Below, piece by piece: positions 1 to 64,000 of a DNA stretch of 64,000 nucleotides. Within the stretch, counting starts at the first letter, position 1, and each line of letters begins with the position of its first letter. The stretch lies in NCBI GenBank assembly GCA_025655595.1, contig JAHXIO010000001.1, positions 124,001 to 188,000 on the forward strand. Direction: 5' to 3'. The notes beneath the pieces were generated by a model. That model did not search any database. It saw only the letters and a list, made by a program, of their open reading frames with translations, and was not told the DNA's origin. The position numbers and the translations under genes were made by a program. This DNA is from Candidatus Thiodiazotropha sp. (ex Monitilora ramsayi). Lineage in GTDB: Bacteria > Pseudomonadota > Gammaproteobacteria > Chromatiales > Chromatiaceae.

Positions 1-1
1 T

Positions 2-943
2 TGTATTAGTGTGTCAAGTGGCCTCGATGCACTTATGCTTATTCTAAAGGGGCTCGATATTGGGCCAGGTGATGAGGTAATTGTTCCTGCCCATACATTT
101 ATAGCAACATGGATGGCTGTGTCAAATGCGGGAGCCAAACCTGTACCCGTTGATATTAATAGTAGAGATTTCAATCTTGATCCTGAGTTGATAGAGGCAG
201 CAATAAATGATGATACAAAGGCTATAATTGCAGTTCACCTTTACGGCCAACCGGCTGATATGAAATCAATATGTACCATTGCACAAAAATATAATATACG
301 TGTCATTGAAGATGCTGCTCAAGCGCATGGAGCAATATTTAATGATATTAAGATTGGTGGACTGGCCGATGCGGCTGCTTTCAGTTTTTATCCAGGTAAG
401 AACTTCGGTGCAGTTGGAGATGGTGGCGCTATTACGACTAGTGATGAAGAGCTTGCAGTTAAGATATTTAAACTCAGAAATTACGGTTCAGTAGAGAAGT
501 ATAACCATGAATACATAGGATACAATGCAAGGCTTGATGAGATACAGGCTGCGATTCTTAGTGTAAAGCTATGTCGCTTGGAGGTTTGGAATAATAGAAG
601 AAAAAATATAGCTTCACGATACATTGGTGGTATGTCGGAGTGTGAAAATATTACATTGCCATGTGTCCTGGAAGATCGAGTACATGTATGGCATTTGTTC
701 GTTGTTAGACACCCAGATCGAGAATACTTCAGAAAAAAACTTCAGGAATACGGAATTCAGACTTTGATCCATTATCCTATACCTCCACATCTATCAGGTG
801 CATACAAACAACTTGGATACTTGGAACATGAGTTTCCTGTAGCAAGTGCTGTCGCGAGTGATATTGTAAGCCTTCCAATGGGGCCACATATGACAGATGA
901 GCAAATAGAAAAAGTGATTGAAGTAGTATGTCAGATATCTTAA
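2..943 (+). CDS. DegT/DnrJ/EryC1/StrS sugar aminotransferase, 5' partial
   Basis: This is a PLP-dependent aminotransferase of the DegT/DnrJ/EryC1/StrS family, which transaminates keto-sugar nucleotides for surface polysaccharides. The reading frame is open to the left edge and the first visible residues ([11 protein letters not shown]) match the conserved family segment around the cofactor phosphate site, so the true start lies upstream; the GTG at 11 is unlikely to be the start. Counting from that GTG, the cofactor-contacting EDAAQAHGA motif is at 100-108 and the Schiff-base lysine is K130 in SFYPGKNFG. About 313 residues are visible, so roughly 50-70 N-terminal residues are missing. Its end overlaps the next gene by 16 bp, suggesting co-transcription with the glycosyltransferases. 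The exact sugar substrate cannot be told from sequence. Confidence 0.93.
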
Positions 944-2844
944 AGCATCGTATAAACAGACTAATATTTACTCCTGTTAGATTAGTTTATTTTGTTATTT
1001 CGTGTTTCTTTGTATTCTTTCAGTGGCGGCAGTTTGAACCAAAAAATGGAGAAACAAGTTTTGAATATTGGAATATAACCTTACGAATATTTAAAGGTGT
1101 CATAGTGCCCCGTCGTGGTACGGCTTCGTTTCGTCGTTTAAGTGTTCCTATCAGCTCTTTTTGTCAATCTTTTCCGGGTAAGACATGGGATTCGACACTG
1201 TTCAGAGAATGGTATCTTGGGAAAGAAAAGCCACTTTCAAAGTTAACACTTAAAGATAAATCACTGTATTTTTATGCCAATTTGGCTGGCCGCGTTGGTG
1301 ATCTATATGTGGCCTGGCAGATATTTGATTATTTGTCTGATAAGAAAGAAAAAAACTCGCAGGTTGTAGGGCTTTTGGGAAAGATGGATTTGTCTATCCT
1401 AATCAGTATGTGGCGGGAACAGTTAAATGATTTTTATAAATTAGGCATTTGGTTGAATGCAGATGAAATAGATGGTTATGAAGACAATATATCACCGCTT
1501 ATGACAATTGTAGAGGATGGTGACGTTGATAAGCTGTATGAAAAGCTTATCAAGATAGCACCAAAATTGTCTGTAGTTCATGAAATGTATGGTGAATATG
1601 CTGAAAGCGTTTTTAACGTAAATGACGCTAAGGCTGCATACAACAATGCAATATCTGTAAATCCAGATAATAGGACTGCTTTACGACGACACTCGATGTT
1701 GGAACGATTTCTTTCGGATGTTGAAGTGGGGCAAGAGCTAGCACCGTTTATTAATCCAGTGGTTGCAAATATCGTCTCAGCTAAAGAGCTGTGTGATAAA
1801 TTCGATTGGAAATATTATGAGTTAAGTAAAAAAGAGAATTTGAATTACAAGATAGGCCACGTTGTTAATGAAAAGTATTTTGAACGTGATGTTTCTTTAG
1901 ACATTCCGAGCCATTCGGTTGCGCACTGTTCAAACGTTATAGTCCTTGGCGGTGGTCTTGTGTTATCGCACCATAATGCGGATTTTAATATTGTTCGTGA
2001 CAGTAAACATCTTGATATTCGCCATTTAAAACTCTTCGTACCACAAGTTGTTACGCATAATGATCAGAAAGCATTAATACAAATTCCTCCAAACCTTGGG
2101 AAAGAAATTTGTGAGTCGGCATTTGCTATAACTGGCTCTGGATGGAATTATTATCACTGGATGTACGAGGCTATTCCGTATTTGGATTTATATGAAAAAA
2201 GTGGTTGTAATTCCCAAATGCCACTCTATTTCCCATTCAATTTGAAACGGTGGCACATTGATACGTTAAGGCTATTAGGTAGGGATAGTTCAGATATAGT
2301 GAAATTTAAATCGCATTCAATGTTATTTAAGAATTGCGCCTTTCCAACCCATTCCTCTAGAGATACCGTACCGTCACCATCCGCTATAAGGTATTTACGA
2401 GAGCGTTTCTCAAGACATTCCATTGTAAAGCCAGGAAAACGGGTTTATTTAACTAGGCGTGGCGTAAATGCTGTACGAGGAATGAAAAATTTAGCCACAG
2501 TCAGTGAATGGATGAATAAAAATGGATTTGTACAGATTGATCCATTATCTATGTCCATAGAGGAACAAATAGAGTTTTTCTCAGATGTTGAAATGGTAGC
2601 TGCAGAGGGTGGAGCTGCTTTGTCAAATCTCGTCTTTTGCCCGGAAAGGACCAAGGTCCTTGTTATTGCGGCTTCCCGAGCCTGGGCAGAAACTTTTTCC
2701 GCAATTGCAGGAGAGCTTGGACAGAGGATGATATCTGTCTTAGGAGAGAGCCAGCCTAAACCAATGCCTTATTATATATGGACAGCCTATGATTACACCA
2801 TTAGACATGAGGATCTTGACGTTGCTCTAGAGCAACTTTGTTAA
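928..2844 (+). CDS. GT61-family glycosyltransferase with N-terminal membrane segment
   Basis: A 638-residue protein whose C-terminal half resembles glycosyltransferase family 61 (DUF563, capsular polysaccharide type). Seen in sequence: a hydrophobic segment near residues 11-32, a middle part around 225-250 that looks like one or two TPR helices ([15 protein letters not shown]), and the GT61-like blocks [15 protein letters not shown] near 400, VYLTRRG near 505 and [16 protein letters not shown] near 557. It probably acts at the inner membrane, adding a sugar to a lipid-linked polysaccharide. The start overlaps the aminotransferase by 16 bp. The gene is strongly AT-rich compared with DNA beyond 5 kb, which fits horizontally exchanged O-antigen or exopolysaccharide loci. 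Donor and acceptor are unknown. Confidence 0.8.
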
Positions 2845-2873
2845 CATATACGGAGTTATCTTTATTCCAGTCT

Positions 2874-3884
2874 ATGAATGTCTCCTATCTAATGTTGTGC
2901 TATATGCAGGAACAGTATGTGCGTGAAGCAGTACGAAGCACATTGGCACAGGAACTGGAAGGAATGGAAATCATCATATCTGACGATTGCTCGAGTGATA
3001 ATACTTTTAGGATTTTGCAGGAGGAAGTCGACCAATATGACGGTCAGCACAATGTCATACTGAGAAAAACCAAAAAAAATCTGGGAGTTAATGGTCATCT
3101 AAATGAATTGGTAAATCTATCTCATGGCGAATTGATTGTCCTTGGGTCTGGTGATGATGTTGCAAGGGCAGATAAAGCTCTAGCCATATACAAAAAGTGG
3201 ATGGAAACCAAAGCCCTTGTGTTTGGTTGTGCGCCGATACTTATAGATCAGAGTGGGATTCAAATAGGAAAATTTTTTTCTAAAGGAATCCCAAAAGATT
3301 ACTCTTGTAATGGCATATTGAAGCGTAGAAATGCAGGTATTTTTATTTCAGGTTTTGACAGGGCCGTTTTTGATGTCTTTGGTCCGCTGCAAGAAGGTAC
3401 TACTGAAGACCAAGTTCTTCCTTTTCGCGCAGCCCTAATGAGTAATGCTGGTATAGAGGTCATTACTGAGCCTCTTGTTTCCTACAGGGCTCATGACGAT
3501 AGTAAGGTAATGAGCCTTACTTTTGCCAATAATAAAGATCCCCATGAGATAATAGTAAACAAACTCGAGGTATTTATTGATCTCTATACTGGTTGGTCGA
3601 ATGATTTTAAATTAGCGAAAAAGAAAAATATCAGTAATCCACCTCGGGTAGAAAAGAGAATCAAAAGAAGGCTTTCTTTCTGTGTTATTTTGTTTGAATT
3701 GGCGAGGGAATCTAGACTATTTTCTAGGATTAAAGCCTATGCACGATACTGTGCGTCTGGTTTTTTGCCATTGCATTACGCGCTTTTATTGCCTTATGTT
3801 ATATTTCCAAGATTAACATCGACTACAATTTCATGGATAGTGCGAAATGTTGTGTATAGTAGAAGATTCGCACGCGGCATATAA
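2874..3884 (+). CDS. Family 2 glycosyltransferase
   Basis: A GT-A fold inverting glycosyltransferase of family 2, about 336 residues. Seen in sequence: the N-terminal nucleotide-binding strand with ISDDCSSDNTF, and the metal-binding acidic motif GSGDDVARADK; a later acidic block (EGTTEDQVLPFRA) fits the catalytic-base region. I prefer the ATG at 2874, where homology begins (MNVSYLML), over an in-frame TTG at 2838 that would overlap the previous gene; neither has a strong ribosome-binding site. The C-terminal 100 residues are basic and contain a hydrophobic stretch (FLPLHYALLLPYVIFP) that may touch the membrane. It belongs to the same AT-rich polysaccharide cluster. The linkage it makes cannot be predicted. 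Confidence 0.85.
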   Translation: MNVSYLMLCYMQEQYVREAVRSTLAQELEGMEIIISDDCSSDNTFRILQEEVDQYDGQHNVILRKTKKNLGVNGHLNELVNLSHGELIVLGSGDDVARADKALAIYKKWMETKALVFGCAPILIDQSGIQIGKFFSKGIPKDYSCNGILKRRNAGIFISGFDRAVFDVFGPLQEGTTEDQVLPFRAALMSNAGIEVITEPLVSYRAHDDSKVMSLTFANNKDPHEIIVNKLEVFIDLYTGWSNDFKLAKKKNISNPPRVEKRIKRRLSFCVILFELARESRLFSRIKAYARYCASGFLPLHYALLLPYVIFPRLTSTTISWIVRNVVYSRRFARGI

Positions 3885-3970
3885 ACATACTTCAATTCTA
3901 TGACGTTCCTCATATCTAATAGCTTCCGATTCTCGAAATTAGCATCTCAAAAAGAGACGACGATTTGATA

Positions 3971-4882
3971 ATGGTAAACGATGAATCCGTTCGTATTTCC
4001 ATGGTTACCGTAAATTATAATGCTGGTACTTTGTTGGATCGGTGTTTAGAGAGTGCATTGTCGCAGGTTGATGAAGTAATAGTCGTCGATAATGCATCTA
4101 CAGATGGAAGTATTGAGTTCTGTGAAAATAAATACATAGATACAGACGACGTTTTAATAATAAAAAACAATAAAAACTTAGGTTTTGCTGCAGCCTGCAA
4201 TATTGGGTATACAGGTGCCTCTGGTGAAATTGTTTTATTCCTCAATCCAGATGGTCGGCTACTGGAAGGCGCAGTCAGACATATGAGTGAATCGCTTTAT
4301 TCTTCTGCGAATGTGGGTATGGTGGGTGGCTTACTGTTAAACCTAGATGGAAGTGAGCAGGGCGGAGCAAGACGCGCTATTCCAACACCTTGGAGATCAT
4401 TTGTTAGGGCATTTGGACTGCAGCGTTTTCAGGATCGATGGCCCAAGTTATTCTATGATTTTCATCTCCATAAGCAACCTCTCCCAGTGCATGCAATTGA
4501 AGTGGAAGCAGTATCTGGTGCGTGTATGATGGTAAAGCGCGAGGCAGTTTTTGAAATTGGCTTATGGGATGAAGGGTATTTTCTACATTGTGAAGATTTA
4601 GACTGGTGTATGAGATTTAGGCAGAAAGGGTGGAAGATACTATTTGAGCCTGATGCAAAAATAGAACATTTCGGTGGCGCATGCAGCGCTGCTCGTCCTC
4701 TGTTCGTTGAGTGGCATAAGCACAAAGGAATGATGCGGTTTTACCGCAAGTTTTTCCATCATCAGTACCCTGGGGTCCTGATGTGGCTTGTAACTGTTGG
4801 CGTCTGGTTTCGATTTGGATTAGTGAGCATAGTTCATGTGGGTAAGCGTTTGTTGAAAGGAGTTGGTTTTTTACGTGATTGA
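3971..4882 (+). CDS. Family 2 glycosyltransferase, rhamnosyltransferase-like
   Basis: A 303-residue GT2 enzyme of the type often annotated as rhamnosyltransferase. Seen in sequence: VDNASTDGS in the N-terminal Rossmann-like part, the FLNPDGR motif carrying the metal-binding acid, and HCEDLDWCMRFRQKGWKI, the typical acidic plus (Q/R)xxRW-like region near the active site. A hydrophobic stretch near the C-terminus (MWLVTVGVWFRFGLVSIV) suggests membrane association. The ATG at 3971 is chosen over a TTG two codons upstream. An 86-bp gap separates it from the previous gene; its end overlaps the epimerase gene by 8 bp. It is probably part of O-antigen or exopolysaccharide synthesis. Substrate is unknown. 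Confidence 0.88.
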   Translation: MVNDESVRISMVTVNYNAGTLLDRCLESALSQVDEVIVVDNASTDGSIEFCENKYIDTDDVLIIKNNKNLGFAAACNIGYTGASGEIVLFLNPDGRLLEGAVRHMSESLYSSANVGMVGGLLLNLDGSEQGGARRAIPTPWRSFVRAFGLQRFQDRWPKLFYDFHLHKQPLPVHAIEVEAVSGACMMVKREAVFEIGLWDEGYFLHCEDLDWCMRFRQKGWKILFEPDAKIEHFGGACSAARPLFVEWHKHKGMMRFYRKFFHHQYPGVLMWLVTVGVWFRFGLVSIVHVGKRLLKGVGFLRD

Positions 4883-5741
4883 GCGATCTGTGGGTGTCCT
4901 AGGTGCAAGCAGCCTGATCGGTGACTGCCTGCTACCCCTACTGACTGAGAAGGGTTTGCAGGTTAATGCCTTTTCCAGAAATCCCACCAAGGAATCTAAG
5001 GATGGAGTTATTTGGTATCGTATCGACCAGTACGCTTCATATGAATCTATTCCGCATTGGATCAATCTCGCCCCCATCTGGGTGCTTCCTCCTCTGTTTC
5101 CCCAGCTTGAAGTTAGCGGGATTAGAAGGTTGGTGGTTCTCTCATCAACCAGCCGTTTTACGAAAGAGGCCTCTTCAGATGTAGGTGAGCAGCAGCTTTC
5201 GAAGCGCTTAAGGGATGCAGAGGAGCAAGTGATCTCGTGGGCGGAAGGGCGTGGAATTGAGTGGATTATCCTTCGTCCAACCCTGATCTATGGTCTGGGA
5301 AAGGATGGTAATATTTCCGAAGTTGCACGTTTTATAAAGCGTTATCGTGTCTTCCCATTACTGGGTCGGGCCGAAGGATTGCGACAACCGGTTCATGCTA
5401 ATGATGTTGCGCAAGCCTGCCTTGCGGTGCTGGAACATAGGGAAATTTCAGATCGTAGCTACAATATTTCTGGTGGTGAGACGCTTCCCTACCGCGCGAT
5501 GGTGGAGCGTGTATTTCAGGCATTGAGATTACGTACTCGCTGGCTGCATCTCCCACTGCCCTTGTTTCGTATGTCAATACTGCTGATCAGACAGATACCC
5601 CGTTATCGACACTGGACTCCGGCTATGGCCGAGCGCATGAATCGGGATCTGGTATTTGATCATAGTGAGGCGGAAAGAGACTTTGAATTCAGGCCCAGGG
5701 CATTTGTATTGGCTAACGAAGATCTACCTGAGACTGACTGA
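4875..5741 (+). CDS. NAD-dependent epimerase/dehydratase-like SDR protein
   Basis: An extended short-chain dehydrogenase/reductase of about 288 residues. Seen in sequence: N-terminal dinucleotide-binding motif GVLGASSLIG, a strand ending in LVVLSSTS, and the substrate-side RPTLIYGLG and VHANDVAQACLAVLEH blocks typical of nucleotide-sugar epimerase-like proteins. The usual catalytic YxxxK is not visible at its expected place after LSSTSRF, so it may be a non-classical member. The GTG at 4875 is favoured because an AAAGGAG ribosome-binding site ends at 4862, 12 bp upstream; a TTG at 4863 directly abuts that site. Base composition is closer to the chromosome than to the preceding AT-rich genes. 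It ends the polysaccharide cluster. Confidence 0.75.
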   Translation: MIERSVGVLGASSLIGDCLLPLLTEKGLQVNAFSRNPTKESKDGVIWYRIDQYASYESIPHWINLAPIWVLPPLFPQLEVSGIRRLVVLSSTSRFTKEASSDVGEQQLSKRLRDAEEQVISWAEGRGIEWIILRPTLIYGLGKDGNISEVARFIKRYRVFPLLGRAEGLRQPVHANDVAQACLAVLEHREISDRSYNISGGETLPYRAMVERVFQALRLRTRWLHLPLPLFRMSILLIRQIPRYRHWTPAMAERMNRDLVFDHSEAERDFEFRPRAFVLANEDLPETD

Positions 5742-5881
5742 TACGTAATAGGGTATTAGGATAATGCAGTTTATTCCCTCATCTTCCCTGTCGAGAAGAG
5801 GAAAAACCTACGATATGGCTATGGACAGCTAAATTTGCGAACCAATCAAGGTAAGGTTCGATAAATTGACCACATCACTGA

Positions 5882-7546
5882 CTAAAGCTTCCGTTCTGAG
5901 TCCCACCAACCCCGAATCAGCACAAGACTACCCCCAATTCCCAATCCGCCACCTATAAGGCTGGCAGCCGTCGCTGGTATCAGGGCGCTGGCGCCGAAAA
6001 CTAATAGCAGCGTTCCACTCAATAACATGGCGCTGCCGCTAATGATGGTAACCGTAGAGCGATGGTCATGCTTAATCTCCTTGCGTAGTTTGACCAACTC
6101 CTCGGATTTCCACTGAATGGTAAGTCGTCCAGTCGCTGCCTCATCGATGATTTTGTTGAGTTTGTTTGGCAGGTCGGGCAGATGTTCGGTCAGTGCCGGC
6201 AGGTTTTTCTTAAGTTTGTTTACGAAGGCCCTGCGTCCGATCTGCTCACTCATCCAGCGTTCGAGGAAGGGTTTGGCGGTGGTCCAGAGGTCAAGCTGGG
6301 GGTAGAGTTGGCGGCCCAGACCCTCGATGTTGAGCAGGGTTTTCTGTAGCAAAACTAACTGAGGTTGCACTTCCATGTCGAAACGGCGGGCAGTTTGGAA
6401 TAGCCGCAACAGGAAGTGGCCAAAGGAGATTTCGCTTAAAGGCTTTTCGAATATTGGTTCACTGACTGTGCGGATCGCAGACTCAAACTCTTCTACCCTG
6501 GTACTGGCTGGCACCCATCCCGACTCCACATGGAGTTGTGCCACGCGCTTGTAGTCGCGGTTGAAGAAGGCGAGCAGGTTTTCGGCCAGATAGCGCTTGT
6601 CCTCTTCCGTGAGTGTGCCCATGATACCGAAGTCAACAGCGATGTAACGGCCATTGGGTTCCACGAAGATGTTGCCTGGATGCATGTCGGCATGGAAAAA
6701 ATTGTATTTGAAGACCTGAGTGAAGAAGATTTCCACTCCACGTTCTCCGAGCAGTTTCATACTAATGCCCTGCTGGCGCAGTTTGTCTGTCTCCCCTACA
6801 GGCGTACCGCTGATACGCTCCATTACCAGGACGTTTTGTCGAGTCAGGTCCCAGTAGATCTCTGGGACATAGAGGGCCTCGCTGTTGAGAAAGTTACGTC
6901 GGAGTTGAGAGGCGTTGGCCGCCTCCCGCATCAGATCGAGCTCGTCAAAGATGGTCTTTTCATACTCCTTGACCACTTCGGTCGGATGTAGGCGTCGGCC
7001 ATCTTTCCAGTACTTTTCGGCCAGGCGGGCGATGGTAAAAAGGAGATCCACGTCCCGTCGTATGGTCTTCTCGATGCCGGGACGGAGGACTTTGACCACC
7101 ACCTTTTTGCCATCTTTCAACCTGGCCGTATGGACCTGCGCGATTGATGCGGATGCTAGGGGGGTCTCATCAAATGCCTCCAGCAGCTCATCGACCGGCT
7201 TGCCATAGGCTTTCTCGATAATGGTCCGTGCTTTGTCCCCGGGAAATGGAGGTACCCGGTCCTGCAGCTTGGCCAGCTCTTTGGCGAGGTCATCGGGCAG
7301 CAGGTCGCGACGAGTGGAGAGAATCTGGCCGAATTTGACGAAGATGGGCCCGAGATCTTCCAGTGTCCGGCGGATGCGGACAGGATAAGGGGAGCGGTCC
7401 TTGCGAAACCAATACCAGGGTGACAGGTAGATAAGAAATCTGATGGGGCGAAAGAGGTGGGTGGCGAGAATCACCTCGTCCAGGCCATGGCGAAGAAGTA
7501 CCAGGTTGATGTGTATCAGACGGAGTGCCTGCGAGGGGTGTATCAC
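5882..7546 (-). CDS. ubiB: Ubiquinone biosynthesis regulatory kinase/ATPase UbiB
   Basis: A 554-residue ABC1/ADCK/UbiB-family atypical kinase needed for ubiquinone synthesis; it acts at the inner membrane face and probably helps bring Coq intermediates to the Ubi complex. Seen in sequence: the family signature [16 protein letters not shown] near residue 50, an Ala-rich nucleotide loop ([11 protein letters not shown]), the FHADMHPGN catalytic-loop block, the metal-binding VDFGIMG, and two C-terminal hydrophobic segments. Length and order match E. coli UbiB closely. It starts 5 bp after the end of ubiJ and completes the ubiE-ubiJ-ubiB order seen in many gammaproteobacteria, so it is almost certainly co-transcribed with ubiJ. 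Confidence 0.97.
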
Positions 7547-7551
7547 GGTAA

Positions 7552-8172
7552 TTATTCCTTCACTGCCACGCGCTTCGCCAGCTTGGTAATGCGGGCATCT
7601 AACCTTTCCGTATCGTCCCGAAGTCGGTCGACCTCATCGAGAAATGGTGCTAGCTCCAGGCGCGTGGGTAGTAGGCGCAACTCTTCCTGCAGATACTCTT
7701 GGAGATTTTGATCCCATATTGACGACTGTCTTTTTCCCCAGTGCCCAAGGCTTCTAGCCAGATTGCCGACCTCGTGAGCGATAACGTCCCCGGTGAAATG
7801 CGAGAGCTGCTCTTCCCAATCGATATCCAGAGCGGAGAGGAATTCACCGAAATGCTGTGCAAGCTGGGTATCGCCCTCGATCTTAACCGATCCGCTGAAA
7901 AGCTTGTCGGCACTCTGTTGGTGGTCGCGCATGCGTACGAGATCGAGTGGCGTCCCCCTAAGGGTGCAGTCGGGATTTCCCTCAAAAGCGCTCAACAGTT
8001 GAATGCCATTGGGTTCAGGAATCAGAAAGAGTGAGAGACCCAAACCCACCAACGCGATCTCAATCACCTGGCCGTGCATTGGGGCAAGACGGGCCGGGGT
8101 CTCCGGATCCAGCCGAATGGCCTGGTTTAGCAGTTGCTCCAGTGCGGCGAAGGCGGCGGCGCTGACGGTCAT
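7552..8172 (-). CDS. ubiJ: Ubiquinone biosynthesis accessory factor UbiJ (SCP2 domain)
   Basis: A 206-residue protein with an N-terminal SCP2-like lipid-binding domain and a C-terminal helical tail ending in a predicted coiled coil (heptad-like [18 protein letters not shown]). UbiJ binds ubiquinone intermediates and scaffolds the soluble Ubi complex. Identification rests on the domain pattern, the length (E. coli UbiJ is about 200 residues) and the position between ubiE and ubiB. It lies 5 bp upstream of ubiB. A 220-bp gap with a palindromic repeat separates it from ubiE, so ubiE may be partly uncoupled transcriptionally. Confidence 0.92.
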
Positions 8173-8308
8173 GGGTAGTTGTTTATTTATCCGGTTGTCT
8201 GATTCTGATCATCGATCTAACAATAGTCCGCAGCTTAGCGGAGAAAGGCGATATCATACATCAGGTCGACCCATCAATATAAACCCATATGAGAGACGAT
8301 GGCTAAAA

Positions 8309-8371
8309 GGTGTGGCAGGGCCACGCCCTACAGGATAGGCTGGTTGAGTAGGGTGTGGCCCTGCTGCACCA
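8309..8371. repeat. Paired palindromic intergenic repeat, copy A
   Basis: Two inverted arms, each about 23-24 bp, flank a spacer of about 16 bp. The left arm runs GGTGTGGCAGGG...CCCTAC and the right arm GTAGGGTGTGGCC...GCACCA. It is a diverged copy of the perfect element at 13738-13800. It sits between ubiE and ubiJ on the same strand. As RNA it would fold into a very stable hairpin, so it could affect transcript ends or stability. It resembles REP/BIME elements in organisation. Confidence 0.85.
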
Positions 8372-8392
8372 TGGTGTTATGACTCACCTGCT

Positions 8393-9142
8393 TTAAAATT
8401 TGTAACCCCGGTGTATCGCAACCACTCCGCCAGTCAGATTGAAGTAGTCACAACGCTCAAATCCAGCCTGTTCCATCATCTCTTTGAGCGTCTCCTGATC
8501 GGGATGCATGCGGATCGACTCTGCCAGATAGCGGTAGCTGTCCTCGTCATTAGTTACCAGTTTGCCGATCTTCGGCAGCAGGCTGAATGAATAGAGGTCG
8601 TAGGCCTTCTCCAAGGGTTTATTGGTCGGTTTGGAGAACTCGAGCACCAGGAGGCGTCCCCCTGGCTTGAGCACCCGGAAGATGGCATTCAACGCCAGCT
8701 GTTTATCGGTGACGTTGCGCAGGCCGAATCCGATGGTGACACAGTCGAAATGGTTATCGGGAAAAGGCAGATACTGAGCGTCGGCCTGGACGTAAGCCAG
8801 ATTGCCAATGCGTCCCTCGTCGGCCATCCGGTCACGTCCCTGATTCAGCATGGCGGCATTGATATCGGAGAATACAACCTGGCCATCGTTACCTACCAAG
8901 CCGCTGAAACGAGCCGAAAGATCGCCGGTGCCGGCAGCCAGATCGAGAACCCGGTGCCCTTTACGGACGCCGGACAGCTCAATGGCATGTCTTTTCCAGA
9001 GGCGGTGGATGCCGAATGACATCAGGTCGTTCATCAGATCATATTTATTGGCGACTGAGTCGAAGACCTGCCGGACACGACCGGCTTTTTCTCCGGTCTC
9101 AACGGTTTCAAAGCCGAAGTGGGTGGTCTTGTCGTCTGTCAT
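8393..9142 (-). CDS. ubiE: Demethylmenaquinone / 2-polyprenyl-6-methoxy-benzoquinol C-methyltransferase
   Basis: A 249-residue class I SAM-dependent methyltransferase that carries out the C-methylation step of ubiquinone (and, where present, menaquinone) synthesis. Seen in sequence: the N-terminal UbiE segment [23 protein letters not shown] motif [13 protein letters not shown], the motif II/III region around [12 protein letters not shown], and the C-terminal [14 protein letters not shown] typical of the family. Length matches E. coli UbiE (251). It is flanked on both sides by copies of the palindromic repeat, with DUF971 upstream and ubiJ downstream. Confidence 0.97.
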
Positions 9143-9189
9143 GATCCGCTGTCCTCTCTATATCTGCGAGGGTGCAATACTGCAAGTTA

Positions 9190-9249
9190 TGGTGCGGCAA
9201 CACCGCGCCCTACAGGGGATTGTACGTAGGGCGCGGCCCAGCCGCACCA
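9190..9249. repeat. Paired palindromic intergenic repeat, copy B
   Basis: Inverted arms GGTGCGGCAACACC...CCCTAC and GTAGGGCGCGGCCCAGC...GCACCA with a short spacer. It is a diverged copy of the element at 13738-13800, lying between the DUF971 gene and ubiE, both on the minus strand. The arms keep the GTAGGG end and the GCACCA end. Confidence 0.85.
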
Positions 9250-9277
9250 AAAAAATGCATGAATTAGTGTTGAACGG

Positions 9278-9646
9278 TTAGGCAGACGGTGCCTTACGTT
9301 CGTAACCGGCGGCCTTGAGGCGGTTGAGGTAGTTCTGCCAGTTGCTCTCGTAGTTGTGTCCAAGCTGGTAGAGGGTATCCCAGGAGTAGATACCGGTATT
9401 GTGCTCGTCGTCGAAGTGGAGACAGATGGCGTAGTTGCCCACGGGATCGATATGGGCGATGTTGACATCCTCTTTACCGACCTGCAGCACTTCCTGGCCA
9501 GGGCCGTGCCCCTGCACTTCGGCAGATGGGGAGAATACTCTTAGGTATTCTGCCGGATAGCTGAACTTGCTGCCGTCGTCGAAGCTGATTTCCAGCACAC
9601 GGGACTGCTTGTGTAGGTGGATTTCGGTGGGATTCGGATGTGACAT
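9278..9646 (-). CDS. DUF971 domain protein
   Basis: A 122-residue protein made of a single DUF971 domain, related to the N-terminal domain of gamma-butyrobetaine hydroxylases. Seen in sequence: the opening THEIHLHKQSRVLEI-like strand (here PTEIHLHKQSRVLEISFDDG), the FSYPAEYLRVFSPSAEVQGHG block, and the GNYAICLHFDDEHNTGIYSW block with conserved His/Asp typical of the family. Its molecular role is not established; related domains have been discussed in Fe-S assembly. It is commonly found next to hslVU and ubiE in gammaproteobacteria, which supports the call. Here a UDP-glucose dehydrogenase gene separates it from hslU. Confidence 0.9.
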   Translation of the reverse strand: MSHPNPTEIHLHKQSRVLEISFDDGSKFSYPAEYLRVFSPSAEVQGHGPGQEVLQVGKEDVNIAHIDPVGNYAICLHFDDEHNTGIYSWDTLYQLGHNYESNWQNYLNRLKAAGYERKAPSA

Positions 9647-9858
9647 AGGTTATCTCTTAATCAATCGGTTAACGGCTTGGCCCCCCCATTCTACCTCTCT
9701 AGGTAGTGAAAAAACCCGGTGGTTAGCGTATTAATTGACCAGCATGTCTCTGGCTGGCAGCACAATCTAGCCGGAATGGGGCAGGGCCCACAGGTTAAGG
9801 GCGATAAGTATAATCGCAGAGACTTAGCATTGGATAGCCTGGTCAGAAGGAAAACCGT

Positions 9859-11100
9859 TCAATCGCTTCCAAACAGATCGCGGCTGAAGACCTTAGACGA
9901 GACATCGTCCAATTCCGCTGTCCTGCGATTGGCCACAATGACATCAGCCTGCTGTTTGAAACTGTCCAGGTTGTTCACCACAGCTGAGTGGAAAAACTCG
10001 CATTCACTCAATTTAGGCTCATAGACGATGACTTCGATCCCGCGAGCCTTGATCCGTTTCATGATGCCCTGGATGCTGGATACCCGAAAGTTGTCTGAGT
10101 CAGCCTTCATGATCAGCCGGTAGATGCCGACCACCTTAGGTTCGAGATCAACGATGGTTTCTGCAATGAAATCCTTACGGGTTGTGTTTGCCTTGACGAT
10201 CGCATTGATGAGATTTTGTGGCACATCCTGATAGTTGGCCAACAGTTGTCTTGTGTCTTTAGGCAGGCAATAGCCGCCGTAGCCGAAGGATGGGTTGTTG
10301 TAGTGGTTGCCGATTCGCGGATCGAGTCCGACCCCTTGGATCACCTGGCGGGAGTCGAGGCCATGGATTGCTGCGAATGTGTCCAGTTCGTTGAAGTAGG
10401 CCACCCGCATGGCGAGATAGGTGTTTGAGAAAAGTTTTACCGCTTCAGCCTCTTTGGCATCCGTGTAGAGCACCGGGATGTCCTCTTTCTCAGCGCGTTC
10501 CAGCATGAGAGAAGCAAATTTCTCCGCCCGTTTGGAGCGCTCGCCGATAATAATCCGAGAGGGATGGAGGTTGTCGTGTAGTGCTTTTCCCTCACGAAGA
10601 AACTCAGGTGAGAAGATCAGATTGTCACACCCCAATTCGGCCTTGGTCTTATCGGTGTATCCGACCGGTACAGTGGAACGTATGATCATGATCGCTTGGG
10701 GGTTGATGGCAAGAACATCACGTATAGCGTTTTCGACAGACTGCGTGTTGAAATAGTTTGTCTCTGGGTCATAGTCGGTCGGTGTGGCGATCACCACAAA
10801 ATCCGCTCCTGCATAGGCCTCCTTCGGATCAAGCGTCGCCCGCAGATTGAGCGGTTTATTATCGAGGAAATCCTCGATTTCTGTGTCAACTATGGGTGAC
10901 TCTTTTCGGTTTAACATCTCGACTTTGTCAGAGACGATATCCAAGGCAACCACCTCATGACACTGGGACAGTAGTACGGCGATCGAAAGGCCCACATAGC
11001 CAGTTCCCGCAACGGCCACTTTTAGCGCAAGTTGTCTGTTATCCGAGATATGCGCAACTTCATGGGAAGGCAGAAACGTGGAAGGAGGGACTGGGCGCAT
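9859..11100 (-). CDS. ugd: UDP-glucose 6-dehydrogenase
   Basis: A 413-residue enzyme that oxidises UDP-glucose to UDP-glucuronate with two NAD+ for capsule, exopolysaccharide or lipid A sugar synthesis. It resembles the short E. coli-type Ugd along its length. Seen in sequence: the NAD-binding [11 protein letters not shown], the IATPTDYDP block, [15 protein letters not shown], and the catalytic cysteine in [12 protein letters not shown]. The first 26 residues ([10 protein letters not shown]...) precede the usual N-terminus; no alternative in-frame start codon was found before the Rossmann motif, so the extension may be real. It interrupts the usual hslVU-DUF971-ubi gene order, with gaps of about 210 and 580 bp on either side. 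That suggests insertion of a polysaccharide gene that may serve the cluster at 1-5.7 kb. Confidence 0.95.
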
Positions 11101-11684
11101 GAGAAACTGGATGACCGATCATTGATTTGACACGGATTTTACCGATCGAGTATGACGGTTATCGGAAGGACAAGTGAAGATGATGTTAAACTACCACGGC
11201 GTTCCAATCTCTCTACGCCATCTACAGTGTAAACGGTCGAAGAGGGTGTGGAGGTAAGCCGGCTTTGGAGCCCTTGACGGCTGAATGGCAAGTTCTGAAG
11301 TTGATGGAGCGCGTGCACTCAGTGATTCAGCACTTCAATAGTGATGACATATCAACCGGTTAGGGTTCGAGATGCGACTCTTTAAATTATGGTGCGTTGA
11401 GACATTGGTTGTCGGCAGGTAGCACCAGGCAAGCGATATCTTGTTGTCGAAGAACTCGGGCTCGAAATGGAGCTTCGTTAATGGCAGGTGATAGCCGACC
11501 GATATGGTAGCAGCCAAGGCAACCGGTGGAGTCACGCGGTTCTTCTTTACCCTACCGGATCAAACCTACGTGTAGCCCCAGCGGTTATCCTCGATTTTGC
11601 CGGCGCCCTACCCTATCTGAGTTGGTTCCTGTATGCCTTGTCTTCTGCTCGTCTATATACGCAAAAGCCAGTGACTTTGTCGGC
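11101..11684. other. Gene-free stretch between ugd and hslU
   Basis: About 580 bp with no convincing gene. A minus-strand frame at 11335-11535 (66 codons from a GTG) has protein-like composition (for example TISVGYHLPLTKLHFEPEF, reminiscent of outer-membrane beta strands), but stop codons precede it and no family was recognised. It may be the remnant of a decayed gene. No strong terminator or repeat is visible. Confidence 0.4.
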
Positions 11685-13022
11685 TCATAGTATGTACTGG
11701 CTTAGATCCTCATCCGCTGCCAGCTTGGAGAGATGTTCATCCACATAGGTGTCGTCGATCGTGATCGTTTCACCGGCATGTTCTGAGGCTTCGAAGGAGA
11801 TAGTCTCCAGCAGCCGCTCCATCACAGTATGTAGACGGCGCGCACCGATATTCTCGGTGGTCTCGTTGACGTGCCAGGCGGTCTCGGCAATACGGCGGAT
11901 ACCTGCTTCCGTAAAGGTCAGCTCCACATTTTCAGTGGCCATCAATGCCTCGTACTGTTCTGTCAGTGAGGCATCTGGTTCCGTCAGGATGCGAGTGAAG
12001 TCCTCTACAGTGAGTGCGGTCAGTTCCACGCGAATCGGCAAACGCCCCTGTAGTTCCGGGATCAGATCTGAGGGTTTGGCCAGATGGAAAGCGCCGGAGG
12101 CGATGAAGAGTATGTGGTCGGTCTTCACCATGCCGTGTTTGGTGGAGATGGTGCATCCCTCGACTAGCGGCAGAAGGTCTCGCTGCACCCCCTCGCGGGA
12201 GACATCGGCACCGCTGGTCTCGGCACGGCTGGTCACCTTGTCGATCTCGTCGATAAAGACGATGCCGTGCTGTTCTACCATCTCCAGGGCCCGCAGCTTC
12301 AGATCTTCCTCGTTGATTCGCTTGGCCGCTTCTTCGTCACGAAGCACTTTGAGGGCGTCCTTGAGGCGCAGCTTGCGCCGACGGGTACGTCCGCTGCCAA
12401 GGTTCTGGAACATTCCTTGCAATTGGTTGGTCATCTCCTCCATACCCGGGGGTGCCATGATCTCTACCCCCACGGGGGTGGCGCTTACCTCGATTTCGAT
12501 CTCCTTCTCATCGAGTTCCCCGTTACGTACTTTGTCACGGAATTTCTCTCGCGTACCGCTGGAGACAGTGGTAGTGCTTGGCTCATCCTCCCAGCCAGAG
12601 GGTTTGGGTGCGGGTAGGAGGGTATCGAGAATACGCTCTTCAGCAGCATGGGTGGCCTCGTCGGCGACCTTCTCCATCTCCTCCTCGCGCACCAGTTTAA
12701 CGGCCGAGTCTGCCAGCTCTCGGATGATCGAATCGACCTCCCTGCCCACATAACCCACTTCGGTGAACTTGGTGGCCTCGACCTTGAGAAAGGGGGCATT
12801 GGCCAGTCGGGCCAGGCGGCGGGCAATCTCTGTCTTGCCCACGCCGGTGGGGCCGATCATGAGGATATTCTTGGGGGTGATCTCGTTGCGCAGCTCCTCG
12901 GGTACCTGGGCGCGACGCCAGCGGTTGCGCAGGGCGATGGCCACGGCGCGCTTGGCATCCGACTGGCCGATGATGTGTTTGTTCAGTTCGGCAACGATCT
13001 GTTGCGGTGTGATTTCCGACAT
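11685..13022 (-). CDS. hslU: HslUV protease ATPase subunit HslU
   Basis: The AAA+ unfoldase of the HslUV (ClpYQ) cytoplasmic protease, 445 residues (E. coli 443). Seen in sequence: N-terminal [16 protein letters not shown], Walker A GPTGVGKT, the pore loop VGYVGREVD, the long I-domain, Walker [11 protein letters not shown], the sensor region [12 protein letters not shown], and the C-terminal tail ending DLSQYIL, which docks into HslV. It follows hslV by 14 bp as one operon. The pair degrades regulators and misfolded proteins and is usually heat-shock controlled, but no sigma32 promoter was identified with confidence here. Confidence 0.98.
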
Positions 13023-13036
13023 GGTGTAAACAGGCC

Positions 13037-13582
13037 TTAGCTCTCGCTTTCCAGCTCCTCGAGTACGAGGTTGTGATTGGTGTAGATGCAGATATCGGCA
13101 GCGATACCCAGGCCCTTTTCGACGATTTCGCGGGCACTCAGTTCCGTATTCTCCAATAAGGCGCGTGCGGCTGCCTGGGCGAAGGCGCCGCCGGAACCGA
13201 TGGCCATCAGGCTCTGCTCCGGTTCGATCACGTCACCAGTACCGGAAATGATCAGTGAGACCTTGGCATCCGCCACACAGAGCAGTGCTTCGAGTCGACG
13301 CAGGGCACGATCAGTGCGCCAGTCCTTGGCCATCTCCACGGCGGCACGGGTCAGGTGGCCGTGGTGCTTTTCCAGTTTTCCTTCAAATCGCTCGAACAGG
13401 GTGAAGGCGTCAGCAGTGGCGCCAGCGAAGCCGGCAATGACATTGCCCTTGTAGAGCTGGCGCACCTTTCGGGCATTGCCCTTCATGACGGTGTTGCCGA
13501 GGGAGACCTGACCGTCGCCGCCGATAACGACCTTGCCTTTGCGGCGGACGGAGAGAATGGTTGTGCCTCTGAAATTTTCCAC
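13037..13582 (-). CDS. hslV: HslUV protease peptidase subunit HslV
   Basis: The proteasome-beta-like threonine peptidase of HslUV, 181 residues. The N-terminus [16 protein letters not shown] shows a short propeptide followed by the catalytic threonine T7. The GGDGQVSLG and [16 protein letters not shown] blocks are characteristic. It is the first gene of hslVU. Upstream lies a 357-bp divergent region containing the perfect paired palindrome (13738-13800), then the LolA-like gene. Confidence 0.98.
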
Positions 13583-13737
13583 GCGAATCCTGCTTTGATA
13601 GGAGTTAAGCGGACAATTGTACCTGACCCGCAGTTGGCTGAGAAATGGAGGTGGATTGGGGAAAATTCAAGTCTGCTCGATTATTTTATTGAATGGCTAC
13701 TGAGGTCGATCCTTAAGCGATGACTTTTTCAAGAGGT

Positions 13738-13800
13738 TGGTGCGGCAGGGCCGCACCCTACGGGTTAGGCAAGCATGTAGGGTGCGGCCCTGCCGCACCA
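13738..13800. repeat. Paired palindromic intergenic repeat, copy C (perfect)
   Basis: Two perfect 24-bp inverted arms (13738-13761 and 13777-13800) flank a 15-bp spacer. Each arm starts or ends GTAGGG/CCCTAC on the spacer side and TGGTGCGG/CCGCACCA outside. Each arm is itself a near-palindrome (GGTGCGGC, CCT, GCCGCACC), the hallmark of REP-like units arranged as an inverted pair. It lies in the divergent region between hslV and the LolA-like gene. The rest of the 357-bp gap shows nothing else clear. Confidence 0.92.
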
Positions 13801-13939
13801 TGTCCATATCTATTCCTATGAAAAGCTTGAGTCAGTGGTATGGGACAGTGGGTACACACCGTTCACAAATTCGGTCTGAGCCTGAACTTAGGGTTTTCAC
13901 TTCCTTGTTTGCGCTGGGTAACCATGGCAGAGTCCATAC

Positions 13940-14911
13940 ATGCAGTTTTCCCTGAGTATCAATAAGATCCTGTTCCTGGTTATCCCGCTCTGTTGCTTCG
14001 TCAGCGGAGTTCATACGCAACCCTCTGAGCAGCGTCCGCTAAGTGCCGATCAGATCGCAAAGGAGGTCTATACCGCCGCCCATGGGGGGCTATTGGATAA
14101 TGCGGTCAGTCGAAGGTTGAACAACGAGGTGGCACTTGTGGTTAACCGGGCTCCCCTGGCCATGCGGGACCGGAGCCGGAAGCCGACGGTTCAGACCTTC
14201 GATACCTACGTTAACAATAGTCCCGAAGACCCGTCTATCGAGTCGATGCAGATGGCCATTCTCACCTCCGGCAAGACCCGGGGAACCGGTGTCCTTTTCA
14301 CTAGTTTCAACGAGAGCGACCGTCAGTCGGTGATCTCCATGTGGCTGCCGGCATTGCGTAAGATCCGGCGTATCAACGAACCGGCGCACGAGGATGTCTG
14401 GTTCGGCACCAATCTGACCTATGGCGAGCTGGTTTTGCGCCGTCCCGAGGATGAAACCCATGAGCTTTTGGGCGAGGGGGTCATGCAGAAGTGTCTGGCA
14501 GTAATGGAACTCAAGCCCTCGGAGTTAACCCGCTACACACGGGATCTGCCGCCACCTCAGTGTGGGCATAAAGGCAAGGCCGTCTATCGTCTCAAGAGCG
14601 CCACCAAGTTCCACAACTGGTGGTACGACTACCATGTCAGCGATATCGACAAAGAGACTTTTGCACTCTACCGGACGGTCTACTACAAGGGTGATGAGAA
14701 AGTGAAAACCGTGTACATCGACTGGCAATCGCTGGACCAGCCGGATCCCCGTATCACATATCCACGCTATATCTATGCAATTACCCATGCGGATGGCAAG
14801 GACAGCCTGGTTTATGTGCCCCGCAGTACGATCTCTCTCAACGTAGATCTGCCCGATACCTTCTGGTCTGAGGAGACTTTGCAGAACTACAACCGTATCA
14901 GGAAGCCTTAA
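13940..14911 (+). CDS. Outer-membrane lipoprotein-sorting (LolA-like) periplasmic protein
   Basis: A 323-residue exported protein with an N-terminal signal peptide (hydrophobic ILFLVIPLCCFVSGVHT followed by QPSEQ). The body resembles the LolA-like family often annotated as outer membrane lipoprotein-sorting protein and found beside MMPL/RND transporters; blocks such as TRGTGVLFTSF, MWLPALRKIRRI and VWFGTNLTYGELVLRRPED fit. It ends 16 bp before the RND gene. I infer that the two form an export pair moving a lipid or lipoprotein-like cargo from the inner membrane across the periplasm. The substrate is not known. Confidence 0.82.
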   Translation: MQFSLSINKILFLVIPLCCFVSGVHTQPSEQRPLSADQIAKEVYTAAHGGLLDNAVSRRLNNEVALVVNRAPLAMRDRSRKPTVQTFDTYVNNSPEDPSIESMQMAILTSGKTRGTGVLFTSFNESDRQSVISMWLPALRKIRRINEPAHEDVWFGTNLTYGELVLRRPEDETHELLGEGVMQKCLAVMELKPSELTRYTRDLPPPQCGHKGKAVYRLKSATKFHNWWYDYHVSDIDKETFALYRTVYYKGDEKVKTVYIDWQSLDQPDPRITYPRYIYAITHADGKDSLVYVPRSTISLNVDLPDTFWSEETLQNYNRIRKP

Positions 14912-14927
14912 CGGCTTCTGCGTGTAG

Positions 14928-17792
14928 ATGGCTAACGGGGATTATGCGGACCGCTATGCCCGCTTCGTATTGAGGCACCGCTGGGCGGTGATCCTCCTCT
15001 GTTTCGCCTCCACAATCTGGGCGGCCTTCTACGTCGACAAGGTTAATCTGCGCAACGATCCCGACTCGCTGCTACCCCTTTCCAACCGCTACATTGCGAC
15101 CAATCTCTACACCGAGTTGACCTACGGTATGGGCAACCTGATGGTGTGGGGTATGAAGGTGAAACAGGGGGATATCTATCAGCCCTGGTTCATTCGTATG
15201 GTGCATGACTTTTATCGGGACGTCACTGCCCTGGATTACGCCAATAGCGGTAATTTTGTCGGTCTGCCTTCTCCAAAGCTGCGCAATATCGGGGTCGATC
15301 CCAACGGCAGCCTCGATTTCAGCCGTCTTCTGCCCGCCAATGGGCTTTCGGCCAATCCCGTGGAGCAGCATCGCCAGATCGCCTATTTGCGCCAGGGGTT
15401 GGAGAAGCATCTGGTGCTGCAGGCCCTGTTGCTCTACTACCAGGACCCGGCAGGCGAAAAGTGTGAAATGGTCGGGTCGGACGGACAGATCACCGGTGCC
15501 TCCCTGGCTAAGCTGCACCAACACTGCAGGCCCATGGGAACCTTCATCATCGGTGATTTTGGCAACGAATTGAAACAGGACCACCTGGCCTGGATCGCCA
15601 AGATGAAGGCGTTGATGGCAGACTATGAAGCTCGCTATGGCGACAGGGTCGAGTTCACCATCTCGGGAGAGCCCTACTTCCTCGCCTCGATGGTGCAGGA
15701 GCTTAAGGACAAGGCCTGGTTGTTCGGGGTCTCGTTGCTGATCATCCTGTTGATTCTCTGGTACGAATTCCGCCATTGGAGCTGTGCCGTGCTCCCTCTC
15801 CTGGGTGTCGGCATGACCATTGTTCTGACTCTGGGCCTGATGGGTTTTACCCAGTTCAAATTGACCACCATGATGGCATTGACACCAATGCTGCTGCTGG
15901 CGATCGGTATCGGCCATTCGATGCAGATCACCCGCCGTTTCATGCAGGAGCTGGCGCAAACAGGCGACAAGGAAGAGGCTGCCTTTCGGTCGATCCGGTC
16001 TACGATTGTGCCGGCTGCTCTCTCCATCGGCACGGATCTGCACGGTTTCTTTGCCATCTCCTTTGTCGATATCTCCTTTTACAAGGCTTATGCCTATTTC
16101 GGCATCTTTGGCATGTCGACCCTGATACTCACCACCACGACGCTGATACCTCTGCTGATGATGACCTTTCCCCCTCATATCAAGCACCATGAGCATGAGC
16201 GGGGCTGGGAGAAACATCTCGCATCCGGGATAACCAATCTGATCACAGGCCCTTGGAAATGGGTGCCGGTTGTGATGGTGATCGCTGTCTGGCTGCTCTC
16301 CGCCCACTATGCAGAGGTGGGTCGCGGTTTCTCCGCGGTGTTGGCCGGTGAGGGGGGGAGAGACGATCCCGAGGTGGCCCGCATTCAGGATGAGTTCGAC
16401 ATCATGCCCGGTGTTGAGAAGGGGATCCACTATCCGCGGGCGGCATTCAAAGACCACTATATCCTGGGCGAGCTGCTGGGTCGGGGCGGTGAAGTCAAGC
16501 CGATTGCCGATCTTGAGAGTCTTTCACGTCAGATGCCCGGTGTTATCACGGCCAACCTGCTAATTCGCTCCAAAGCAGGAACGCTACCGCTTTGCGGACT
16601 GGAAGCCTGGGACCGCGCCGGCCGTCGTGTGATCGGTCCTGAGCGCTGCTTCGATGAGCAAGAGGATCCGCCCCAGGGAATCTTTAACGATGCCGGTGTA
16701 CTGCAAGCACTTTCGAAATTCGAGGATTGGCTGCGGAGCCATCCCAATATCGGCTACACCGTCTCCTATGTGCAGTTCATAAAAACGCTGAATATGATTC
16801 TCAATGCGCCACCATTGGAACCGCCGCTGGCACACATGAATCTGTATGCCATACCGACACTGAATCATATGCAACGCTATCCCTATGCCTATCGCTCAAA
16901 GGGTGGTTTCGGGCATCTGCCCAATCCGGATGAGACGGTGCAGCTCTACAACGGCATGCTGATAACCGGGGCGGGTGCGGGCGACCTCGACAGCTTTGTC
17001 AATACGAGAAACTGGGACGAGGGAGTCATCGTGGGATTCGTGAAGACCATGGATCCGGTGGAGACCCACCGCACCATTGTCGATATACAGAACTACATCA
17101 ATGCCCATCAGGACGACCCGGGAATGGATCTGTTGCAAATCGGCGTGGCGGGTAATGAAACCATTATGATCCCGGGGGAAGAAGGGAGAACCATCACGAC
17201 GGGAGACAGTATCCCAGGCAAAGCGGCGATCGGCGGTTTTCTGGGGGTTACCGAAGCGACCCGGGATGTGGCTTTCAAGGAGTGGCTCAATGCACCCGTG
17301 GCCACCTCGGTCACCGTATTCATTATGACGCTCTTGATGTTCCGCTCCTGGACGGTCGCCTTTATCCTCATCAGCCTCTGTTTTATCACCCTGATGACCC
17401 AGTATGGCCTGGGGGCCTATATGTCTTCTATTGGTGAGTGGTCGGCCAATCTGGCCTTTCATGTGCAGGTGGCGTTGAGCATTGCCATGGGGCTCGGTGT
17501 CGACTACGGCGTCTATATGGTGTCCAGGTTGCGGGAGGAGTATGCGAGAAATGGCGGCATCTGGAAAACTGCACTGCGTCAAACCCTCGCCACAACCGGT
17601 TCAGCAATTATTATCTCCATGGTGGTGCTGCTCAGCAGCTTTATCCCTCTGATGAATACGGAGCTGGCCAACCTCTGGTCGGTGAGTCTCTATATTTCGG
17701 AAGCCCTGATCATGGATGTCTTTATTGCGCTGCTGGTGCTGCCGTTGATGGTCTACTGGTTGAGGCCGAGATTCGTCTTTCCCGTACGATGA
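14928..17792 (+). CDS. MMPL/RND-family transporter
   Basis: A 954-residue resistance-nodulation-division protein of the MMPL type. The layout is a transmembrane helix near residues 15-35, a large periplasmic loop, a block of membrane helices around 260-420, a second periplasmic loop, and a second membrane block around 780-945. In-membrane motifs visible are LLAIGIGHSMQ and MGLGVDYGVYMVSRL, the latter with the acidic residue typical of proton-driven MMPL transporters. Members export lipids, for example the hopanoid transporter HpnN. The LolA-like partner upstream and the surface lipoprotein downstream suggest a lipid or lipoprotein export unit. Substrate is unknown. Confidence 0.88.
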   Translation: MANGDYADRYARFVLRHRWAVILLCFASTIWAAFYVDKVNLRNDPDSLLPLSNRYIATNLYTELTYGMGNLMVWGMKVKQGDIYQPWFIRMVHDFYRDVTALDYANSGNFVGLPSPKLRNIGVDPNGSLDFSRLLPANGLSANPVEQHRQIAYLRQGLEKHLVLQALLLYYQDPAGEKCEMVGSDGQITGASLAKLHQHCRPMGTFIIGDFGNELKQDHLAWIAKMKALMADYEARYGDRVEFTISGEPYFLASMVQELKDKAWLFGVSLLIILLILWYEFRHWSCAVLPLLGVGMTIVLTLGLMGFTQFKLTTMMALTPMLLLAIGIGHSMQITRRFMQELAQTGDKEEAAFRSIRSTIVPAALSIGTDLHGFFAISFVDISFYKAYAYFGIFGMSTLILTTTTLIPLLMMTFPPHIKHHEHERGWEKHLASGITNLITGPWKWVPVVMVIAVWLLSAHYAEVGRGFSAVLAGEGGRDDPEVARIQDEFDIMPGVEKGIHYPRAAFKDHYILGELLGRGGEVKPIADLESLSRQMPGVITANLLIRSKAGTLPLCGLEAWDRAGRRVIGPERCFDEQEDPPQGIFNDAGVLQALSKFEDWLRSHPNIGYTVSYVQFIKTLNMILNAPPLEPPLAHMNLYAIPTLNHMQRYPYAYRSKGGFGHLPNPDETVQLYNGMLITGAGAGDLDSFVNTRNWDEGVIVGFVKTMDPVETHRTIVDIQNYINAHQDDPGMDLLQIGVAGNETIMIPGEEGRTITTGDSIPGKAAIGGFLGVTEATRDVAFKEWLNAPVATSVTVFIMTLLMFRSWTVAFILISLCFITLMTQYGLGAYMSSIGEWSANLAFHVQVALSIAMGLGVDYGVYMVSRLREEYARNGGIWKTALRQTLATTGSAIIISMVVLLSSFIPLMNTELANLWSVSLYISEALIMDVFIALLVLPLMVYWLRPRFVFPVR

Positions 17793-17887
17793 ATCGGGAA
17801 GAGGAAGCTAGGATAGAGTTGTGTGTCGCTTAGCCGATGGTAAAAATAGATGATGGTGAAAGATCAGTATTAACAGGGAGAGATCGT

Positions 17888-18751
17888 GTGAAAAAAAATA
17901 TCCATTTGGCCAGTGTCGGCCTCTTCATTTTTCTTCTGGTCGTTCTCGCCGGTTGTGCCGGCAATCAGTCGAGAATGAAAAGCAGTGTCGTCGATTATCT
18001 CTATCCCAAAGAGTCAGATAGGGTGGTTGAAACCTCTGTACCGGTGCTCAAGCTTCCGGTCAAAGTGGGTATCGCCTTTGTACCGGAGCAGTCTCCGGCT
18101 CGTCGCGGGTATAATTTTTGGGCAGGAGTGGTCGGAGGTGGCGCTTTGGCAGAATCACAGAAGAGTAACCTGCTGGAGACAGTGGCAGAGAATTTCAGAT
18201 CCTATGAGTTTGTCCGAGAGATTGAGGTGATCCCATCGGCCTATTTGGTGAGCGGTGGCGGTTTTTCCAATCTCGATCAGATCAGGACAATGTACGATAT
18301 TGACGTAGTGGCGTTGGTCTCCTATGACCAGGCTCAATTCACCGACGAAGGTTTGCTCTCATTGACTTACTGGACTCTGGTCGGAGCCTATGTGGTGTCA
18401 GGCGAGAGGAACGACACCCATACGATGGTGGACACGGCCGTCTATGATATCGAAAGTCGGAAAATGCTGTTTCGCGCGCCAGGAACGAGCAATGTCAAAG
18501 GACGATCTACACCGGTCAATCTGAGTGAAGAGCTGAGGCACGACAGTCGACAGGGATTTGAGTTGGCGACGACGCAAATGATCTCGAACCTGGATCAACA
18601 ACTGCAATCTTTCCGTGAGAAGATCAAGCGTAATCCTGAACAAGTGAAGATTAAACACCGAGCGGGTTATGGCGGAGGGGGCAGCTTTTCGTTGTTGTCA
18701 TTTGTACTGCTTTTTGTAGTGGGGTTTGGTTTACGTTACAGAAGGAAGTGA
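17888..18751 (+). CDS. Rhombotail (GlyGly-CTERM) lipoprotein
   Basis: A 287-residue protein with targeting signals at both ends. The N-terminus is a lipoprotein signal ending in lipobox VLAGC (C23). The C-terminus is a GlyGly-CTERM sorting signal: AGYGGGGS, a hydrophobic helix (FSLLSFVLLFVVGFGL), then RYRRK. This layout matches the rhombotail/rhombotarget lipoprotein family, predicted targets of the intramembrane protease rhombosortase. The GTG start at 17888 is chosen because GGGAG lies 7 bp upstream; an ATG at 17837 would add 17 residues before the signal peptide. It follows the RND gene by 95 bp on the same strand. No rhombosortase gene is in the window. The body has no assigned function. 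Confidence 0.88.
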   Translation: MKKNIHLASVGLFIFLLVVLAGCAGNQSRMKSSVVDYLYPKESDRVVETSVPVLKLPVKVGIAFVPEQSPARRGYNFWAGVVGGGALAESQKSNLLETVAENFRSYEFVREIEVIPSAYLVSGGGFSNLDQIRTMYDIDVVALVSYDQAQFTDEGLLSLTYWTLVGAYVVSGERNDTHTMVDTAVYDIESRKMLFRAPGTSNVKGRSTPVNLSEELRHDSRQGFELATTQMISNLDQQLQSFREKIKRNPEQVKIKHRAGYGGGGSFSLLSFVLLFVVGFGLRYRRK

Positions 18752-18793
18752 TTCAATCGAATACAATTAACTCGCCGATGATCCATGGCTATT

Positions 18794-18833
18794 AAAATCG
18801 GTGGATCATACCGGTTTGATAATGCCGATTTTT
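18794..18833 (+). terminator. Possible intrinsic terminator after the rhombotail lipoprotein gene
   Basis: AAAATCGG (18794-18801) pairs with CCGATTTT (18825-18832), and the descending arm runs into a short T stretch. The loop is long (23 nt) and an overlapping hairpin (ATGATCCA/TGGATCAT) competes with it, so this is a weak call. Confidence 0.4.
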
Positions 18834-18920
18834 CATATTTGATAGAATAACGATATGTCTGGGGCTATCTTTTATTTGTTACAGGTGTCGTGTGCTTATG
18901 TCTAAATAACTACTATTCCA

Positions 18921-20423
18921 ATGATCTTGATATCTCAAAACCGCTACCTGCTTATCTTTCTTATATTCTTCGTTCTCACCCCTCTGCTCATCTGGGCCAG
19001 TACCCATTTTACTCGTCAGCAGGGGCTGACCGAGCTGGCCGAGGAGACAGAAAACGACCTGATGCTCTTTGCCCGCAAGCTGGAGGATTATCTGACCGGT
19101 TACGACCGGCTTGCCGGTTCTGTGGCCACCAGTCGCCAGGTAACCGCCCTGCTTAGATATCCCTGGGATAAGCAGATCGTCAGTGCGGCCAATTCCTATC
19201 TGCAGGCACTGAACGAGGAGGTGCATGCGAGTGCCATCTATGTGATGGATCTCGATGGCAATACCCTTGCCGCCAGCAACTGGCAGGCGGAGAGGACCTT
19301 CGTCGGCAATAACTACGGCTTTCGTTACTATTTCCAACGCGCAGTGAAAGGCTTGATAGGACGCGACGTAGCCGTTGGCACTACCTCCGGTGTGTTGGGT
19401 TATTATGTCGCGCGCCCCGTGTTCGACCCCCAGTCGGATGAGATCAGTGGCGTGGCAGTGATCAAAGTGACACTGGATGAGTTGGGTCTGTTGTTCTCAG
19501 ACCTCGACCTGCGACTTTTGGTGGCTGACCGGGATGGGGTGATCTTTCTCGCCAGCGAAGACCCTTGGCGATTTAAGAGTCTGCGACCTTTAACCGTGAC
19601 AAAAATAGAGAAGATACGCCGGTTCAAACGCTATGCGGGTGCGTCACTGACGCTCTGGCCGATGCGGGATGAGCAATACTGGGACGGTATTTCAAAACTG
19701 GTGGTGCTCGACGACGGGAAGGAGTATCTGACACAGGCCACACTGCTGCTCTCCCGCGGCTGGGAGATGCATGTCTTCAAGCCCACTCTGGAGGTGGATG
19801 AGCATGCCTACTTTGCCGTGACAGCCAGCCTACTGGTAAGCGCGCTGCTCTTTTTAGCGGCGCTTTATATGAATCAGAGGTATCGTTATCTACAGGATTT
19901 GAGGGCGGCGGCAATCCACGACTTCCTGACCGGACTCTATACCCGGCGCTATATGGAGGATGTCGCCAATGCCCATATCAGCCGCATCAACCGGGGACAG
20001 GTCAACACAGTCTCTGTGGCCATGATCGATATCGACCACTTCAAACAGGTCAATGACAAGTTCGGTCATAGGGCGGGTGATCAGGTGCTGCGTGCGGTTG
20101 GCAAGGCCATCTCTTCAGAGATTCGCCGGGGTGACATTCCGGTCCGCTACGGCGGTGAAGAGTTTCTGGTGATTATCAATGCGCACAACGAGTGCGATGC
20201 GGGTCATCTGGTGAGCCGGATCCTTGAGCGTCTCAAAAGCCTGAGTTTTCGCGGCCACATCCGGAAGCTGAAAATCACCGCAAGCGCGGGAGTGGCCCAC
20301 TATCGGAAGGGGGAGTCCCTGGAAGACCTCCTGCAGCGGGCGGATGAGCTGCTCTATAAGGCGAAGGAGGATGGGCGGGATCGCTTCTACGACGACGAAT
20401 ACAATACACCGGAAAAGCCATGA
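18921..20423 (+). CDS. Membrane diguanylate cyclase with periplasmic Cache sensor
   Basis: A 500-residue c-di-GMP synthase. The N-terminal hydrophobic helix (residues about 8-24) and a second one (about 294-313) bracket a periplasmic region of about 270 residues that looks like a double Cache sensor (SAIYVMDLDGNTLAASNW, GRDVAVGTTSGVLGYYVARPVF, LLVADRDGVIFLAS). The cytoplasmic GGDEF domain has the metal site DIDHFKQVNDKFGH, an intact active loop GGEEF, and an upstream inhibitory I-site RRGD. It should therefore be active and product-inhibited. It overlaps the next gene, a periplasmic binding protein, at ATGA. I infer that the binding protein may load or compete for its ligand. Confidence 0.93.
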   Translation: MILISQNRYLLIFLIFFVLTPLLIWASTHFTRQQGLTELAEETENDLMLFARKLEDYLTGYDRLAGSVATSRQVTALLRYPWDKQIVSAANSYLQALNEEVHASAIYVMDLDGNTLAASNWQAERTFVGNNYGFRYYFQRAVKGLIGRDVAVGTTSGVLGYYVARPVFDPQSDEISGVAVIKVTLDELGLLFSDLDLRLLVADRDGVIFLASEDPWRFKSLRPLTVTKIEKIRRFKRYAGASLTLWPMRDEQYWDGISKLVVLDDGKEYLTQATLLLSRGWEMHVFKPTLEVDEHAYFAVTASLLVSALLFLAALYMNQRYRYLQDLRAAAIHDFLTGLYTRRYMEDVANAHISRINRGQVNTVSVAMIDIDHFKQVNDKFGHRAGDQVLRAVGKAISSEIRRGDIPVRYGGEEFLVIINAHNECDAGHLVSRILERLKSLSFRGHIRKLKITASAGVAHYRKGESLEDLLQRADELLYKAKEDGRDRFYDDEYNTPEKP

Positions 20424-21427
20424 TCAGACTTTGCATATCCCTGCTTGTCATGTTGGTCATCCCTCAATGCTCAGCGGCTGATGAGCCATTGGTTATCTAC
20501 GGCTCTCGTCAGCAGGCGCTGATGGAGCCGCTTCTTCAAGCCTATCAGGCATCCAGAGATACAGCCGTCCGGTATGTTCAGGATAAGTCCGATACGCTAT
20601 TGCGGCGCCTGGATGCAGAGGGTGAAGCGACGCCGGCTGATCTGCTGCTGACGGCAGATATCGGCGTCCTGGAAACCGCAAGGGAGATGGACCTGTTGCA
20701 GGCAAAGCAGTCGCAGCTGCTGAGCAGTCTGATCCCGGCGAAATATCGGGATCCCCAGGGCTTCTGGTACGGTCTCTCCCTTCGTGCCCGAATGATGCTG
20801 TATGCCCCCGGTCGTATTGCCCGGTTCGACTTGCAGGACTATGCAGACCTCTCCTCTTCAGCACTCAAGGGGCGGGTCTGCATGCGCTCCCTGAAGCATG
20901 TCTACAATCAGTCACTCATCGCCGCGCTGGTCGCACGTTGGGGAGAGGAGAAGGCAAGTCTGTGGTTGAAGGGGGTTGTTTCCAACCTGGCCAGGCCGCC
21001 ACATGGGGGAGATCGGGATCAGATTCGCGCGGTGGCGAAGGGTGAGTGCGATGCAGCGGTGGTCAACAGCTATTACTACGCCATGATGTTAGATGGCGAC
21101 AACGAGAAGGACCGGGAAATCGCGGTTCGGGTGGCTCGGGTCTGGCCGGAAAGCGGCGTACATGTGAACATCAGTGGCGGCGGAGTCACGCGTCATGCAC
21201 CACATCCGCAACTGGCAATAGACTTTCTGGAGTTTCTGGCCGGGTTTGACCGCCAGCGTCTGTTTGCAGAGCTCAATCATGAGTATCCCGTTGTGGCAGG
21301 TGTACCCGTGTCCCACACTCTGATGCGGCTGGGAGCGTTTGAAGCGGATTTTCGTCCATTGGCGCTGATAGCCCGCCAGCGTGACACAGCATCAAGATTG
21401 ATTGAGGATGTCTCTAAAGCGCCTTAA
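20420..21427 (+). CDS. Periplasmic iron-type ABC substrate-binding protein
   Basis: A 335-residue solute-binding protein of the ferric-iron (FbpA/FutA-like) family. It has a signal peptide (MIRLCISLLVMLVIPQCSAA), then LVIYGSRQ, the LLLTADIGVLETAREM block, the YGLSLRARMMLYAP block, and VVNSYYYAMML, where family members place metal-binding tyrosines. It overlaps the diguanylate cyclase by 4 bp. No permease or ATPase gene is nearby, so it either serves a transporter encoded elsewhere or works as a ligand-presenting partner for the Cache cyclase. The real ligand is not established; iron is only the family default. Confidence 0.82.
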   Translation: MIRLCISLLVMLVIPQCSAADEPLVIYGSRQQALMEPLLQAYQASRDTAVRYVQDKSDTLLRRLDAEGEATPADLLLTADIGVLETAREMDLLQAKQSQLLSSLIPAKYRDPQGFWYGLSLRARMMLYAPGRIARFDLQDYADLSSSALKGRVCMRSLKHVYNQSLIAALVARWGEEKASLWLKGVVSNLARPPHGGDRDQIRAVAKGECDAAVVNSYYYAMMLDGDNEKDREIAVRVARVWPESGVHVNISGGGVTRHAPHPQLAIDFLEFLAGFDRQRLFAELNHEYPVVAGVPVSHTLMRLGAFEADFRPLALIARQRDTASRLIEDVSKAP

Positions 21428-21477
21428 TAGATGGCGTAGCCGTTGGTGAAAAAAGCCTTCCCTGGCAACATGACGAA

Positions 21478-23100
21478 TCAGATGTTTTCCGCTTCCATTT
21501 TGATCGCGCCGCAGGGGCACTCGGCGGCGCACATGCCACAACCCTTGCAGTAGTCGTACTTGAATTCGAAGCGATTGCCCGGCCCCAGCTTGGTGATGGC
21601 GTTGTCGGGACAGACGCCATAGCAGTTGTCGCACTCGAAACAGTTGCCGCAGGACATGCAGCGGCGTGCCTCATAGGCGGCATTGACCTCGTCCAGGTCA
21701 CCCACCACCTCCGCGAAACCGCTCTGCCGCCGGACGATATCGAGCATCGGCCGTACCGTGCGGGGAGCGTCGGAGTAGTACCAGGTGTTCATCTTGCCGA
21801 TGTCCACGATCTCGTGCTTTTCGGGCTTGATGTAGCGCTCGCCCATGAGCCAGGCATCGATACTGCGGGCGGCATGCTTTCCATGGCCGATGGCGGTAGT
21901 CACCGTGCGCGCGGAGGGTACCATGTCGCCCCCTGCGAAGATGCCTTCGACGCCGGTCATCATCTGCCGGTCGACCAGCACCGAGTCGCCCTCGACGGCG
22001 ACATCCGTCAGGGGTTCCAGCAGGGTGATATCCACGTTCTGTCCCAGGGCCTGTACCACCACATCGGCGTCGAAGTTTTCGAACTGGCCTGTGGGCTGGG
22101 GCCATTGGCCTTCACCGTCGACCATCTGCTCCAATTTCAGGCCGTTATCCCGGATCTCGCGGATCGCCCGCAGGGGTAGGATCTCCACGCCCTCTTCCAG
22201 GGCCTCGCGAATCTCCATCCCGTGGGCCGGCATCTTTTCCCGCGCCTCATAGACCACCAGAGTCACCTGGGTTGCACCCATGCGGATGGCGGTTCGGGCC
22301 ACATCGACAGCGGTGTTGCCGCCGCCGTAGACCACGACCCGGCCACGCAACTCCACGTGCTCCTCCTCCTCGACGGCCCGCAGCAGGCCAACCGCGTCGA
22401 GCAGCGGCAAGCTGTCGTCCGATGGAATCTCGACCCGCTTGGGTGTTTGCGCGCCGATGGCGAGGAAGACGGCGTCGAAGCCGTTGGCCTCCTTGAAACC
22501 CGCTATATCGTCGATACGGGTATTGAGCACGATCTCCACCCCCATGGCCTCGATCCGCTGGATCTCCGCCTTCAGCTTCTCCCGGGGCATACGGTATTTT
22601 GGGATGCCGTAGCGCACCATGCCACCGGCCTGGGCGGAGGCCTCGTAGACGGTGACCTGGTGACCCACACGACGCAGGTGGTAGGCACAGGCAAGTCCTG
22701 CGGGACCGGCGCCGACCACCATCACCCGCTTGCCGGTATCCTCACCCGGTTCGATCTTCCAGCCCTGGCGCAGGGCCTGGTCGCCGAGGAAGCGCTCCAC
22801 CGAGTTGATGCCCACCGCATCGTCCACGTGGACCCGGTTACAGGCACCCTCGCAGGGGTGGTAGCAGACCCGTCCCATGACGGCGGGAAAGGGATTGTTG
22901 AGCATGATCTCGCGCCAGGCCTTTTCGTAGCGGCCTTCTTCACTGTGGTAGAGCCAGGCCTGGATATTCTCGCCTGCCGGGCAGGCGTTGTTACAAGGGG
23001 GCAGACGGTCCAGATAGACCGGTCGCTCGGTCCGCCAGGAGCCGGTCTTGTTGAGCAGGCTGCTGCCCACATCGAGAGTAATCGCAAAGGGTTTCTTCAT
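21478..23100 (-). CDS. GltD-like FAD/NAD(P)-dependent oxidoreductase with C-terminal 4Fe-4S ferredoxin domain
   Basis: A 540-residue flavoprotein resembling the small subunit of glutamate synthase, fused to a bacterial ferredoxin domain. In order: an N-terminal Cys-rich segment (CNNACPAGENIQAWL, then CYHPCEGACNR) typical of the GltD Fe-S domain, FAD motif VVGAGPAGLACAYHL, NAD(P) motif VVYGGGNTAVDVA, and two 4Fe-4S motifs near the end (CMSCGNCFECDNCYGVCPDN and CKGCGMCAAECPCGA). It starts 2 bp after porB in the por operon. There is no separate delta (ferredoxin) subunit gene, so I infer that this protein takes electrons from, or gives them to, the PorGAB core and exchanges them with NAD(P)H. 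Confidence 0.88.
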   Translation of the reverse strand: MKKPFAITLDVGSSLLNKTGSWRTERPVYLDRLPPCNNACPAGENIQAWLYHSEEGRYEKAWREIMLNNPFPAVMGRVCYHPCEGACNRVHVDDAVGINSVERFLGDQALRQGWKIEPGEDTGKRVMVVGAGPAGLACAYHLRRVGHQVTVYEASAQAGGMVRYGIPKYRMPREKLKAEIQRIEAMGVEIVLNTRIDDIAGFKEANGFDAVFLAIGAQTPKRVEIPSDDSLPLLDAVGLLRAVEEEEHVELRGRVVVYGGGNTAVDVARTAIRMGATQVTLVVYEAREKMPAHGMEIREALEEGVEILPLRAIREIRDNGLKLEQMVDGEGQWPQPTGQFENFDADVVVQALGQNVDITLLEPLTDVAVEGDSVLVDRQMMTGVEGIFAGGDMVPSARTVTTAIGHGKHAARSIDAWLMGERYIKPEKHEIVDIGKMNTWYYSDAPRTVRPMLDIVRRQSGFAEVVGDLDEVNAAYEARRCMSCGNCFECDNCYGVCPDNAITKLGPGNRFEFKYDYCKGCGMCAAECPCGAIKMEAENI

Positions 23101-23102
23101 GG

Positions 23103-24095
23103 TCAGTCTCCTTGCTCGTCGATGAGGCCGAAGCGGCGGATGTTACGGTCTGCCACTGCCTGAAGTTGGGCGAGCTGGGATTCGTTTTTCAGGGTGTGGG
23201 CGAAGCGCCGCTGCAGTTTGAGGTAGTCGGACACCGCTACCTTGCGACGGATCTTGGTGGAGGCGGTGATCTCCCCGTGTTCCGCCTCGAACAGGGGATA
23301 GAGTCCACTCTCCACCGCGAGCCGGGCGATCTTCACCGTGTCCGCAGGCTTGGAGCCCCAACCCAGGGGGCAGGGTACGAAGACCTGGATATAGCGTGCG
23401 CCCCGGATCGACATCGCCTTCTCTACCTTGGCCTCCAGGTCGTGCAGCCGGTCCACGCTGGCCGTGGCCACATAGGGGATGCCGTGGGCCATGGCGATCA
23501 GGGGCACGTTCTTGCCTTTGTCGAAATCGGCGCCAGGCTCCGACCCCACCGGCATGGTGGTGGCGGTGCGCGCCGAGCCGGGCGTGGCGGAGGAGCGCTG
23601 TACCCCGGTGTTCATATAGGCCTGGTTGTCGTAACAGATGTAGAGCACGTCGTCGTTGCGCTCGAACATGCCGGAGAGGGCGCCGAAGCCGATATCGGTG
23701 GTACCGCCGTCGCCGCCTTGGGCGATGACCCGCACATGCTCGCGTCCTTTGACCCGCATGGCCGCGGCGATGCCGGTGGCGACAGAGGGGGCGTTGCCGA
23801 ACAGGGAGTGCATCCAGGGGATACGCCAGGCCGATTCCGGGTAGGGGGTGGTGAAGACCTCCAGACAGCCGGTGGCATTGGCGGCGATCAGCTGGTTGTC
23901 GGTGGCGCGCATGGCGGCGTCGATGGCGTACCTGGCGCCCAGTGCCTCGCCGCAGCCCTGACAGGCGCGGTGGCCGGAGTCGAGGGAGTTTGAGCGGTCC
24001 ATGGTCGCCTGCACCGTACGTTGGGCCTCGTCGAGCAGGCGGTTACCCACGGTGAGGGTGCCGGTCTGATAAAATTTCACTTGTTGATGTGGCAT
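23103..24095 (-). CDS. porB: 2-oxoacid (pyruvate):ferredoxin oxidoreductase, beta subunit
   Basis: A 330-residue TPP-binding beta subunit. Seen in sequence: HRACQGCGEALGARY with the Fe-S CxxC pair, ANATGCLEVF, the TPP/Mg motif GGDGGTTDIGFGALSG followed by YDNQAYMNTG, and VPCPLGWG. This pattern fits pyruvate:ferredoxin oxidoreductase rather than 2-oxoglutarate enzymes, but substrate assignment is by resemblance. It follows porA by 11 bp and precedes the GltD-like gene by 2 bp. Confidence 0.9.
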   Translation of the reverse strand: MPHQQVKFYQTGTLTVGNRLLDEAQRTVQATMDRSNSLDSGHRACQGCGEALGARYAIDAAMRATDNQLIAANATGCLEVFTTPYPESAWRIPWMHSLFGNAPSVATGIAAAMRVKGREHVRVIAQGGDGGTTDIGFGALSGMFERNDDVLYICYDNQAYMNTGVQRSSATPGSARTATTMPVGSEPGADFDKGKNVPLIAMAHGIPYVATASVDRLHDLEAKVEKAMSIRGARYIQVFVPCPLGWGSKPADTVKIARLAVESGLYPLFEAEHGEITASTKIRRKVAVSDYLKLQRRFAHTLKNESQLAQLQAVADRNIRRFGLIDEQGD

Positions 24096-24106
24096 CTCGC
24101 TCCTCC

Positions 24107-25363
24107 TCAGGCGGTCTTGGCGGCGTCGACGACGCCGACCTCACGCAGGATGTTTTCCGCGGCAGAACCGGAGCGGGTGTGGGCCTGCTCCCGCGCCAGT
24201 TCCCGTTCCACGATGTCGCACTTGATATCGAGGAAGGTGATCTCTTCCAGGTCGTCCTGCATCGCATGTTCGAACAGGTCGGTGAGCGACTTGCGGGTGA
24301 TGGGGCGTCCGCCGAGTCCACCGATCACTGTGTAGACAGGCGTACTCAACCCACGGGTCGACATGCGGACATTGTTGGCGACGATGCCGCCCATGCCCAC
24401 CGCAAGGCATTTCTCGAACACCACAACCCGTTGGCAATCCAACAGTGCCTCGCGCAGGAGTTCCTTGGGGAAGGGGCGGTAGCAACGGAGGGAGATGGCG
24501 CCGATCCTGTGCCCTGCATCACGCATGGTATCGATGACATCGGCGATGGTGCCGATCACCGAACCGAGGGTGACGATGATGGTCTCCGCATCATCCGTTC
24601 GGTAGTTGGAGATGAGTCCTCCCGAGTCACGACCGAAGATGGTTTTGAACTCCTCGGCGATCTCCGGAATCAATTCCAGGGCCTGCATCTGTTTGTGGTG
24701 GGCCAGGTAACGCACTTCGGTGAAGGCCTCCGGTCCCACCATGGCGCCGATGGAGATTGGCTCAGCCGGATCGAGCGCCTGGCGAGGCTCGAAAGGAGGC
24801 AGAAAACGGTCCACCTGGTCTTGTTCCGGAATATCCATCCGCTCGTATGCATGAGTGAGGATGAAACCGTCCACGCAAACCATGACCGGCATACTCAGCT
24901 TCTCTGCGATACGGAAGGCCTGAATATGCAGATCCAATGCCTCCTGATTGGTCTCGGCGAAGAGCTGGATCCAGCCCGCATCGCGCATGGACATGGAATC
25001 CGATTGGTCGTTCCAGATATTGATCGGTGCGCCGATGGCCCGGTTGCCGACCGTCATCACGATGGGCAGTCCGAGTCCGGAGGCGTTGTAAACCGCCTCA
25101 GCCATATAGAGCAGACCCTGGCTGGCGGTGGCGGTGTAGGAGCGGGCGCCGGCGGCGGAAGAACCGATGGCCACGGAGAGGGCGGCGAACTCGGACTCCA
25201 CGTTGATGAACTCGCACTGCTTCAGGTTGCCGCTCTTCACCATCGCTCCCAGGTCCTCCACGATGTGGGTCTGGGGCGTGATGGGATAGGCGCAGATGAC
25301 TTCGGGGCGGCAGAGGGCCACTGCTTCCGCAATACCGTGTGAACCTTCGATCTGTTTAAGCAT
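24107..25363 (-). CDS. porA: 2-oxoacid (pyruvate):ferredoxin oxidoreductase, alpha subunit
   Basis: A 418-residue alpha subunit that carries the pyrimidine-binding part of the TPP site and the substrate pocket. Seen in sequence: AYPITPQTHIVEDL, the INVESEFAALSVAIGSSAAG block, SQGLLYMAEAVY, and the C-terminal domain with LRCYRPFPKE. Length fits the split-type PorA. It overlaps porG by 8 bp, showing translational coupling. A long plus-strand frame over the same DNA is a shadow. Confidence 0.92.
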   Translation of the reverse strand: MLKQIEGSHGIAEAVALCRPEVICAYPITPQTHIVEDLGAMVKSGNLKQCEFINVESEFAALSVAIGSSAAGARSYTATASQGLLYMAEAVYNASGLGLPIVMTVGNRAIGAPINIWNDQSDSMSMRDAGWIQLFAETNQEALDLHIQAFRIAEKLSMPVMVCVDGFILTHAYERMDIPEQDQVDRFLPPFEPRQALDPAEPISIGAMVGPEAFTEVRYLAHHKQMQALELIPEIAEEFKTIFGRDSGGLISNYRTDDAETIIVTLGSVIGTIADVIDTMRDAGHRIGAISLRCYRPFPKELLREALLDCQRVVVFEKCLAVGMGGIVANNVRMSTRGLSTPVYTVIGGLGGRPITRKSLTDLFEHAMQDDLEEITFLDIKCDIVERELAREQAHTRSGSAAENILREVGVVDAAKTA

Positions 25364-25940
25364 CGGCCACCTCCTGCAGCACAGGCGTTTGTGCCATTTT
25401 ATAGGCGACCTTGGCTGCGGTGATATTGGCCTGGCCGACCTTGCCGGGGAACTTGGTCTCGATCGCCTCGATCACCGAGTCGATCTTGATCACGCCGGTA
25501 ACCGCCGCCAGTGCACCGAGCAGGACCGCATTGGGTACTGGTCGCTTCACGTGGGTCAGTGCAATGTCGGTGGCCGGTACGGTGCAGACATGACTTGCCG
25601 GCAGGTGTTCGACAGCATTCTCTATACCTAACGCTTCAATGGTCTTGCCGGTGTTGATCAGCAGATGACCCTCATTCGTGAGGCCCTGAAAGACGTCGAT
25701 GGCGTTGAACAGGGTCGGGTCCTGGATGATCAGGATGTCCGGGTCGAGTACCGGCTCACGCAGGCGAATCGGTTGATCGTCGATACGGCAGAAGGCGACC
25801 ACTGGGGCGCCCATCCGTTCGGAGCCGAAGCTGGGCACCGCCTGCGCGTGTTTGCCTTCGAGGAAGGCGGCAACGGACAACATTTCGGCGGCAGAGACAA
25901 CGCCCTGACCACCGCGTCCGTGGATGCGGATCTGAAACAT
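25356..25940 (-). CDS. porG: 2-oxoacid (pyruvate):ferredoxin oxidoreductase, gamma subunit
   Basis: A 194-residue gamma subunit, first gene of the por operon. The N-terminus IHGRGGQGVVSAAEMLSVAA and the PSFGSERMGAPVVAFCRI block are characteristic. An AGGAG ribosome-binding site lies about 10 bp before the ATG. Together with porA, porB and the GltD-like gene it should form a complex interconverting pyruvate and acetyl-CoA plus CO2. In an autotroph this could feed acetyl-CoA or run carboxylation. A divergently transcribed CysB-type regulator lies 293 bp upstream. Confidence 0.92.
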   Translation of the reverse strand: MFQIRIHGRGGQGVVSAAEMLSVAAFLEGKHAQAVPSFGSERMGAPVVAFCRIDDQPIRLREPVLDPDILIIQDPTLFNAIDVFQGLTNEGHLLINTGKTIEALGIENAVEHLPASHVCTVPATDIALTHVKRPVPNAVLLGALAAVTGVIKIDSVIEAIETKFPGKVGQANITAAKVAYKMAQTPVLQEVADA

Positions 25941-26233
25941 GTGTCATTTCTCCTCTCTTCAAATGAATTCCCTTGGCCTCGTGAGCCAATAGGGATCGTG
26001 ACGGGTGGGTAAACCCGTTCGAACAAAAAGGTATTGCGTGTTTGTTCTTGTCGCCGGAAGGGCCGGCGTCTACTTTTTGCTGCATCCCTTGCGCCTTTTT
26101 CTCTCTGCCTTTCCTGGCAACCGCGGCGCTAAGGGGTGAAGTGCCTGGATGAGGCCTTCACGAGGATGAAGTATGGAAAGGGATTTAAATCATGTAAAAT
26201 AATGAATATTGCTTATTTATAACGAATAATTAT
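25941..26233. promoter_or_regulatory. Divergent control region between por operon and CysB-type regulator
   Basis: A 293-bp gap holding both promoters. The part next to the regulator gene is very AT-rich and contains TTATT (26213-26217) and AATAA (26225-26229) as an inverted pair, the kind of dyad LysR-type proteins bind. A GC-rich hairpin (CGCCGG/CCGGCG) lies near 26052-26070. Assignment as an operator is inference. Confidence 0.35.
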
Positions 26234-27163
26234 ATGGAACTGAGACAGCTCAACTCCCTGGTCGCCCTGGCCGAGAACGGTTTCAGCGTCAGCCGGGCGG
26301 CACAGAAGCTCCATCTGGTGCAGCCGGCAGTCTCGCAGCACCTCAAACAGTTGGAAGAGGAGCTGGGGACCCGGCTTTTCCGCCGTAACGGCAAACGTCT
26401 GACCGGTCTCTCTCAGGCGGGAGAACGTGTGCTGCACTATGCGCGCAATGTGCTCTCCGACACCGCTAATATTCTCGCCGTGGGTCAAGAGCATGTCTCA
26501 GAAGAGAAGGGGGTGTTGAGAATCGGCACCACCCATACCCAGGCCCGATATGTATTGCCGCCCATCGTCCGCCACTTCAGCGAGACCTACCCGGCGGTGG
26601 AACTGCAGATGCTTGAGGGTACCCCGCGTGAGTTGGTGGATATGGCCCAGGAGAACAAGGTCGACTTCGCCATCTGCACCGAGGCGTTGGGGGAGAATCC
26701 AGCGCTGCTGGCGATTCCCTGCAACCGCTGGAACCGCTGTCTTATCGCCCCCAAGGCCCATCCTGTGCTGGCACAGAAGCAGGTCACATTGCAGGCGCTA
26801 TGCCGCTATCCGATCATCACCTACCTCGCAGGATTCACCGGGCGGGATCATCTCAATGAAACCTTCGGCAAGGAGGGGCTGACTCCCCATGTGGTGTTGA
26901 GCGCCACCGATACCGATGTGATCAAGACTTACGTTCGTGAGGGGATGGGTATCGGTATCATCGCCGATCTCGCCTACGAAGCGGAAAAAGATACTGACTT
27001 GACTATGCGGGACCTGAGTCATCTCTTTCCCTGGGAGGTGACCAAGATCGGCTATCGCCGGGACAAGTACCTGCGCGCTTATCAACAGCGTTTCATTGAG
27101 ATCTTTCAGGATATCTCCGCGGGGATGGGGTACAAGGGTGAGCCCGCAAGTGTGCGTAAATAG
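26234..27163 (+). CDS. LysR-type regulator of the CysB/Cbl subgroup
   Basis: A 309-residue transcription factor with an N-terminal winged helix-turn-helix (residues about 1-60, VSRAAQKLHLVQPAVSQHLKQLEEELG) and a CysB-like effector domain. CysB-subgroup features are GTTHTQARYVLPP near 99, CNRWNR, and LSATDTDVIKTYVREGMGIGI. The family senses sulfur-related ligands such as N-acetylserine, sulfate or thiosulfate. It is divergent from the por operon, suggesting that it controls that operon and itself, perhaps linking carbon or electron flow to sulfur status. It could equally control remote sulfur genes. I do not assign the symbol cysB because the context differs from the classical locus. Confidence 0.88.
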   Translation: MELRQLNSLVALAENGFSVSRAAQKLHLVQPAVSQHLKQLEEELGTRLFRRNGKRLTGLSQAGERVLHYARNVLSDTANILAVGQEHVSEEKGVLRIGTTHTQARYVLPPIVRHFSETYPAVELQMLEGTPRELVDMAQENKVDFAICTEALGENPALLAIPCNRWNRCLIAPKAHPVLAQKQVTLQALCRYPIITYLAGFTGRDHLNETFGKEGLTPHVVLSATDTDVIKTYVREGMGIGIIADLAYEAEKDTDLTMRDLSHLFPWEVTKIGYRRDKYLRAYQQRFIEIFQDISAGMGYKGEPASVRK

Positions 27164-27187
27164 ACTGAGGATATCGCGGATCGATTT

Positions 27188-27260
27188 GTAGGGTGGGGCC
27201 CTGCCCCAACAACTGAACCTGGTGTTGGAGACATCTCGGTGGAGCAGGGCCCTACCCTAC
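27188..27260. repeat. Paired palindromic intergenic repeat, copy D
   Basis: Two inverted arms, GTAGGGTGGGGCCCTGCCCC and, 25 bp on, the imperfect complement ending GGGCCCTACCCTAC. Compared with copy C the arms are turned the other way round (GTAGGG ends outside instead of inside), as expected if individual units invert or pair in both orders. It occupies the convergent gap between the CysB-type regulator and xerC, where it could also serve as a bidirectional transcript end. Confidence 0.8.
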
Positions 27261-27293
27261 AGGTTAAGATCTGAGGCCGGATCACAACTACAT

Positions 27294-28211
27294 TCAATCC
27301 CGCTTCTTCTTCGCCCTGGGATGGGCTTTGTCGTAAACCTCGGCCAAGTGCTGGAAGTCGAGATGGGTATAGATCTGCGTGGTGCTGATATTAGCATGAC
27401 CCAGCAGCTCCTGAACTGCCCGAAGATCTCCGGACGACTCCAACAGATGGCTGGCGAAGGAGTGCCGCAGAAGGTGTGGGTGGATATTGCGAGGCGCACC
27501 CTGTTCGATCGAGCGCAGGTGCAGCTGTTTTTGTACAGTGCTCCTGCTGATGCGCCTGCCACGAACACCCACGAAGAGTGCTTGTTCATCGATCACCGGC
27601 ATTGTGTTTCTGGCATCAAGCCATTGCCTGATCGCCTGTCGTGCATGGCGGCCCACTGGTACACGACGGGTCTTTGCGCCCTTGCCGGTGACCTCCACCA
27701 TATGCTCCTGTAGATCGACATCATCGATATTCAGACTGACCAATTCGGCCAGGCGAAGACCGGATGAGTAGAAGAGCTCCATGATGGCGCGGTCGCGTAG
27801 TCCTACCGGTGAATTGTCTGTAAAGTCGAGGATCTGCCCGAGTTGGTCTGCATCCAGCGTGGCCGGCAGGCTCCGCTTCACCTTGGGGGCCCTTACGCCC
27901 AGTGCGGGATTAGCGTCCACAGCCCCTTCTCGCAATAGATATCGATAGAGACTGCGCAGACTGGAGAGTTCCCGGTGCAGACTTTTGGGTGAACGTCCCC
28001 GTCGATGTCTCTCTGCCAGGTATTGACGTACATGGTGTTGGGTCAGATGACGCCAGCTGGAAATCTCTTCAGCCTCAAGCCAGGCGATCAGGACATTGAG
28101 GTCACTGCCATACCCTTCCAGGGTACGTGGGGAGAGGCGCCTTTCGTCTTTCAGGTGATTAATGAATGCCGCCAGCCAGTCTTGCAGGGAACCGGGCTGT
28201 CCGCGTGGCAT
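27294..28211 (-). CDS. xerC: Tyrosine recombinase XerC
   Basis: A 305-residue site-specific recombinase that works with XerD at dif to resolve chromosome dimers. The N-terminal SAM-like core-binding domain (LQDWLAAFINHLKDERRLSPRTL) is followed by the catalytic domain. Visible catalytic residues are Arg in SSGLRLAELVSLN, Lys in EVTGKGAKTRRVPV, HLLRHSF, LGHANIS, and Tyr in TTQIYTHLDF. It is the last gene of the cyaA-lptM-dapF-DUF484-xerC run, an order shared with E. coli, which separates XerC from XerD. Confidence 0.96.
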   Translation of the reverse strand: MPRGQPGSLQDWLAAFINHLKDERRLSPRTLEGYGSDLNVLIAWLEAEEISSWRHLTQHHVRQYLAERHRRGRSPKSLHRELSSLRSLYRYLLREGAVDANPALGVRAPKVKRSLPATLDADQLGQILDFTDNSPVGLRDRAIMELFYSSGLRLAELVSLNIDDVDLQEHMVEVTGKGAKTRRVPVGRHARQAIRQWLDARNTMPVIDEQALFVGVRGRRISRSTVQKQLHLRSIEQGAPRNIHPHLLRHSFASHLLESSGDLRAVQELLGHANISTTQIYTHLDFQHLAEVYDKAHPRAKKKRD

Positions 28212-28237
28212 TGAGATGATGACCTGCTGTTGCCCGG

Positions 28238-28933
28238 TCAGATGCCCGGCAGGGAGACCGCCTGAAGAGTACGGCTGATGATCTCTCCCAGGCGTGTGAG
28301 AAATTCGGTGCCGTGATGGGGGGCGAAACGTTTCGGGTCGACGCTGCCGATGGCCAAAAGGCCGAGTACGCCTTCACTTTTAAGCGGTATCAGTGCAGTG
28401 GAGGCGATGCGATCGCTTTCAGCGCCGAAGATGTAGTGGAGTTGTTCCGGGCCGAGCGGGCCGCAGATCGGCATATTTTCACTGAAAAACTGCTGAAAGG
28501 TCTCTGCCTGCTCACTGAGGGCCTCTTCCAAGTGCTCGTCAACGCGTGAGGAAGAGAAAAGTCTGAGCTCCATGGCATCTGCCTTGAAGTCATCGTGCAG
28601 CTCATCCTCCAGTGCATTCAAAACCTCGTCAAATGTGGCGGCATCGATCAGTTCCAGCGTCAGATGGTGCATCCGCTCCTGCAGGGAGTGGTTGTGCCTC
28701 GCCACCTCCGTGACCTCCCCGAGTTGATTTCGAGCCTCTTTCAACTGCTTGCGCAGCGCTTCGACCTGCCGTTCTATGAGGGAGACAGCGGTACCGCTTT
28801 CGTGAGGGATCTCTATCTCACTGAGAACCTCCGGTCGGCGGATAAAAAAATCAGGATGATCCGTCAGATACTCAGCCACCTGACTTTCCATATCATCGGT
28901 GGGGCTGTTGTCACTGGGGGCTTTCTGGGTCAT
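28238..28933 (-). CDS. DUF484 family protein (GAF-like)
   Basis: A protein of about 231 residues of the DUF484 family, found between dapF and xerC in gammaproteobacteria. The N-terminal part (VAEYLTDHPDFFIRRPEVL, then SLIERQVEALRKQLKEARNQL) contains a coiled coil, and the rest is a GAF-like domain (ASTALIPLKSEGVLGLLAIGSVDPKRF). The ATG at 28933 overlaps the dapF stop as ATGA and fits the family N-terminus; a longer frame reaching 29005 would lie inside dapF. Function is unknown; the GAF-like fold suggests ligand sensing. Confidence 0.9.
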   Translation of the reverse strand: MTQKAPSDNSPTDDMESQVAEYLTDHPDFFIRRPEVLSEIEIPHESGTAVSLIERQVEALRKQLKEARNQLGEVTEVARHNHSLQERMHHLTLELIDAATFDEVLNALEDELHDDFKADAMELRLFSSSRVDEHLEEALSEQAETFQQFFSENMPICGPLGPEQLHYIFGAESDRIASTALIPLKSEGVLGLLAIGSVDPKRFAPHHGTEFLTRLGEIISRTLQAVSLPGI

Positions 28934-29760
28934 AGCTCGATGATTCCTTCGTACACAGTATCTGCACTTCCGCGCATCAATACAGAGTGCTCTTCGGAAG
29001 ACCACTCTACCACAAGATCGCCGCCGGGTAGGTTTACGTTGACGACCGGGTCGAGTTGGCCGAGCAGACGGCCGGCAACCACCGCCGCGCAGGCGCCGGT
29101 ACCACAGGCAAGGGTTTCACCGGTACCCCTCTCGTAGACCCGGAGGTGGATCCGGTCGGGTTTGTCTATCTGCATAAAGCCGGCGTTGACACGTTTAGGA
29201 AACCGTTCATGATGTTCGATGATCGGACCCAGTCGCTCAACAGGTGTTTCGGCAACCGCCGGTACGCGTAAGACCGCATGTGGATTACCCATGGAGACCA
29301 CGCTGATTTCGTGGGTCACGCCGTCGATATCGAGAGGATAGGTGAGTGATCTTTCCGGTGCAATGAAGGGTATCTCCTTCGGCTCCAGCTCCGGCACACC
29401 CATATCCACCTCCACTAACCCATTCGGTAGATGCTTCAAGTAAATTGGGCCTGCAGCAGTGCCTACCGGAATAATCGTCTTTTCAGATAACCCCTTCTCG
29501 CGCACGAAGCGGGCAAAACAGCGTGCACCGTTACCGCAGGCCTCCACTTCCGAACCATCTGCATTGATAATGCGGTAGTGGAAGTCGGTATTTTCAAGCT
29601 TGGGGGGTTCAACCAGCAATATTTGATCGCACCCGATGCCGAACCGACGGTCGGCGATGTGACGGTATTGATTGAGGGTAAGATTGAAAGGCTGCCGGGT
29701 AGTGTCGATAACGACGAAGTCGTTACCCAGGCCGTGCATTTTGGTGAACGGAAGCTTCAT
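28930..29760 (-). CDS. dapF: Diaminopimelate epimerase
   Basis: A 276-residue cofactor-independent epimerase converting LL- to meso-diaminopimelate for lysine and peptidoglycan. Two catalytic cysteines are visible: one in ACGNGARC (C75) and one near 218 in ACGTGAC. The N-terminus KLPFTKMHGLGNDFVVID is diagnostic. Its ATG overlaps the lptM stop (ATGA) and its stop overlaps the DUF484 start (ATGA), so lptM-dapF-DUF484 are translationally coupled. Confidence 0.98.
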   Translation of the reverse strand: MKLPFTKMHGLGNDFVVIDTTRQPFNLTLNQYRHIADRRFGIGCDQILLVEPPKLENTDFHYRIINADGSEVEACGNGARCFARFVREKGLSEKTIIPVGTAAGPIYLKHLPNGLVEVDMGVPELEPKEIPFIAPERSLTYPLDIDGVTHEISVVSMGNPHAVLRVPAVAETPVERLGPIIEHHERFPKRVNAGFMQIDKPDRIHLRVYERGTGETLACGTGACAAVVAGRLLGQLDPVVNVNLPGGDLVVEWSSEEHSVLMRGSADTVYEGIIEL

Positions 29761-29900
29761 TCGCTGCGCTGCTCAGTCTGTATATTCTCATCGGCGGGTG
29801 GCAGATAGAGCGGGCCTTTCTGTCCGCAGGCATTGAGCAGGTTAAGTGTGCCGATTCCGGCAATGACGAGCCAAAGCAGGTTGCGGGGCCAGCAGTGCAT
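29757..29900 (-). CDS. lptM: LPS translocon maturation chaperone LptM (YifL-type lipoprotein)
   Basis: A 47-residue lipoprotein. The N-terminus MHCWPRNLLWLVIAGIG is a signal peptide and the lipobox LLNAC puts the modified cysteine at 25. It is followed directly by the family signature CGQKGPLYLP. In E. coli LptM promotes disulfide maturation of LptD in the outer-membrane LPS translocon. The position between cyaA and dapF is the same as in E. coli, and an ATGA overlap with dapF supports translation. An AGGA motif lies upstream of the ATG. lptE, another translocon part, is at 59.5 kb in this window. Confidence 0.93.
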   Translation of the reverse strand: MHCWPRNLLWLVIAGIGTLNLLNACGQKGPLYLPPADENIQTEQRSE

Positions 29901-29968
29901 GAGCGTGTCCTGTCAGTCGTTTTTCGCAGTATAACGACTGAGGGGCTGTGGGTCAGCAGGGTGGCTGT

Positions 29969-32803
29969 TCAATTAGCCGTGTCGGACGGGAAGATGGTAT
30001 TGAGCCGCTCCTCCACGCGACGTTTAAGTTCGAGCAGCTCGACCGTGGTTGGGGTCTCGGTGGGTTGAAAACTGCTCAGACGCAAAGAGGTAAGGTAGAT
30101 GGGGTAGCGCACGTCCCCATGGCGCAGTGAGTGGATGTACTCGGCTGTCGCACTGTAGAGGTCATTACCATACTCAAGATAGGTGAATTCCATGTCTCCA
30201 CAGATCAGTGAGACTGGCCGGGCATTGGATTCAGCGCTATCACTGACTAGGGTCAACTCCATGTAGTCATCTGCCCGTACCAGGGGTACGCGGCGTTTTT
30301 CGCAGTGGTACTCGCCGTTACGGCGTTTGCTCAATTCAAAGAACTCGGGCTCGGTGAGGAGGTTTCCCGTGTCTCCCGGTAACAGATTGTGAAGCTGCTG
30401 CAGACTGTTGAGGAAGCGACGCTGCTGCATCATCAGGAAGCGTGGGCTGTCGGCTGCCAGGGTTTGGGAGAAGAGGGCACCCTGCTCATCGAGGATATGG
30501 ATTTCCGTCTTCTGTGCCATGATCTGGAAGAAGAGTTGAATGACCTGGGGTTGGCTGTGCTTGAAAATGAGGGGATAGGGGCTCTTCGCCATAATCTCCG
30601 GGTCGAACTCTAAGGGGCGATAGACGTGCTGAGGTTGTTGCAGTTCTTCCAACAGACTCTCGAAGGACTCCAGACTCCTCCAGGTGTAGTGTTTTTTCTT
30701 TTCCTGTTGGACGATGAAAAATTCTGTACCCATGCGAAAGGCATATCGCCCGTGAGTCAGCTCACCGCTACGGAACCGCTGAATGATATGTTCGAACAGT
30801 TCCGTGATGCGCTGAGCGATCTGCCTGCCGCGAACACTTGAGAAACTGAATGCCTGCAGCCGGGTATCGGCCTGTTCGACAGGCGGCTGTAGATTGAGGA
30901 GGTTACAGAGTGAGTCGAGCAACCCTTCGGGCTGTTCATGGCGGTTGATCAGCAGTTCCCCCCAGCTCGTCTGAATCACCACTTCATGATGGATGGCGAG
31001 ATTGGCGCGGCCTGCGGCAAAACTGAGAGGATCGTGGCGCTCGCTGGTGAGCTGTTTACCCTCTTTTGTGAGGTGCTCCAGCGGGTCGACGCCAATATTG
31101 ATGAACATGGCCATCATCGTGGCATAGGCGGGCTGTGCCAATATCTGCATACCGGCAGAGGCAGGCATACGGTGGGGGAAGAGCTGTATGATGCTGTGGT
31201 GCAGTGAAAGCAGTTCGTTATGTGTCAGTTCGGTTTCGCCAGGGAAGAGCGTGATCACGCTGTCACTGCCCCAGACCTGGTTTACGTGGCCCCAGACCAC
31301 GATTTCCATCAGGTTATTGGAGATTTTGATTGGGCGCTGATCGATTAACGCTTCCTCATCGAGTTTGCCCCGATAAAGCATCCAGGCCAGGGTGCCGTCT
31401 CGGGCTTGCCGGTAGTGCAGCGAGAGTTGAGGTTCCGACAGGTTTCTTGATATGCCCGGGTTGATGTGGTCGATTTTGCCCGGTCGGTGGTCTAGGGCAG
31501 TGTAGAGTTTCCTGCCCAACAGATTGAGCTCGTGCGGATCGATATGGCTGGTCTCGGCGTATTTGCGGGCGAAGTCTGTGAGTAGGCGGTAACTGCGTGT
31601 CAGTACACTGACCAGGGCGTTGCGTTCTCGGATGACCCGGTCGATCTTCCATTCAGAGCGGGTGTCCATCATCTGCAGTTGAGTCTGCCCCCATCCCCAC
31701 TGCCGGGTCAGATCGAGCATGGCCTGAATGCGCCAGTTGTCGTGCTGTCGGGATTGGCTCAGATGTTCGCCCACCTTGAAGTAGAGACAGCGACGGGCCA
31801 GTTCCAGTCGGTCTTTGTCGTCTGTCTGCTTCAGATACTCTTCAACCCGTTGATAGAGAAGAATATAGGCATCAAGTTTGTCGATCTCCTTCTCACCGCC
31901 ATAGACTGCCTCTTTCGCCTGTTGGGCGAGCCAGCGGGGTGAGGGGTAGTCCCGGCTGTAGGCCTCCATCAGGAAGATCTTGAGAATCGATTTATAGGGG
32001 GAGTCGATGCCTTTGTAGAGTTGCCACAGGGCGGCTCCGAAAAATTCATGTGCCGGCACATTGTCGAGTCCGCCCAGGTCGAGTACATCCCGAGCCTTGA
32101 CGAAACGGTGGAACAGGAGGCTGTCTGCATACTCCTGGTAGACCTCTTCATGCTCTGGGGGCACCAGCCACCAGAGAGGGTAACGTCCCCCCAACAGTAC
32201 CGCGCTGCGGTAGAACTCCTCGAGTAACAGGCTGTGTTGGGTACTGCCGCTACTCTCACGGGAGAGCTTCGATTTTTTTCCTTGGCGAAAACGTACCGGG
32301 TCGATGAGAAAAATGTGTAGTTCGAGTTCGAGTTCCGCGGCACTCTTTTCGATCAGGCTGATCTTCTGCTGCAGTTTTTCCCGCTGCTTGTCGGAGAGGG
32401 AAGGATCGTGGCAGAGCCAGAGATCGAAATCACTGTTGGAGGACTGGCCGATGGTACCGGTGCTGCCCATCAGGTAGACACCGTGGATATGGTAGAGTCT
32501 CTGTGCGCGTTTCTTATACGCGAAACTGCGGCTAAGTTTCTTCGCCACATCCAATGCCTGACGGCTGGGGCTGTAGTCAGGTATGCCGATGGGGGTTTCC
32601 GTACTGACGAAGCCCGGCAGCATGGGATGGTTGATATGGAACAGCAGCGGCAGCAGATCGATAAACTCGCGCTGGCTGGGGCGCAGTTCATCACGGATAC
32701 GCCGTAAACGCTCCTTGTGCAGGCGCAGGAAGCGCTCACGGATGGTTTTCAGGTCCCTGCGACTGATGCCTTCGTCAAAACTGATCTGTTTTGTGGCAGG
32801 CAT
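29969..32803 (-). CDS. cyaA: Class I adenylate cyclase
   Basis: A 944-residue class I (enterobacterial-type) adenylate cyclase making cAMP from ATP, larger than E. coli CyaA (848). Seen in sequence: the nucleotidyltransferase-like active site GSTGTIGQSSNSDFDLWLC (residues about 112-130) with its metal-binding aspartates, DPVRFRQGKKS, EEFYRSAVLLGG, and a long regulatory C-terminal half. It lies 15 bp downstream of a PAS/degenerate-GGDEF gene and 68 bp upstream of lptM. A CRP-like site upstream of the EF-hand gene at 61.3 kb is consistent with cAMP signalling in this organism. Confidence 0.96.
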   Translation of the reverse strand: MPATKQISFDEGISRRDLKTIRERFLRLHKERLRRIRDELRPSQREFIDLLPLLFHINHPMLPGFVSTETPIGIPDYSPSRQALDVAKKLSRSFAYKKRAQRLYHIHGVYLMGSTGTIGQSSNSDFDLWLCHDPSLSDKQREKLQQKISLIEKSAAELELELHIFLIDPVRFRQGKKSKLSRESSGSTQHSLLLEEFYRSAVLLGGRYPLWWLVPPEHEEVYQEYADSLLFHRFVKARDVLDLGGLDNVPAHEFFGAALWQLYKGIDSPYKSILKIFLMEAYSRDYPSPRWLAQQAKEAVYGGEKEIDKLDAYILLYQRVEEYLKQTDDKDRLELARRCLYFKVGEHLSQSRQHDNWRIQAMLDLTRQWGWGQTQLQMMDTRSEWKIDRVIRERNALVSVLTRSYRLLTDFARKYAETSHIDPHELNLLGRKLYTALDHRPGKIDHINPGISRNLSEPQLSLHYRQARDGTLAWMLYRGKLDEEALIDQRPIKISNNLMEIVVWGHVNQVWGSDSVITLFPGETELTHNELLSLHHSIIQLFPHRMPASAGMQILAQPAYATMMAMFINIGVDPLEHLTKEGKQLTSERHDPLSFAAGRANLAIHHEVVIQTSWGELLINRHEQPEGLLDSLCNLLNLQPPVEQADTRLQAFSFSSVRGRQIAQRITELFEHIIQRFRSGELTHGRYAFRMGTEFFIVQQEKKKHYTWRSLESFESLLEELQQPQHVYRPLEFDPEIMAKSPYPLIFKHSQPQVIQLFFQIMAQKTEIHILDEQGALFSQTLAADSPRFLMMQQRRFLNSLQQLHNLLPGDTGNLLTEPEFFELSKRRNGEYHCEKRRVPLVRADDYMELTLVSDSAESNARPVSLICGDMEFTYLEYGNDLYSATAEYIHSLRHGDVRYPIYLTSLRLSSFQPTETPTTVELLELKRRVEERLNTIFPSDTAN

Positions 32804-32818
32804 AGCCTCAGGCCTGCT

Positions 32819-33616
32819 TTAGAGATCTTCTAGGGTGCGCTGTATCAATCGTTGAGGATCGTCACCTTTCTCCCAAGCGGCCACGCCGATGGACAAATCG
32901 GGATTGGGATTGCCGTCCAGCTCGGAGAGGGCGCCTTCACGGCACTCCTGAATGATCTGCTGTAAAAGCTTTTCTGCATCATCACGGCTGGTTTCCGGCA
33001 TCAGTAGCAGAAACAGCTCATTTTCGTAACGGCCGATAATGTCGGCCCAGCGTAGACGCTCTCGCAGGTAGTGGGCAAGCGACAGAATGGATATGTCGGG
33101 CAACGGGGTGTCGGGCAGATCCGGGTGGCTCAGGCGCATGGCGCCGAGGGTCAGCGGATTGCCATAGCGACGGGTGCGTGTCACCTGCGCGGCCAGGGCC
33201 TGTAAAGTGGCTTTTCGATTGGCCATACCGGTCAGTGGATCGGTGATGGTCAGATCGTCGACTTTTTTGCGCAACTGGTCGTTTTCACGCTCGGCAAGCA
33301 CCTGGGAACTGATGTCCTGATAGAAGTGGATGCGCAGTGGCGTGTCGGTGCCGTCAGCGACCTCACGAACTTCCCGGTAGAGCCAACGCTCCCCATCACC
33401 GTTGAGGGAGAGATGCAGGATGTCGGTCTCGTCGAAGAGGGCATGCAGACCTTCCGGCAATGCTGATTTGTCCTTTCCGACCAATTCGTTGCCTTCCAGG
33501 TCCAACATCGCTTCGAGAGCGGGATTGATCCAGCGGATACGGACCGCTTCGTCAATGGCGAGCATGCCTGTTGGACAGGCTTCATAGAGGGCTTGATTGA
33601 AATGGATATCAACCAT
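32819..33616 (-). CDS. PAS domain plus catalytically degenerate GGDEF protein with intact I-site
   Basis: A 265-residue cytoplasmic protein. Residues about 5-105 form a PAS domain (YEACPTGMLAIDEAVRIRWINPALEAML). The linker ENDQLRKKVDDLTITDPLTGMANR leads to a GGDEF domain. The catalytic loop reads ENELF at 198-202 instead of GGEEF, and the metal-binding aspartate block of active enzymes is replaced (GAMRLSHPDLPD), so cyclase activity is unlikely. The inhibitory I-site RWAD (189-192) is preserved at the usual 5-residue spacing before the loop, so it could be a c-di-GMP receptor. It lies 15 bp upstream of cyaA on the same strand, implying co-expression with cAMP synthesis. Confidence 0.88.
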   Translation of the reverse strand: MVDIHFNQALYEACPTGMLAIDEAVRIRWINPALEAMLDLEGNELVGKDKSALPEGLHALFDETDILHLSLNGDGERWLYREVREVADGTDTPLRIHFYQDISSQVLAERENDQLRKKVDDLTITDPLTGMANRKATLQALAAQVTRTRRYGNPLTLGAMRLSHPDLPDTPLPDISILSLAHYLRERLRWADIIGRYENELFLLLMPETSRDDAEKLLQQIIQECREGALSELDGNPNPDLSIGVAAWEKGDDPQRLIQRTLEDL

Positions 33617-33783
33617 GGTTCGATTCTCTCCGTAACTGGGCTGCGACTGCAGAGCGCCACGCCCTTTTCATGCATTCCAAGCAGACTGGACAACAGTCTG
33701 ACCTCATCAGAGCAGAGCGGCAGCGCGGGGAAAATCTTTAGTGATGATTCCCGCCTGGATCGTCGGTCAGACAGAAACGCAGT

Positions 33784-34254
33784 TTAGTTATAAACGGCTG
33801 TGATACGCCATTGCGTGCCTTGCAGTTTTAAATGGGCATGCACAGGTTTGTCGTCCAGCTCACCGATACGCAAAAGCATACGGTCAGGTCCGTCGAAAAA
33901 GGCGTAGGTCAGCTGGTCGAGGAAACCGCCGTCATTCGGGTTTCTGTTATGGGATCTAAGTTGCGTGGCCACCCAGTTGGTATTGACCATTTTGTCGATC
34001 GCGTCGGCACCGAGTTGTTGAATCCCGTCTTGCAGCCAGTCAATAAAGCTGTTGGAAACCTCTCCGATCGAGCTCTCCAGGTTCTTGTTGAGCTTGCGTT
34101 TGATCTGGTTGCGTACGGATTCGATATCGACCATCTCGTCAAGGGCCTGGGGGTGGTGTTTTTCCAACGCCTTGTCGAGACGATAGATTGCGGTATACGG
34201 CCAGATGAGAAAAGCGGCTGCGAGAATGAGCAGTAGTGAAGCGAGTGCCTTCAT
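33784..34254 (-). CDS. DUF2939 family protein
   Basis: A 156-residue protein matching the DUF2939 pattern: an N-terminal membrane anchor or uncleaved signal (ALASLLLILAAAFLIWPY), the YRLDKALEKHHPQALDEMVDI block, a helical middle with DWLQDGIQQLGADAIDKMV, and a beta-rich end (PDRMLLRIGE...LQGTQWRITAVY). It likely sits at the inner membrane facing the periplasm. No function is known. It is separated by 167 bp from the PAS/GGDEF gene downstream and by 99 bp from the RNA-binding protein gene upstream. Confidence 0.8.
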   Translation of the reverse strand: MKALASLLLILAAAFLIWPYTAIYRLDKALEKHHPQALDEMVDIESVRNQIKRKLNKNLESSIGEVSNSFIDWLQDGIQQLGADAIDKMVNTNWVATQLRSHNRNPNDGGFLDQLTYAFFDGPDRMLLRIGELDDKPVHAHLKLQGTQWRITAVYN

Positions 34255-34353
34255 AACAACGTCATACTATCATCACGGGCTACAAAACTTACAGGCGGCA
34301 GAGACGTCACGCCATGAACACATGGCTCATAGGCGCGGGCTTTGCCGGCAGAC

Positions 34354-34626
34354 TCAGTGTCTGGGTTTTCTGTTAGGACGATCCTCTCTGGGTTTGGCCT
34401 CGTTAACTCTCAGATTTCGGCCCTCAACCTCTTTTTCATTCAAGGCCTTGATCGCGGCATCGGCCTCATCGTTATTGGCCATCTCCACAAAACCAAAACC
34501 TTTGGAACGTCCGGAGAACTTGTCCATGATGACATTGGCACTGGAGACTTCGCCATAGGCTGCGAACAGGTCTCGCAACTGATTATCGTTAATACTCCAG
34601 GGCAGGTTTCCTACGTAGATATTCAT
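34354..34626 (-). CDS. RRM-domain RNA-binding protein
   Basis: A single RNA-recognition-motif protein of about 90 residues. RNP-2 is NIYVGNLPW at the N-terminus and RNP-1 is SKGFGFVEM near residue 43; the tail is short and basic (REDRPNRKPRH). Such small glycine-poor RRM proteins occur in proteobacteria and cyanobacteria and are often cold-regulated or abundant. The ATG at 34626 begins at the usual MNIYVGNL; an in-frame TTG two codons upstream is less likely. The upstream 160 bp is AT-rich and presumably carries the promoter. Confidence 0.92.
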   Translation of the reverse strand: MNIYVGNLPWSINDNQLRDLFAAYGEVSSANVIMDKFSGRSKGFGFVEMANNDEADAAIKALNEKEVEGRNLRVNEAKPREDRPNRKPRH

Positions 34627-34791
34627 CGTCAACTCTCAACTTCTTGTTTAGTATAAACTTTATTATCCCTATACCCATAGCAACAACCCAGTGGGTCAGG
34701 ATATGAGTACGTTTCACGCAATCGCTGTTAAAAACGATCGGCGAGAGGGTGATATTTTCAGGCCAAGGGAATAACCCCTGTCCCTGAGAGG

Positions 34792-36705
34792 TCAACTGTA
34801 GTACGTTTCCTCCGATTGTGCAGCTTCTATTTGTTCACTGATTGCGAGCCACTTCTCCTCTTTTTCTGCCAGTTCCCGGTCCAGTAACGCCTTATCTGCC
34901 AGCTGCCGCCTGAGATCCTCCTTGCGTGAGGCCTCGTAGAGACTTGGGTCAGCGAGTTGGTCCTCGAAGGCCTGTTGTTGTTGTTGCAGAGCACCGATCC
35001 GGCGTTCCAGTTTTTGCAATTCACTGTTCAGGGGCTGCAACCGACGCCGCATCTCTGCAGCGTCCCGTTTACGCTGCTTGCGTGAGGCAGCGGTGTGGTC
35101 ACCCTGGTTATCGCTGGTTTTCTGGCGAGACACGGTATTTCTGTTCGATAGCCAACTGGGGTAGTCGTCCAGGTCTCCCTCGAAATCGGTGACCTTGCCG
35201 CTATCCACCAGCCAGAGTGTATCGGTGGTGATGCGCAATAGGTGGCGGTCATGGGAGACGATAACCATGGCGCCGCTGAAGGCCTGTAATGCCTGACCGA
35301 CAGAGTGACGCATCTCCAGGTCGAGATGGTTGGTCGGTTCATCGAGAAGCAGAAGGTTGGGTCTCTGGTAGACCAGCAGGGCGAGGACCAACCGGGCCTT
35401 CTCTCCACCGGAGAAGGGTGCAACAGGTTCCAATACCCGGTCACCCTGAAAGCCGAACCCGCCCAGGAAGTTACGCAGGGACTGCTCGCTGGCTTTGGGA
35501 TCGAGCCGCTGCAGATGCAGCAGACAGCAGGCGTGCGGGTCGAGCTGTTCCAGTTGATGTTGAGCGAAGTAACCGACGTTGAGGTCCTGGGCCAGGGTTT
35601 GCTCGCCACTGAGGGGTTTGAGCTCGGCTGCCAGCAGCTTGATCAGGGTCGATTTGCCTGCGCCGTTGGGGCCCAGGAGGCCGATTCGGTCGCCCGGTTC
35701 GATGTTGAGATTGATCTGCTCAAGGATAGGTCGTCCGGCGTATCCTGCGCTTGCACTCTTCAGCTTCAACAGGGGGTGTGGGTTTTTCTCCGGTTCTAAA
35801 AACGCGAAATGGAATGGTGAGTCCACATGGGCCGGACCGATTAGTTCCATACGCTCCAGGGCTTTTAATCTGCTCTGGGCCTGACGCGCCTTGGTTGCCT
35901 TGGCGCGAAATCGATCGACATAACTGCGGATGTGGGCAATCTCCCGCTTTTGTTTTTCGTATTCGACCTGTTGGTTGGCCAGTCGTGCGGCCCGGATCTG
36001 CTCAAAAGCGGCATAGTTACCGCTATAGAGAGTCGCCTGCTGCTGTTCGATATGGACAATGTGGTCGGTGATGCGGTCGAGAAAATCCCTGTCATGAGAG
36101 ATCAGTAGCAGGGTACCCGGATAGTTCAGGAGCCAACTTTCAAGCCAGATCACCGTATCGAGATCGAGGTGGTTGGTGGGTTCGTCCAACAGCAGCAGAT
36201 CGGAGCGGCACATGAGAGCCTGGGCCAGGTTGAGACGCATGCGCCAGCCGCCGGAGAAGTGGCTGACCAGACGCTCTTCATCCCCATTGCCAAAGCCGAG
36301 GCCGTGCATCAGTTCACCGGCGCGCGCCCTGGCGGAATAGCCTCCCGCATGGTGTAGGGCGTCATGCAGTTCCGCTTCGCGAGTACCGTCCTGTTCGGCT
36401 TGAGCGGCTGTGAGGTCGGTTTCAATGCGTCGTAGTGCCCGGTCGCCATCAATGATGAACTCGATGGCCTGACGGTCCAGTGCTGTTGTCTCCTGGGCAA
36501 CATGGGCGATCTCGAGTCTGGGGGGGAGTGAGAGATTGCCTTCGTCGGTCTGGAGTTGGCCCAGAATCAGACTGAAAAGACTCGATTTTCCACTGCCATT
36601 ACCACCGGTAATGCCGACCTTCCAGCTGGCGTGAAGGGTAAAGTCGGCCTGGCTGAAAAGGAGTCGGTTGCCCCGTCTCAGGGCGAGTTGTTCGAAACGT
36701 AACAT
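34792..36705 (-). CDS. yheS: ABC-F ATPase YheS
   Basis: A 637-residue ABC-F protein with two tandem ATPase domains and no membrane segments, closely resembling E. coli YheS. Domain 1 has Walker A GGNGSGKSS, signature FSGGWRMRLNLAQAL and Walker B LLLLDEPTNHLDLD. The inter-domain arm contains YVDRFRAKATKARQAQSR. Domain 2 has GPNGAGKSTLIKLL, FSGGEKARLVLALL and a second LLLLDEPTNHLDLE. The C-terminus is a coiled coil. ABC-F proteins act on the ribosome to relieve stalled translation. The ATG at 36705 matches the family N-terminus (MLRFEQL); the frame opens 18 bp earlier at a GTG. comM ends 36 bp upstream. Confidence 0.95.
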   Translation of the reverse strand: MLRFEQLALRRGNRLLFSQADFTLHASWKVGITGGNGSGKSSLFSLILGQLQTDEGNLSLPPRLEIAHVAQETTALDRQAIEFIIDGDRALRRIETDLTAAQAEQDGTREAELHDALHHAGGYSARARAGELMHGLGFGNGDEERLVSHFSGGWRMRLNLAQALMCRSDLLLLDEPTNHLDLDTVIWLESWLLNYPGTLLLISHDRDFLDRITDHIVHIEQQQATLYSGNYAAFEQIRAARLANQQVEYEKQKREIAHIRSYVDRFRAKATKARQAQSRLKALERMELIGPAHVDSPFHFAFLEPEKNPHPLLKLKSASAGYAGRPILEQINLNIEPGDRIGLLGPNGAGKSTLIKLLAAELKPLSGEQTLAQDLNVGYFAQHQLEQLDPHACCLLHLQRLDPKASEQSLRNFLGGFGFQGDRVLEPVAPFSGGEKARLVLALLVYQRPNLLLLDEPTNHLDLEMRHSVGQALQAFSGAMVIVSHDRHLLRITTDTLWLVDSGKVTDFEGDLDDYPSWLSNRNTVSRQKTSDNQGDHTAASRKQRKRDAAEMRRRLQPLNSELQKLERRIGALQQQQQAFEDQLADPSLYEASRKEDLRRQLADKALLDRELAEKEEKWLAISEQIEAAQSEETYYS

Positions 36706-36741
36706 GGGACGGGAGTTTAACACCCGTCTCGAAGGGGCGCC

Positions 36742-38247
36742 TCACTGTCGGTCCAGGCGCCGATAGCCGATGGCTTCGCTGACATGTCTTTCGGTGATCC
36801 TTTCACTATCTTCCAGGTCGGCAATTGTACGAGAGAGCTTGATGATACGATGATAAGCACGCATAGAGAGACCCAAACGTTCGATTGCCTGACGCAGCAG
36901 CAGGCGCCCGCGCTGATCGAGCTGGGCGTAGCGTTCCAGTTCACGCACATCCAGCGTTTGATTGCGCTTTTTCTGTCGCCTATGTTGCCGATCGATGGCT
37001 GAGGCAACGCGCCGCCCGACCAATTGGCTTGTTTCAACCGGTTCTTCCGAGGTTTGATTCGCGTAATCGATAGGCTGTCTTGGCACTTCGACATGCATAT
37101 CGATACGGTCAAGCAGTGGTCCCGAAAGGCGGTTGCGATAACGAATGACCTGCTCCGCCGTGCAGCGGCAACGGTTCGAACCATCACCGAGATAGCCGCA
37201 GGGGCAGGGGTTCATCGCGGCAATGAGCTGAAAGCGGGCGGGATACTCCGCTTGCTGAGTGGCTCGGGAGATGGTGACCCAGCCGTTTTCCATCGGCTCC
37301 CGCAATACCTCCAACACCCGGCGCTCAAACTCCGGCAGCTCATCAAGGAATAACACGCCATTGTGTGCCAATGAAATCTCTCCCGGTCTGGGTTTGCTGC
37401 CGCCGCCTACAAGCGCTACCGCTGAGGCGGTGTGGTGGGGCGAACGGAAAGGGCGTTGCAACCAGCGTTCTGGCTGAAATGGCCGATTGGTGATTGAGGC
37501 GATGGCGGCGCTTTCGAGTGCCTCATCTTCACTCATGTCAGGCAGTATGCCGGGAAGTCGGGCGGCGAGCATTGTCTTTCCTGTACCCGGTGGTCCGATA
37601 AAGAGTAGGGCATGCCCGCCTGCAGCGGCAATCTCCAGGGCGCGCTTGGCTTGCAGTTGCCCCTTGACTTCGGCCAGATCGGGTTGAGACATGGGCGCAG
37701 ACGAGCTGTTGTTCCTTATGCAGTGCGGAAGCAGTGTGGTGCCGCACAGATGGGCACAGACCTCCAACAGGTGGTCTGCGCTATGGAGTTTCAGTCCGTC
37801 CACCAGTGCCGCCTCATCGGCGTTCTCTCTGGGCACAATCAGCGTACGTCCCGCCTCCCTGGCGGCTATTGCTGCCGGCAGTATCCCGGTGACGGGACGC
37901 AACTCACCGGAGAGCGCCAATTCACCTGCAAACTCAAATGAGTCCATGTTGGCATTAGGTAACTGTCCTGAAGCGGCTAGAACGCCCAAGGCAATGGGCA
38001 GGTCAAAACGACCTCCCTCTTTGGGCAGGTCGGCCGGTGCCAGGTTGATAGTGATGCGCCTGGCAGGAAACTCGAACTGGCTGTTGGTGAGTGCGCCGCG
38101 AACCCGGTCTTTGCTCTCCCGCACAGCCATTTCAGGCAGGCCGACAATGGAGAGTGCGGGAAGCCCGTTGGCCAGGTGTATTTCAACGGTTACGAGGGGT
38201 GCCTGGATGCCCTCCTGGGCACGACTATAGAGGATGGCCAGTGACAT
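36742..38247 (-). CDS. comM: ComM/YifB-family Mg-chelatase-like AAA+ ATPase
   Basis: A 501-residue helicase-like AAA+ protein. The N-terminal Lon-protease-like domain (MSLAILYSRAQEGIQAP, ITINLAPADLPKEGGRFDLP) is followed by Walker A GPPGTGKTMLAARL, Walker B GVLFLDELPEF, a four-cysteine insertion (CPCGYLGDGSNRCRC) and a C-terminal helical domain. ComM promotes branch migration during natural transformation and recombination; homologues are widespread in non-competent bacteria too. It is followed by yheS and preceded by ubiK on the same strand. The ubiK-comM pair beside a divergent glnK-amtB resembles the arrangement in Pseudomonas. Confidence 0.94.
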   Translation of the reverse strand: MSLAILYSRAQEGIQAPLVTVEIHLANGLPALSIVGLPEMAVRESKDRVRGALTNSQFEFPARRITINLAPADLPKEGGRFDLPIALGVLAASGQLPNANMDSFEFAGELALSGELRPVTGILPAAIAAREAGRTLIVPRENADEAALVDGLKLHSADHLLEVCAHLCGTTLLPHCIRNNSSSAPMSQPDLAEVKGQLQAKRALEIAAAGGHALLFIGPPGTGKTMLAARLPGILPDMSEDEALESAAIASITNRPFQPERWLQRPFRSPHHTASAVALVGGGSKPRPGEISLAHNGVLFLDELPEFERRVLEVLREPMENGWVTISRATQQAEYPARFQLIAAMNPCPCGYLGDGSNRCRCTAEQVIRYRNRLSGPLLDRIDMHVEVPRQPIDYANQTSEEPVETSQLVGRRVASAIDRQHRRQKKRNQTLDVRELERYAQLDQRGRLLLRQAIERLGLSMRAYHRIIKLSRTIADLEDSERITERHVSEAIGYRRLDRQ

Positions 38248-38393
38248 GGATTCCTTTCCTGGGATGGCTGAGAAATACCGGCATTCCGGCCGGCCTTTTA
38301 ACGAATGTCAGAGTGTAGAGCCGGGGACCATTCACATCAACCTGTAGAAGCTATTGATGCAACAGGGCCTCACTCTACTGATGGCTTGGGAAA

Positions 38394-38645
38394 TCAATCC
38401 GAGTTGAGGCGTGACTCCAGCGCTTTGAGCTGCTGCTCCAAGTGCGTAAGTTTCTCACGGGTACGAGCGAGTACGGCACTCTGTACATCGAACTCCTCTC
38501 GGGTGACCAGGTCGAGTTTGGCAAGCCCCGCCTCCAGGCTGGCACGGAAGTTCTTCGAGATATCGTCCTGCAGGGTGCGAAATCCGCTGGGTATGCTGGC
38601 GGAAAGGTGCTCGGAAAGTTCATCAATCAGTTTGGGGTCGATCAT
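38394..38645 (-). CDS. ubiK: Ubiquinone biosynthesis accessory factor UbiK
   Basis: An 83-residue BMFP-family protein (YqiC/UbiK). The N-terminus MIDPKLIDELSEHL matches the family start, so the ATG at 38645 is preferred over one seven codons upstream. The middle LDLVTREEFDVQSAVLARTREKL and the C-terminal coiled coil (LEQQLKALESRL) are diagnostic. UbiK binds UbiJ and helps organise the soluble Ubi complex; ubiJ, ubiB and ubiE are at 6-9 kb. It is divergent from the porin-glnK-amtB operon and shares that control region. Confidence 0.94.
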   Translation of the reverse strand: MIDPKLIDELSEHLSASIPSGFRTLQDDISKNFRASLEAGLAKLDLVTREEFDVQSAVLARTREKLTHLEQQLKALESRLNSD

Positions 38646-38773
38646 GCGCCAGACAATAGCCAGCATCCGCTATCTTGTCCAGTCCGGCGGCGATTGGTTC
38701 ATGCCGGCAAGAGACCTGTAGTTGATGCATAAGCAGGTAATCAACCGTAAAGCAGTGGGCAAAATAGAGAGAC

Positions 38774-38788
38774 GCACCAAAAAGGTGC
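38774..38788. promoter_or_regulatory. NtrC-type binding site
   Basis: GCACC, five A residues, GGTGC: a perfect dyad matching the known NtrC recognition pattern GCACC-N5-GGTGC. A second half-site (TGGTGCAC) follows at 38803-38810. It lies about 130 bp upstream of the sigma54-like element and 220 bp upstream of the porin gene, a usual enhancer distance. Confidence 0.75.
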
Positions 38789-38905
38789 AACTTCTGTGTG
38801 CATGGTGCACTCCGCTGTGCCCAAATCATGCAGAACCATGATACATGCCAGGCCAATATTTATAGAAGATTGTGTAATACATTGTTTTGTAAGTTATTTG
38901 TCGTT

Positions 38906-38923
38906 TTGGCACGAAGTCTGAAT
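38906..38923 (+). promoter_or_regulatory. Sigma54-like (-24/-12) promoter for the porin-glnK-amtB operon
   Basis: TTGGCACG followed by AAGTCTGAAT. The -24 element is a perfect TGGCACG. The -12 element has TGA instead of TGC at the right spacing (GG, 10 bp, GA). It lies about 85 bp before the porin ATG. The -12 mismatch lowers confidence, but the paired NtrC site upstream supports it. Confidence 0.6.
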
Positions 38924-39008
38924 AGGGGAATGTACTTGCGGTTCATCCCGATGATTGTGCCGAAGAAAATTTTTTAAACCCTTTTTGAAGTTTTGAGGAC
39001 TTTCAACC

Positions 39009-39713
39009 ATGAAAATGAACAAACTCGCCTTGGCCTGTGGTGTTGCAATGCTCGGTCTTTCATCCGTAGCGGTAGCTGAGGTCAGTATGAATATCGGCGC
39101 TACCAGTAACTATATCTTCCGTGGCGTGACACTATCGGGTGATTCAGCCGCTATCTCGGGCGGTGTCGACTGGAGTGCCGAAAGCGGTCTCTATGCCGGT
39201 GCCTGGGCATCCAATCTGGCTGGTGCTGGCGACTATGAGCTTGATCTCTATGGCGGATACGCTGGGGAGGTCTCGGGAATTGGCTATGATGTGGGCCTGA
39301 TCTACTACACATACCCTTCTGATCTTGATGCAGACTATGCCGAATTGTATGGAAACGGAAGTTGGAACTTCCTGACTTTTGGCCTGGCATACACTGTCAG
39401 CAGCGATGTTGACGATACACCGGCTGCAGAGTCCTTTATTGAGGGCGATCTCTACTACTACGTCGGTGCCAGTTTCGACCTGGAGCAGGACTACTCCATC
39501 GCCCTGACCCTCGGTCGCCAGACCTTCGAGGATGACGGCGTAGGTGGTGCCGAGCTCGATTACACCCACTATCAGGTCGACCTGACAAAGAGTGCGGGTG
39601 ATTTCGGTGACGTCACGCTAAGCCTCTCGGATACCGACCTGACCGATACGGATCCGACGGCTGGCGGCGACAGTGATCCACGTTTCTTCGTCTCCTGGTC
39701 CAAAGGTTTCTGA
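39009..39713 (+). CDS. TorF-family putative porin
   Basis: A 234-residue outer-membrane beta-barrel protein of the TorF/TIGR02001 family. The signal peptide MNKLALACGVAMLGLSSVAVA is followed by EVSMNIGATSNYIFRGVTLSGDS-type opening strands, alternating aromatic/glycine strands, and a terminal aromatic (SWSKGF) for barrel insertion. Members often sit immediately upstream of glnK-amtB, as here (70 bp). I infer that it lets nitrogen compounds cross the outer membrane under nitrogen limitation, in line with the NtrC/sigma54-like elements upstream. Direct substrate evidence is lacking. Confidence 0.88.
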   Translation: MKMNKLALACGVAMLGLSSVAVAEVSMNIGATSNYIFRGVTLSGDSAAISGGVDWSAESGLYAGAWASNLAGAGDYELDLYGGYAGEVSGIGYDVGLIYYTYPSDLDADYAELYGNGSWNFLTFGLAYTVSSDVDDTPAAESFIEGDLYYYVGASFDLEQDYSIALTLGRQTFEDDGVGGAELDYTHYQVDLTKSAGDFGDVTLSLSDTDLTDTDPTAGGDSDPRFFVSWSKGF

Positions 39714-39738
39714 GTCAATCCCCCCAACTGTCTAGTGA

Positions 39739-40122
<384 letters not shown>

Positions 40123-40150
40123 CCCACAGTAATAGAATTGGGAGATTATC

Positions 40151-41413
40151 GTGGAAGCGATTACACATCTTAGCTACGCACTGGATACTTTCTACTTTCT
40201 GGTATCCGGCGCGCTTGTCATGTGGATGGCGGCAGGTTTCGCCATGCTCGAGGCCGGGTTGGTCCGAGCCAAGAATACTGCTGAAATCCTGACCAAGAAC
40301 GTCGCACTGTTTGCTATCGCCTGCATCATGTACATGGTGATGGGTTACAATATCATGTATCCCGGCGACGGCAACGGCGTCATCCCAGCGCTCGACCTGA
40401 GCTTTATGTTCGGTGGAGACAACAGCGTGGAGGATGTCCTGGCCAGTAACGGAGAGACCTACTATTCGGGCATGTCCGACTTCTTCTTTCAGGTGGTCTT
40501 CGTCGCTACTGCCATGTCCATCGTCTCCGGTGCCGTGGCCGAGCGGATGAAGCTCTGGGCCTTCTTGATCTTTGCGGTGGTGATGACCGGTGTCATCTAC
40601 CCCCTGCAGGGTTACTGGAAGTGGGGCGGCGGTTTTCTGGATGCGGCCGGTTTCAGTGACTTCGCCGGTTCCGGTGTGGTGCATCTCTGCGGTGCTTCTG
40701 CAGCACTGGCCGGTGTTATCCTGCTCGGTGCGCGTAAAGGCAAGTACACTTCGGACGGCCGTGTTAACGCCATCCCCGGTGCGAATCTGCCCCTGGCGAC
40801 CCTGGGTACCTTCATCCTCTGGCTGGGCTGGTTCGGCTTCAACGGCGGCTCTGAGCTGAAGATCTCCGACATCGGTGAGGCCAATGCGGTCGCTGCGGTT
40901 TTCGTCAACACTAACGCCGCTGCGGCGGGTGGTGTGGTAGCGGCACTTCTCACTGCCCGTGCACTGTTCGGCAAAGCCGATCTGACCATGGCCCTCAACG
41001 GCGCTCTGGCCGGTCTGGTGGCCATCACTGCTGAGCCCCTGACACCGACCCCGCTGTGGGCGACGCTGATCGGAGCTATCGGTGGTCTGTTGGTGGTCTT
41101 CTCCATTGTCACCATGGATAAGATCAAGATCGACGACCCGGTTGGCGCCATCTCTGTCCATGGCGTGGTGGGCATCTGGGGGTTGATTGCAGTTCCCATG
41201 ACGAATGGGGATGCGAGTCTGGGAGCACAGTTGCTGGGAATGGGCGTCATCTTTGCCTGGACCTTCGTTGCCAGCTTTGTTGTGTGGATGATCATCAAAG
41301 TCATCATGGGTATTCGCGTCAGTGAAGAGGAGGAGTACGAAGGTGTCGATCTCGGCGAGTGTGGCCTGGAGGCCTATCCCGAATTTACCGGCAACCGAGG
41401 CTCCGGCCTCTAA
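40151..41413 (+). CDS. amtB: Ammonium transporter AmtB
   Basis: A 420-residue Amt/MEP-family channel with eleven expected membrane helices. Seen in sequence: opening helix VSGALVMWMAAGFAMLEAGLVRAKN, the pore histidines in VVHLCGASAAL and SVHGVVGIWG, ERMKLWAF, and LGTFILWLGWFGFNGGS. There is no obvious cleavable signal peptide, unlike E. coli AmtB. The C-terminal tail (RVSEEEEYEGVDLGECGLEAYPEF) is the conserved regulatory tail contacted by GlnK. It is followed by a strong terminator. Confidence 0.96.
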   Translation: MEAITHLSYALDTFYFLVSGALVMWMAAGFAMLEAGLVRAKNTAEILTKNVALFAIACIMYMVMGYNIMYPGDGNGVIPALDLSFMFGGDNSVEDVLASNGETYYSGMSDFFFQVVFVATAMSIVSGAVAERMKLWAFLIFAVVMTGVIYPLQGYWKWGGGFLDAAGFSDFAGSGVVHLCGASAALAGVILLGARKGKYTSDGRVNAIPGANLPLATLGTFILWLGWFGFNGGSELKISDIGEANAVAAVFVNTNAAAAGGVVAALLTARALFGKADLTMALNGALAGLVAITAEPLTPTPLWATLIGAIGGLLVVFSIVTMDKIKIDDPVGAISVHGVVGIWGLIAVPMTNGDASLGAQLLGMGVIFAWTFVASFVVWMIIKVIMGIRVSEEEEYEGVDLGECGLEAYPEFTGNRGSGL

Positions 41414-41435
41414 GATCCACATCCCGGATCTGCAG

Positions 41436-41463
41436 AAAAGGGCGCCTCGGCGCCCTTTTTTCT
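41436..41463 (+). terminator. Intrinsic terminator of the porin-glnK-amtB operon
   Basis: GGGCGCC (41440-41446) and GGCGCCC (41449-41455) form a tight hairpin preceded by four A and followed by a run of T. Located 22 bp after the amtB stop. Confidence 0.92.
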
Positions 41464-41519
41464 TTTCAGGATGATTGCACTACACTGCGTAGAAGCTAAG
41501 GAATTGTTGAGGTTTGATC

Positions 41520-41978
41520 ATGGAGTATCCTGTGCTGTTTCGTTACTGCGTGTTAACGATGCTTATTGTGATAGGACCGTTGGAGGCGGCAGTTTACCAG
41601 TGGACCGATGAGAATGGTCGGGTGCACTTCAGTGATAGGCCGGTCGATGAGAGCGCGACAGAGAAAAAGATCCGCACTACGCCAAAATCATCGGGTAACC
41701 AGGCACTGCCTGAGGATCGTCAGCAGCGTCGGCAGCGGATGCTGGATGTCTACGAAAATGAGCGTGCCGAAAAGAGAGAGGCGGCGGTAAAGGAGAAGGA
41801 GGCTCGCAAGGAGCGGAAGAGAAAATGCTTCAGTGCCCGTGCGCGTTACGACGAATATAGTACCGCAGGCAGTATTTACGATTATCTTGAAAGTGGTGAG
41901 CGTAAATATCTGGACAAAAATCAGCGTGAACGTTTTATCGCAAAACTGAAGGCTGATGTTGAACGTTATTGTAAGTAA
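41520..41978 (+). CDS. DUF4124-domain secreted protein
   Basis: A protein of about 152 residues with a signal peptide (YCVLTMLIVIGPLEA) followed by the DUF4124 motif AVYQWTDENGRVHFSDRP, then a charged coiled-coil-like segment rich in Arg/Lys/Glu (about 60-105), and a conserved tail (YDYLESGERKYLDKNQRERF). The ATG at 41520 has GAGG 7 bp upstream and is preferred to a TTG at 41514. DUF4124 proteins are common periplasmic proteins of gammaproteobacteria with no firm function. It is convergent with the diguanylate cyclase gene, 13 bp apart. Confidence 0.82.
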   Translation: MEYPVLFRYCVLTMLIVIGPLEAAVYQWTDENGRVHFSDRPVDESATEKKIRTTPKSSGNQALPEDRQQRRQRMLDVYENERAEKREAAVKEKEARKERKRKCFSARARYDEYSTAGSIYDYLESGERKYLDKNQRERFIAKLKADVERYCK

Positions 41979-41991
41979 GGTCAGCTAAGAC

Positions 41992-43050
41992 TTACATATA
42001 GCTGATCTCAGCTTCAGTCACCACGCGGTTACGCCCACCCTCTTTAGCCAGGTAGAGGGCCTGGTCAGCTCGCTCAAGCAGGGTTTCGCAGCTATCTCCA
42101 TGCTGAAGAGTGGCAGCGCCGACAGAGATGGTTATGCCCGGCAGGCGCTCTTTCGTACTACGTCTCACCAGAACCAGTTTGCTGACTGCCTCATGGATGC
42201 TTTTGGCGATATCCACTGCATCATCGATGTCTGTGGACGGCAATACGACAGTAAACTCTTCACCGCCGTAGCGTGCGGGAAAGTCATCCTGCCTGACCAA
42301 TTCTTTCATGGTCATGCCGACACGGCGAATCACCTCATCGCCAATCATGTGTCCGAAGCGGTCATTGAACTGTTTGAAGTGGTCGATATCGAGCATCAGC
42401 AGAGAGAGTGTCTGCGCGGGATCTTTCTCGGTTTCGGCCAGTAGTTCGTTCATGCGTTGATCTAATGCCTTGCGGTTATAGAGGCCGGTTAAAGGATCTG
42501 TCGAAACTTCGTCCCGCAGTTTTTCCACCTCTGTCTGCAGTGTGTGGGTCCTGGCCTCCACACTCTCCAGTTGATCGCGCATTAACTGATTTTTGTGCAT
42601 GGCCGTTGATGTGGCATCCAGAAGGGTGTTGGCGATGGTACGGAGATCCTCCAGACTGGGGTTGCCGCTCAATGCCTGGGTCTGCTCCTGCAACGTTTCG
42701 TTGAAGATCTCAGTATGGCTGCAGGCACTGGTAACGCCTTGCAGGACTTGAAACAACAACCCGTGCAGATCGGAGAGGTGATCGTCGATCTTTATGGCCT
42801 CATCCTGTTCCAGACAGTGGAGCTCGAAGAGATGTTTCAGGTCGTAACCATCCAGCGAAGTGTTGGTTGCGACTTTCTTATCGATCGTTTCGGTCAATGT
42901 GTCAGATCTGCCGCTGGCATACTGATAGGCGACAAGGTGGCAGATCGGGGTCGGAGGGATGTCGAAACGGTCGAGGAATTCCAGTGCCCGGGTGTGCCAC
43001 TTCCTGGCATCATTCGGTGCATCCAGTTGAAAGCAGGTGGGTCGTTGCAT
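41992..43050 (-). CDS. Cytoplasmic diguanylate cyclase
   Basis: A 352-residue c-di-GMP synthase with no membrane segment. The N-terminal 170 residues are helical and unassigned, leading to a coiled coil (ARTHTLQTEVEKLRDEVS) and a GGDEF domain from about 185: DPLTGLYNRKAL, metal site MLDIDHFKQFNDRFGH, active loop GGEEF, and I-site RQDD five residues upstream. It should be active and product-inhibited. The N-terminal helical part may be a sensor of unknown type. It is the second active cyclase in this window. Confidence 0.93.
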   Translation of the reverse strand: MQRPTCFQLDAPNDARKWHTRALEFLDRFDIPPTPICHLVAYQYASGRSDTLTETIDKKVATNTSLDGYDLKHLFELHCLEQDEAIKIDDHLSDLHGLLFQVLQGVTSACSHTEIFNETLQEQTQALSGNPSLEDLRTIANTLLDATSTAMHKNQLMRDQLESVEARTHTLQTEVEKLRDEVSTDPLTGLYNRKALDQRMNELLAETEKDPAQTLSLLMLDIDHFKQFNDRFGHMIGDEVIRRVGMTMKELVRQDDFPARYGGEEFTVVLPSTDIDDAVDIAKSIHEAVSKLVLVRRSTKERLPGITISVGAATLQHGDSCETLLERADQALYLAKEGGRNRVVTEAEISYM

Positions 43051-43177
43051 AATTTGTTCTTACTACTTATTTTTCGAGAGTTCTTCTTCGTTCTTCTTCG
43101 GTGAATTCGAATCAGTACCCCACTATAGCGACCGGTATTTGTCCCACTTTAGGAATTTTATGAGTATCTCTCGAATC

Positions 43178-43202
43178 AAAAAGGGGACTTGCGTCCCCTT
43201 TT
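43178..43202 (-). terminator. Intrinsic terminator of the DsrC-like gene
   Basis: GGGGAC (43183-43188) and GTCCCC (43193-43198) form a hairpin flanked by A5 on one side and T4 on the other, so it can work in both directions. It lies 29 bp downstream of the DsrC-like stop codon. Confidence 0.88.
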
Positions 43203-43230
43203 CGTGATCAATGTCTGGTTATTGAAGGTG

Positions 43231-43581
43231 TCAGTGTACGCTGCCGAAGGAGAGATCGAGCGAGTAAGGCGGCAGCGGGATTCCTGCAATTTTACAGGCT
43301 TGCACCACCGGTCCTCTGGGGAACAGGCTATAGAGATATTTCTTCCCGCCGCGCTCCTTAACCTGAGAAATCATCGCCTTCAGTACCAATCTTGCACTGC
43401 AGGTGGCGCCGTTCTCCTCGCAATGGCTGCGGAGAAAGTGGATGACCTCCCAATGTTCATCCGTCAGGGTGATATCCTCTTCACGGGCAAGCTCTATGGC
43501 CCGCTCTTCTGTCCAGTCTTCGAAGCCTTCCGGTGTATTGGCGTTCTCGACTGCCATTGGATTCATCTGTGGCATACTCAT
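43231..43581 (-). CDS. DsrC/TusE-family sulfur-carrier-like protein lacking CysA
   Basis: A 116-residue DsrC-family protein. It has the family core ([21 protein letters not shown], then HWEVIHFLR) and the C-terminal arm [21 protein letters not shown]. In DsrC proper two arm cysteines, CysB and CysA 11 residues apart, carry sulfur as a trisulfide. Here CysB is present (C96) but the CysA position is serine (S107), and the chain runs nine residues further. TusE proteins show the opposite pattern (CysA only). Other cysteines are C54 and C61. It therefore cannot do the usual DsrC disulfide chemistry and is more likely a paralogue with regulatory or thiol-transfer function. It stands alone with its own terminator. 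Confidence 0.87.
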
Positions 43582-43800
43582 TCTCCCGTGGTGTTCTGTC
43601 TTTGTCGTTATTGAAATCTAGTGGACTTTGCCGAGGTCTGTGCCGACCTCTCAAACCAAAGATAGATCAGATCCCGCAAAAGACCAAGAAAAATACTGGG
43701 TCTTTATCTGTGGGCATGTTTCGGTATAAATTTCTTCGCGACAAAGCGGTGTGTTTTCAGCTACTATCCGCTTTATTTTTCTTCGTAAATTCCGCTGCTT

Positions 43801-46503
43801 ATGTCATCAAAACCCCCATTCATTCTGGTCGATGGTTCCTCCTATCTGTTCCGTGCCTATCATGCGCTGCCCGATCTGAGTAACTCCCGGGGGGAGCCTA
43901 CCGGCGCTATCGTCGGGGTACTGAATATGCTCAGACGATTGCTCAATGAGTATGAGCCTGAACATATTGCTGTCATTTTCGATGCGCCGGGAGGCAGCTT
44001 CAGAAACGAACTCTATGAGGCGTACAAAGCCAATCGTCCCCCAATGCCGGAGGACCTTCGGATACAAATTGCACCTCTACACGAAATCATCCAGGCCATG
44101 GGTCTGCCGCTTGTGATGGTGGAAGGGGTGGAGGCGGACGACGTTATCGGCACCCTGGCCAGACAGGCCAAGGAGCAGGGTATGGATACACTGATTTCCA
44201 CTGGCGACAAGGACATGGCGCAACTGGTCAATCAGCATGTCAGCCTGGTCAATACCATGTCGGAGACATTTACCGATCAGGCGGGTGTGGAGGAGAAGTT
44301 CGGCGTTAAACCCTCGCAGATCATCGACTATCTGGCCCTGATGGGGGACTCGGTGGACAACATACCGGGGGTGCCCAAGTGCGGTCCCAAGACCGCCGCC
44401 AAGTGGCTGCAGGCCTATGGCGATCTGGACAACCTGATGGCTCATGCGGACGAGATAAAGGGCAAGATCGGTGAAAACCTGAGGGCCAGCCTCGACTTCC
44501 TGCCACTCTCAAGGGAGTTGGCCACCATCAAACTCGATGTCCCGCTGGACAAGGGGCCGGCAGACTATCGACCTAGCGATCCCGACATCGATGTACTCAG
44601 GGAGCAGTACACTCGTATGGAGTCGAACCGATTCTTGGCGACTTTGGAAAGTGGCGTTGAGCCTTCCGCCGAAGCCCAGCCTGAGCCGGTTGAAACGGCA
44701 TATGAGTCGGTTCTTGATGAGGAGCTATTCAACCGCTGGCTCGAGCGGCTTGAGCAGGCACCGCTATTTGCCTTCGATACGGAGACCACCAGCCTTGACT
44801 ATATGTCGGCGGAGTTGGTGGGACTCTCCTTCGCAGTAGAGCCGGGGGAGGCCGCATACGTACCCTTGGCCCATGACTATCCGGGGGCGCCTGACCAGCT
44901 CTCCCGCGATTGGGTTCTGGACCGGCTGAAACCCTTGTTGCAGAATGCGAACCGCAAAAAGGTCGGGCAGAATCTTAAATACGATATGAGCGTACTGGCC
45001 AGGTACGATATCGAGTTATGCGGTGTCGCCTTCGATACCATGCTGGAATCCTATGTGCTCGACTCAACTGCAACCCGGCATGATATGGACTCCCTGGCAA
45101 AGACCTACCTGCAGCAGGAGACCATCCACTTCGAGGATATCGCCGGAAAGGGTAAGAAGCAGCTGACCTTCAACCAGATAGACCTGGAGCAGGCGGGTCC
45201 CTACGCCGCGGAGGATGCGGATATCACCCTGCGTCTACACCAGGCACTGTGGCCCAGGCTGGAGGCGGAGCCCTCTCTGTCCGAGCTGTTTGCGGCGGTG
45301 GAGATCCCGCTGGTGCCGGTACTTTCACGGATCGAACGCAATGGTGTGAGGATCGACTGTGACAAGCTCAAGCAGCAGAGTGATGAGATGGCCAAGACCA
45401 TGCACGATCTTGAGCAGCAAGCCTACGAGATTGCCGGACACAGTTTCAATCTCGGCTCGCCGAAACAGATTGGCGAGATCTTTTTCAACGAGTTGAAGCT
45501 TCCGGTGATCGCCAAGACACCCAAGGGTGCCCCCTCTACGGCGGAATCGGTGTTGGTGGAGCTGGCGGAACTGGGACATGAACTGCCATCGGTGATTTTG
45601 CAGCACCGGGGCCTGTCGAAACTGAAGTCGACCTATACCGACAAATTGCCTGAGATGGTGAATCCCGACACGGGACGGGTTCACACCTCCTATCATCAGG
45701 CTGTAGCCGCCACCGGAAGGCTCTCCTCTTCCGATCCGAACCTGCAGAACATTCCGATTCGCAGCGAGGAGGGTCGTCGTATCCGACAAGCCTTCGTGCC
45801 GGAGCCGGGCTGGAAGATGGTGGCAGCCGATTACTCGCAGATCGAATTGCGCATCATGGCCCATCTGTCCGGTGACGAAGGACTGTTGCGGGCCTTCTCC
45901 GCCGGGGAGGATATCCATCGCGCCACTGCAGCGGAGGTGTTCGGAGAGTCTTTGGATCAGGTCACTTCAGAACAGCGTCGCTCCGCCAAAGCGATCAATT
46001 TCGGTCTGATCTACGGTATGTCGGCATTCGGCCTGGCCAGGCAGTTGGGTATCGAGCGGGGTGCGGCACAGGAATATGTGGATCTCTATTTCACGCGCTA
46101 TCCCGGGGTAGCTGAGTTCATGGACCGTATTCGGGAGCAGGCAAGGGAGGCGGGATATGTGGAGACCCTGTTCGGTCGTCGGCTCTATCTGCCTGATATC
46201 AAGGCTCGCAATCACCAGCGCAGAACCGCCGCTGAGCGTACGGCTATCAACGCCCCCATGCAGGGGAGTGCGGCCGATATCATCAAGCGAGCGATGCTCA
46301 AGGTGGATGGATGGATCTGCGGTGAAAAGCCGCCGGTAAGGCTGCTGATGCAAGTACACGACGAGCTGGTGCTGGAGGTAGAGAGCGGATATGTCGACCA
46401 AGCGATTCAGCATCTGCGCGACGCTATGCAGGGGGCGGCCTCACTGGATGTACCCCTGCTCGTCGATGTAGGGGTAGGGGATGACTGGGAAGCGGCCCAT
46501 TGA
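43801..46503 (+). CDS. polA: DNA polymerase I
   Basis: A 900-residue DNA polymerase I with all three domains. The 5'-3' exonuclease (residues about 1-290) has [15 protein letters not shown] and DKDMAQLVN; the 3'-5' exonuclease keeps [10 protein letters not shown] with its metal-binding Asp/Glu and [13 protein letters not shown]; the polymerase domain has [16 protein letters not shown] (motif A), [16 protein letters not shown] (motif B) and [13 protein letters not shown] (motif C). It fills gaps in repair and Okazaki processing. A small RNA candidate lies immediately downstream. Confidence 0.98.
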
Positions 46504-46623
46504 TAATTAACTTGTTGTTTTATAAGAGTTATTTGTTTTAAGGTCACAGCTGATGCGAGACGGTCAGCAATATCTGATTTTGATTTTGAACTTTCACAAC
46601 CCCCTCCAGTCTATGAATAAGTA

Positions 46624-46740
46624 AGTCGTACGACACGGGTCGCTTTCCTCCCTTTTGCGGCCCAACCTTCCCGGTCACCCCATCCGGGAAGATCCGGCCC
46701 TGTCAGTCTCTCCCCTTAGATTGACAGGGCCTTCTTTTTT
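46624..46740 (+). ncRNA. Candidate small RNA at the polA-engB locus (Spot 42/ErsA position)
   Basis: Between polA and the convergent engB, three consecutive strong hairpins end in a T tract. Hairpin 1: GGGTCGC (46637-46643) with GCGGCCC (46657-46663), 7 bp with one G-U, loop TTTCCTCCCTTTT. Hairpin 2: CTTCCCGG (46667-46674) with CCGGGAAG (46684-46691), 8 bp, C-rich loop. Hairpin 3: GGCCCTGTCA (46696-46705) with TGACAGGGCC (46722-46731), 10 bp, followed by TTCTTTTTT, a classical terminator. A possible -10 (TATGAAT, 46612) lies 12 bp upstream; the -35 is poor (TTGAAC at 46586, spacing 20). E. coli Spot 42 and Pseudomonas ErsA are encoded at this same place. The CU-rich loop of hairpin 1 is complementary to Shine-Dalgarno sequences. 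Transcript ends are estimated. Confidence 0.75.
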
Positions 46741-46792
46741 GAGCCTTGTACAGCAGCCTGCACTTTTGGGGTGCAGTGCGCCACGGTATGTT

Positions 46793-47404
46793 TTAGCCTG
46801 AAGTTTCAGGCTCCAGTTCGAACCAGATATCCAGCACCTTGTGGCACTCTTCCAGGCCTTGACGCTTGAGTGCGGAGAAAAGCTGTACCGTAATCTCCGG
46901 ATGATCGTCCAGTTCCCGCCGGACTTTCAACAGGGTCGATTTGGCAGCGCCCCTCTTCAGCTTGTCCGCCTTGGTGAGCAAAATGTGGGTCGGTAGTCCG
47001 TGGTGGGTATTCCACTGCAGCATTTGCAGATCGAACGGCTTTAGCGGATGCCGGATATCCATCAGCAGGATCAGGCCTCTTAGGCATTGGCGATGTTGCA
47101 CATAGTCAGCGAGGCTCTGCTGCCACTGCTGTTTGATGGTCTCGGCCACCTTGGCGTAGCCGTATCCCGGCAAGTCGACAAGACGGCGCTCTTCATCGAG
47201 GGTGAAGAAATTTAGCAACTGTGTACGGCCGGGTGTTTTGCTGGCGCGGGCCAGGCTCTTCTGGTCGCACAGGGCGTTGAGTGCGCTCGACTTGCCGGCG
47301 TTGGAGCGGCCGGCAAAAGCGATTTCAATGCCCTGATCAGGTGGGGATTGATTGAGACGAGCCGCACTCTTGAGAAAATGGGCGCGACGGTAGTAGGGGT
47401 TCAT
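46793..47404 (-). CDS. engB: Ribosome biogenesis GTP-binding protein YsxC/EngB
   Basis: A 203-residue TRAFAC GTPase needed for 50S subunit assembly. Motifs: G1 [10 protein letters not shown]3 [10 protein letters not shown], and G4 TKADK. The N-terminus [21 protein letters not shown] is typical. polA-(sRNA)-engB convergent order is as in E. coli and Pseudomonas. Confidence 0.96.
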
Positions 47405-47493
47405 GATGGTTCCGAGGCTATTGTGACAACCACGGAACCCTATGCGATAGGACCCCGGAACTCAACCGTGTCAATCAAATTAGTCTATTGGGC

Positions 47494-47946
47494 CTAACCC
47501 CAAAGACGCTTGATCCATGATTTCTTACCCAGTTTTGGCTGCGCGCCGGCGGTGATGAAAAAGCTGCTGTATTGCATGTCCTCTTCCATGATGTGCTTGG
47601 TGAGCCAGGTCTTGAGAAAGTGCATCAGCTCGAATCCGATCGACTTCTTACCCGTGGCGACCTTCTCCTGCAGATCGACCACCGAATGGAGCAACTCCTC
47701 ATGTATCTCCTTGTGCTCCTCATAACCGGGATAGTTGAGAATCCGCATCAGACTCTCTTCCACCGCGAAATGGATCCGGGTGTAGTCTGCCAGGTCGGCC
47801 AGAATGCTGTTGACGACATCGCTTCCGTGGCGCTGGTGAATGGCTTCGTGCATTTTGTTCACAAGATCGACCAGCAATTTGTGCTGCTCATCGATCTCTT
47901 CGATACCGACACTGAGGGTGTCCGACCATTCAACAAAGTTGCTCAT
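47494..47946 (-). CDS. Bacteriohemerythrin
   Basis: A 150-residue single-domain hemerythrin that binds O2 at a di-iron centre. All ligands are visible: H22, H59 and E63 (HFAVEE), H78 and H82 (HKEIH), H118 and D123 (HIMEED). The tail SWIKRLWG is basic and aromatic. It may deliver oxygen to respiratory enzymes or act as an oxygen buffer, useful to a microaerophile; a globin gene lies at 56.4 kb. It appears to be a single-gene unit. Confidence 0.95.
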   Translation of the reverse strand: MSNFVEWSDTLSVGIEEIDEQHKLLVDLVNKMHEAIHQRHGSDVVNSILADLADYTRIHFAVEESLMRILNYPGYEEHKEIHEELLHSVVDLQEKVATGKKSIGFELMHFLKTWLTKHIMEEDMQYSSFFITAGAQPKLGKKSWIKRLWG

Positions 47947-48062
47947 ATCACTATCCCTACTAAGTAAATAGACATTCGATTTCAGCCAGATGCAAAGAAT
48001 TCACATTGTGACAGAGATCACGGTTATCATCCAATAATAGCCATAAATAAAATAAGTGTTTA

Positions 48063-48539
48063 TTAACCTCTTTCCCAAACGCCTGATTTTCCGCCGGCTT
48101 TCTCAAGAAGTTGAATATCGCTGATGGTCATTCCTCTATCCACCGCCTTACACATGTCGTAGATCGTGAGGAGGGTTACCTGGGTGGCGAACAGTGCCTC
48201 TATCTCAACGCCGGTCTGCCCGACATTCTCGACATGACTCTGGCAGTGAACACTGCTGCTCTCCACATCGGGGGTCAGCGTGATTTCAACTTTTGTGAGT
48301 GAGAGAGGATGGCAGAGGGGGATCAGATCAGGTGCTTTCTTGGCCGCCATAATACCTGCGACTCGGGCGATACCGAGCACATCCCCTTTTTTATGGGTGC
48401 CTTGCAGGATCATCTCCAGAGTTGCAGGTTGCATGGAGATCCGCCCCTCGGTGATGGCTCTGCGTTTGGTCCCGGGTTTGTCGCCGACATCCACCATGTG
48501 TGCCTCACCTGCAGCATTGAAATGGGTAAATTCCGCCAT
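48063..48539 (-). CDS. moaC: Cyclic pyranopterin monophosphate synthase MoaC
   Basis: A 158-residue enzyme converting the MoaA product to cyclic pyranopterin monophosphate for molybdenum cofactor. Motifs: N-terminal [41 protein letters not shown], and [11 protein letters not shown] with the conserved Lys and Asp. Its ATG overlaps the stop of the upstream phosphodiesterase gene (TGATG), so the two are coupled. Confidence 0.97.
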
Positions 48540-49078
48540 CAGTATCCTGCCTCGCGCTCTATCTGTTTGGAGATTTCGTGGGTATCGAAGGTCATCTCTT
48601 CAAGGTCGGCCATGACAAAAGTGGCGGGTGCCTTGCCGACACCGCCGATCGTGCCTGGATTCACCAGATGGGTGGTGCCGCCATTCAGGTTTTTCACGGT
48701 CTCGATCTTTAACTTATGGCTATGGCCACAGCAGACCATGTCCCAGTTACCGGTTGCCGCCATGGCACTGCCGTAGTGCGGATAGTGGACCAGAAATATC
48801 CTTCTACCCGCGAGTTCCAGGCCCGCATCCATACCATGATAGTGGATATGGTTCTCCTCACGGCTGGCAAGACGCCCAAGGGTATAGAGGTCGCCGGTGT
48901 TGTTGCCATGAATGACATGGATGGGCAGGCCATACTTTTGCAGGCAGTGGAGTGTGCTGGGAGCAACCACATCGCCACAGTGGAGGACAGCCTCCGCACC
49001 CTGTTCCACCGCGGTTTCCACGGCGGCGTCAAGCAGCGGTATATGATCATGACTGTCGGAGAGGATACAAACTTTCAT
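48539..49078 (-). CDS. YfcE/MJ0936-type metallophosphodiesterase
   Basis: A 179-residue calcineurin-like phosphoesterase. Metal-binding motifs in order: SDSHDH, HCGDVV, HGNNTGD (GNHE-like), and CCGHSHK with [10 protein letters not shown]. The family hydrolyses phosphodiesters such as cyclic nucleotides or model substrates with Mn; the physiological substrate is unknown. It is translationally coupled to moaC, though no role in molybdopterin synthesis is known. Confidence 0.9.
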
Positions 49079-49230
49079 AATAGTGGCGTGCTATGCCCTG
49101 TTTAATGGGATTTGCGTGGTAGTTTAGTGCAGGATTGTGGGCTTGAGATAGGCTTGATAAGTCAGGCGGCTCCCCGGATTGTGACCGGGGTACCGCCGGC
49201 ATTACAGCGCATGCCTACTGAGCGGGCTGA

Positions 49231-49779
49231 TCAGAAGTTGGGCTTGTCAGGCGCATCCAGGTACATCTGCACCGAATTCAGGATCTCCTGTTTGGCCTCA
49301 TCGATACCGTACCAGCCGTCGACACGCACCCACTTACCCTCGTCAAGGTCCTTGTAGTGCTCGAAGAAGTGGGAGATGCGGTTGAGTGTCTCCCCGGAGA
49401 GGTCGCGAAAGGTCTGTACACCTCTGTAGGTCTTGCAGAGCTTGTCGATGGGGACAGCCAGCACCTTGGCATCGTCACCTGACTCGTCCTTCATCTTCAG
49501 TACACCGACTGGGCGACAACTGATGACCGAGCCCGGAATCAGCGGGTAGGGGGTCAACACCAGTACATCCACCGGGTCGCCATCCTTCGACAGAGTGTGG
49601 GGTACGTAGCCGTAGTTGCAGGGGTAGTGCATGGCGGTCGACATGAAACGATCCACGAACATGGCACCGGTATCCTTGTCCAGCTCGTACTTTACAGGAT
49701 CGGAATGGGCCGGTATTTCAATGATGACATTGATCTCGTTGGGGACGTTGGCACCGGAATTGACTCGGTCGAGATTCAT
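49231..49779 (-). CDS. ppa: Soluble family I inorganic pyrophosphatase
   Basis: A 182-residue cytosolic pyrophosphatase. Motifs: [20 protein letters not shown], the signature [10 protein letters not shown] with the metal-binding aspartates, and KVLAVPIDK. It splits pyrophosphate without saving energy. It lies 226 bp from hppA, the membrane pyrophosphatase, and close to a pyrophosphate-dependent phosphofructokinase, so three pyrophosphate enzymes are clustered on the same strand, with terminators separating at least two of them. Confidence 0.97.
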
Positions 49780-49956
49780 TAGGTTGGGTCCTCAGGCTCG
49801 AAAAAAGCGCCATTATAGTCAGAGTCCGGGCTCTGTCCCAAGGTAAATCGAGTATTGAACCTTGATTTCACTAGGGGTATTGGCGTGGGAGGCGATTTCT
49901 GGGGGTAGGTTTAGAGGCTGTGATATCGGCTGATGATCTTGCCGGTTTCGCCAGCA

Positions 49957-49984
49957 TAAAAAAAGGCGGCCCGAAAGCCGCCTT
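49957..49984 (-). terminator. Intrinsic terminator of hppA
   Basis: AAGGCGGC and GCCGCCTT (49963-49970 and 49977-49984) form an 8-bp hairpin with a 6-nt loop; on the minus strand it is followed by a run of T. It lies just past the hppA stop codon. Confidence 0.93.
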
Positions 49985-50005
49985 GTCATCTCTCTGGGGA
50001 GAAAG

Positions 50006-52045
50006 TCAGAGCATGGGCACAATCAAGAGCGCAACGATGTTGATGATCTTGATCAGCGGATTGATCGCGGGCCCTGCAGTGTCCTTGTAGGGGTCGCCGA
50101 CGGTGTCGCCGGTAACCGCTGCCTTGTGGGCGTCGGAACCCTTGCCGCCGTGGTTGCCGTCCTCGATATACTTCTTGGCGTTATCCCAGGCGCCGCCACC
50201 GGCGGTCATGGAGATGGCAACGAAGAGCCCGGTGACGATGGTGCCGATCAGCAGGCCACCCAGTGCCTTGGCACCCGCATCGCCACCCATCAGGGCGCCG
50301 ACGCCCAGGGCAACGACGATAGGCATCAGTACCGGCAGCAGAGAGGGGATGATCATCTCCTTGATAGCCGCCTTGGTCAGCATATCTACCGCTCTGCCGT
50401 AGTCGGGTTTCTCGCTGTGGTCCATGATGCCGGGCTTCTCGCGGAACTGACGACGCACTTCGTTGACGATACCGCCGGCGGCACGGCCGACCGCTTCCAT
50501 GGCCATGGAACCGAACAGGTAGGGCACCAGGCCGCCGATGAAGAGACCGATCAGGACCGCGGGATCCGACAGCTCGAAGGTGATGGTCTTACCGGCTTTT
50601 TCCAGAGAGCTGGTGAAGTCGGCAAAGAGCACCAGGGCGGCGAGACCGGCGGAGCCGATGGCGTAGCCCTTGGTTACCGCTTTGGTTGTGTTACCCACGG
50701 CGTCCAGCGGATCGGTGATGTTGCGGATCTTCTCATCCAGCTCCGCCATCTCGGCGATGCCACCGGCGTTATCGGTGATCGGGCCATAGGCGTCCAGGGC
50801 CACGATGATACCGGTCATGGAGAGCATGGAGGTGGCTGCGATGGCGATGCCGTAGAGGCCTGCCAGATCATAGGAGGCCCAGATGGCTGCGCAGACGGCG
50901 ACTACCGGGGCGGCCGTAGCCTTCATGGAAACGCCCAGACCGGCGATAACGTTGGTGCCGTCGCCAGTGGTGGAGGCCTCGGCAATATGGCGTACAGGTG
51001 AATACTCGGTGGAGGTGTAGTATTCAGTGATCACCACCATAGCAGCAGTCAGCACCAGGCCGATCAGTGCGGAACCGAACAGCTGCATAGTGTTGAAACC
51101 GCCGACGCCGTCCATCATGCTGTCGGTGACAAAATAGAAAGCGATCGCAGCCAGTAAGCCGGAAGCAATCAGCCCCTTGTAGAGAGCCGGCATGACATTG
51201 GTATCAGTCGCCTTGGCCTTGACGAAGAAGGTCCCGATGACCGAAGCGATGATGGAGACGCCGCCCAGCACCAGGGGATAAAGCACGGCGGCGGGGCCGG
51301 CATCCGCCATCAGCAGGCCGCCCAGCAGCATGGTAGCGACCACGGTGACCGCATAGGTCTCGAACAGGTCGGCTGCCATACCGGCGCAGTCACCCACGTT
51401 GTCGCCCACGTTGTCGGCAATGACCGCCGGGTTGCGGGGGTCGTCCTCGGGAATGCCGGCTTCCACCTTACCCACGATGTCGGCGCCCACGTCGGCACCC
51501 TTGGTAAAGATACCACCGCCGAGTCGGGCGAAGATGGAGATCAGAGAGCCGCCGAAGGCGAGACCGATCAGCGGATGCAGGGGGTCCTCGACGCCGATTG
51601 CGACCAGAATGGCGTAGTAACCCGCCACCCCGAGCAGACCCAGCCCGACCACCAGCAGGCCGGTGATGGCGCCGCCGCGGAAGGCGATCTGCAGCGCGGC
51701 ATTGATGCCTTTATTGGCGGCCTCGGCAGTACGCAGGTTGGAGCGGACCGAGATGTACATGCCGATATAGCCGGCCAGTCCGGAGAAGATCGCACCCAGC
51801 GCAAAGCCGATAGCGGTGGCCATGCCGAGGAAATACCAGAGCACGACTAAAAGGATCAGGCCGACGATGCCGATGGTCGTATATTGGCGGTTGAGATAGG
51901 CTTGTGCGCCCTCCTGTATGGCGCTTGCGATCTCACGCATGCGGTCGTTGCCTTCCGGCTGTGCAAGAATCCATTTTACGGATAGAAAGCCGTAGGCAAG
52001 TGCGGCAAAGGCACAGGCCAGGGCAAAGATCAGTTCTGTACTCAC
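50006..52045 (-). CDS. hppA: Membrane-bound H+-translocating pyrophosphatase, K+-independent type
   Basis: A 679-residue inner-membrane protein with about 16 helices that couples pyrophosphate hydrolysis to proton pumping, or makes pyrophosphate in reverse. Seen in sequence: [20 protein letters not shown], the substrate motif [19 protein letters not shown], and [18 protein letters not shown]. Lysine rather than alanine after GNTT marks the K+-independent H+-PPase group. It is downstream of pfp on the same strand with a terminator between. Together they could save the energy of pyrophosphate produced in biosynthesis. Confidence 0.96.
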
Positions 52046-52168
52046 GATAGGGTCCTCCCGAAGATATAAACCTTGTCTGTCTGCTCTCTGGTGGTCGGCT
52101 TACCTCCAGAAACCTTCGCTGACGTAATTGTCCGCTCAGGTTTGATAGCCAACCTTAGAGGCTAAACG

Positions 52169-52192
52169 AAAAAGGGGGCCTTGTAAGCCCCC
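52169..52192 (-). terminator. Intrinsic terminator between pfp and hppA
   Basis: GGGGGC (52174-52179) and GCCCCC (52187-52192) pair around TTGTAA-type loop bases; read on the minus strand the hairpin is followed by five T (complement of 52169-52173). It sits 15 bp after the pfp stop, so pfp transcription largely ends here and hppA probably has its own promoter within 52046-52168. Confidence 0.85.
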
Positions 52193-52206
52193 ATGTCGTC
52201 GTTATT

Positions 52207-53463
52207 TTATAGTTCGAACGCTTCCAGCTTTTTTGCTACAGCCGCACCTTTCAATGTGACGTAGTCAGGCATTCCGTTGTCGTTATATGGCGGATAGGCC
52301 TCACCTTTGATTAGCGGGTAGAGGTACTCCTTGCACTTGTCGGTGATGCCGAAACCGTCATCGGAGATGAAGTCCATGGGCATCATCTTCTCCACATTGG
52401 CCACCTCGCTCAGAGGCGCCTCCCCAATGCTCCACTTGTAGGGTGAAGAGGATTCACGCACCACGGTGGGCATGATGGAGTTCTTGCCTTCCAGGGCCTT
52501 CTCGACCGCAGCCTCGCCCAGGGCGTAGGCCTGCTCCACATCGGATTCGGAGGCGAGATGGCGGGCGGCGCGCTGCAGGTAGTCTGCCACGGCCCAATGG
52601 AATTTGTAGCCCAGGGCGTCCTTGATCATGTTGGCGACGACAGGGGCCGCACCGCCCAGCTGGGCGTGGCCGAAGGAGTCGCGGGTGCCCTGCTCGGCCA
52701 GGAACTTGCCGTCCGGCCAGTGGCAGCCCTCGGATACGACGATGGTGCAGTAGCCGTGCTCCTTTACTTTGGCGTCGACGGAGGCCAGGAACTTCTCCTG
52801 GTCGAATTCAACCTCGGGGAAGAGGGTGACGACCGGGATGCCGTTGTCCTCGACCAGGGCGCCGGCGGCGGCGATCCAGCCCGCATGACGGCCCATCACC
52901 TCGATGACGAAGATCTTGGTGGAGGTGGCGGCCATGGAGCGGACGTCAAAAGAGGCCTCCAGGGTGGAGACGGCGATGTACTTGGCCACCGAGCCGAAAC
53001 CGGGGCAGTTGTCGGTGATCGGCAGGTCATTGTCCACGGTCTTGGGCACATGGATGGCCTGGACCGGGAAGCCCATCTTCTCGGAGAGCTGGGAGACCTT
53101 GTAACAGGTATCGGCGGAGTCGCCGCCGCCGTTGTAGAAGAAGTAGCCGATATTGTGGGCCTTGAACACCTCGATCAGACGCTCGTATTCGCGCTTGTTC
53201 TCCTCCAGGCTCTTGAGCTTGAAGCGGCAGGATCCGAAACCGCCGGAGGGGGTGTGTTTCAGCGCGGCGATATCGTCGGCGGACTCCTGGCTGGTATCGA
53301 TCAGGTCTTCGGTCAGTGCGCCGATGATGCCGTTGCGGCCGGCATAGACGTTGGCAATCTTGTCCGGGTGCTGGCGTGCGGTCTCGATGACGCCCGCAGC
53401 CGAGGCGTTGATCACGGCGGTGACACCGCCGGATTGCGCATAAAATGCATTCTTAGCTGTCAT
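52207..53463 (-). CDS. pfp: Pyrophosphate-dependent 6-phosphofructokinase
   Basis: A 418-residue PFK-family enzyme. GGGDSADT instead of the GGDG of ATP enzymes, and lysine in PKTVDNDLP, mark pyrophosphate as phosphoryl donor. VMGRHAGWIAAA binds the sugar phosphate. It reversibly converts fructose 6-phosphate and pyrophosphate to fructose 1,6-bisphosphate and phosphate. In methanotrophs and sulfur-oxidising symbionts related enzymes also act on sedoheptulose and ribulose phosphates and are linked to the Calvin cycle; that extension here is inference. A GAAGGGG ribosome-binding site precedes the ATG. hppA follows downstream. Confidence 0.95.
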   Translation of the reverse strand: MTAKNAFYAQSGGVTAVINASAAGVIETARQHPDKIANVYAGRNGIIGALTEDLIDTSQESADDIAALKHTPSGGFGSCRFKLKSLEENKREYERLIEVFKAHNIGYFFYNGGGDSADTCYKVSQLSEKMGFPVQAIHVPKTVDNDLPITDNCPGFGSVAKYIAVSTLEASFDVRSMAATSTKIFVIEVMGRHAGWIAAAGALVEDNGIPVVTLFPEVEFDQEKFLASVDAKVKEHGYCTIVVSEGCHWPDGKFLAEQGTRDSFGHAQLGGAAPVVANMIKDALGYKFHWAVADYLQRAARHLASESDVEQAYALGEAAVEKALEGKNSIMPTVVRESSSPYKWSIGEAPLSEVANVEKMMPMDFISDDGFGITDKCKEYLYPLIKGEAYPPYNDNGMPDYVTLKGAAVAKKLEAFEL

Positions 53464-53515
53464 TTTTTGATGATCCCCTTCTTGTAATCAAAAGTTTTCT
53501 TTATATCTGAATTGG

Positions 53516-53860
53516 TTAGAGGTCGCCCCGCTCCTTGGCCTCATAATCGGCCTGGGCCTGCAGCAGGGAGACGATACATTCGGTGAGGTCGTCGTATTCG
53601 TGGACGCCGGTGCCGTACTGTTGGTAGCCCCGGTAGAAAAACTGGCAGCGGTATTTGCGGCTGCCGGTCTTGAAGATGATGAAATTGCAGCCATCCTCGT
53701 TCCAGTAGACCACCGGGCAGCTGCTCAGCTCGCGATCGGAGGGCATCAGGCGGATCTCCGCATCGGCGACCTGGGTCTCGACCTTGCGGCCATAGCGCTC
53801 CACCAGGGTGGTTTCGATAACCCAGTGCTCTGATTCTGTGATATCCGGAATTTCTGCCAT
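53516..53860 (-). CDS. Conserved small protein of unknown function
   Basis: A protein of about 114 residues (ATG at 53860; the frame opens at a TTG eight codons earlier). No family was recognised. The sequence is acidic with many aromatics: EHWVIETTLVERYGRKVE, SCPVVYWNEDGCNFIIFKTG, and YRCQFFYRGYQQYGTGVHE, suggesting a small beta-rich cytoplasmic protein. There is no signal peptide or membrane segment. It lies 52 bp upstream of pfp on the same strand and may be co-transcribed with it. Confidence 0.65.
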   Translation of the reverse strand: MAEIPDITESEHWVIETTLVERYGRKVETQVADAEIRLMPSDRELSSCPVVYWNEDGCNFIIFKTGSRKYRCQFFYRGYQQYGTGVHEYDDLTECIVSLLQAQADYEAKERGDL

Positions 53861-53884
53861 GAAGGACACTCTGCGATCATTCAA

Positions 53885-54283
53885 AACGCGAGGCGGAGAA
53901 GAATAATCTAATTGACCCCTTTAGTACATATGAACTCGGTTCCGTCAGCAGGCTCCAGCATCTCCCAGGGTTGTCAGTCTGCTGATGAGTTCAAAACTGA
54001 AACTGCACATGTTTTGGAAGAGAGTCCGCAAAGTCCGTTGACTTTACGGGAAATGTTGGATTAGCTTACCCAAGCTTGCTGGCAGCGGCTAATCCAAAAC
54101 TTGGATGTAGCCATGGAATTTCCTAATTGATAACAACAAAGGCAGTTCTCAAGTTCTCGTTAATCCGGCTGTGAAGGGTGAAGCGTGGTCTAACCGAATC
54201 CATCTTGAATGCTGTAATTTACTGAATTATGAGGAAAACCTGCCCGGCATTGGAACACAAATCCGTGCTTTGAAGGAGATGGG
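53885..54283. other. Gene-free divergent region
   Basis: About 400 bp between the small unknown gene and the adenylate-kinase fusion gene. The only structure noted is an inverted repeat TTGGATTAGC (54056-54065) and GCTAATCCAA (54088-54097) with a 22-bp spacer, not followed by a T tract on either strand. It could be a regulator site or an RNA leader; nothing else is clear. A GGAG ribosome-binding site precedes the ATG at 54284. Confidence 0.4.
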
Positions 54284-55696
54284 ATGAGGATAGTGATACT
54301 GGGTGCTCCAGGCACAGGTAAGAGAGCCCAGACTCGCATGTTGGCCGAGAAGTATGGGTTGAGAACCCTCACTACCGGTGAATTGGTGAAGTCGGCGATG
54401 GCTGATGAGGGTGGTTATGGACCGCAGCTGAGAATGTTGCATCAGGCGGGACAGCCGGTGACCGACGACCTCCTCCTGAATCTGCTGCAGGATCGCCTGC
54501 AGAAACCCGATATGCGCGATGGATTCGTTCTCAACGGCTTTCCCCGTAACCTGTTGCAGGCGCTTACGCTGGATGAGTCACTGGTTGAATTGGGACAGCC
54601 GCTCGATATCGTCCTGCTGATCCATATCGAGACCGATTCCCTGATGGAGCGCCTGGTCGGTCGGCGTACCTGCCGGTCCTGCGGTGCAGTGTTCAATATC
54701 TATACTCATCCCTCAGTCGTTGAGGGGATCTGTGATCATTGCGGCGGCCGGCTGCATCAACGTGCCGATGATAATGAAGAGACTGTCAGCAGTCGACTCC
54801 ACGTTTTCGATCATCTGACCTCGGCGCTTCTGGATCACTATGGTAAACAGGGAAAGATGTTGCGCGTCGATGGAGACGGCCCGGCGGAGAAGGTCTTTGT
54901 CCAAGCCGAAAAGGTGATTGAGGGCTTTCTCAACCATCGGGCGGAGGGAGAGCCGCCAGAGCGTGAAACAGAGCCGGATCTCCCCAGTAAGACGGTGACA
55001 GGGACCTCTGCCGGAGAAGGGGTTTCCGAGACCGGAAGCGAGGAGGTACGAGTCATATCTTCCGAGGTGAACCGAAAGACGGGAGATAAGAAAAAACCAT
55101 CCAGCCAGGCCAGGAGTCAAGCTAAGAAGAGCGGAACCAAGAAAAAGGCAGCTACAAAACCGCTGAAGCCAAAACGGGTCACGGGTAAGAAAAAGCCTTC
55201 GGCGAAAAAGAAACCGGCGGTAAAAAAAGCCGCTGTAGCGTCATTATCGTCCAAGAAAAAGCGTGTAAAACCAAAGACTTCGTCAAAGAAGAAGGTTGTT
55301 CAGAAAAAAAGTACCGGAAAGAAAAAGGTCTCGAAACGGGCTGTGGTGAAAAAGCGGCTGGCGGGCGGATCGGTGAAAAAGAAGGCAACCACAAACAAAC
55401 GGGCTGCAGCAGGGAAATCCGCAACAGCCAAGAAGAAAAAGGTTGCGGCAAGTAAGAAGAAAGTAGCCACCAGGTCGACAGTGAAGTTGAAGAAGACCGT
55501 GCCTGCAAAGAAGGTGAGCAAGAAAAAAGGCGTTCAGCCCAAGCGGGTTGCGAAGAAGGTGGTGAAGAAAAAAGCGGCCAAGAAAAAGGTGACGAAGAAA
55601 ACCGCCGCGGTCAAGACGACGCCGAAGGTGAAGAAAAAAACCGCCTCACGTAAAAAGGTCGCCAAAACGGCTAAACGCACTATCCGCCGCCGCTAG
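54284..55696 (+). CDS. Adenylate kinase-like domain fused to a lysine-rich histone H1-like tail
   Basis: A 470-residue two-part protein. Residues 1-215 follow the adenylate kinase fold: P-loop GAPGTGKRA (7-15), TTGELVKSA, NGFPRN, a LID with four zinc-type cysteines C130, C133, C150, C153, and the LID arginines R160 and R171. Key positions differ from active enzymes: GKGT is GKRA, the AMP-binding Arg of TGDMLR is K36, and DGFPR is NGFPR. An acidic linker (220-262) leads to about 200 residues of Lys/Ala/Val/Thr/Ser repeats (KKKAA, AKKKV) ending TAKRTIRRR, like histone H1-like and AlgP proteins. I infer a nucleoid- or RNA-bound protein whose nucleotide domain senses or slowly processes AMP/ATP. 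The frame is clean throughout. Confidence 0.85.
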   Translation: MRIVILGAPGTGKRAQTRMLAEKYGLRTLTTGELVKSAMADEGGYGPQLRMLHQAGQPVTDDLLLNLLQDRLQKPDMRDGFVLNGFPRNLLQALTLDESLVELGQPLDIVLLIHIETDSLMERLVGRRTCRSCGAVFNIYTHPSVVEGICDHCGGRLHQRADDNEETVSSRLHVFDHLTSALLDHYGKQGKMLRVDGDGPAEKVFVQAEKVIEGFLNHRAEGEPPERETEPDLPSKTVTGTSAGEGVSETGSEEVRVISSEVNRKTGDKKKPSSQARSQAKKSGTKKKAATKPLKPKRVTGKKKPSAKKKPAVKKAAVASLSSKKKRVKPKTSSKKKVVQKKSTGKKKVSKRAVVKKRLAGGSVKKKATTNKRAAAGKSATAKKKKVAASKKKVATRSTVKLKKTVPAKKVSKKKGVQPKRVAKKVVKKKAAKKKVTKKTAAVKTTPKVKKKTASRKKVAKTAKRTIRRR

Positions 55697-55705
55697 CGGA
55701 TAGTG
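55678..55705 (+). repeat. Hairpin over the stop codon of the fusion gene
   Basis: CACTATCCGC (55678-55687) and GCGGATAGTG (55696-55705) form a perfect 10-bp stem with an 8-nt loop that contains the stop codon. There is no T tract, so it is not a standard terminator; it may protect the mRNA 3' end. Confidence 0.7.
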
Positions 55706-55730
55706 ACGTCGACACAGGTTCAGCCTGAGT

Positions 55731-56258
55731 TCAGTGCCTGGATGCGCGCTGGAATTCGGTGCCCTTACAGCCTGAGCAGGGAGGGATGTGCCCGGTTTTT
55801 TTGAAATGCATCTCCTTGCTGCAGCTGTTGCAGACGAGTGTGCCGGGTCCCGTTACCTCCCCGGTGTGATAGAGAGATGCCCGAGAGGCCCGCTGGGCAA
55901 GCTTTGCCAGCTCCAGTTTTGTCTGGTCGGCCACACCGGTGAACATTTCCAGCATACGATTCTCGATCAGCTCCACATCGAACCGCCACCAGGCCGACAT
56001 CTGTTCGCCGGTCTCCAGCAGGTAATCGGCGGCATCCTTCATGTCACGCTCCACATAGCCGGCGACTTTATCCGCCTCCTCGCGGCTCAGCTCGCCAAGT
56101 TCGACCATTTTCTCCCGTGCGTCGTCGAGATACTCTCTCAAACCCGGTATGGCGTTCTCCTTGGCGGAATCTATGGCCTCATGCACTTCCTGTAGAATTT
56201 TGTCGTAGGCTTCAGCCAGTTTGTCGAAAGGATATTGATCATGTTGTGATTCAGGCAT
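55731..56258 (-). CDS. Zinc-ribbon protein of the DUF1451/YbeL family
   Basis: A protein of about 175 residues. The helical N-terminal part (YPFDKLAEAYDKILQEVHEA, then REEADKVAGYVERDMKDAADYL) precedes a C-terminal zinc ribbon with two CxxC pairs (LVCNSCSKEM and PPCSGCKGTEF). GAGGAG lies 7 bp before the ATG at 56258, which decides the start; an in-frame GTG at 56273 lies within that site. The family function is unknown. It is convergent with the adenylate-kinase fusion gene. Confidence 0.88.
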   Translation of the reverse strand: MPESQHDQYPFDKLAEAYDKILQEVHEAIDSAKENAIPGLREYLDDAREKMVELGELSREEADKVAGYVERDMKDAADYLLETGEQMSAWWRFDVELIENRMLEMFTGVADQTKLELAKLAQRASRASLYHTGEVTGPGTLVCNSCSKEMHFKKTGHIPPCSGCKGTEFQRASRH

Positions 56259-56390
56259 AATTCGGCTCCTCACGGCCCGCCGCTGATTGAAATGTTCTTT
56301 ACCTCAATGATGGTCGAAATGGCGTGATTAGCAACCCGAAAACCCATGTTCGGGTTAAAGTCATCGAGCCCACGGACGATATAATTTGTT

Positions 56391-56813
56391 ATGGAACAAC
56401 GAGATTTACAGCTGTTTCGGGAGAGTCTAGGGCGCGTCACTGCCCAAGATGGATTTTTCGACAGCTTTTACGACCACTTCATGGCCCAATCCGAGGAGGT
56501 GGCCGGTTATTTCCAGCATAAGGACATGGCGCAGTTGAAACACAAGCTGCAGGATACTCTGCAGATGGTTGCCGACACTATCGAGGGCCGTCCCGGCCTG
56601 GAGCTCTATATGGAGATGCTCGGGCGCGTCCATCTGCGCCTTAAAGTGGAGCGGAAACACTTCACCATGTGGCAGACCGCCCTGATCGATACGGTGGCGG
56701 TATTCGATGATCACTACGATAAACGAGTCCAACTCGCCTGGTGTCGGGTGATCGAGTATGTCATCAACATCGTGTTCAGCACACAGGATCCCCCGCAGCG
56801 GCAGGCGTCTTAG
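56391..56813 (+). CDS. Single-domain globin
   Basis: A 140-residue globin-fold protein with haem-binding features: FFDSFYDHFMAQSEEVAGYF (helices B-C with F41 in the CD1-like position) and LGRVHLRLKVERKHF, where H81 fits the proximal histidine. It has no flavohaemoglobin reductase domain and no fused signalling domain. It could bind O2 or NO or act as a sensor component. With the bacteriohemerythrin at 47.5 kb, this gives two oxygen-binding proteins in the window. Confidence 0.85.
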   Translation: MEQRDLQLFRESLGRVTAQDGFFDSFYDHFMAQSEEVAGYFQHKDMAQLKHKLQDTLQMVADTIEGRPGLELYMEMLGRVHLRLKVERKHFTMWQTALIDTVAVFDDHYDKRVQLAWCRVIEYVINIVFSTQDPPQRQAS

Positions 56814-56963
56814 CGAAGCCAGTCTCACCCCCTGTCAGTTTCCAGTTTCTGAGGTAAAGTCGATCCTCTCACGGGCCCGTCATCCTTAGGGCCTGTTAAC
56901 ACACATCAGCGGCTGCGGTATCCTTCCCCGATTGTCGTACCAATTAACCCTTCAGGTCTGAAT

Positions 56964-59543
56964 ATGCAGAAGTACATCCCCGCCGACATCGAGTGCGAGG
57001 TCCAAGCTCATTGGGAAACGGAAAAGACTTTCCAGGTTACAGAAGATCCGGATAAGGATAAGTTCTATTGTCTTTCCATGTTTCCCTACCCCAGCGGCAA
57101 GCTGCACATGGGGCATGTGCGAAACTACACCATCGGTGACGTGATTGCCCGCTATCAACGCATGCTGGGGAAGAATGTACTGCAACCCATGGGATGGGAC
57201 GCATTCGGCCTTCCTGCGGAGAACGCCGCCCTGAAGAACCGGGTCGCCCCTGCCGGCTGGACCTATGAGAATATCGACTATATGAAGGGGCAGCTGAACC
57301 GTCTCGGATTCGCCTACGACTGGAGCCGGGAACTGGCCACCTGTCAGCCCGATTACTACAAATGGGAGCAGTGGCTCTTCACGGAGTTGTACAAAAAGGG
57401 CCTGGTCTATCGCAGGAACGCTGTGGTCAACTGGGATCCGGTGGATCAGACCGTGTTGGCCAACGAGCAGGTGATCGACGGCCGTGGCTGGCGGTCTGGC
57501 GCCCTGGTTGAGCGGCGTGAGATCCCTCAGTGGTTCATCAAGATCACCGACTATGCCGATGAGCTGCTGGAAGAGATCGACAGGCTGGAGGGTTGGTCTG
57601 ATCAGGTACGAACCATGCAGCGCAACTGGATCGGCCGTTCCTACGGCGTACAGATGAACTTCGATATCGAGGGTTCAGACGAGGCCCTGACGATCTATAC
57701 CACCCGTCCCGATACCCTGATGGGTGTGACCTATGTCGCGGTGGCCGGGGAGCACCCCTTGGCACTGAAGGCGGCGGAAGGGAGCAAGGAGATTAGCGAA
57801 TTCGTCGAAGAGTGTCGTCAGGGGGGGACCTCAGAGGCGGAACTCGAAACCATCGAAAAGAAGGGTATACCCCTCGGCATCAATGTCATACACCCGGTCA
57901 GCGGTGAGGCAGTGCCGATCTTTGCCGCCAATTTTGTGCTGATGGGGTATGGCACCGGTGCTGTCATGGCGGTGCCGGGGCATGACGAACGGGATCATGC
58001 ATTCGCCCTCAAGTATGGTGTGCCGATCAAACAGGTCATCCATCCGGTGGACGGCTCAAAAATCGACATTCAAACCGCTGCCTATGTAGAAAAGGGCGTA
58101 TTGCAGGATTCCGGACCGTTCAGCGGCCTGTCATCCGAGGTGGCGTTCGACGCCATCGCCGAGTGGTTGCTGGAGCGGGGCAAAGGAGAGAAGACGAAAA
58201 ACTACCGCCTGCGCGACTGGGGGGTCTCCCGACAGCGTTACTGGGGTACACCGATCCCCATGATCCACTGTGACGAATGCGGCATCGTGCCAGTGCCACT
58301 TGAAGATCTGCCGGTACGCTTGCCGGAGGATATCGTCTACGACGAAAACACCATCAATCCGATCAAGAACAATCCAGACTTTTCAGATTGCGATTGCCCC
58401 CAGTGCGGTGGCAAGGCCCGGCGTGAGACCGATACCTTCGATACCTTCATGGAGTCGAGCTGGTACTACGCCCGCTACACATGCCCGGATGCGGATGTCA
58501 TGCTCGATGAGCGTGCCGACCACTGGCTGCCGGTGGACCACTATGTCGGCGGTATCGAGCATGCGGTGCTGCATCTGCTCTATGCCCGCTTCTATCACAA
58601 ACTGCTGCGCGACGCCGGACTGGTGAAGAGTGACGAACCCTTCACCCGTCTGCTGACCCAGGGCATGGTGGTGGCCGATACCTACTATCGGGAACAGGCG
58701 GATGGTTCGAAACACTGGTACAACCCGGCTGAGGTCGAGGTGGAGCGGGACGAAAAAGGGCGTCCTCTCTCCGCCCGCCTGCAAGCGGATGGCGAGCCGG
58801 TGGTGATCGGCGGTATCGAAAAGATGTCGAAGTCAAAGAACAACGGTGTCGACCCACAAACACTCATCGATCGGTACGGCGCCGATACGGTGCGGCTCTA
58901 CACTATGTTCACCTCTCCGCCTGACCAGTCCCTCGAGTGGAATGACGAGGGTGTGGAGGGTTCCCATCGATTTCTAAAACGTATCTGGGCCCTTGTCGAG
59001 GCCAACAGGGAAGGGCTGACGGCCGTGGGCGAGGAATCGCCAACTCTCGATGATATCCAGAAAGGTATCCGCAGGGAGGTTCATGAATCACTCAAGAAGG
59101 CCCTCTACGACTACGATCGACAGCAGTTCAATACAGTAGTCTCTGCCTGCATGAGCATGATCAACGCCCTCTATAAACTGGGTCGGAGTGATGCCGATTT
59201 GCTAGTGCTGCACGAGGGGCTCCGTCTGGTACTCTGCCTGCTGGCTCCCATCGCCCCACACATCACACACAAACTTTGGCGTGAGTTGGGTTATGGTGAG
59301 GATATTCTCGACGCTGATTGGCCCAAGCCTGATGCAGAGGCGCTCAAGCAGGAGAGCATCCAGTATGTGGTGCAGGTCAATGGCAAGGTACGCGCCAAGA
59401 TTCAGGTGCCGGCGGACGCCGACAAGGCGGCTGTCGAGTCCATCGCTCTGGAGAATGAAAACGTGAAGCGCTTCATCGGCGATGCCACCGTACGCAAGGT
59501 CATCGTGGTACCGAACAAGTTGGTGAATATCGTTGCAAAATAG
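56964..59543 (+). CDS. leuS: Leucyl-tRNA synthetase
   Basis: An 859-residue class I synthetase charging tRNA-Leu (E. coli LeuS has 860 residues). Motifs: HIGH-type [15 protein letters not shown], the editing domain with [26 protein letters not shown], and the C-terminal [15 protein letters not shown]. The N-terminus [16 protein letters not shown] is standard. It is followed, with a 10-bp overlap, by lptE. Confidence 0.98.
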
Positions 59544-60066
59544 TCGCCGTTTCATACGTGTTGAGAGTGGTGCCGGCGTACTTCTGAGTCTCGGTCTGTG
59601 GCTGGCCCTGCTCTCTCTATCCGGTTGCGGCTTCCATCTCAAGGGCTATCAGCAGGCTGCATCGCCGGCACTGGACGGCCTCTATGTGCTGAATGGAGAC
59701 CAGCGGGATACATTGGCGGGTACTCTGCAGCGCAACCTCCGAATTGCCGGAGTGAATCTGGCCGCCGATGCAGAGTCTTCGCGCCATCGTCTGCAGATAA
59801 TCCAGGAGCAGGTAAAGAGCCGGGTGTTGGCTGTGGATGCCAGCGGCAAGGCGCTCGATTCCGAGTTCCGGCTGACGGCGTCTTTCAGCCTGATTCCTGC
59901 CACAGGTGAACCCCATGAGGCGCAGCATCTGGAATTGGTGCGTCAACTCAGCTATAGCGGTGACGATGAATTGGGCAGGCGTAATGAGGCATCTCTCCTG
60001 ATGGAGGATATGCGCAACGAGATGGCCAATCAAATCATTCGGCGGCTGGAAGCCCTGTTGAACTGA
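59533..60066 (+). CDS. lptE: LPS-assembly lipoprotein LptE
   Basis: A 177-residue outer-membrane lipoprotein that plugs LptD in the LPS translocon. The signal peptide ([18 protein letters not shown]) ends in the lipobox LSGC followed by GFHLKGYQQ, the family opening. It starts at a TTG overlapping the end of leuS, as no other start precedes the signal peptide; this suggests low, leuS-coupled translation. It is followed by holA after 12 bp, the order found across gammaproteobacteria. Confidence 0.93.
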
Positions 60067-60078
60067 GGCTGTCAGGCG

Positions 60079-61104
60079 ATGCGTTTGCGCAATGATCAAC
60101 TGACCGGGCATCTGCAGCGTAATCTTGCCCCAATCTATCTGATTAGCGGTGATGAACCCCTGCAGATGCGGGAGGCTGCGGATGAGGTGCGCGCCACTGC
60201 ACGCCAGAAGGGCTTTAGCGAGCGGGATGTGCTCGATCCGGCAGTCGGTTTCGACTGGTCTGAGCTGAAAGTTGCGGCGGAGAGTCTCTCACTGTTTGGG
60301 GACAAGCGCCTGCTGGAGCTGAGACTGACCAGCGCCAAAATAGGCACAGAAGGGGCAAAGGCACTGACTGCCTATACTGAGCGGCCTGCAGAGGACACGG
60401 TACTGCTCATTACCCTTCCAAAGTTGGAGCGAGCCCAATCCAACAGCAAATGGTTTCAGCACCTGGATAAGGCAGGGGTAGTGGTACAGGTCTGGCCGGT
60501 GGAGGGTGCCCGTCTGCCTCCCTGGGTCGAACAACGCCTGCGTAGATCCGGGCTGGTGCCCGAGGCCGGTGTGGTCGAAATGTTGTCCGACCGGGTGGAA
60601 GGCAACCTGTTGGCGGCAAGCCAGGAGATCGAGAAGCTGCTCCTGCTGCACGGTCCCGGTGTCGTTACCGTGGAACAGCTCGCGGAATCGGTGGCCGACA
60701 GCGCCCGGTTTGATGTCTTCGGTCTGGTGGATACCCTGCTCAGAAACGAGACTGCCAAAGGGAATCGGATGCTGCAGGGGCTCAAGGCAGAAGGTGTTGC
60801 TGCCCCTGTGGTGCTTTGGGCCCTGAGCCGAGAGGTTCGCTTGCTGGCCGGGATGGCCTATGAGGTCGAAAAGGGGAGCAGCCCGGATCAGGTGATGGGC
60901 AAGCACAGAGTCTGGGAGAAGCGAAAACCCATTCTGCGAAGAGGCCTGCAGCGCTCTTCTGCCCACTGGAGAGGTCTGCTGAATATATGCGGTCAGACCG
61001 ACAGGGCCATTAAAGGCCTTTCCCCCGAAGATCCCTGGTTGTTGCTGGAGAATCTGGCTCTGGCGATGTCCGGCGTCTCGCTTTTCTCCGCGGCCTGTTC
61101 TTGA
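60079..61104 (+). CDS. holA: DNA polymerase III subunit delta
   Basis: The delta subunit of the clamp loader, 341 residues. Family features: N-terminal LAPIYLISGDEPLQMREA, the SLSLFGDKRLLELRL clamp-opening segment, LSDRVEGNLLAASQEIEKLLLL, and FGLVDTLLRNETAKGNRML. It opens the beta sliding clamp with HolB and DnaX. It lies 12 bp after lptE. A 237-bp intergenic region follows. Confidence 0.95.
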   Translation: MRLRNDQLTGHLQRNLAPIYLISGDEPLQMREAADEVRATARQKGFSERDVLDPAVGFDWSELKVAAESLSLFGDKRLLELRLTSAKIGTEGAKALTAYTERPAEDTVLLITLPKLERAQSNSKWFQHLDKAGVVVQVWPVEGARLPPWVEQRLRRSGLVPEAGVVEMLSDRVEGNLLAASQEIEKLLLLHGPGVVTVEQLAESVADSARFDVFGLVDTLLRNETAKGNRMLQGLKAEGVAAPVVLWALSREVRLLAGMAYEVEKGSSPDQVMGKHRVWEKRKPILRRGLQRSSAHWRGLLNICGQTDRAIKGLSPEDPWLLLENLALAMSGVSLFSAACS

Positions 61105-61177
61105 CCTCATTGGGAGGGTACAAGGGTTGCGCAACAGATTGATTTAGTTCCCTGGCGGGCGGGAGGAAGGTGACGAA

Positions 61178-61193
61178 TGTGATCGATTCCACA
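61178..61193. promoter_or_regulatory. CRP-like binding site upstream of the EF-hand gene
   Basis: TGTGA, six bases, CCACA: one mismatch from the consensus dyad TGTGA-N6-TCACA. It lies about 150 bp before the EF-hand ATG in a gene-free 237-bp region whose downstream half is AT-rich (61205-61270). The presence of cyaA in the window makes a CRP protein likely, but the match is from a single site. Confidence 0.4.
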
Positions 61194-61341
61194 CACCCCG
61201 GCAAGAATTATTCTCCTGGGAATTAATCTTTTATTAATTTGTGATTCCTTTCATTCTTTTTCTTCTCCATTCGTTGTCATATGTGCCACCGGAGGCCCCA
61301 ATCCTGGGGTTTACGGATCGAAAACAGTTAAGGAGAACATT

Positions 61342-61593
61342 ATGAAAAAGATGATGATAACCAAAACGGCAATGGCACTGGTTGCAGCGGGTTTTTTTAC
61401 TGTGGCGGTTGCCGGTGAAGATACCTTCATGAAGCTGGATGCCAATGAAGATGGCTATATCTCAGCCCAGGAAGCGGCTACCCATGACTCCCTGAGCCAG
61501 AGCTGGGAGGCCACCGACGCCAACCGTGACGGCCAGGTCGATGCGGCTGAATTCAGTGCCTTCGAAGCAATGGGAATGCAGGAGAAAAAATAG
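61342..61593 (+). CDS. Secreted EF-hand calcium-binding protein
   Basis: An 83-residue protein with a signal peptide (MALVAAGFFTVAVAG) and two EF-hand loops, DANEDGYISAQE and DANRDGQVDAAE, each with the expected acidic ligands and terminal Glu. The mature part is about 58 residues, so it is a minimal periplasmic EF-hand pair. An AAGGAGAA ribosome-binding site lies just upstream. Its role is unknown; it may buffer or sense calcium. It is convergent with the retropepsin-like gene, separated by a small GAACCTTT/AAAGGTTC hairpin (61618-61638). Confidence 0.9.
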   Translation: MKKMMITKTAMALVAAGFFTVAVAGEDTFMKLDANEDGYISAQEAATHDSLSQSWEATDANRDGQVDAAEFSAFEAMGMQEKK

Positions 61594-61628
61594 TCCTTTT
61601 TCCTTCCTGAAAAGGCTGAACCTTTGAT

Positions 61629-62144
61629 CTAAAGGTTCTCAATACCGGTGGCCAGCGCAGTCTGGCCGCCGGTTTTTGATTCAGCGAAGCTGCAATTGCT
61701 CAGCTGCAGCTGCGGGGGGTTTGTCGAGAAGACGAAAGGCGCCGCCCGTGTCAGTACACTCAATCCCACGATTTGCCGGGTGTTGCCGGGAAAAACAGCG
61801 ACCTCCACCTCTTCCAGCAGACAGCTGTCGCCCAAACGCACCTGTGAGACGGCATACACGGGTACCCGCATCTGATCGCCATTGGCCAGTATCCCGGTCA
61901 GGTCTCTCAGATAGAGCGGCTCCTCCGTCAGTTTCAGTGCCGCCAGTGTCTCTTCGTTGATAGTCATATAGCTGGAGCCGGTATCGACCATGAACTCGGT
62001 GGGTGCAATGGTACCGATCTGTCCCGAGATATAGAAGGTGCTGGCACCTTTCAGGTGCATCGGCACATCGACGCCGAAGTCATCGGCATTGAGATTGCTG
62101 ATAAAGGCGAGGGAAAGCAGCAGTGCGGTGGCTGTCCTGAACAT
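61629..62144 (-). CDS. Periplasmic retropepsin-like aspartic protease
   Basis: A 171-residue protein with a signal peptide (ATALLLSLAFISNLNA) and a single retroviral-type aspartyl protease domain. The catalytic motif is FMVDTGSSYMTI, with a hydrophobic-Gly block near the end (RQIVGLSVLTRAAPFVF), where standard members have LLGxxxL. One motif per chain means it would work as a dimer. Related bacterial proteins (TIGR02281 type) are periplasmic with unknown substrates. It sits inside the leuS-lptE-holA...proA-nadD run, together with the EF-hand gene. Confidence 0.82.
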   Translation of the reverse strand: MFRTATALLLSLAFISNLNADDFGVDVPMHLKGASTFYISGQIGTIAPTEFMVDTGSSYMTINEETLAALKLTEEPLYLRDLTGILANGDQMRVPVYAVSQVRLGDSCLLEEVEVAVFPGNTRQIVGLSVLTRAAPFVFSTNPPQLQLSNCSFAESKTGGQTALATGIENL

Positions 62145-62380
62145 GCGACTCGTTTTCTTGTAAAAAGGGTTTTATTTCTATACTCCATTCATCGGTCGAC
62201 AGATGTCTAACTTGAATAGGAATAGGTAGATTTAGAGTGAGATTTACCAGGGAAACCGGTTTCTCTTCCCGGCTGATGAGGCTGTTATTATGAATAGGCG
62301 ACAAATAGCGCCATTTTGCCCCGATATTTGTTACAGTTCCCGCCTGTTACCACAAGTTACTCAGAGACTGATTTGACGCC

Positions 62381-63652
62381 ATGATTGACGAGATTTCCGA
62401 TGTAAAGCGCTACATGGTGGCACTGGGTCGCCAGGCCAGACAGGCTTCGCGTGCCCTGGCCTCATCCTCCACAGCCCAAAAGAACCAGGCGCTGGAGGCG
62501 ATGGCCGATGACCTGGATGCCCAACGGGAACTGCTGATGCAGGAGAATCGGAAGGACCTGGAGGCCGGTGCGAAAAAGGGTCTTGATGCCGCGTTGCTGG
62601 ACCGTCTTGAGCTGACGCCGGCCCGCATCGACAGCATGATCGAGGGGTTGCGCCAGATCGCGGGTCTTCCGGACCCCATCGGCGAGATCTTCGACATGAA
62701 GTATCTCCCCAGCGGGATTCAGGTAGGACGTATGCGCGTACCCCTGGGTGTGGTCGGCATCATTTATGAGTCCCGGCCCAATGTCACGGCGGATGCCGCA
62801 GGACTCTGCCTCAAATCAGGCAACGCTGCAGTTCTACGGGGTGGTTCCGAGGCGTTTCACTCCAACCAGGCCATTGCCGTCAGCATTGGGCGGGGATTGG
62901 AAAAGGCTGGTCTGCCAACAGCCGCCGTACAGGTGGTCGCCACCACCGATCGCGCCGCAGTGGGAGAGATGATTGCCATGCCCGAAGCGATCGATGTGAT
63001 CATTCCCCGTGGCGGTAAAGGGCTGATCGAGCGTATCAGTCGGGATGCCAGGGTGCCGGTGATCAAGCACCTGGACGGCATCTGCCATGTCTACATCGAT
63101 GATCAGGCCGAGGTGGGCAAGGCATTCGATGTGGCCATGAACGCCAAGACCCAGCGCTACGGCACCTGCAATACCATGGAGACCTTGTTGGTTGCGGAGG
63201 AGATTGCGCAAGAGATGCTGCTGGTGTTGGCACCCCCCCTGTTTGAAAAGGGTGTGGAGATCCGGGGTTGTCCCCGGACCCGGGATATCGTCGACGGCTG
63301 CGAGGCGGCCACGGATGAGGATTGGGATACCGAATATCTGGCACCCATTCTTTCCATCAAGGTGGTTGCGGGTCTCGATGAAGCGATCGACCATATCAAT
63401 ACCCATAGCTCCCAGCACACCGATGCCATCGTCACGGAAAACTATACCCGGGCCCGCCGTTTTCTGACCGAGGTCGACTCCAGTTCGGTCATGGTGAATG
63501 CCTCCACTCGATTTGCCGACGGTTTCGAATATGGTCTCGGGGCGGAGATCGGTATCTCGACCGACAAGTTCCACGCCAGAGGACCGGTGGGGCTGGAAGG
63601 GCTGACATCGGTGAAATTCATCGTGCTGGGTGACGGACATATCCGCACCTGA
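62381..63652 (+). CDS. proA: Gamma-glutamyl phosphate reductase
   Basis: A 423-residue enzyme reducing gamma-glutamyl phosphate to glutamate semialdehyde with NADPH in proline synthesis. Motifs: [40 protein letters not shown], and the catalytic cysteine block [14 protein letters not shown]. The ending [16 protein letters not shown] is typical. It precedes nadD by 9 bp. Confidence 0.98.
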
Positions 63653-63661
63653 GGTCGTTCC

Positions 63662-64000
63662 ATGATCGGTATCCTGGGGGGCACCTTCGACCCGATTCAT
63701 TTTGGTCATCTGCGTACCGCTCTGGATGTGATGCAAGCCGTCGGACTGGATGAGGTCAGGTTTATTCCCTTACACGGCGCCGTCCACAGGGGTCAGCCAG
63801 AGACCCCCGCGGCACTGCGTCTGGAGATGGTCCAGGCTGCAGTCAGCGGTCAGGCGGGATTTGTCGCCGATGACAGGGAGCTGAGACGGGAAGGCGATTC
63901 CTATACCGTCGATACCCTGCTATCTCTGCAACGGGATTTGCCCAAAGAAAAATGCTGCCTCATCGTAGGCATGGATGCCTTCAATGGCTTTGCCACCTGG
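63662..64000 (+). CDS. nadD: Nicotinate-nucleotide adenylyltransferase, 3' partial
   Basis: The first 113 codons of NadD, cut by the window edge. The N-terminus MIGILGGTFDPIHFGHLRTA holds the nucleotidyltransferase motif GGTFDPIHxGH, followed by VRFIPLHGAVHRGQPETPA and DDRELRREGDSYTVDTL. The enzyme adenylates nicotinate mononucleotide in NAD synthesis. The proA-nadD order is common in gammaproteobacteria. Confidence 0.96.
   Translation, partial: MIGILGGTFDPIHFGHLRTALDVMQAVGLDEVRFIPLHGAVHRGQPETPAALRLEMVQAAVSGQAGFVADDRELRREGDSYTVDTLLSLQRDLPKEKCCLIVGMDAFNGFATW

Follow-up and report, generated by a model that had tools for sequence, protein, structure and literature searches.

Small RNA genes have been described next to polA in several bacteria, namely sX13 in Xanthomonadaceae, ErsA in Pseudomonas, and Spot 42 in the polA-yihA gap of E. 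coli. sX13 is described as exclusive to Xanthomonadaceae, works independently of Hfq, and required for repression its C-rich loops as well as G-rich motifs close to the start codons; hfq is itself a target, through a GGGG motif located 9-12 bp downstream of the ATG, and this regulation was not restored by compensatory mutations (PMC3771888). ErsA reportedly depends strictly on sigma22, the counterpart of sigmaE (PMC7565897), and Spot 42 is carbon-controlled (PMC3771888). Two further RNAs are relevant for comparison. For biofilms of B. cenocepacia, a list of strongly expressed candidates includes an anti-hemB RNA, the family being one of Burkholderia (PMC5688073), and GsrN of Caulobacter is a sigmaT-dependent sRNA whose C-rich loop acts on a G-tract and which activates katG (PMC5869019). 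sX13, ErsA, and anti-hemB are Rfam entries without a clan.

In this study, we analysed a window of 64,000 nucleotides from Candidatus Thiodiazotropha sp. (ex Monitilora ramsayi), a probable clam symbiont, for a small RNA gene in the gap at 46504-46792, which is exactly the interval between polA and engB (Table 1). The RNA predicted there is strongly folded: the minimum free energy of 46620-46741 is -56.2 kcal/mol as compared to a mean of -30.85 for shuffled sequences (z = -7.46), and none of 200 shuffles equals it. Its third hairpin (46696-46731), directly followed by a U tail with the sequence TTCTTTTTT at 46732-46740, is the sole terminator-like site in 46400-46900, where 0.5 would be expected from shuffles. 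A small RNA gene in the Spot 42/ErsA gap, as proposed in the original prediction, is borne out by this fold and by its presence in all 22 genomes of the genus. The stems had been given as 7, 8, and 10 bp with the last one a terminator; the first two lengths and the terminator hold, while the third stem has 14 bp, 10 being its contiguous Watson-Crick pairs. Likewise, the first loop is the C/U-rich, anti-Shine-Dalgarno-like TTTCCTCCCTTTT that had been quoted, but it does not stand alone, since the loops of all three hairpins are C-rich. We regard 46588-46740 as almost certainly a real and self-contained small RNA gene, the expression of which is predicted from its sequence.

Table 1. Features of the polA-engB region (positions in the window)
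Feature	Position	Strand	Remarks
polA (DNA polymerase I)	43801..46503	+	upstream neighbour; name from sequence and locus
-35 element GAACTT of sigmaE/AlgU-type promoter	46588..46593	+	identical in 22/22 genus genomes, with exact 16-nt spacer
-10 element TCTAT	46610..46614	+	6 nt ahead of predicted start; TCAGA in six of 22 genus genomes
Predicted sRNA, ~120 nt	46621..46740	+	start inferred from promoter, end from terminator
Weak 5' mini-hairpin, 3 bp, GTCGTACGAC	46625..46634	+	from fold and genus alignment
Hairpin 1, 7 bp, loop TTTCCTCCCTTTT (46644-46656)	46637..46663	+	arms 46637-46643/46657-46663
Hairpin 2, 8 bp (CTTCCCGG/CCGGGAAG), loop TCACCCCAT (46675-46683)	46667..46691	+	arms 46667-46674/46684-46691
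Hairpin 3, intrinsic terminator, 14 bp, loop CTCCCCTT (46710-46717)	46696..46740	+	arms 46696-46709/46718-46731
engB/yihA GTPase	46793..47404	-	convergent downstream neighbour; used in linkage tests

The strongest regulatory clue, missed by the original prediction, is the promoter. GAACTT-N16-TCTAT at 46588-46614, which we take for a promoter with the type of consensus recognized by sigmaE/AlgU, the envelope-stress factor, keeps its exact spacer length in all 22 genus genomes, is separated by 6 nt from a conserved GTAAG (GCAAG in two genus genomes), and in many genus genomes overlaps the polA stop codon. In 46400-46900, a scan for consensus promoters of the sigma70 type came out empty, with 0.4 expected by chance. 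Furthermore, the genome has rpoE (320 bits, over the cut-off) with a GAACTA-N16-TCAAT site upstream of it, presumably as fits an autoregulated sigmaE gene, and the ORF after rpoE, judged by eye, looks like an anti-sigma factor. Control of the RNA by a sigmaE-type factor is thus predicted from its promoter, and we consider it very probable.

A plain DNA search of 56 genomes retrieved the gap sequence from all 22 of the genus, the genome of the window among them, and from none of the remaining 34. In the genus alignment (22 sequences, 18 distinct), 99.5% of the cells of the distinct sequences are paired, a percentage reached by none of 500 shuffles, and the pairing is destroyed once the partners are slid. 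Four pairs change on both sides, a count also reached by 24 of the 500 shuffles, and the covariation score is reached by none of them. Hairpin 2 is invariant within the genus and is uninformative there for or against its pairing. The palindrome GTCGTACGAC near the 5' end, previously noted as perfect, is present in the window; its U-A pair becomes U-G in eight of the 18 distinct sequences. As a conserved 5' palindrome it was rejected, being imperfect in at least these eight, and it amounts to a 3-bp hairpin.

To relatives outside the genus we applied covariance models, with linkage determined by using the C-terminal 199 aa of polA, and likewise engB, as queries. The first model, R1, was made from genus sequences alone. 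It matched 52 of 195 genomes of the order, 30 of them outside the genus, and of the 27 non-genus matches examined, 21 have polA or engB at a distance of up to about 1.6 kb, with six elsewhere. At E<=0.05, R1 found matches in 24 of the 369 class genomes, and 19 of the 23 non-genus places are near polA or engB. One of the four unlinked places (L093) scores 72.4 bits with the broader model R2; the other three are doubtful, with R2 giving 37 bits, 27.4 bits, and no match. Two of the R1 places coincide with matches to models of described families: that in G046 (29.3 bits) with an over-cut-off Rfam match to sX13 (103 bits), and that in G340 with a sub-threshold match to the ErsA model (31.6 bits). 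R2 was made from 105 matches (alignment A2, 103 distinct), the genus of the window included, and no known sX13 or ErsA member was used in training either model.

The structure is kept among these relatives. In A2, 92.4% of the cells are paired versus 66.2% in shuffled alignments, and the covariation score is 0.559 versus 0.147, figures that lean towards pairing because the structure was used in fitting A2. When 26 sequences were aligned by MAFFT without structural information and analysed with RNAalifold, hairpins 1 and 3 were recovered, with 13 of 15 pairs changing on both sides, and hairpin 2 was not. The compensatory stem changes among relatives, to which the original prediction had tied the RNA, are present both in the genus and in A2, where each of the 29 pairs shows a two-sided change in at least one sequence. 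R2 gives 114 bits at 46621-46740 in the window, a locus that belongs to its training set, and matches 210 of the 369 class genomes at E<=0.01, with all of the matches listed at 49.9 bits or more; this bare count is an upper bound, because 47 genomes from outside the class also match at E<=0.01 in a phylum-wide scan.

When 88 loci were searched with R2, 102 matches were obtained, of which 100 are distinct and lie in 87 loci, and 79 of these (70 of the 87 loci) are near polA or engB. CCC occurs in loop 1 of 97, in loop 2 of 94, and in loop 3 of 83 of the 100 distinct matches, in at least two loops of 99 and in all three of 75, counts which partly reflect selection as the loops form part of R2. 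The promoter, on the other hand, lies outside the model. The motif GAAC[TC][TAC]-N15-17-TC, searched for in the 70 nt upstream or the first 25 nt of each match, was found for 86 of the 100, as compared to 59 of 4934 background windows of the same loci (1.2%); mononucleotide-shuffled upstream stretches of the 102 matches contain 1.9 motifs on average and at most six. The spacer is 16 nt in 72 of the 86 motif-bearing matches, and 60 of 87 motif occurrences begin 33-41 nt upstream. The window RNA combines a match to R2, linkage to polA and engB, a sigmaE-type promoter, and C-rich loops, the features by which we propose to define a polA-locus C-loop sRNA family.

Tandem copies of the RNA, two to four per locus and many with their own sigmaE-type promoter, are found at L137, L108, L136, and L128 (G367), L266 (G474), L262 (G438), L151, L224, L255, L294, L295, L281, L291, and L263; in G367 and G474, four copies are located between polA and engB. 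Other loci have the RNA inverted relative to polA with its own promoter kept (L086/L226 in G048, L221 in G481, and L327 in G283). These inverted copies in three genomes argue against the RNA being mainly the 3' end of the polA transcript, a 3' UTR released by processing and closed by a strong terminator. Such an origin would agree with the start of the RNA 118 nt past the last base of the polA stop codon and with the terminator at its end, but the promoter immediately upstream is kept in every one of the 22 genus genomes, class matches occur away from polA, and tandem copies mostly have promoters of their own. We therefore consider a 3'-UTR product highly improbable, and the RNA is treated below as the product of its own gene.

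How much can be concluded from model scores was examined in the phylum-wide scan, in which R2 matched 83 of 299 genomes, those 47 from outside the class with up to 40.5 bits. Among the loci examined, polA or engB is close by in 13 of 20 class loci as compared to none of nine from outside, one of these nine fitting a loose promoter pattern. Since non-class loci also attain 30-40 bits, the score alone is no proof of kinship, and locus and promoter decide. No link to the alphaproteobacterial ar14 RNA is claimed, the best match being 43.7 bits against a cut-off of 58.8 and none of the nine non-class R2 loci being near polA or engB. Within the window, no Rfam family reaches its gathering cut-off, weak matches only were found in the gap at E<=10 (best E 0.39), and BLAST against plasmids gave no match.

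In layout, the window RNA resembles sX13. Both are encoded directly downstream of polA, measure ~115-120 nt, and form three stable hairpins with C-rich apical loops. The Rfam sX13 model (RF02232) stays below its gathering cut-off in the window, without any match at E<=10 in 46300-47000, and gives 26-39 bits for three loci of the order (cut-off 50). In the reverse direction, R2 gives 40-43 bits for the polA-linked sX13 loci of G046, G361, and G469, the first two of which are over the Rfam cut-off while the third is assigned to sX13 by similarity. G046 also contains a further C-rich RNA, with a higher score than the polA-linked sX13 (46.4 versus 42.7 bits). The two RNAs also differ: the sX13 loops CCUCCC/CCCC/CCCC sit on stems other than those of the window RNA, and the clear sigmaE-type promoter of the latter corresponds to a weaker GAACC-type stretch at the sX13 loci, without a match to the motif. 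Based on locus together with score, the window RNA is likely to be a relative of sX13. In two genomes from the sX13-bearing family, a short RNA of two hairpins, the loops of which are of the CUCCCCUCCC type, is also encoded at a place not near polA or engB (L326 in G046 and L336 in G827).

The relation to ErsA, which likewise rests on locus and score, is more distant. ErsA shares the polA-engB gap, and its hairpins 2 and 3, with C-rich loops, align with those of the window RNA. A GAACT-type -35 element is found upstream of ErsA-type loci L107 (with polA only within the locus) and L345 (with polA and engB), and the window RNA has its sigmaE-type promoter in the same gap. In G605, the best whole-genome R2 match is the polA-engB RNA (33.8 bits, E 4.8e-6), which has GAACTA-N17-TCAGA upstream and is by eye clearly similar to the over-cut-off ErsA of G358, a genome from the same family as G605; the ErsA of G358 reached 30.2 bits when its locus was searched with R2 and was missed by whole-genome R2 scans. 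The curated score of the ErsA model (Pseudomon-1, RF01719) is not reached in the window, and L079, a relative from the order, has 29.9 bits with it (cut-off 50). In contrast to the window RNA, ErsA scores only 30-34 bits with R2, has no C-rich first hairpin, and pairs with its known targets via a U-rich single strand (PMC5819304, PMC8575079). This U-rich unstructured SL1-SL2 region is absent from the window RNA, where a linker of 3 nt and a structured C/U loop take its place. On these comparisons, ErsA is probably a relative of the window RNA, though a divergent one.

anti-hemB shares with the window RNA a CCUCCCU first hairpin and a GC-rich terminator hairpin, but its model (RF02837) is shorter (81 nt), and the middle hairpin loop of L301 and L303 is not C-rich. 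The model finds no match in the window or in the genome it belongs to. It is over its cut-off in five of 114 genomes, near polA or engB in three of the five; the over-cut-off pair not within 1.5 kb of either gene is L301 and L305. Class relatives at the same locus reach the curated score (L219 and L302-L304), and sub-threshold matches are found in many class loci. We also observed anti-hemB-type RNAs with a first hairpin nearly identical to the polA-linked ones, albeit with neither polA nor engB within 1.5 kb (L301/L346 in G304, L340, and L335); the first-hairpin sequence CCCGCTTTTCCTCCCTGAGCGGG is common to L301 and L340.

Spot 42 (RF00021) occupies the same gap in E. coli and is not known to be sigmaE-controlled. 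Its sequence and structure have no Rfam match in the window, and kinship is unsupported, as R2 gives 19.8 bits for E. coli spf versus 17-24 bits for unrelated terminators. Spot 42 does illustrate, by sharing the gap without evident similarity, how the window RNA, sX13, and ErsA could have arisen independently as C-loop sRNAs, if C-rich hairpin loops evolve repeatedly and the polA-engB gap is a hot spot for sRNA genes; the window RNA would then act like sX13 without being related to it. C-rich-loop sRNAs are indeed found in unrelated settings, as with the sub-threshold matches to ar14 and with GsrN, which resembles the window RNA in its alternative-sigma control and C-rich loop and differs in locus and sigma factor (PMC5869019). 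R2 also gives 20-40 bits in the 47 non-class genomes, away from polA and engB in the nine examined. Against such convergence, the hairpin order, the loop types, the promoter (usually with a 16-nt spacer and 33-41 nt upstream), and the location recur together in most of the 87 class loci, and R1, built from the genus only, reaches bona fide sX13 blind. We thus find an independent origin rather unlikely and favour common descent: the window RNA is probably a C-loop sRNA, predicted to be sigmaE-driven, from the same polA-engB ancestor as sX13 and, with a further degree of caution, ErsA. The view that it is merely a positional analogue is not borne out, as the polA/engB-linked RNAs across the class include sX13 and probably ErsA. 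That it looked undescribed is correct insofar as no Rfam cut-off is reached in the window, but its kin are visible, by covariance models only.

With regard to targets, the position validated for sX13 offers a candidate. The hfq gene of the same genome has GGGG at +9..+12, and loop 3 can form nine pairs with hfq +4..+12 (-14.8 kcal/mol), six of them using unpaired loop bases. Among 82 other start regions in the window, one gives a stronger duplex with loop 3, and loops 1 and 2 rank hfq 27th of 82; these start regions are those of long frames on both strands rather than of curated genes, and the folding of the RNA itself does not enter into the duplex energies. E. coli K-12 hfq has the identical GGGG at +9..+12, so that the motif may owe its conservation to the protein and is weaker as evidence of co-evolution. 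By this modelled pairing, hfq is a candidate target.

A regulon of its own, as had been suggested for the RNA, could not be shown. The 10-nt loop-1 complement next to a start codon (AAAGGGAGGA-N2-9-ATG) has eight matches in the 22 genomes and eight in the reversed control, which fits short contacts between loop and G motif better than long duplexes. The loop-3 complement (AAGGGGAG-N2-8-ATG) has 372 matches versus 115 in the reversed control and is higher in each of the 22 genomes; this excess is not taken as evidence, because AAGGGGAG resembles a ribosome-binding site. Among individual genes, a ParA-like gene (by eye; L377) has AAAGGGGAGTGTATG, complementary to loop 3, at its start, with the same string in several genus genomes, and an NrfD-like membrane protein gene (by eye; L356/L378 in G004) has TTAAGGGGAG before its start, with about 10-11 possible loop-3 pairs.

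By likeness to sX13, with its loops and 4G motifs, and to ErsA, with its sigma22 control, a mode of action can be proposed. Under envelope stress, RNA polymerase with sigmaE (RpoE) would transcribe the gene from GAACTT-N16-TCTAT, giving the ~120-nt three-hairpin RNA ended at the intrinsic terminator. Its C-rich loops would pair with G-rich stretches of mRNAs, either Shine-Dalgarno sequences or early coding 4G motifs, and translation of the targets would be lowered, coupling envelope stress to translational repression. Repression through the C-rich loops seems a fairly probable function, the whole chain being drawn from the sequence and from the studied relatives. A protein-binding decoy, sequestering for example RsmA/CsrA or Hfq, would suit the three-hairpin shape with its U tail and the presence of hfq in the genome. 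GGA is the signature of CsrA/RsmA, and no GGA is found in any loop of the window RNA, all of them being C/U-rich. sX13, moreover, acts without Hfq (PMC3771888), and a decoy rather than an antisense regulator appears very improbable.

In the open-licence literature searched, no paper was found that mentions both ErsA and sX13, or both Thiodiazotropha and small RNA, and, within the portions of it that were accessible, no prior statement of a class-wide single family. There is probably a gammaproteobacterial family of sigmaE-driven, polA-linked C-loop sRNAs, of which the window RNA is one branch and to which sX13 and, less certainly, ErsA belong.

MicA and RybB are the type of sigmaE RNAs known from enteric bacteria. 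In the widest reading, the window RNA, sX13, ErsA, and anti-hemB, the last at least in part, would be branches of one ancestral gammaproteobacterial gene in the polA-engB gap. This gene, for a sigmaE-controlled antisense RNA with three C-rich loops, would have persisted in much of the class, in places as tandem copies, to serve the envelope stress response generally at the level of translation, and hfq would be an ancient target. We regard this reading as evenly poised between right and wrong; if it is true, the family would be the counterpart, outside enterics, of the MicA/RybB-type RNAs. The present data, including a promoter type that appears to be shared in many Gammaproteobacteria, tie together the named families sX13, ErsA, and partly anti-hemB, and they lead to predictions for many organisms, i.e. 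induction by envelope stress, targeting of G motifs by C-rich loops, and perhaps repression of hfq.
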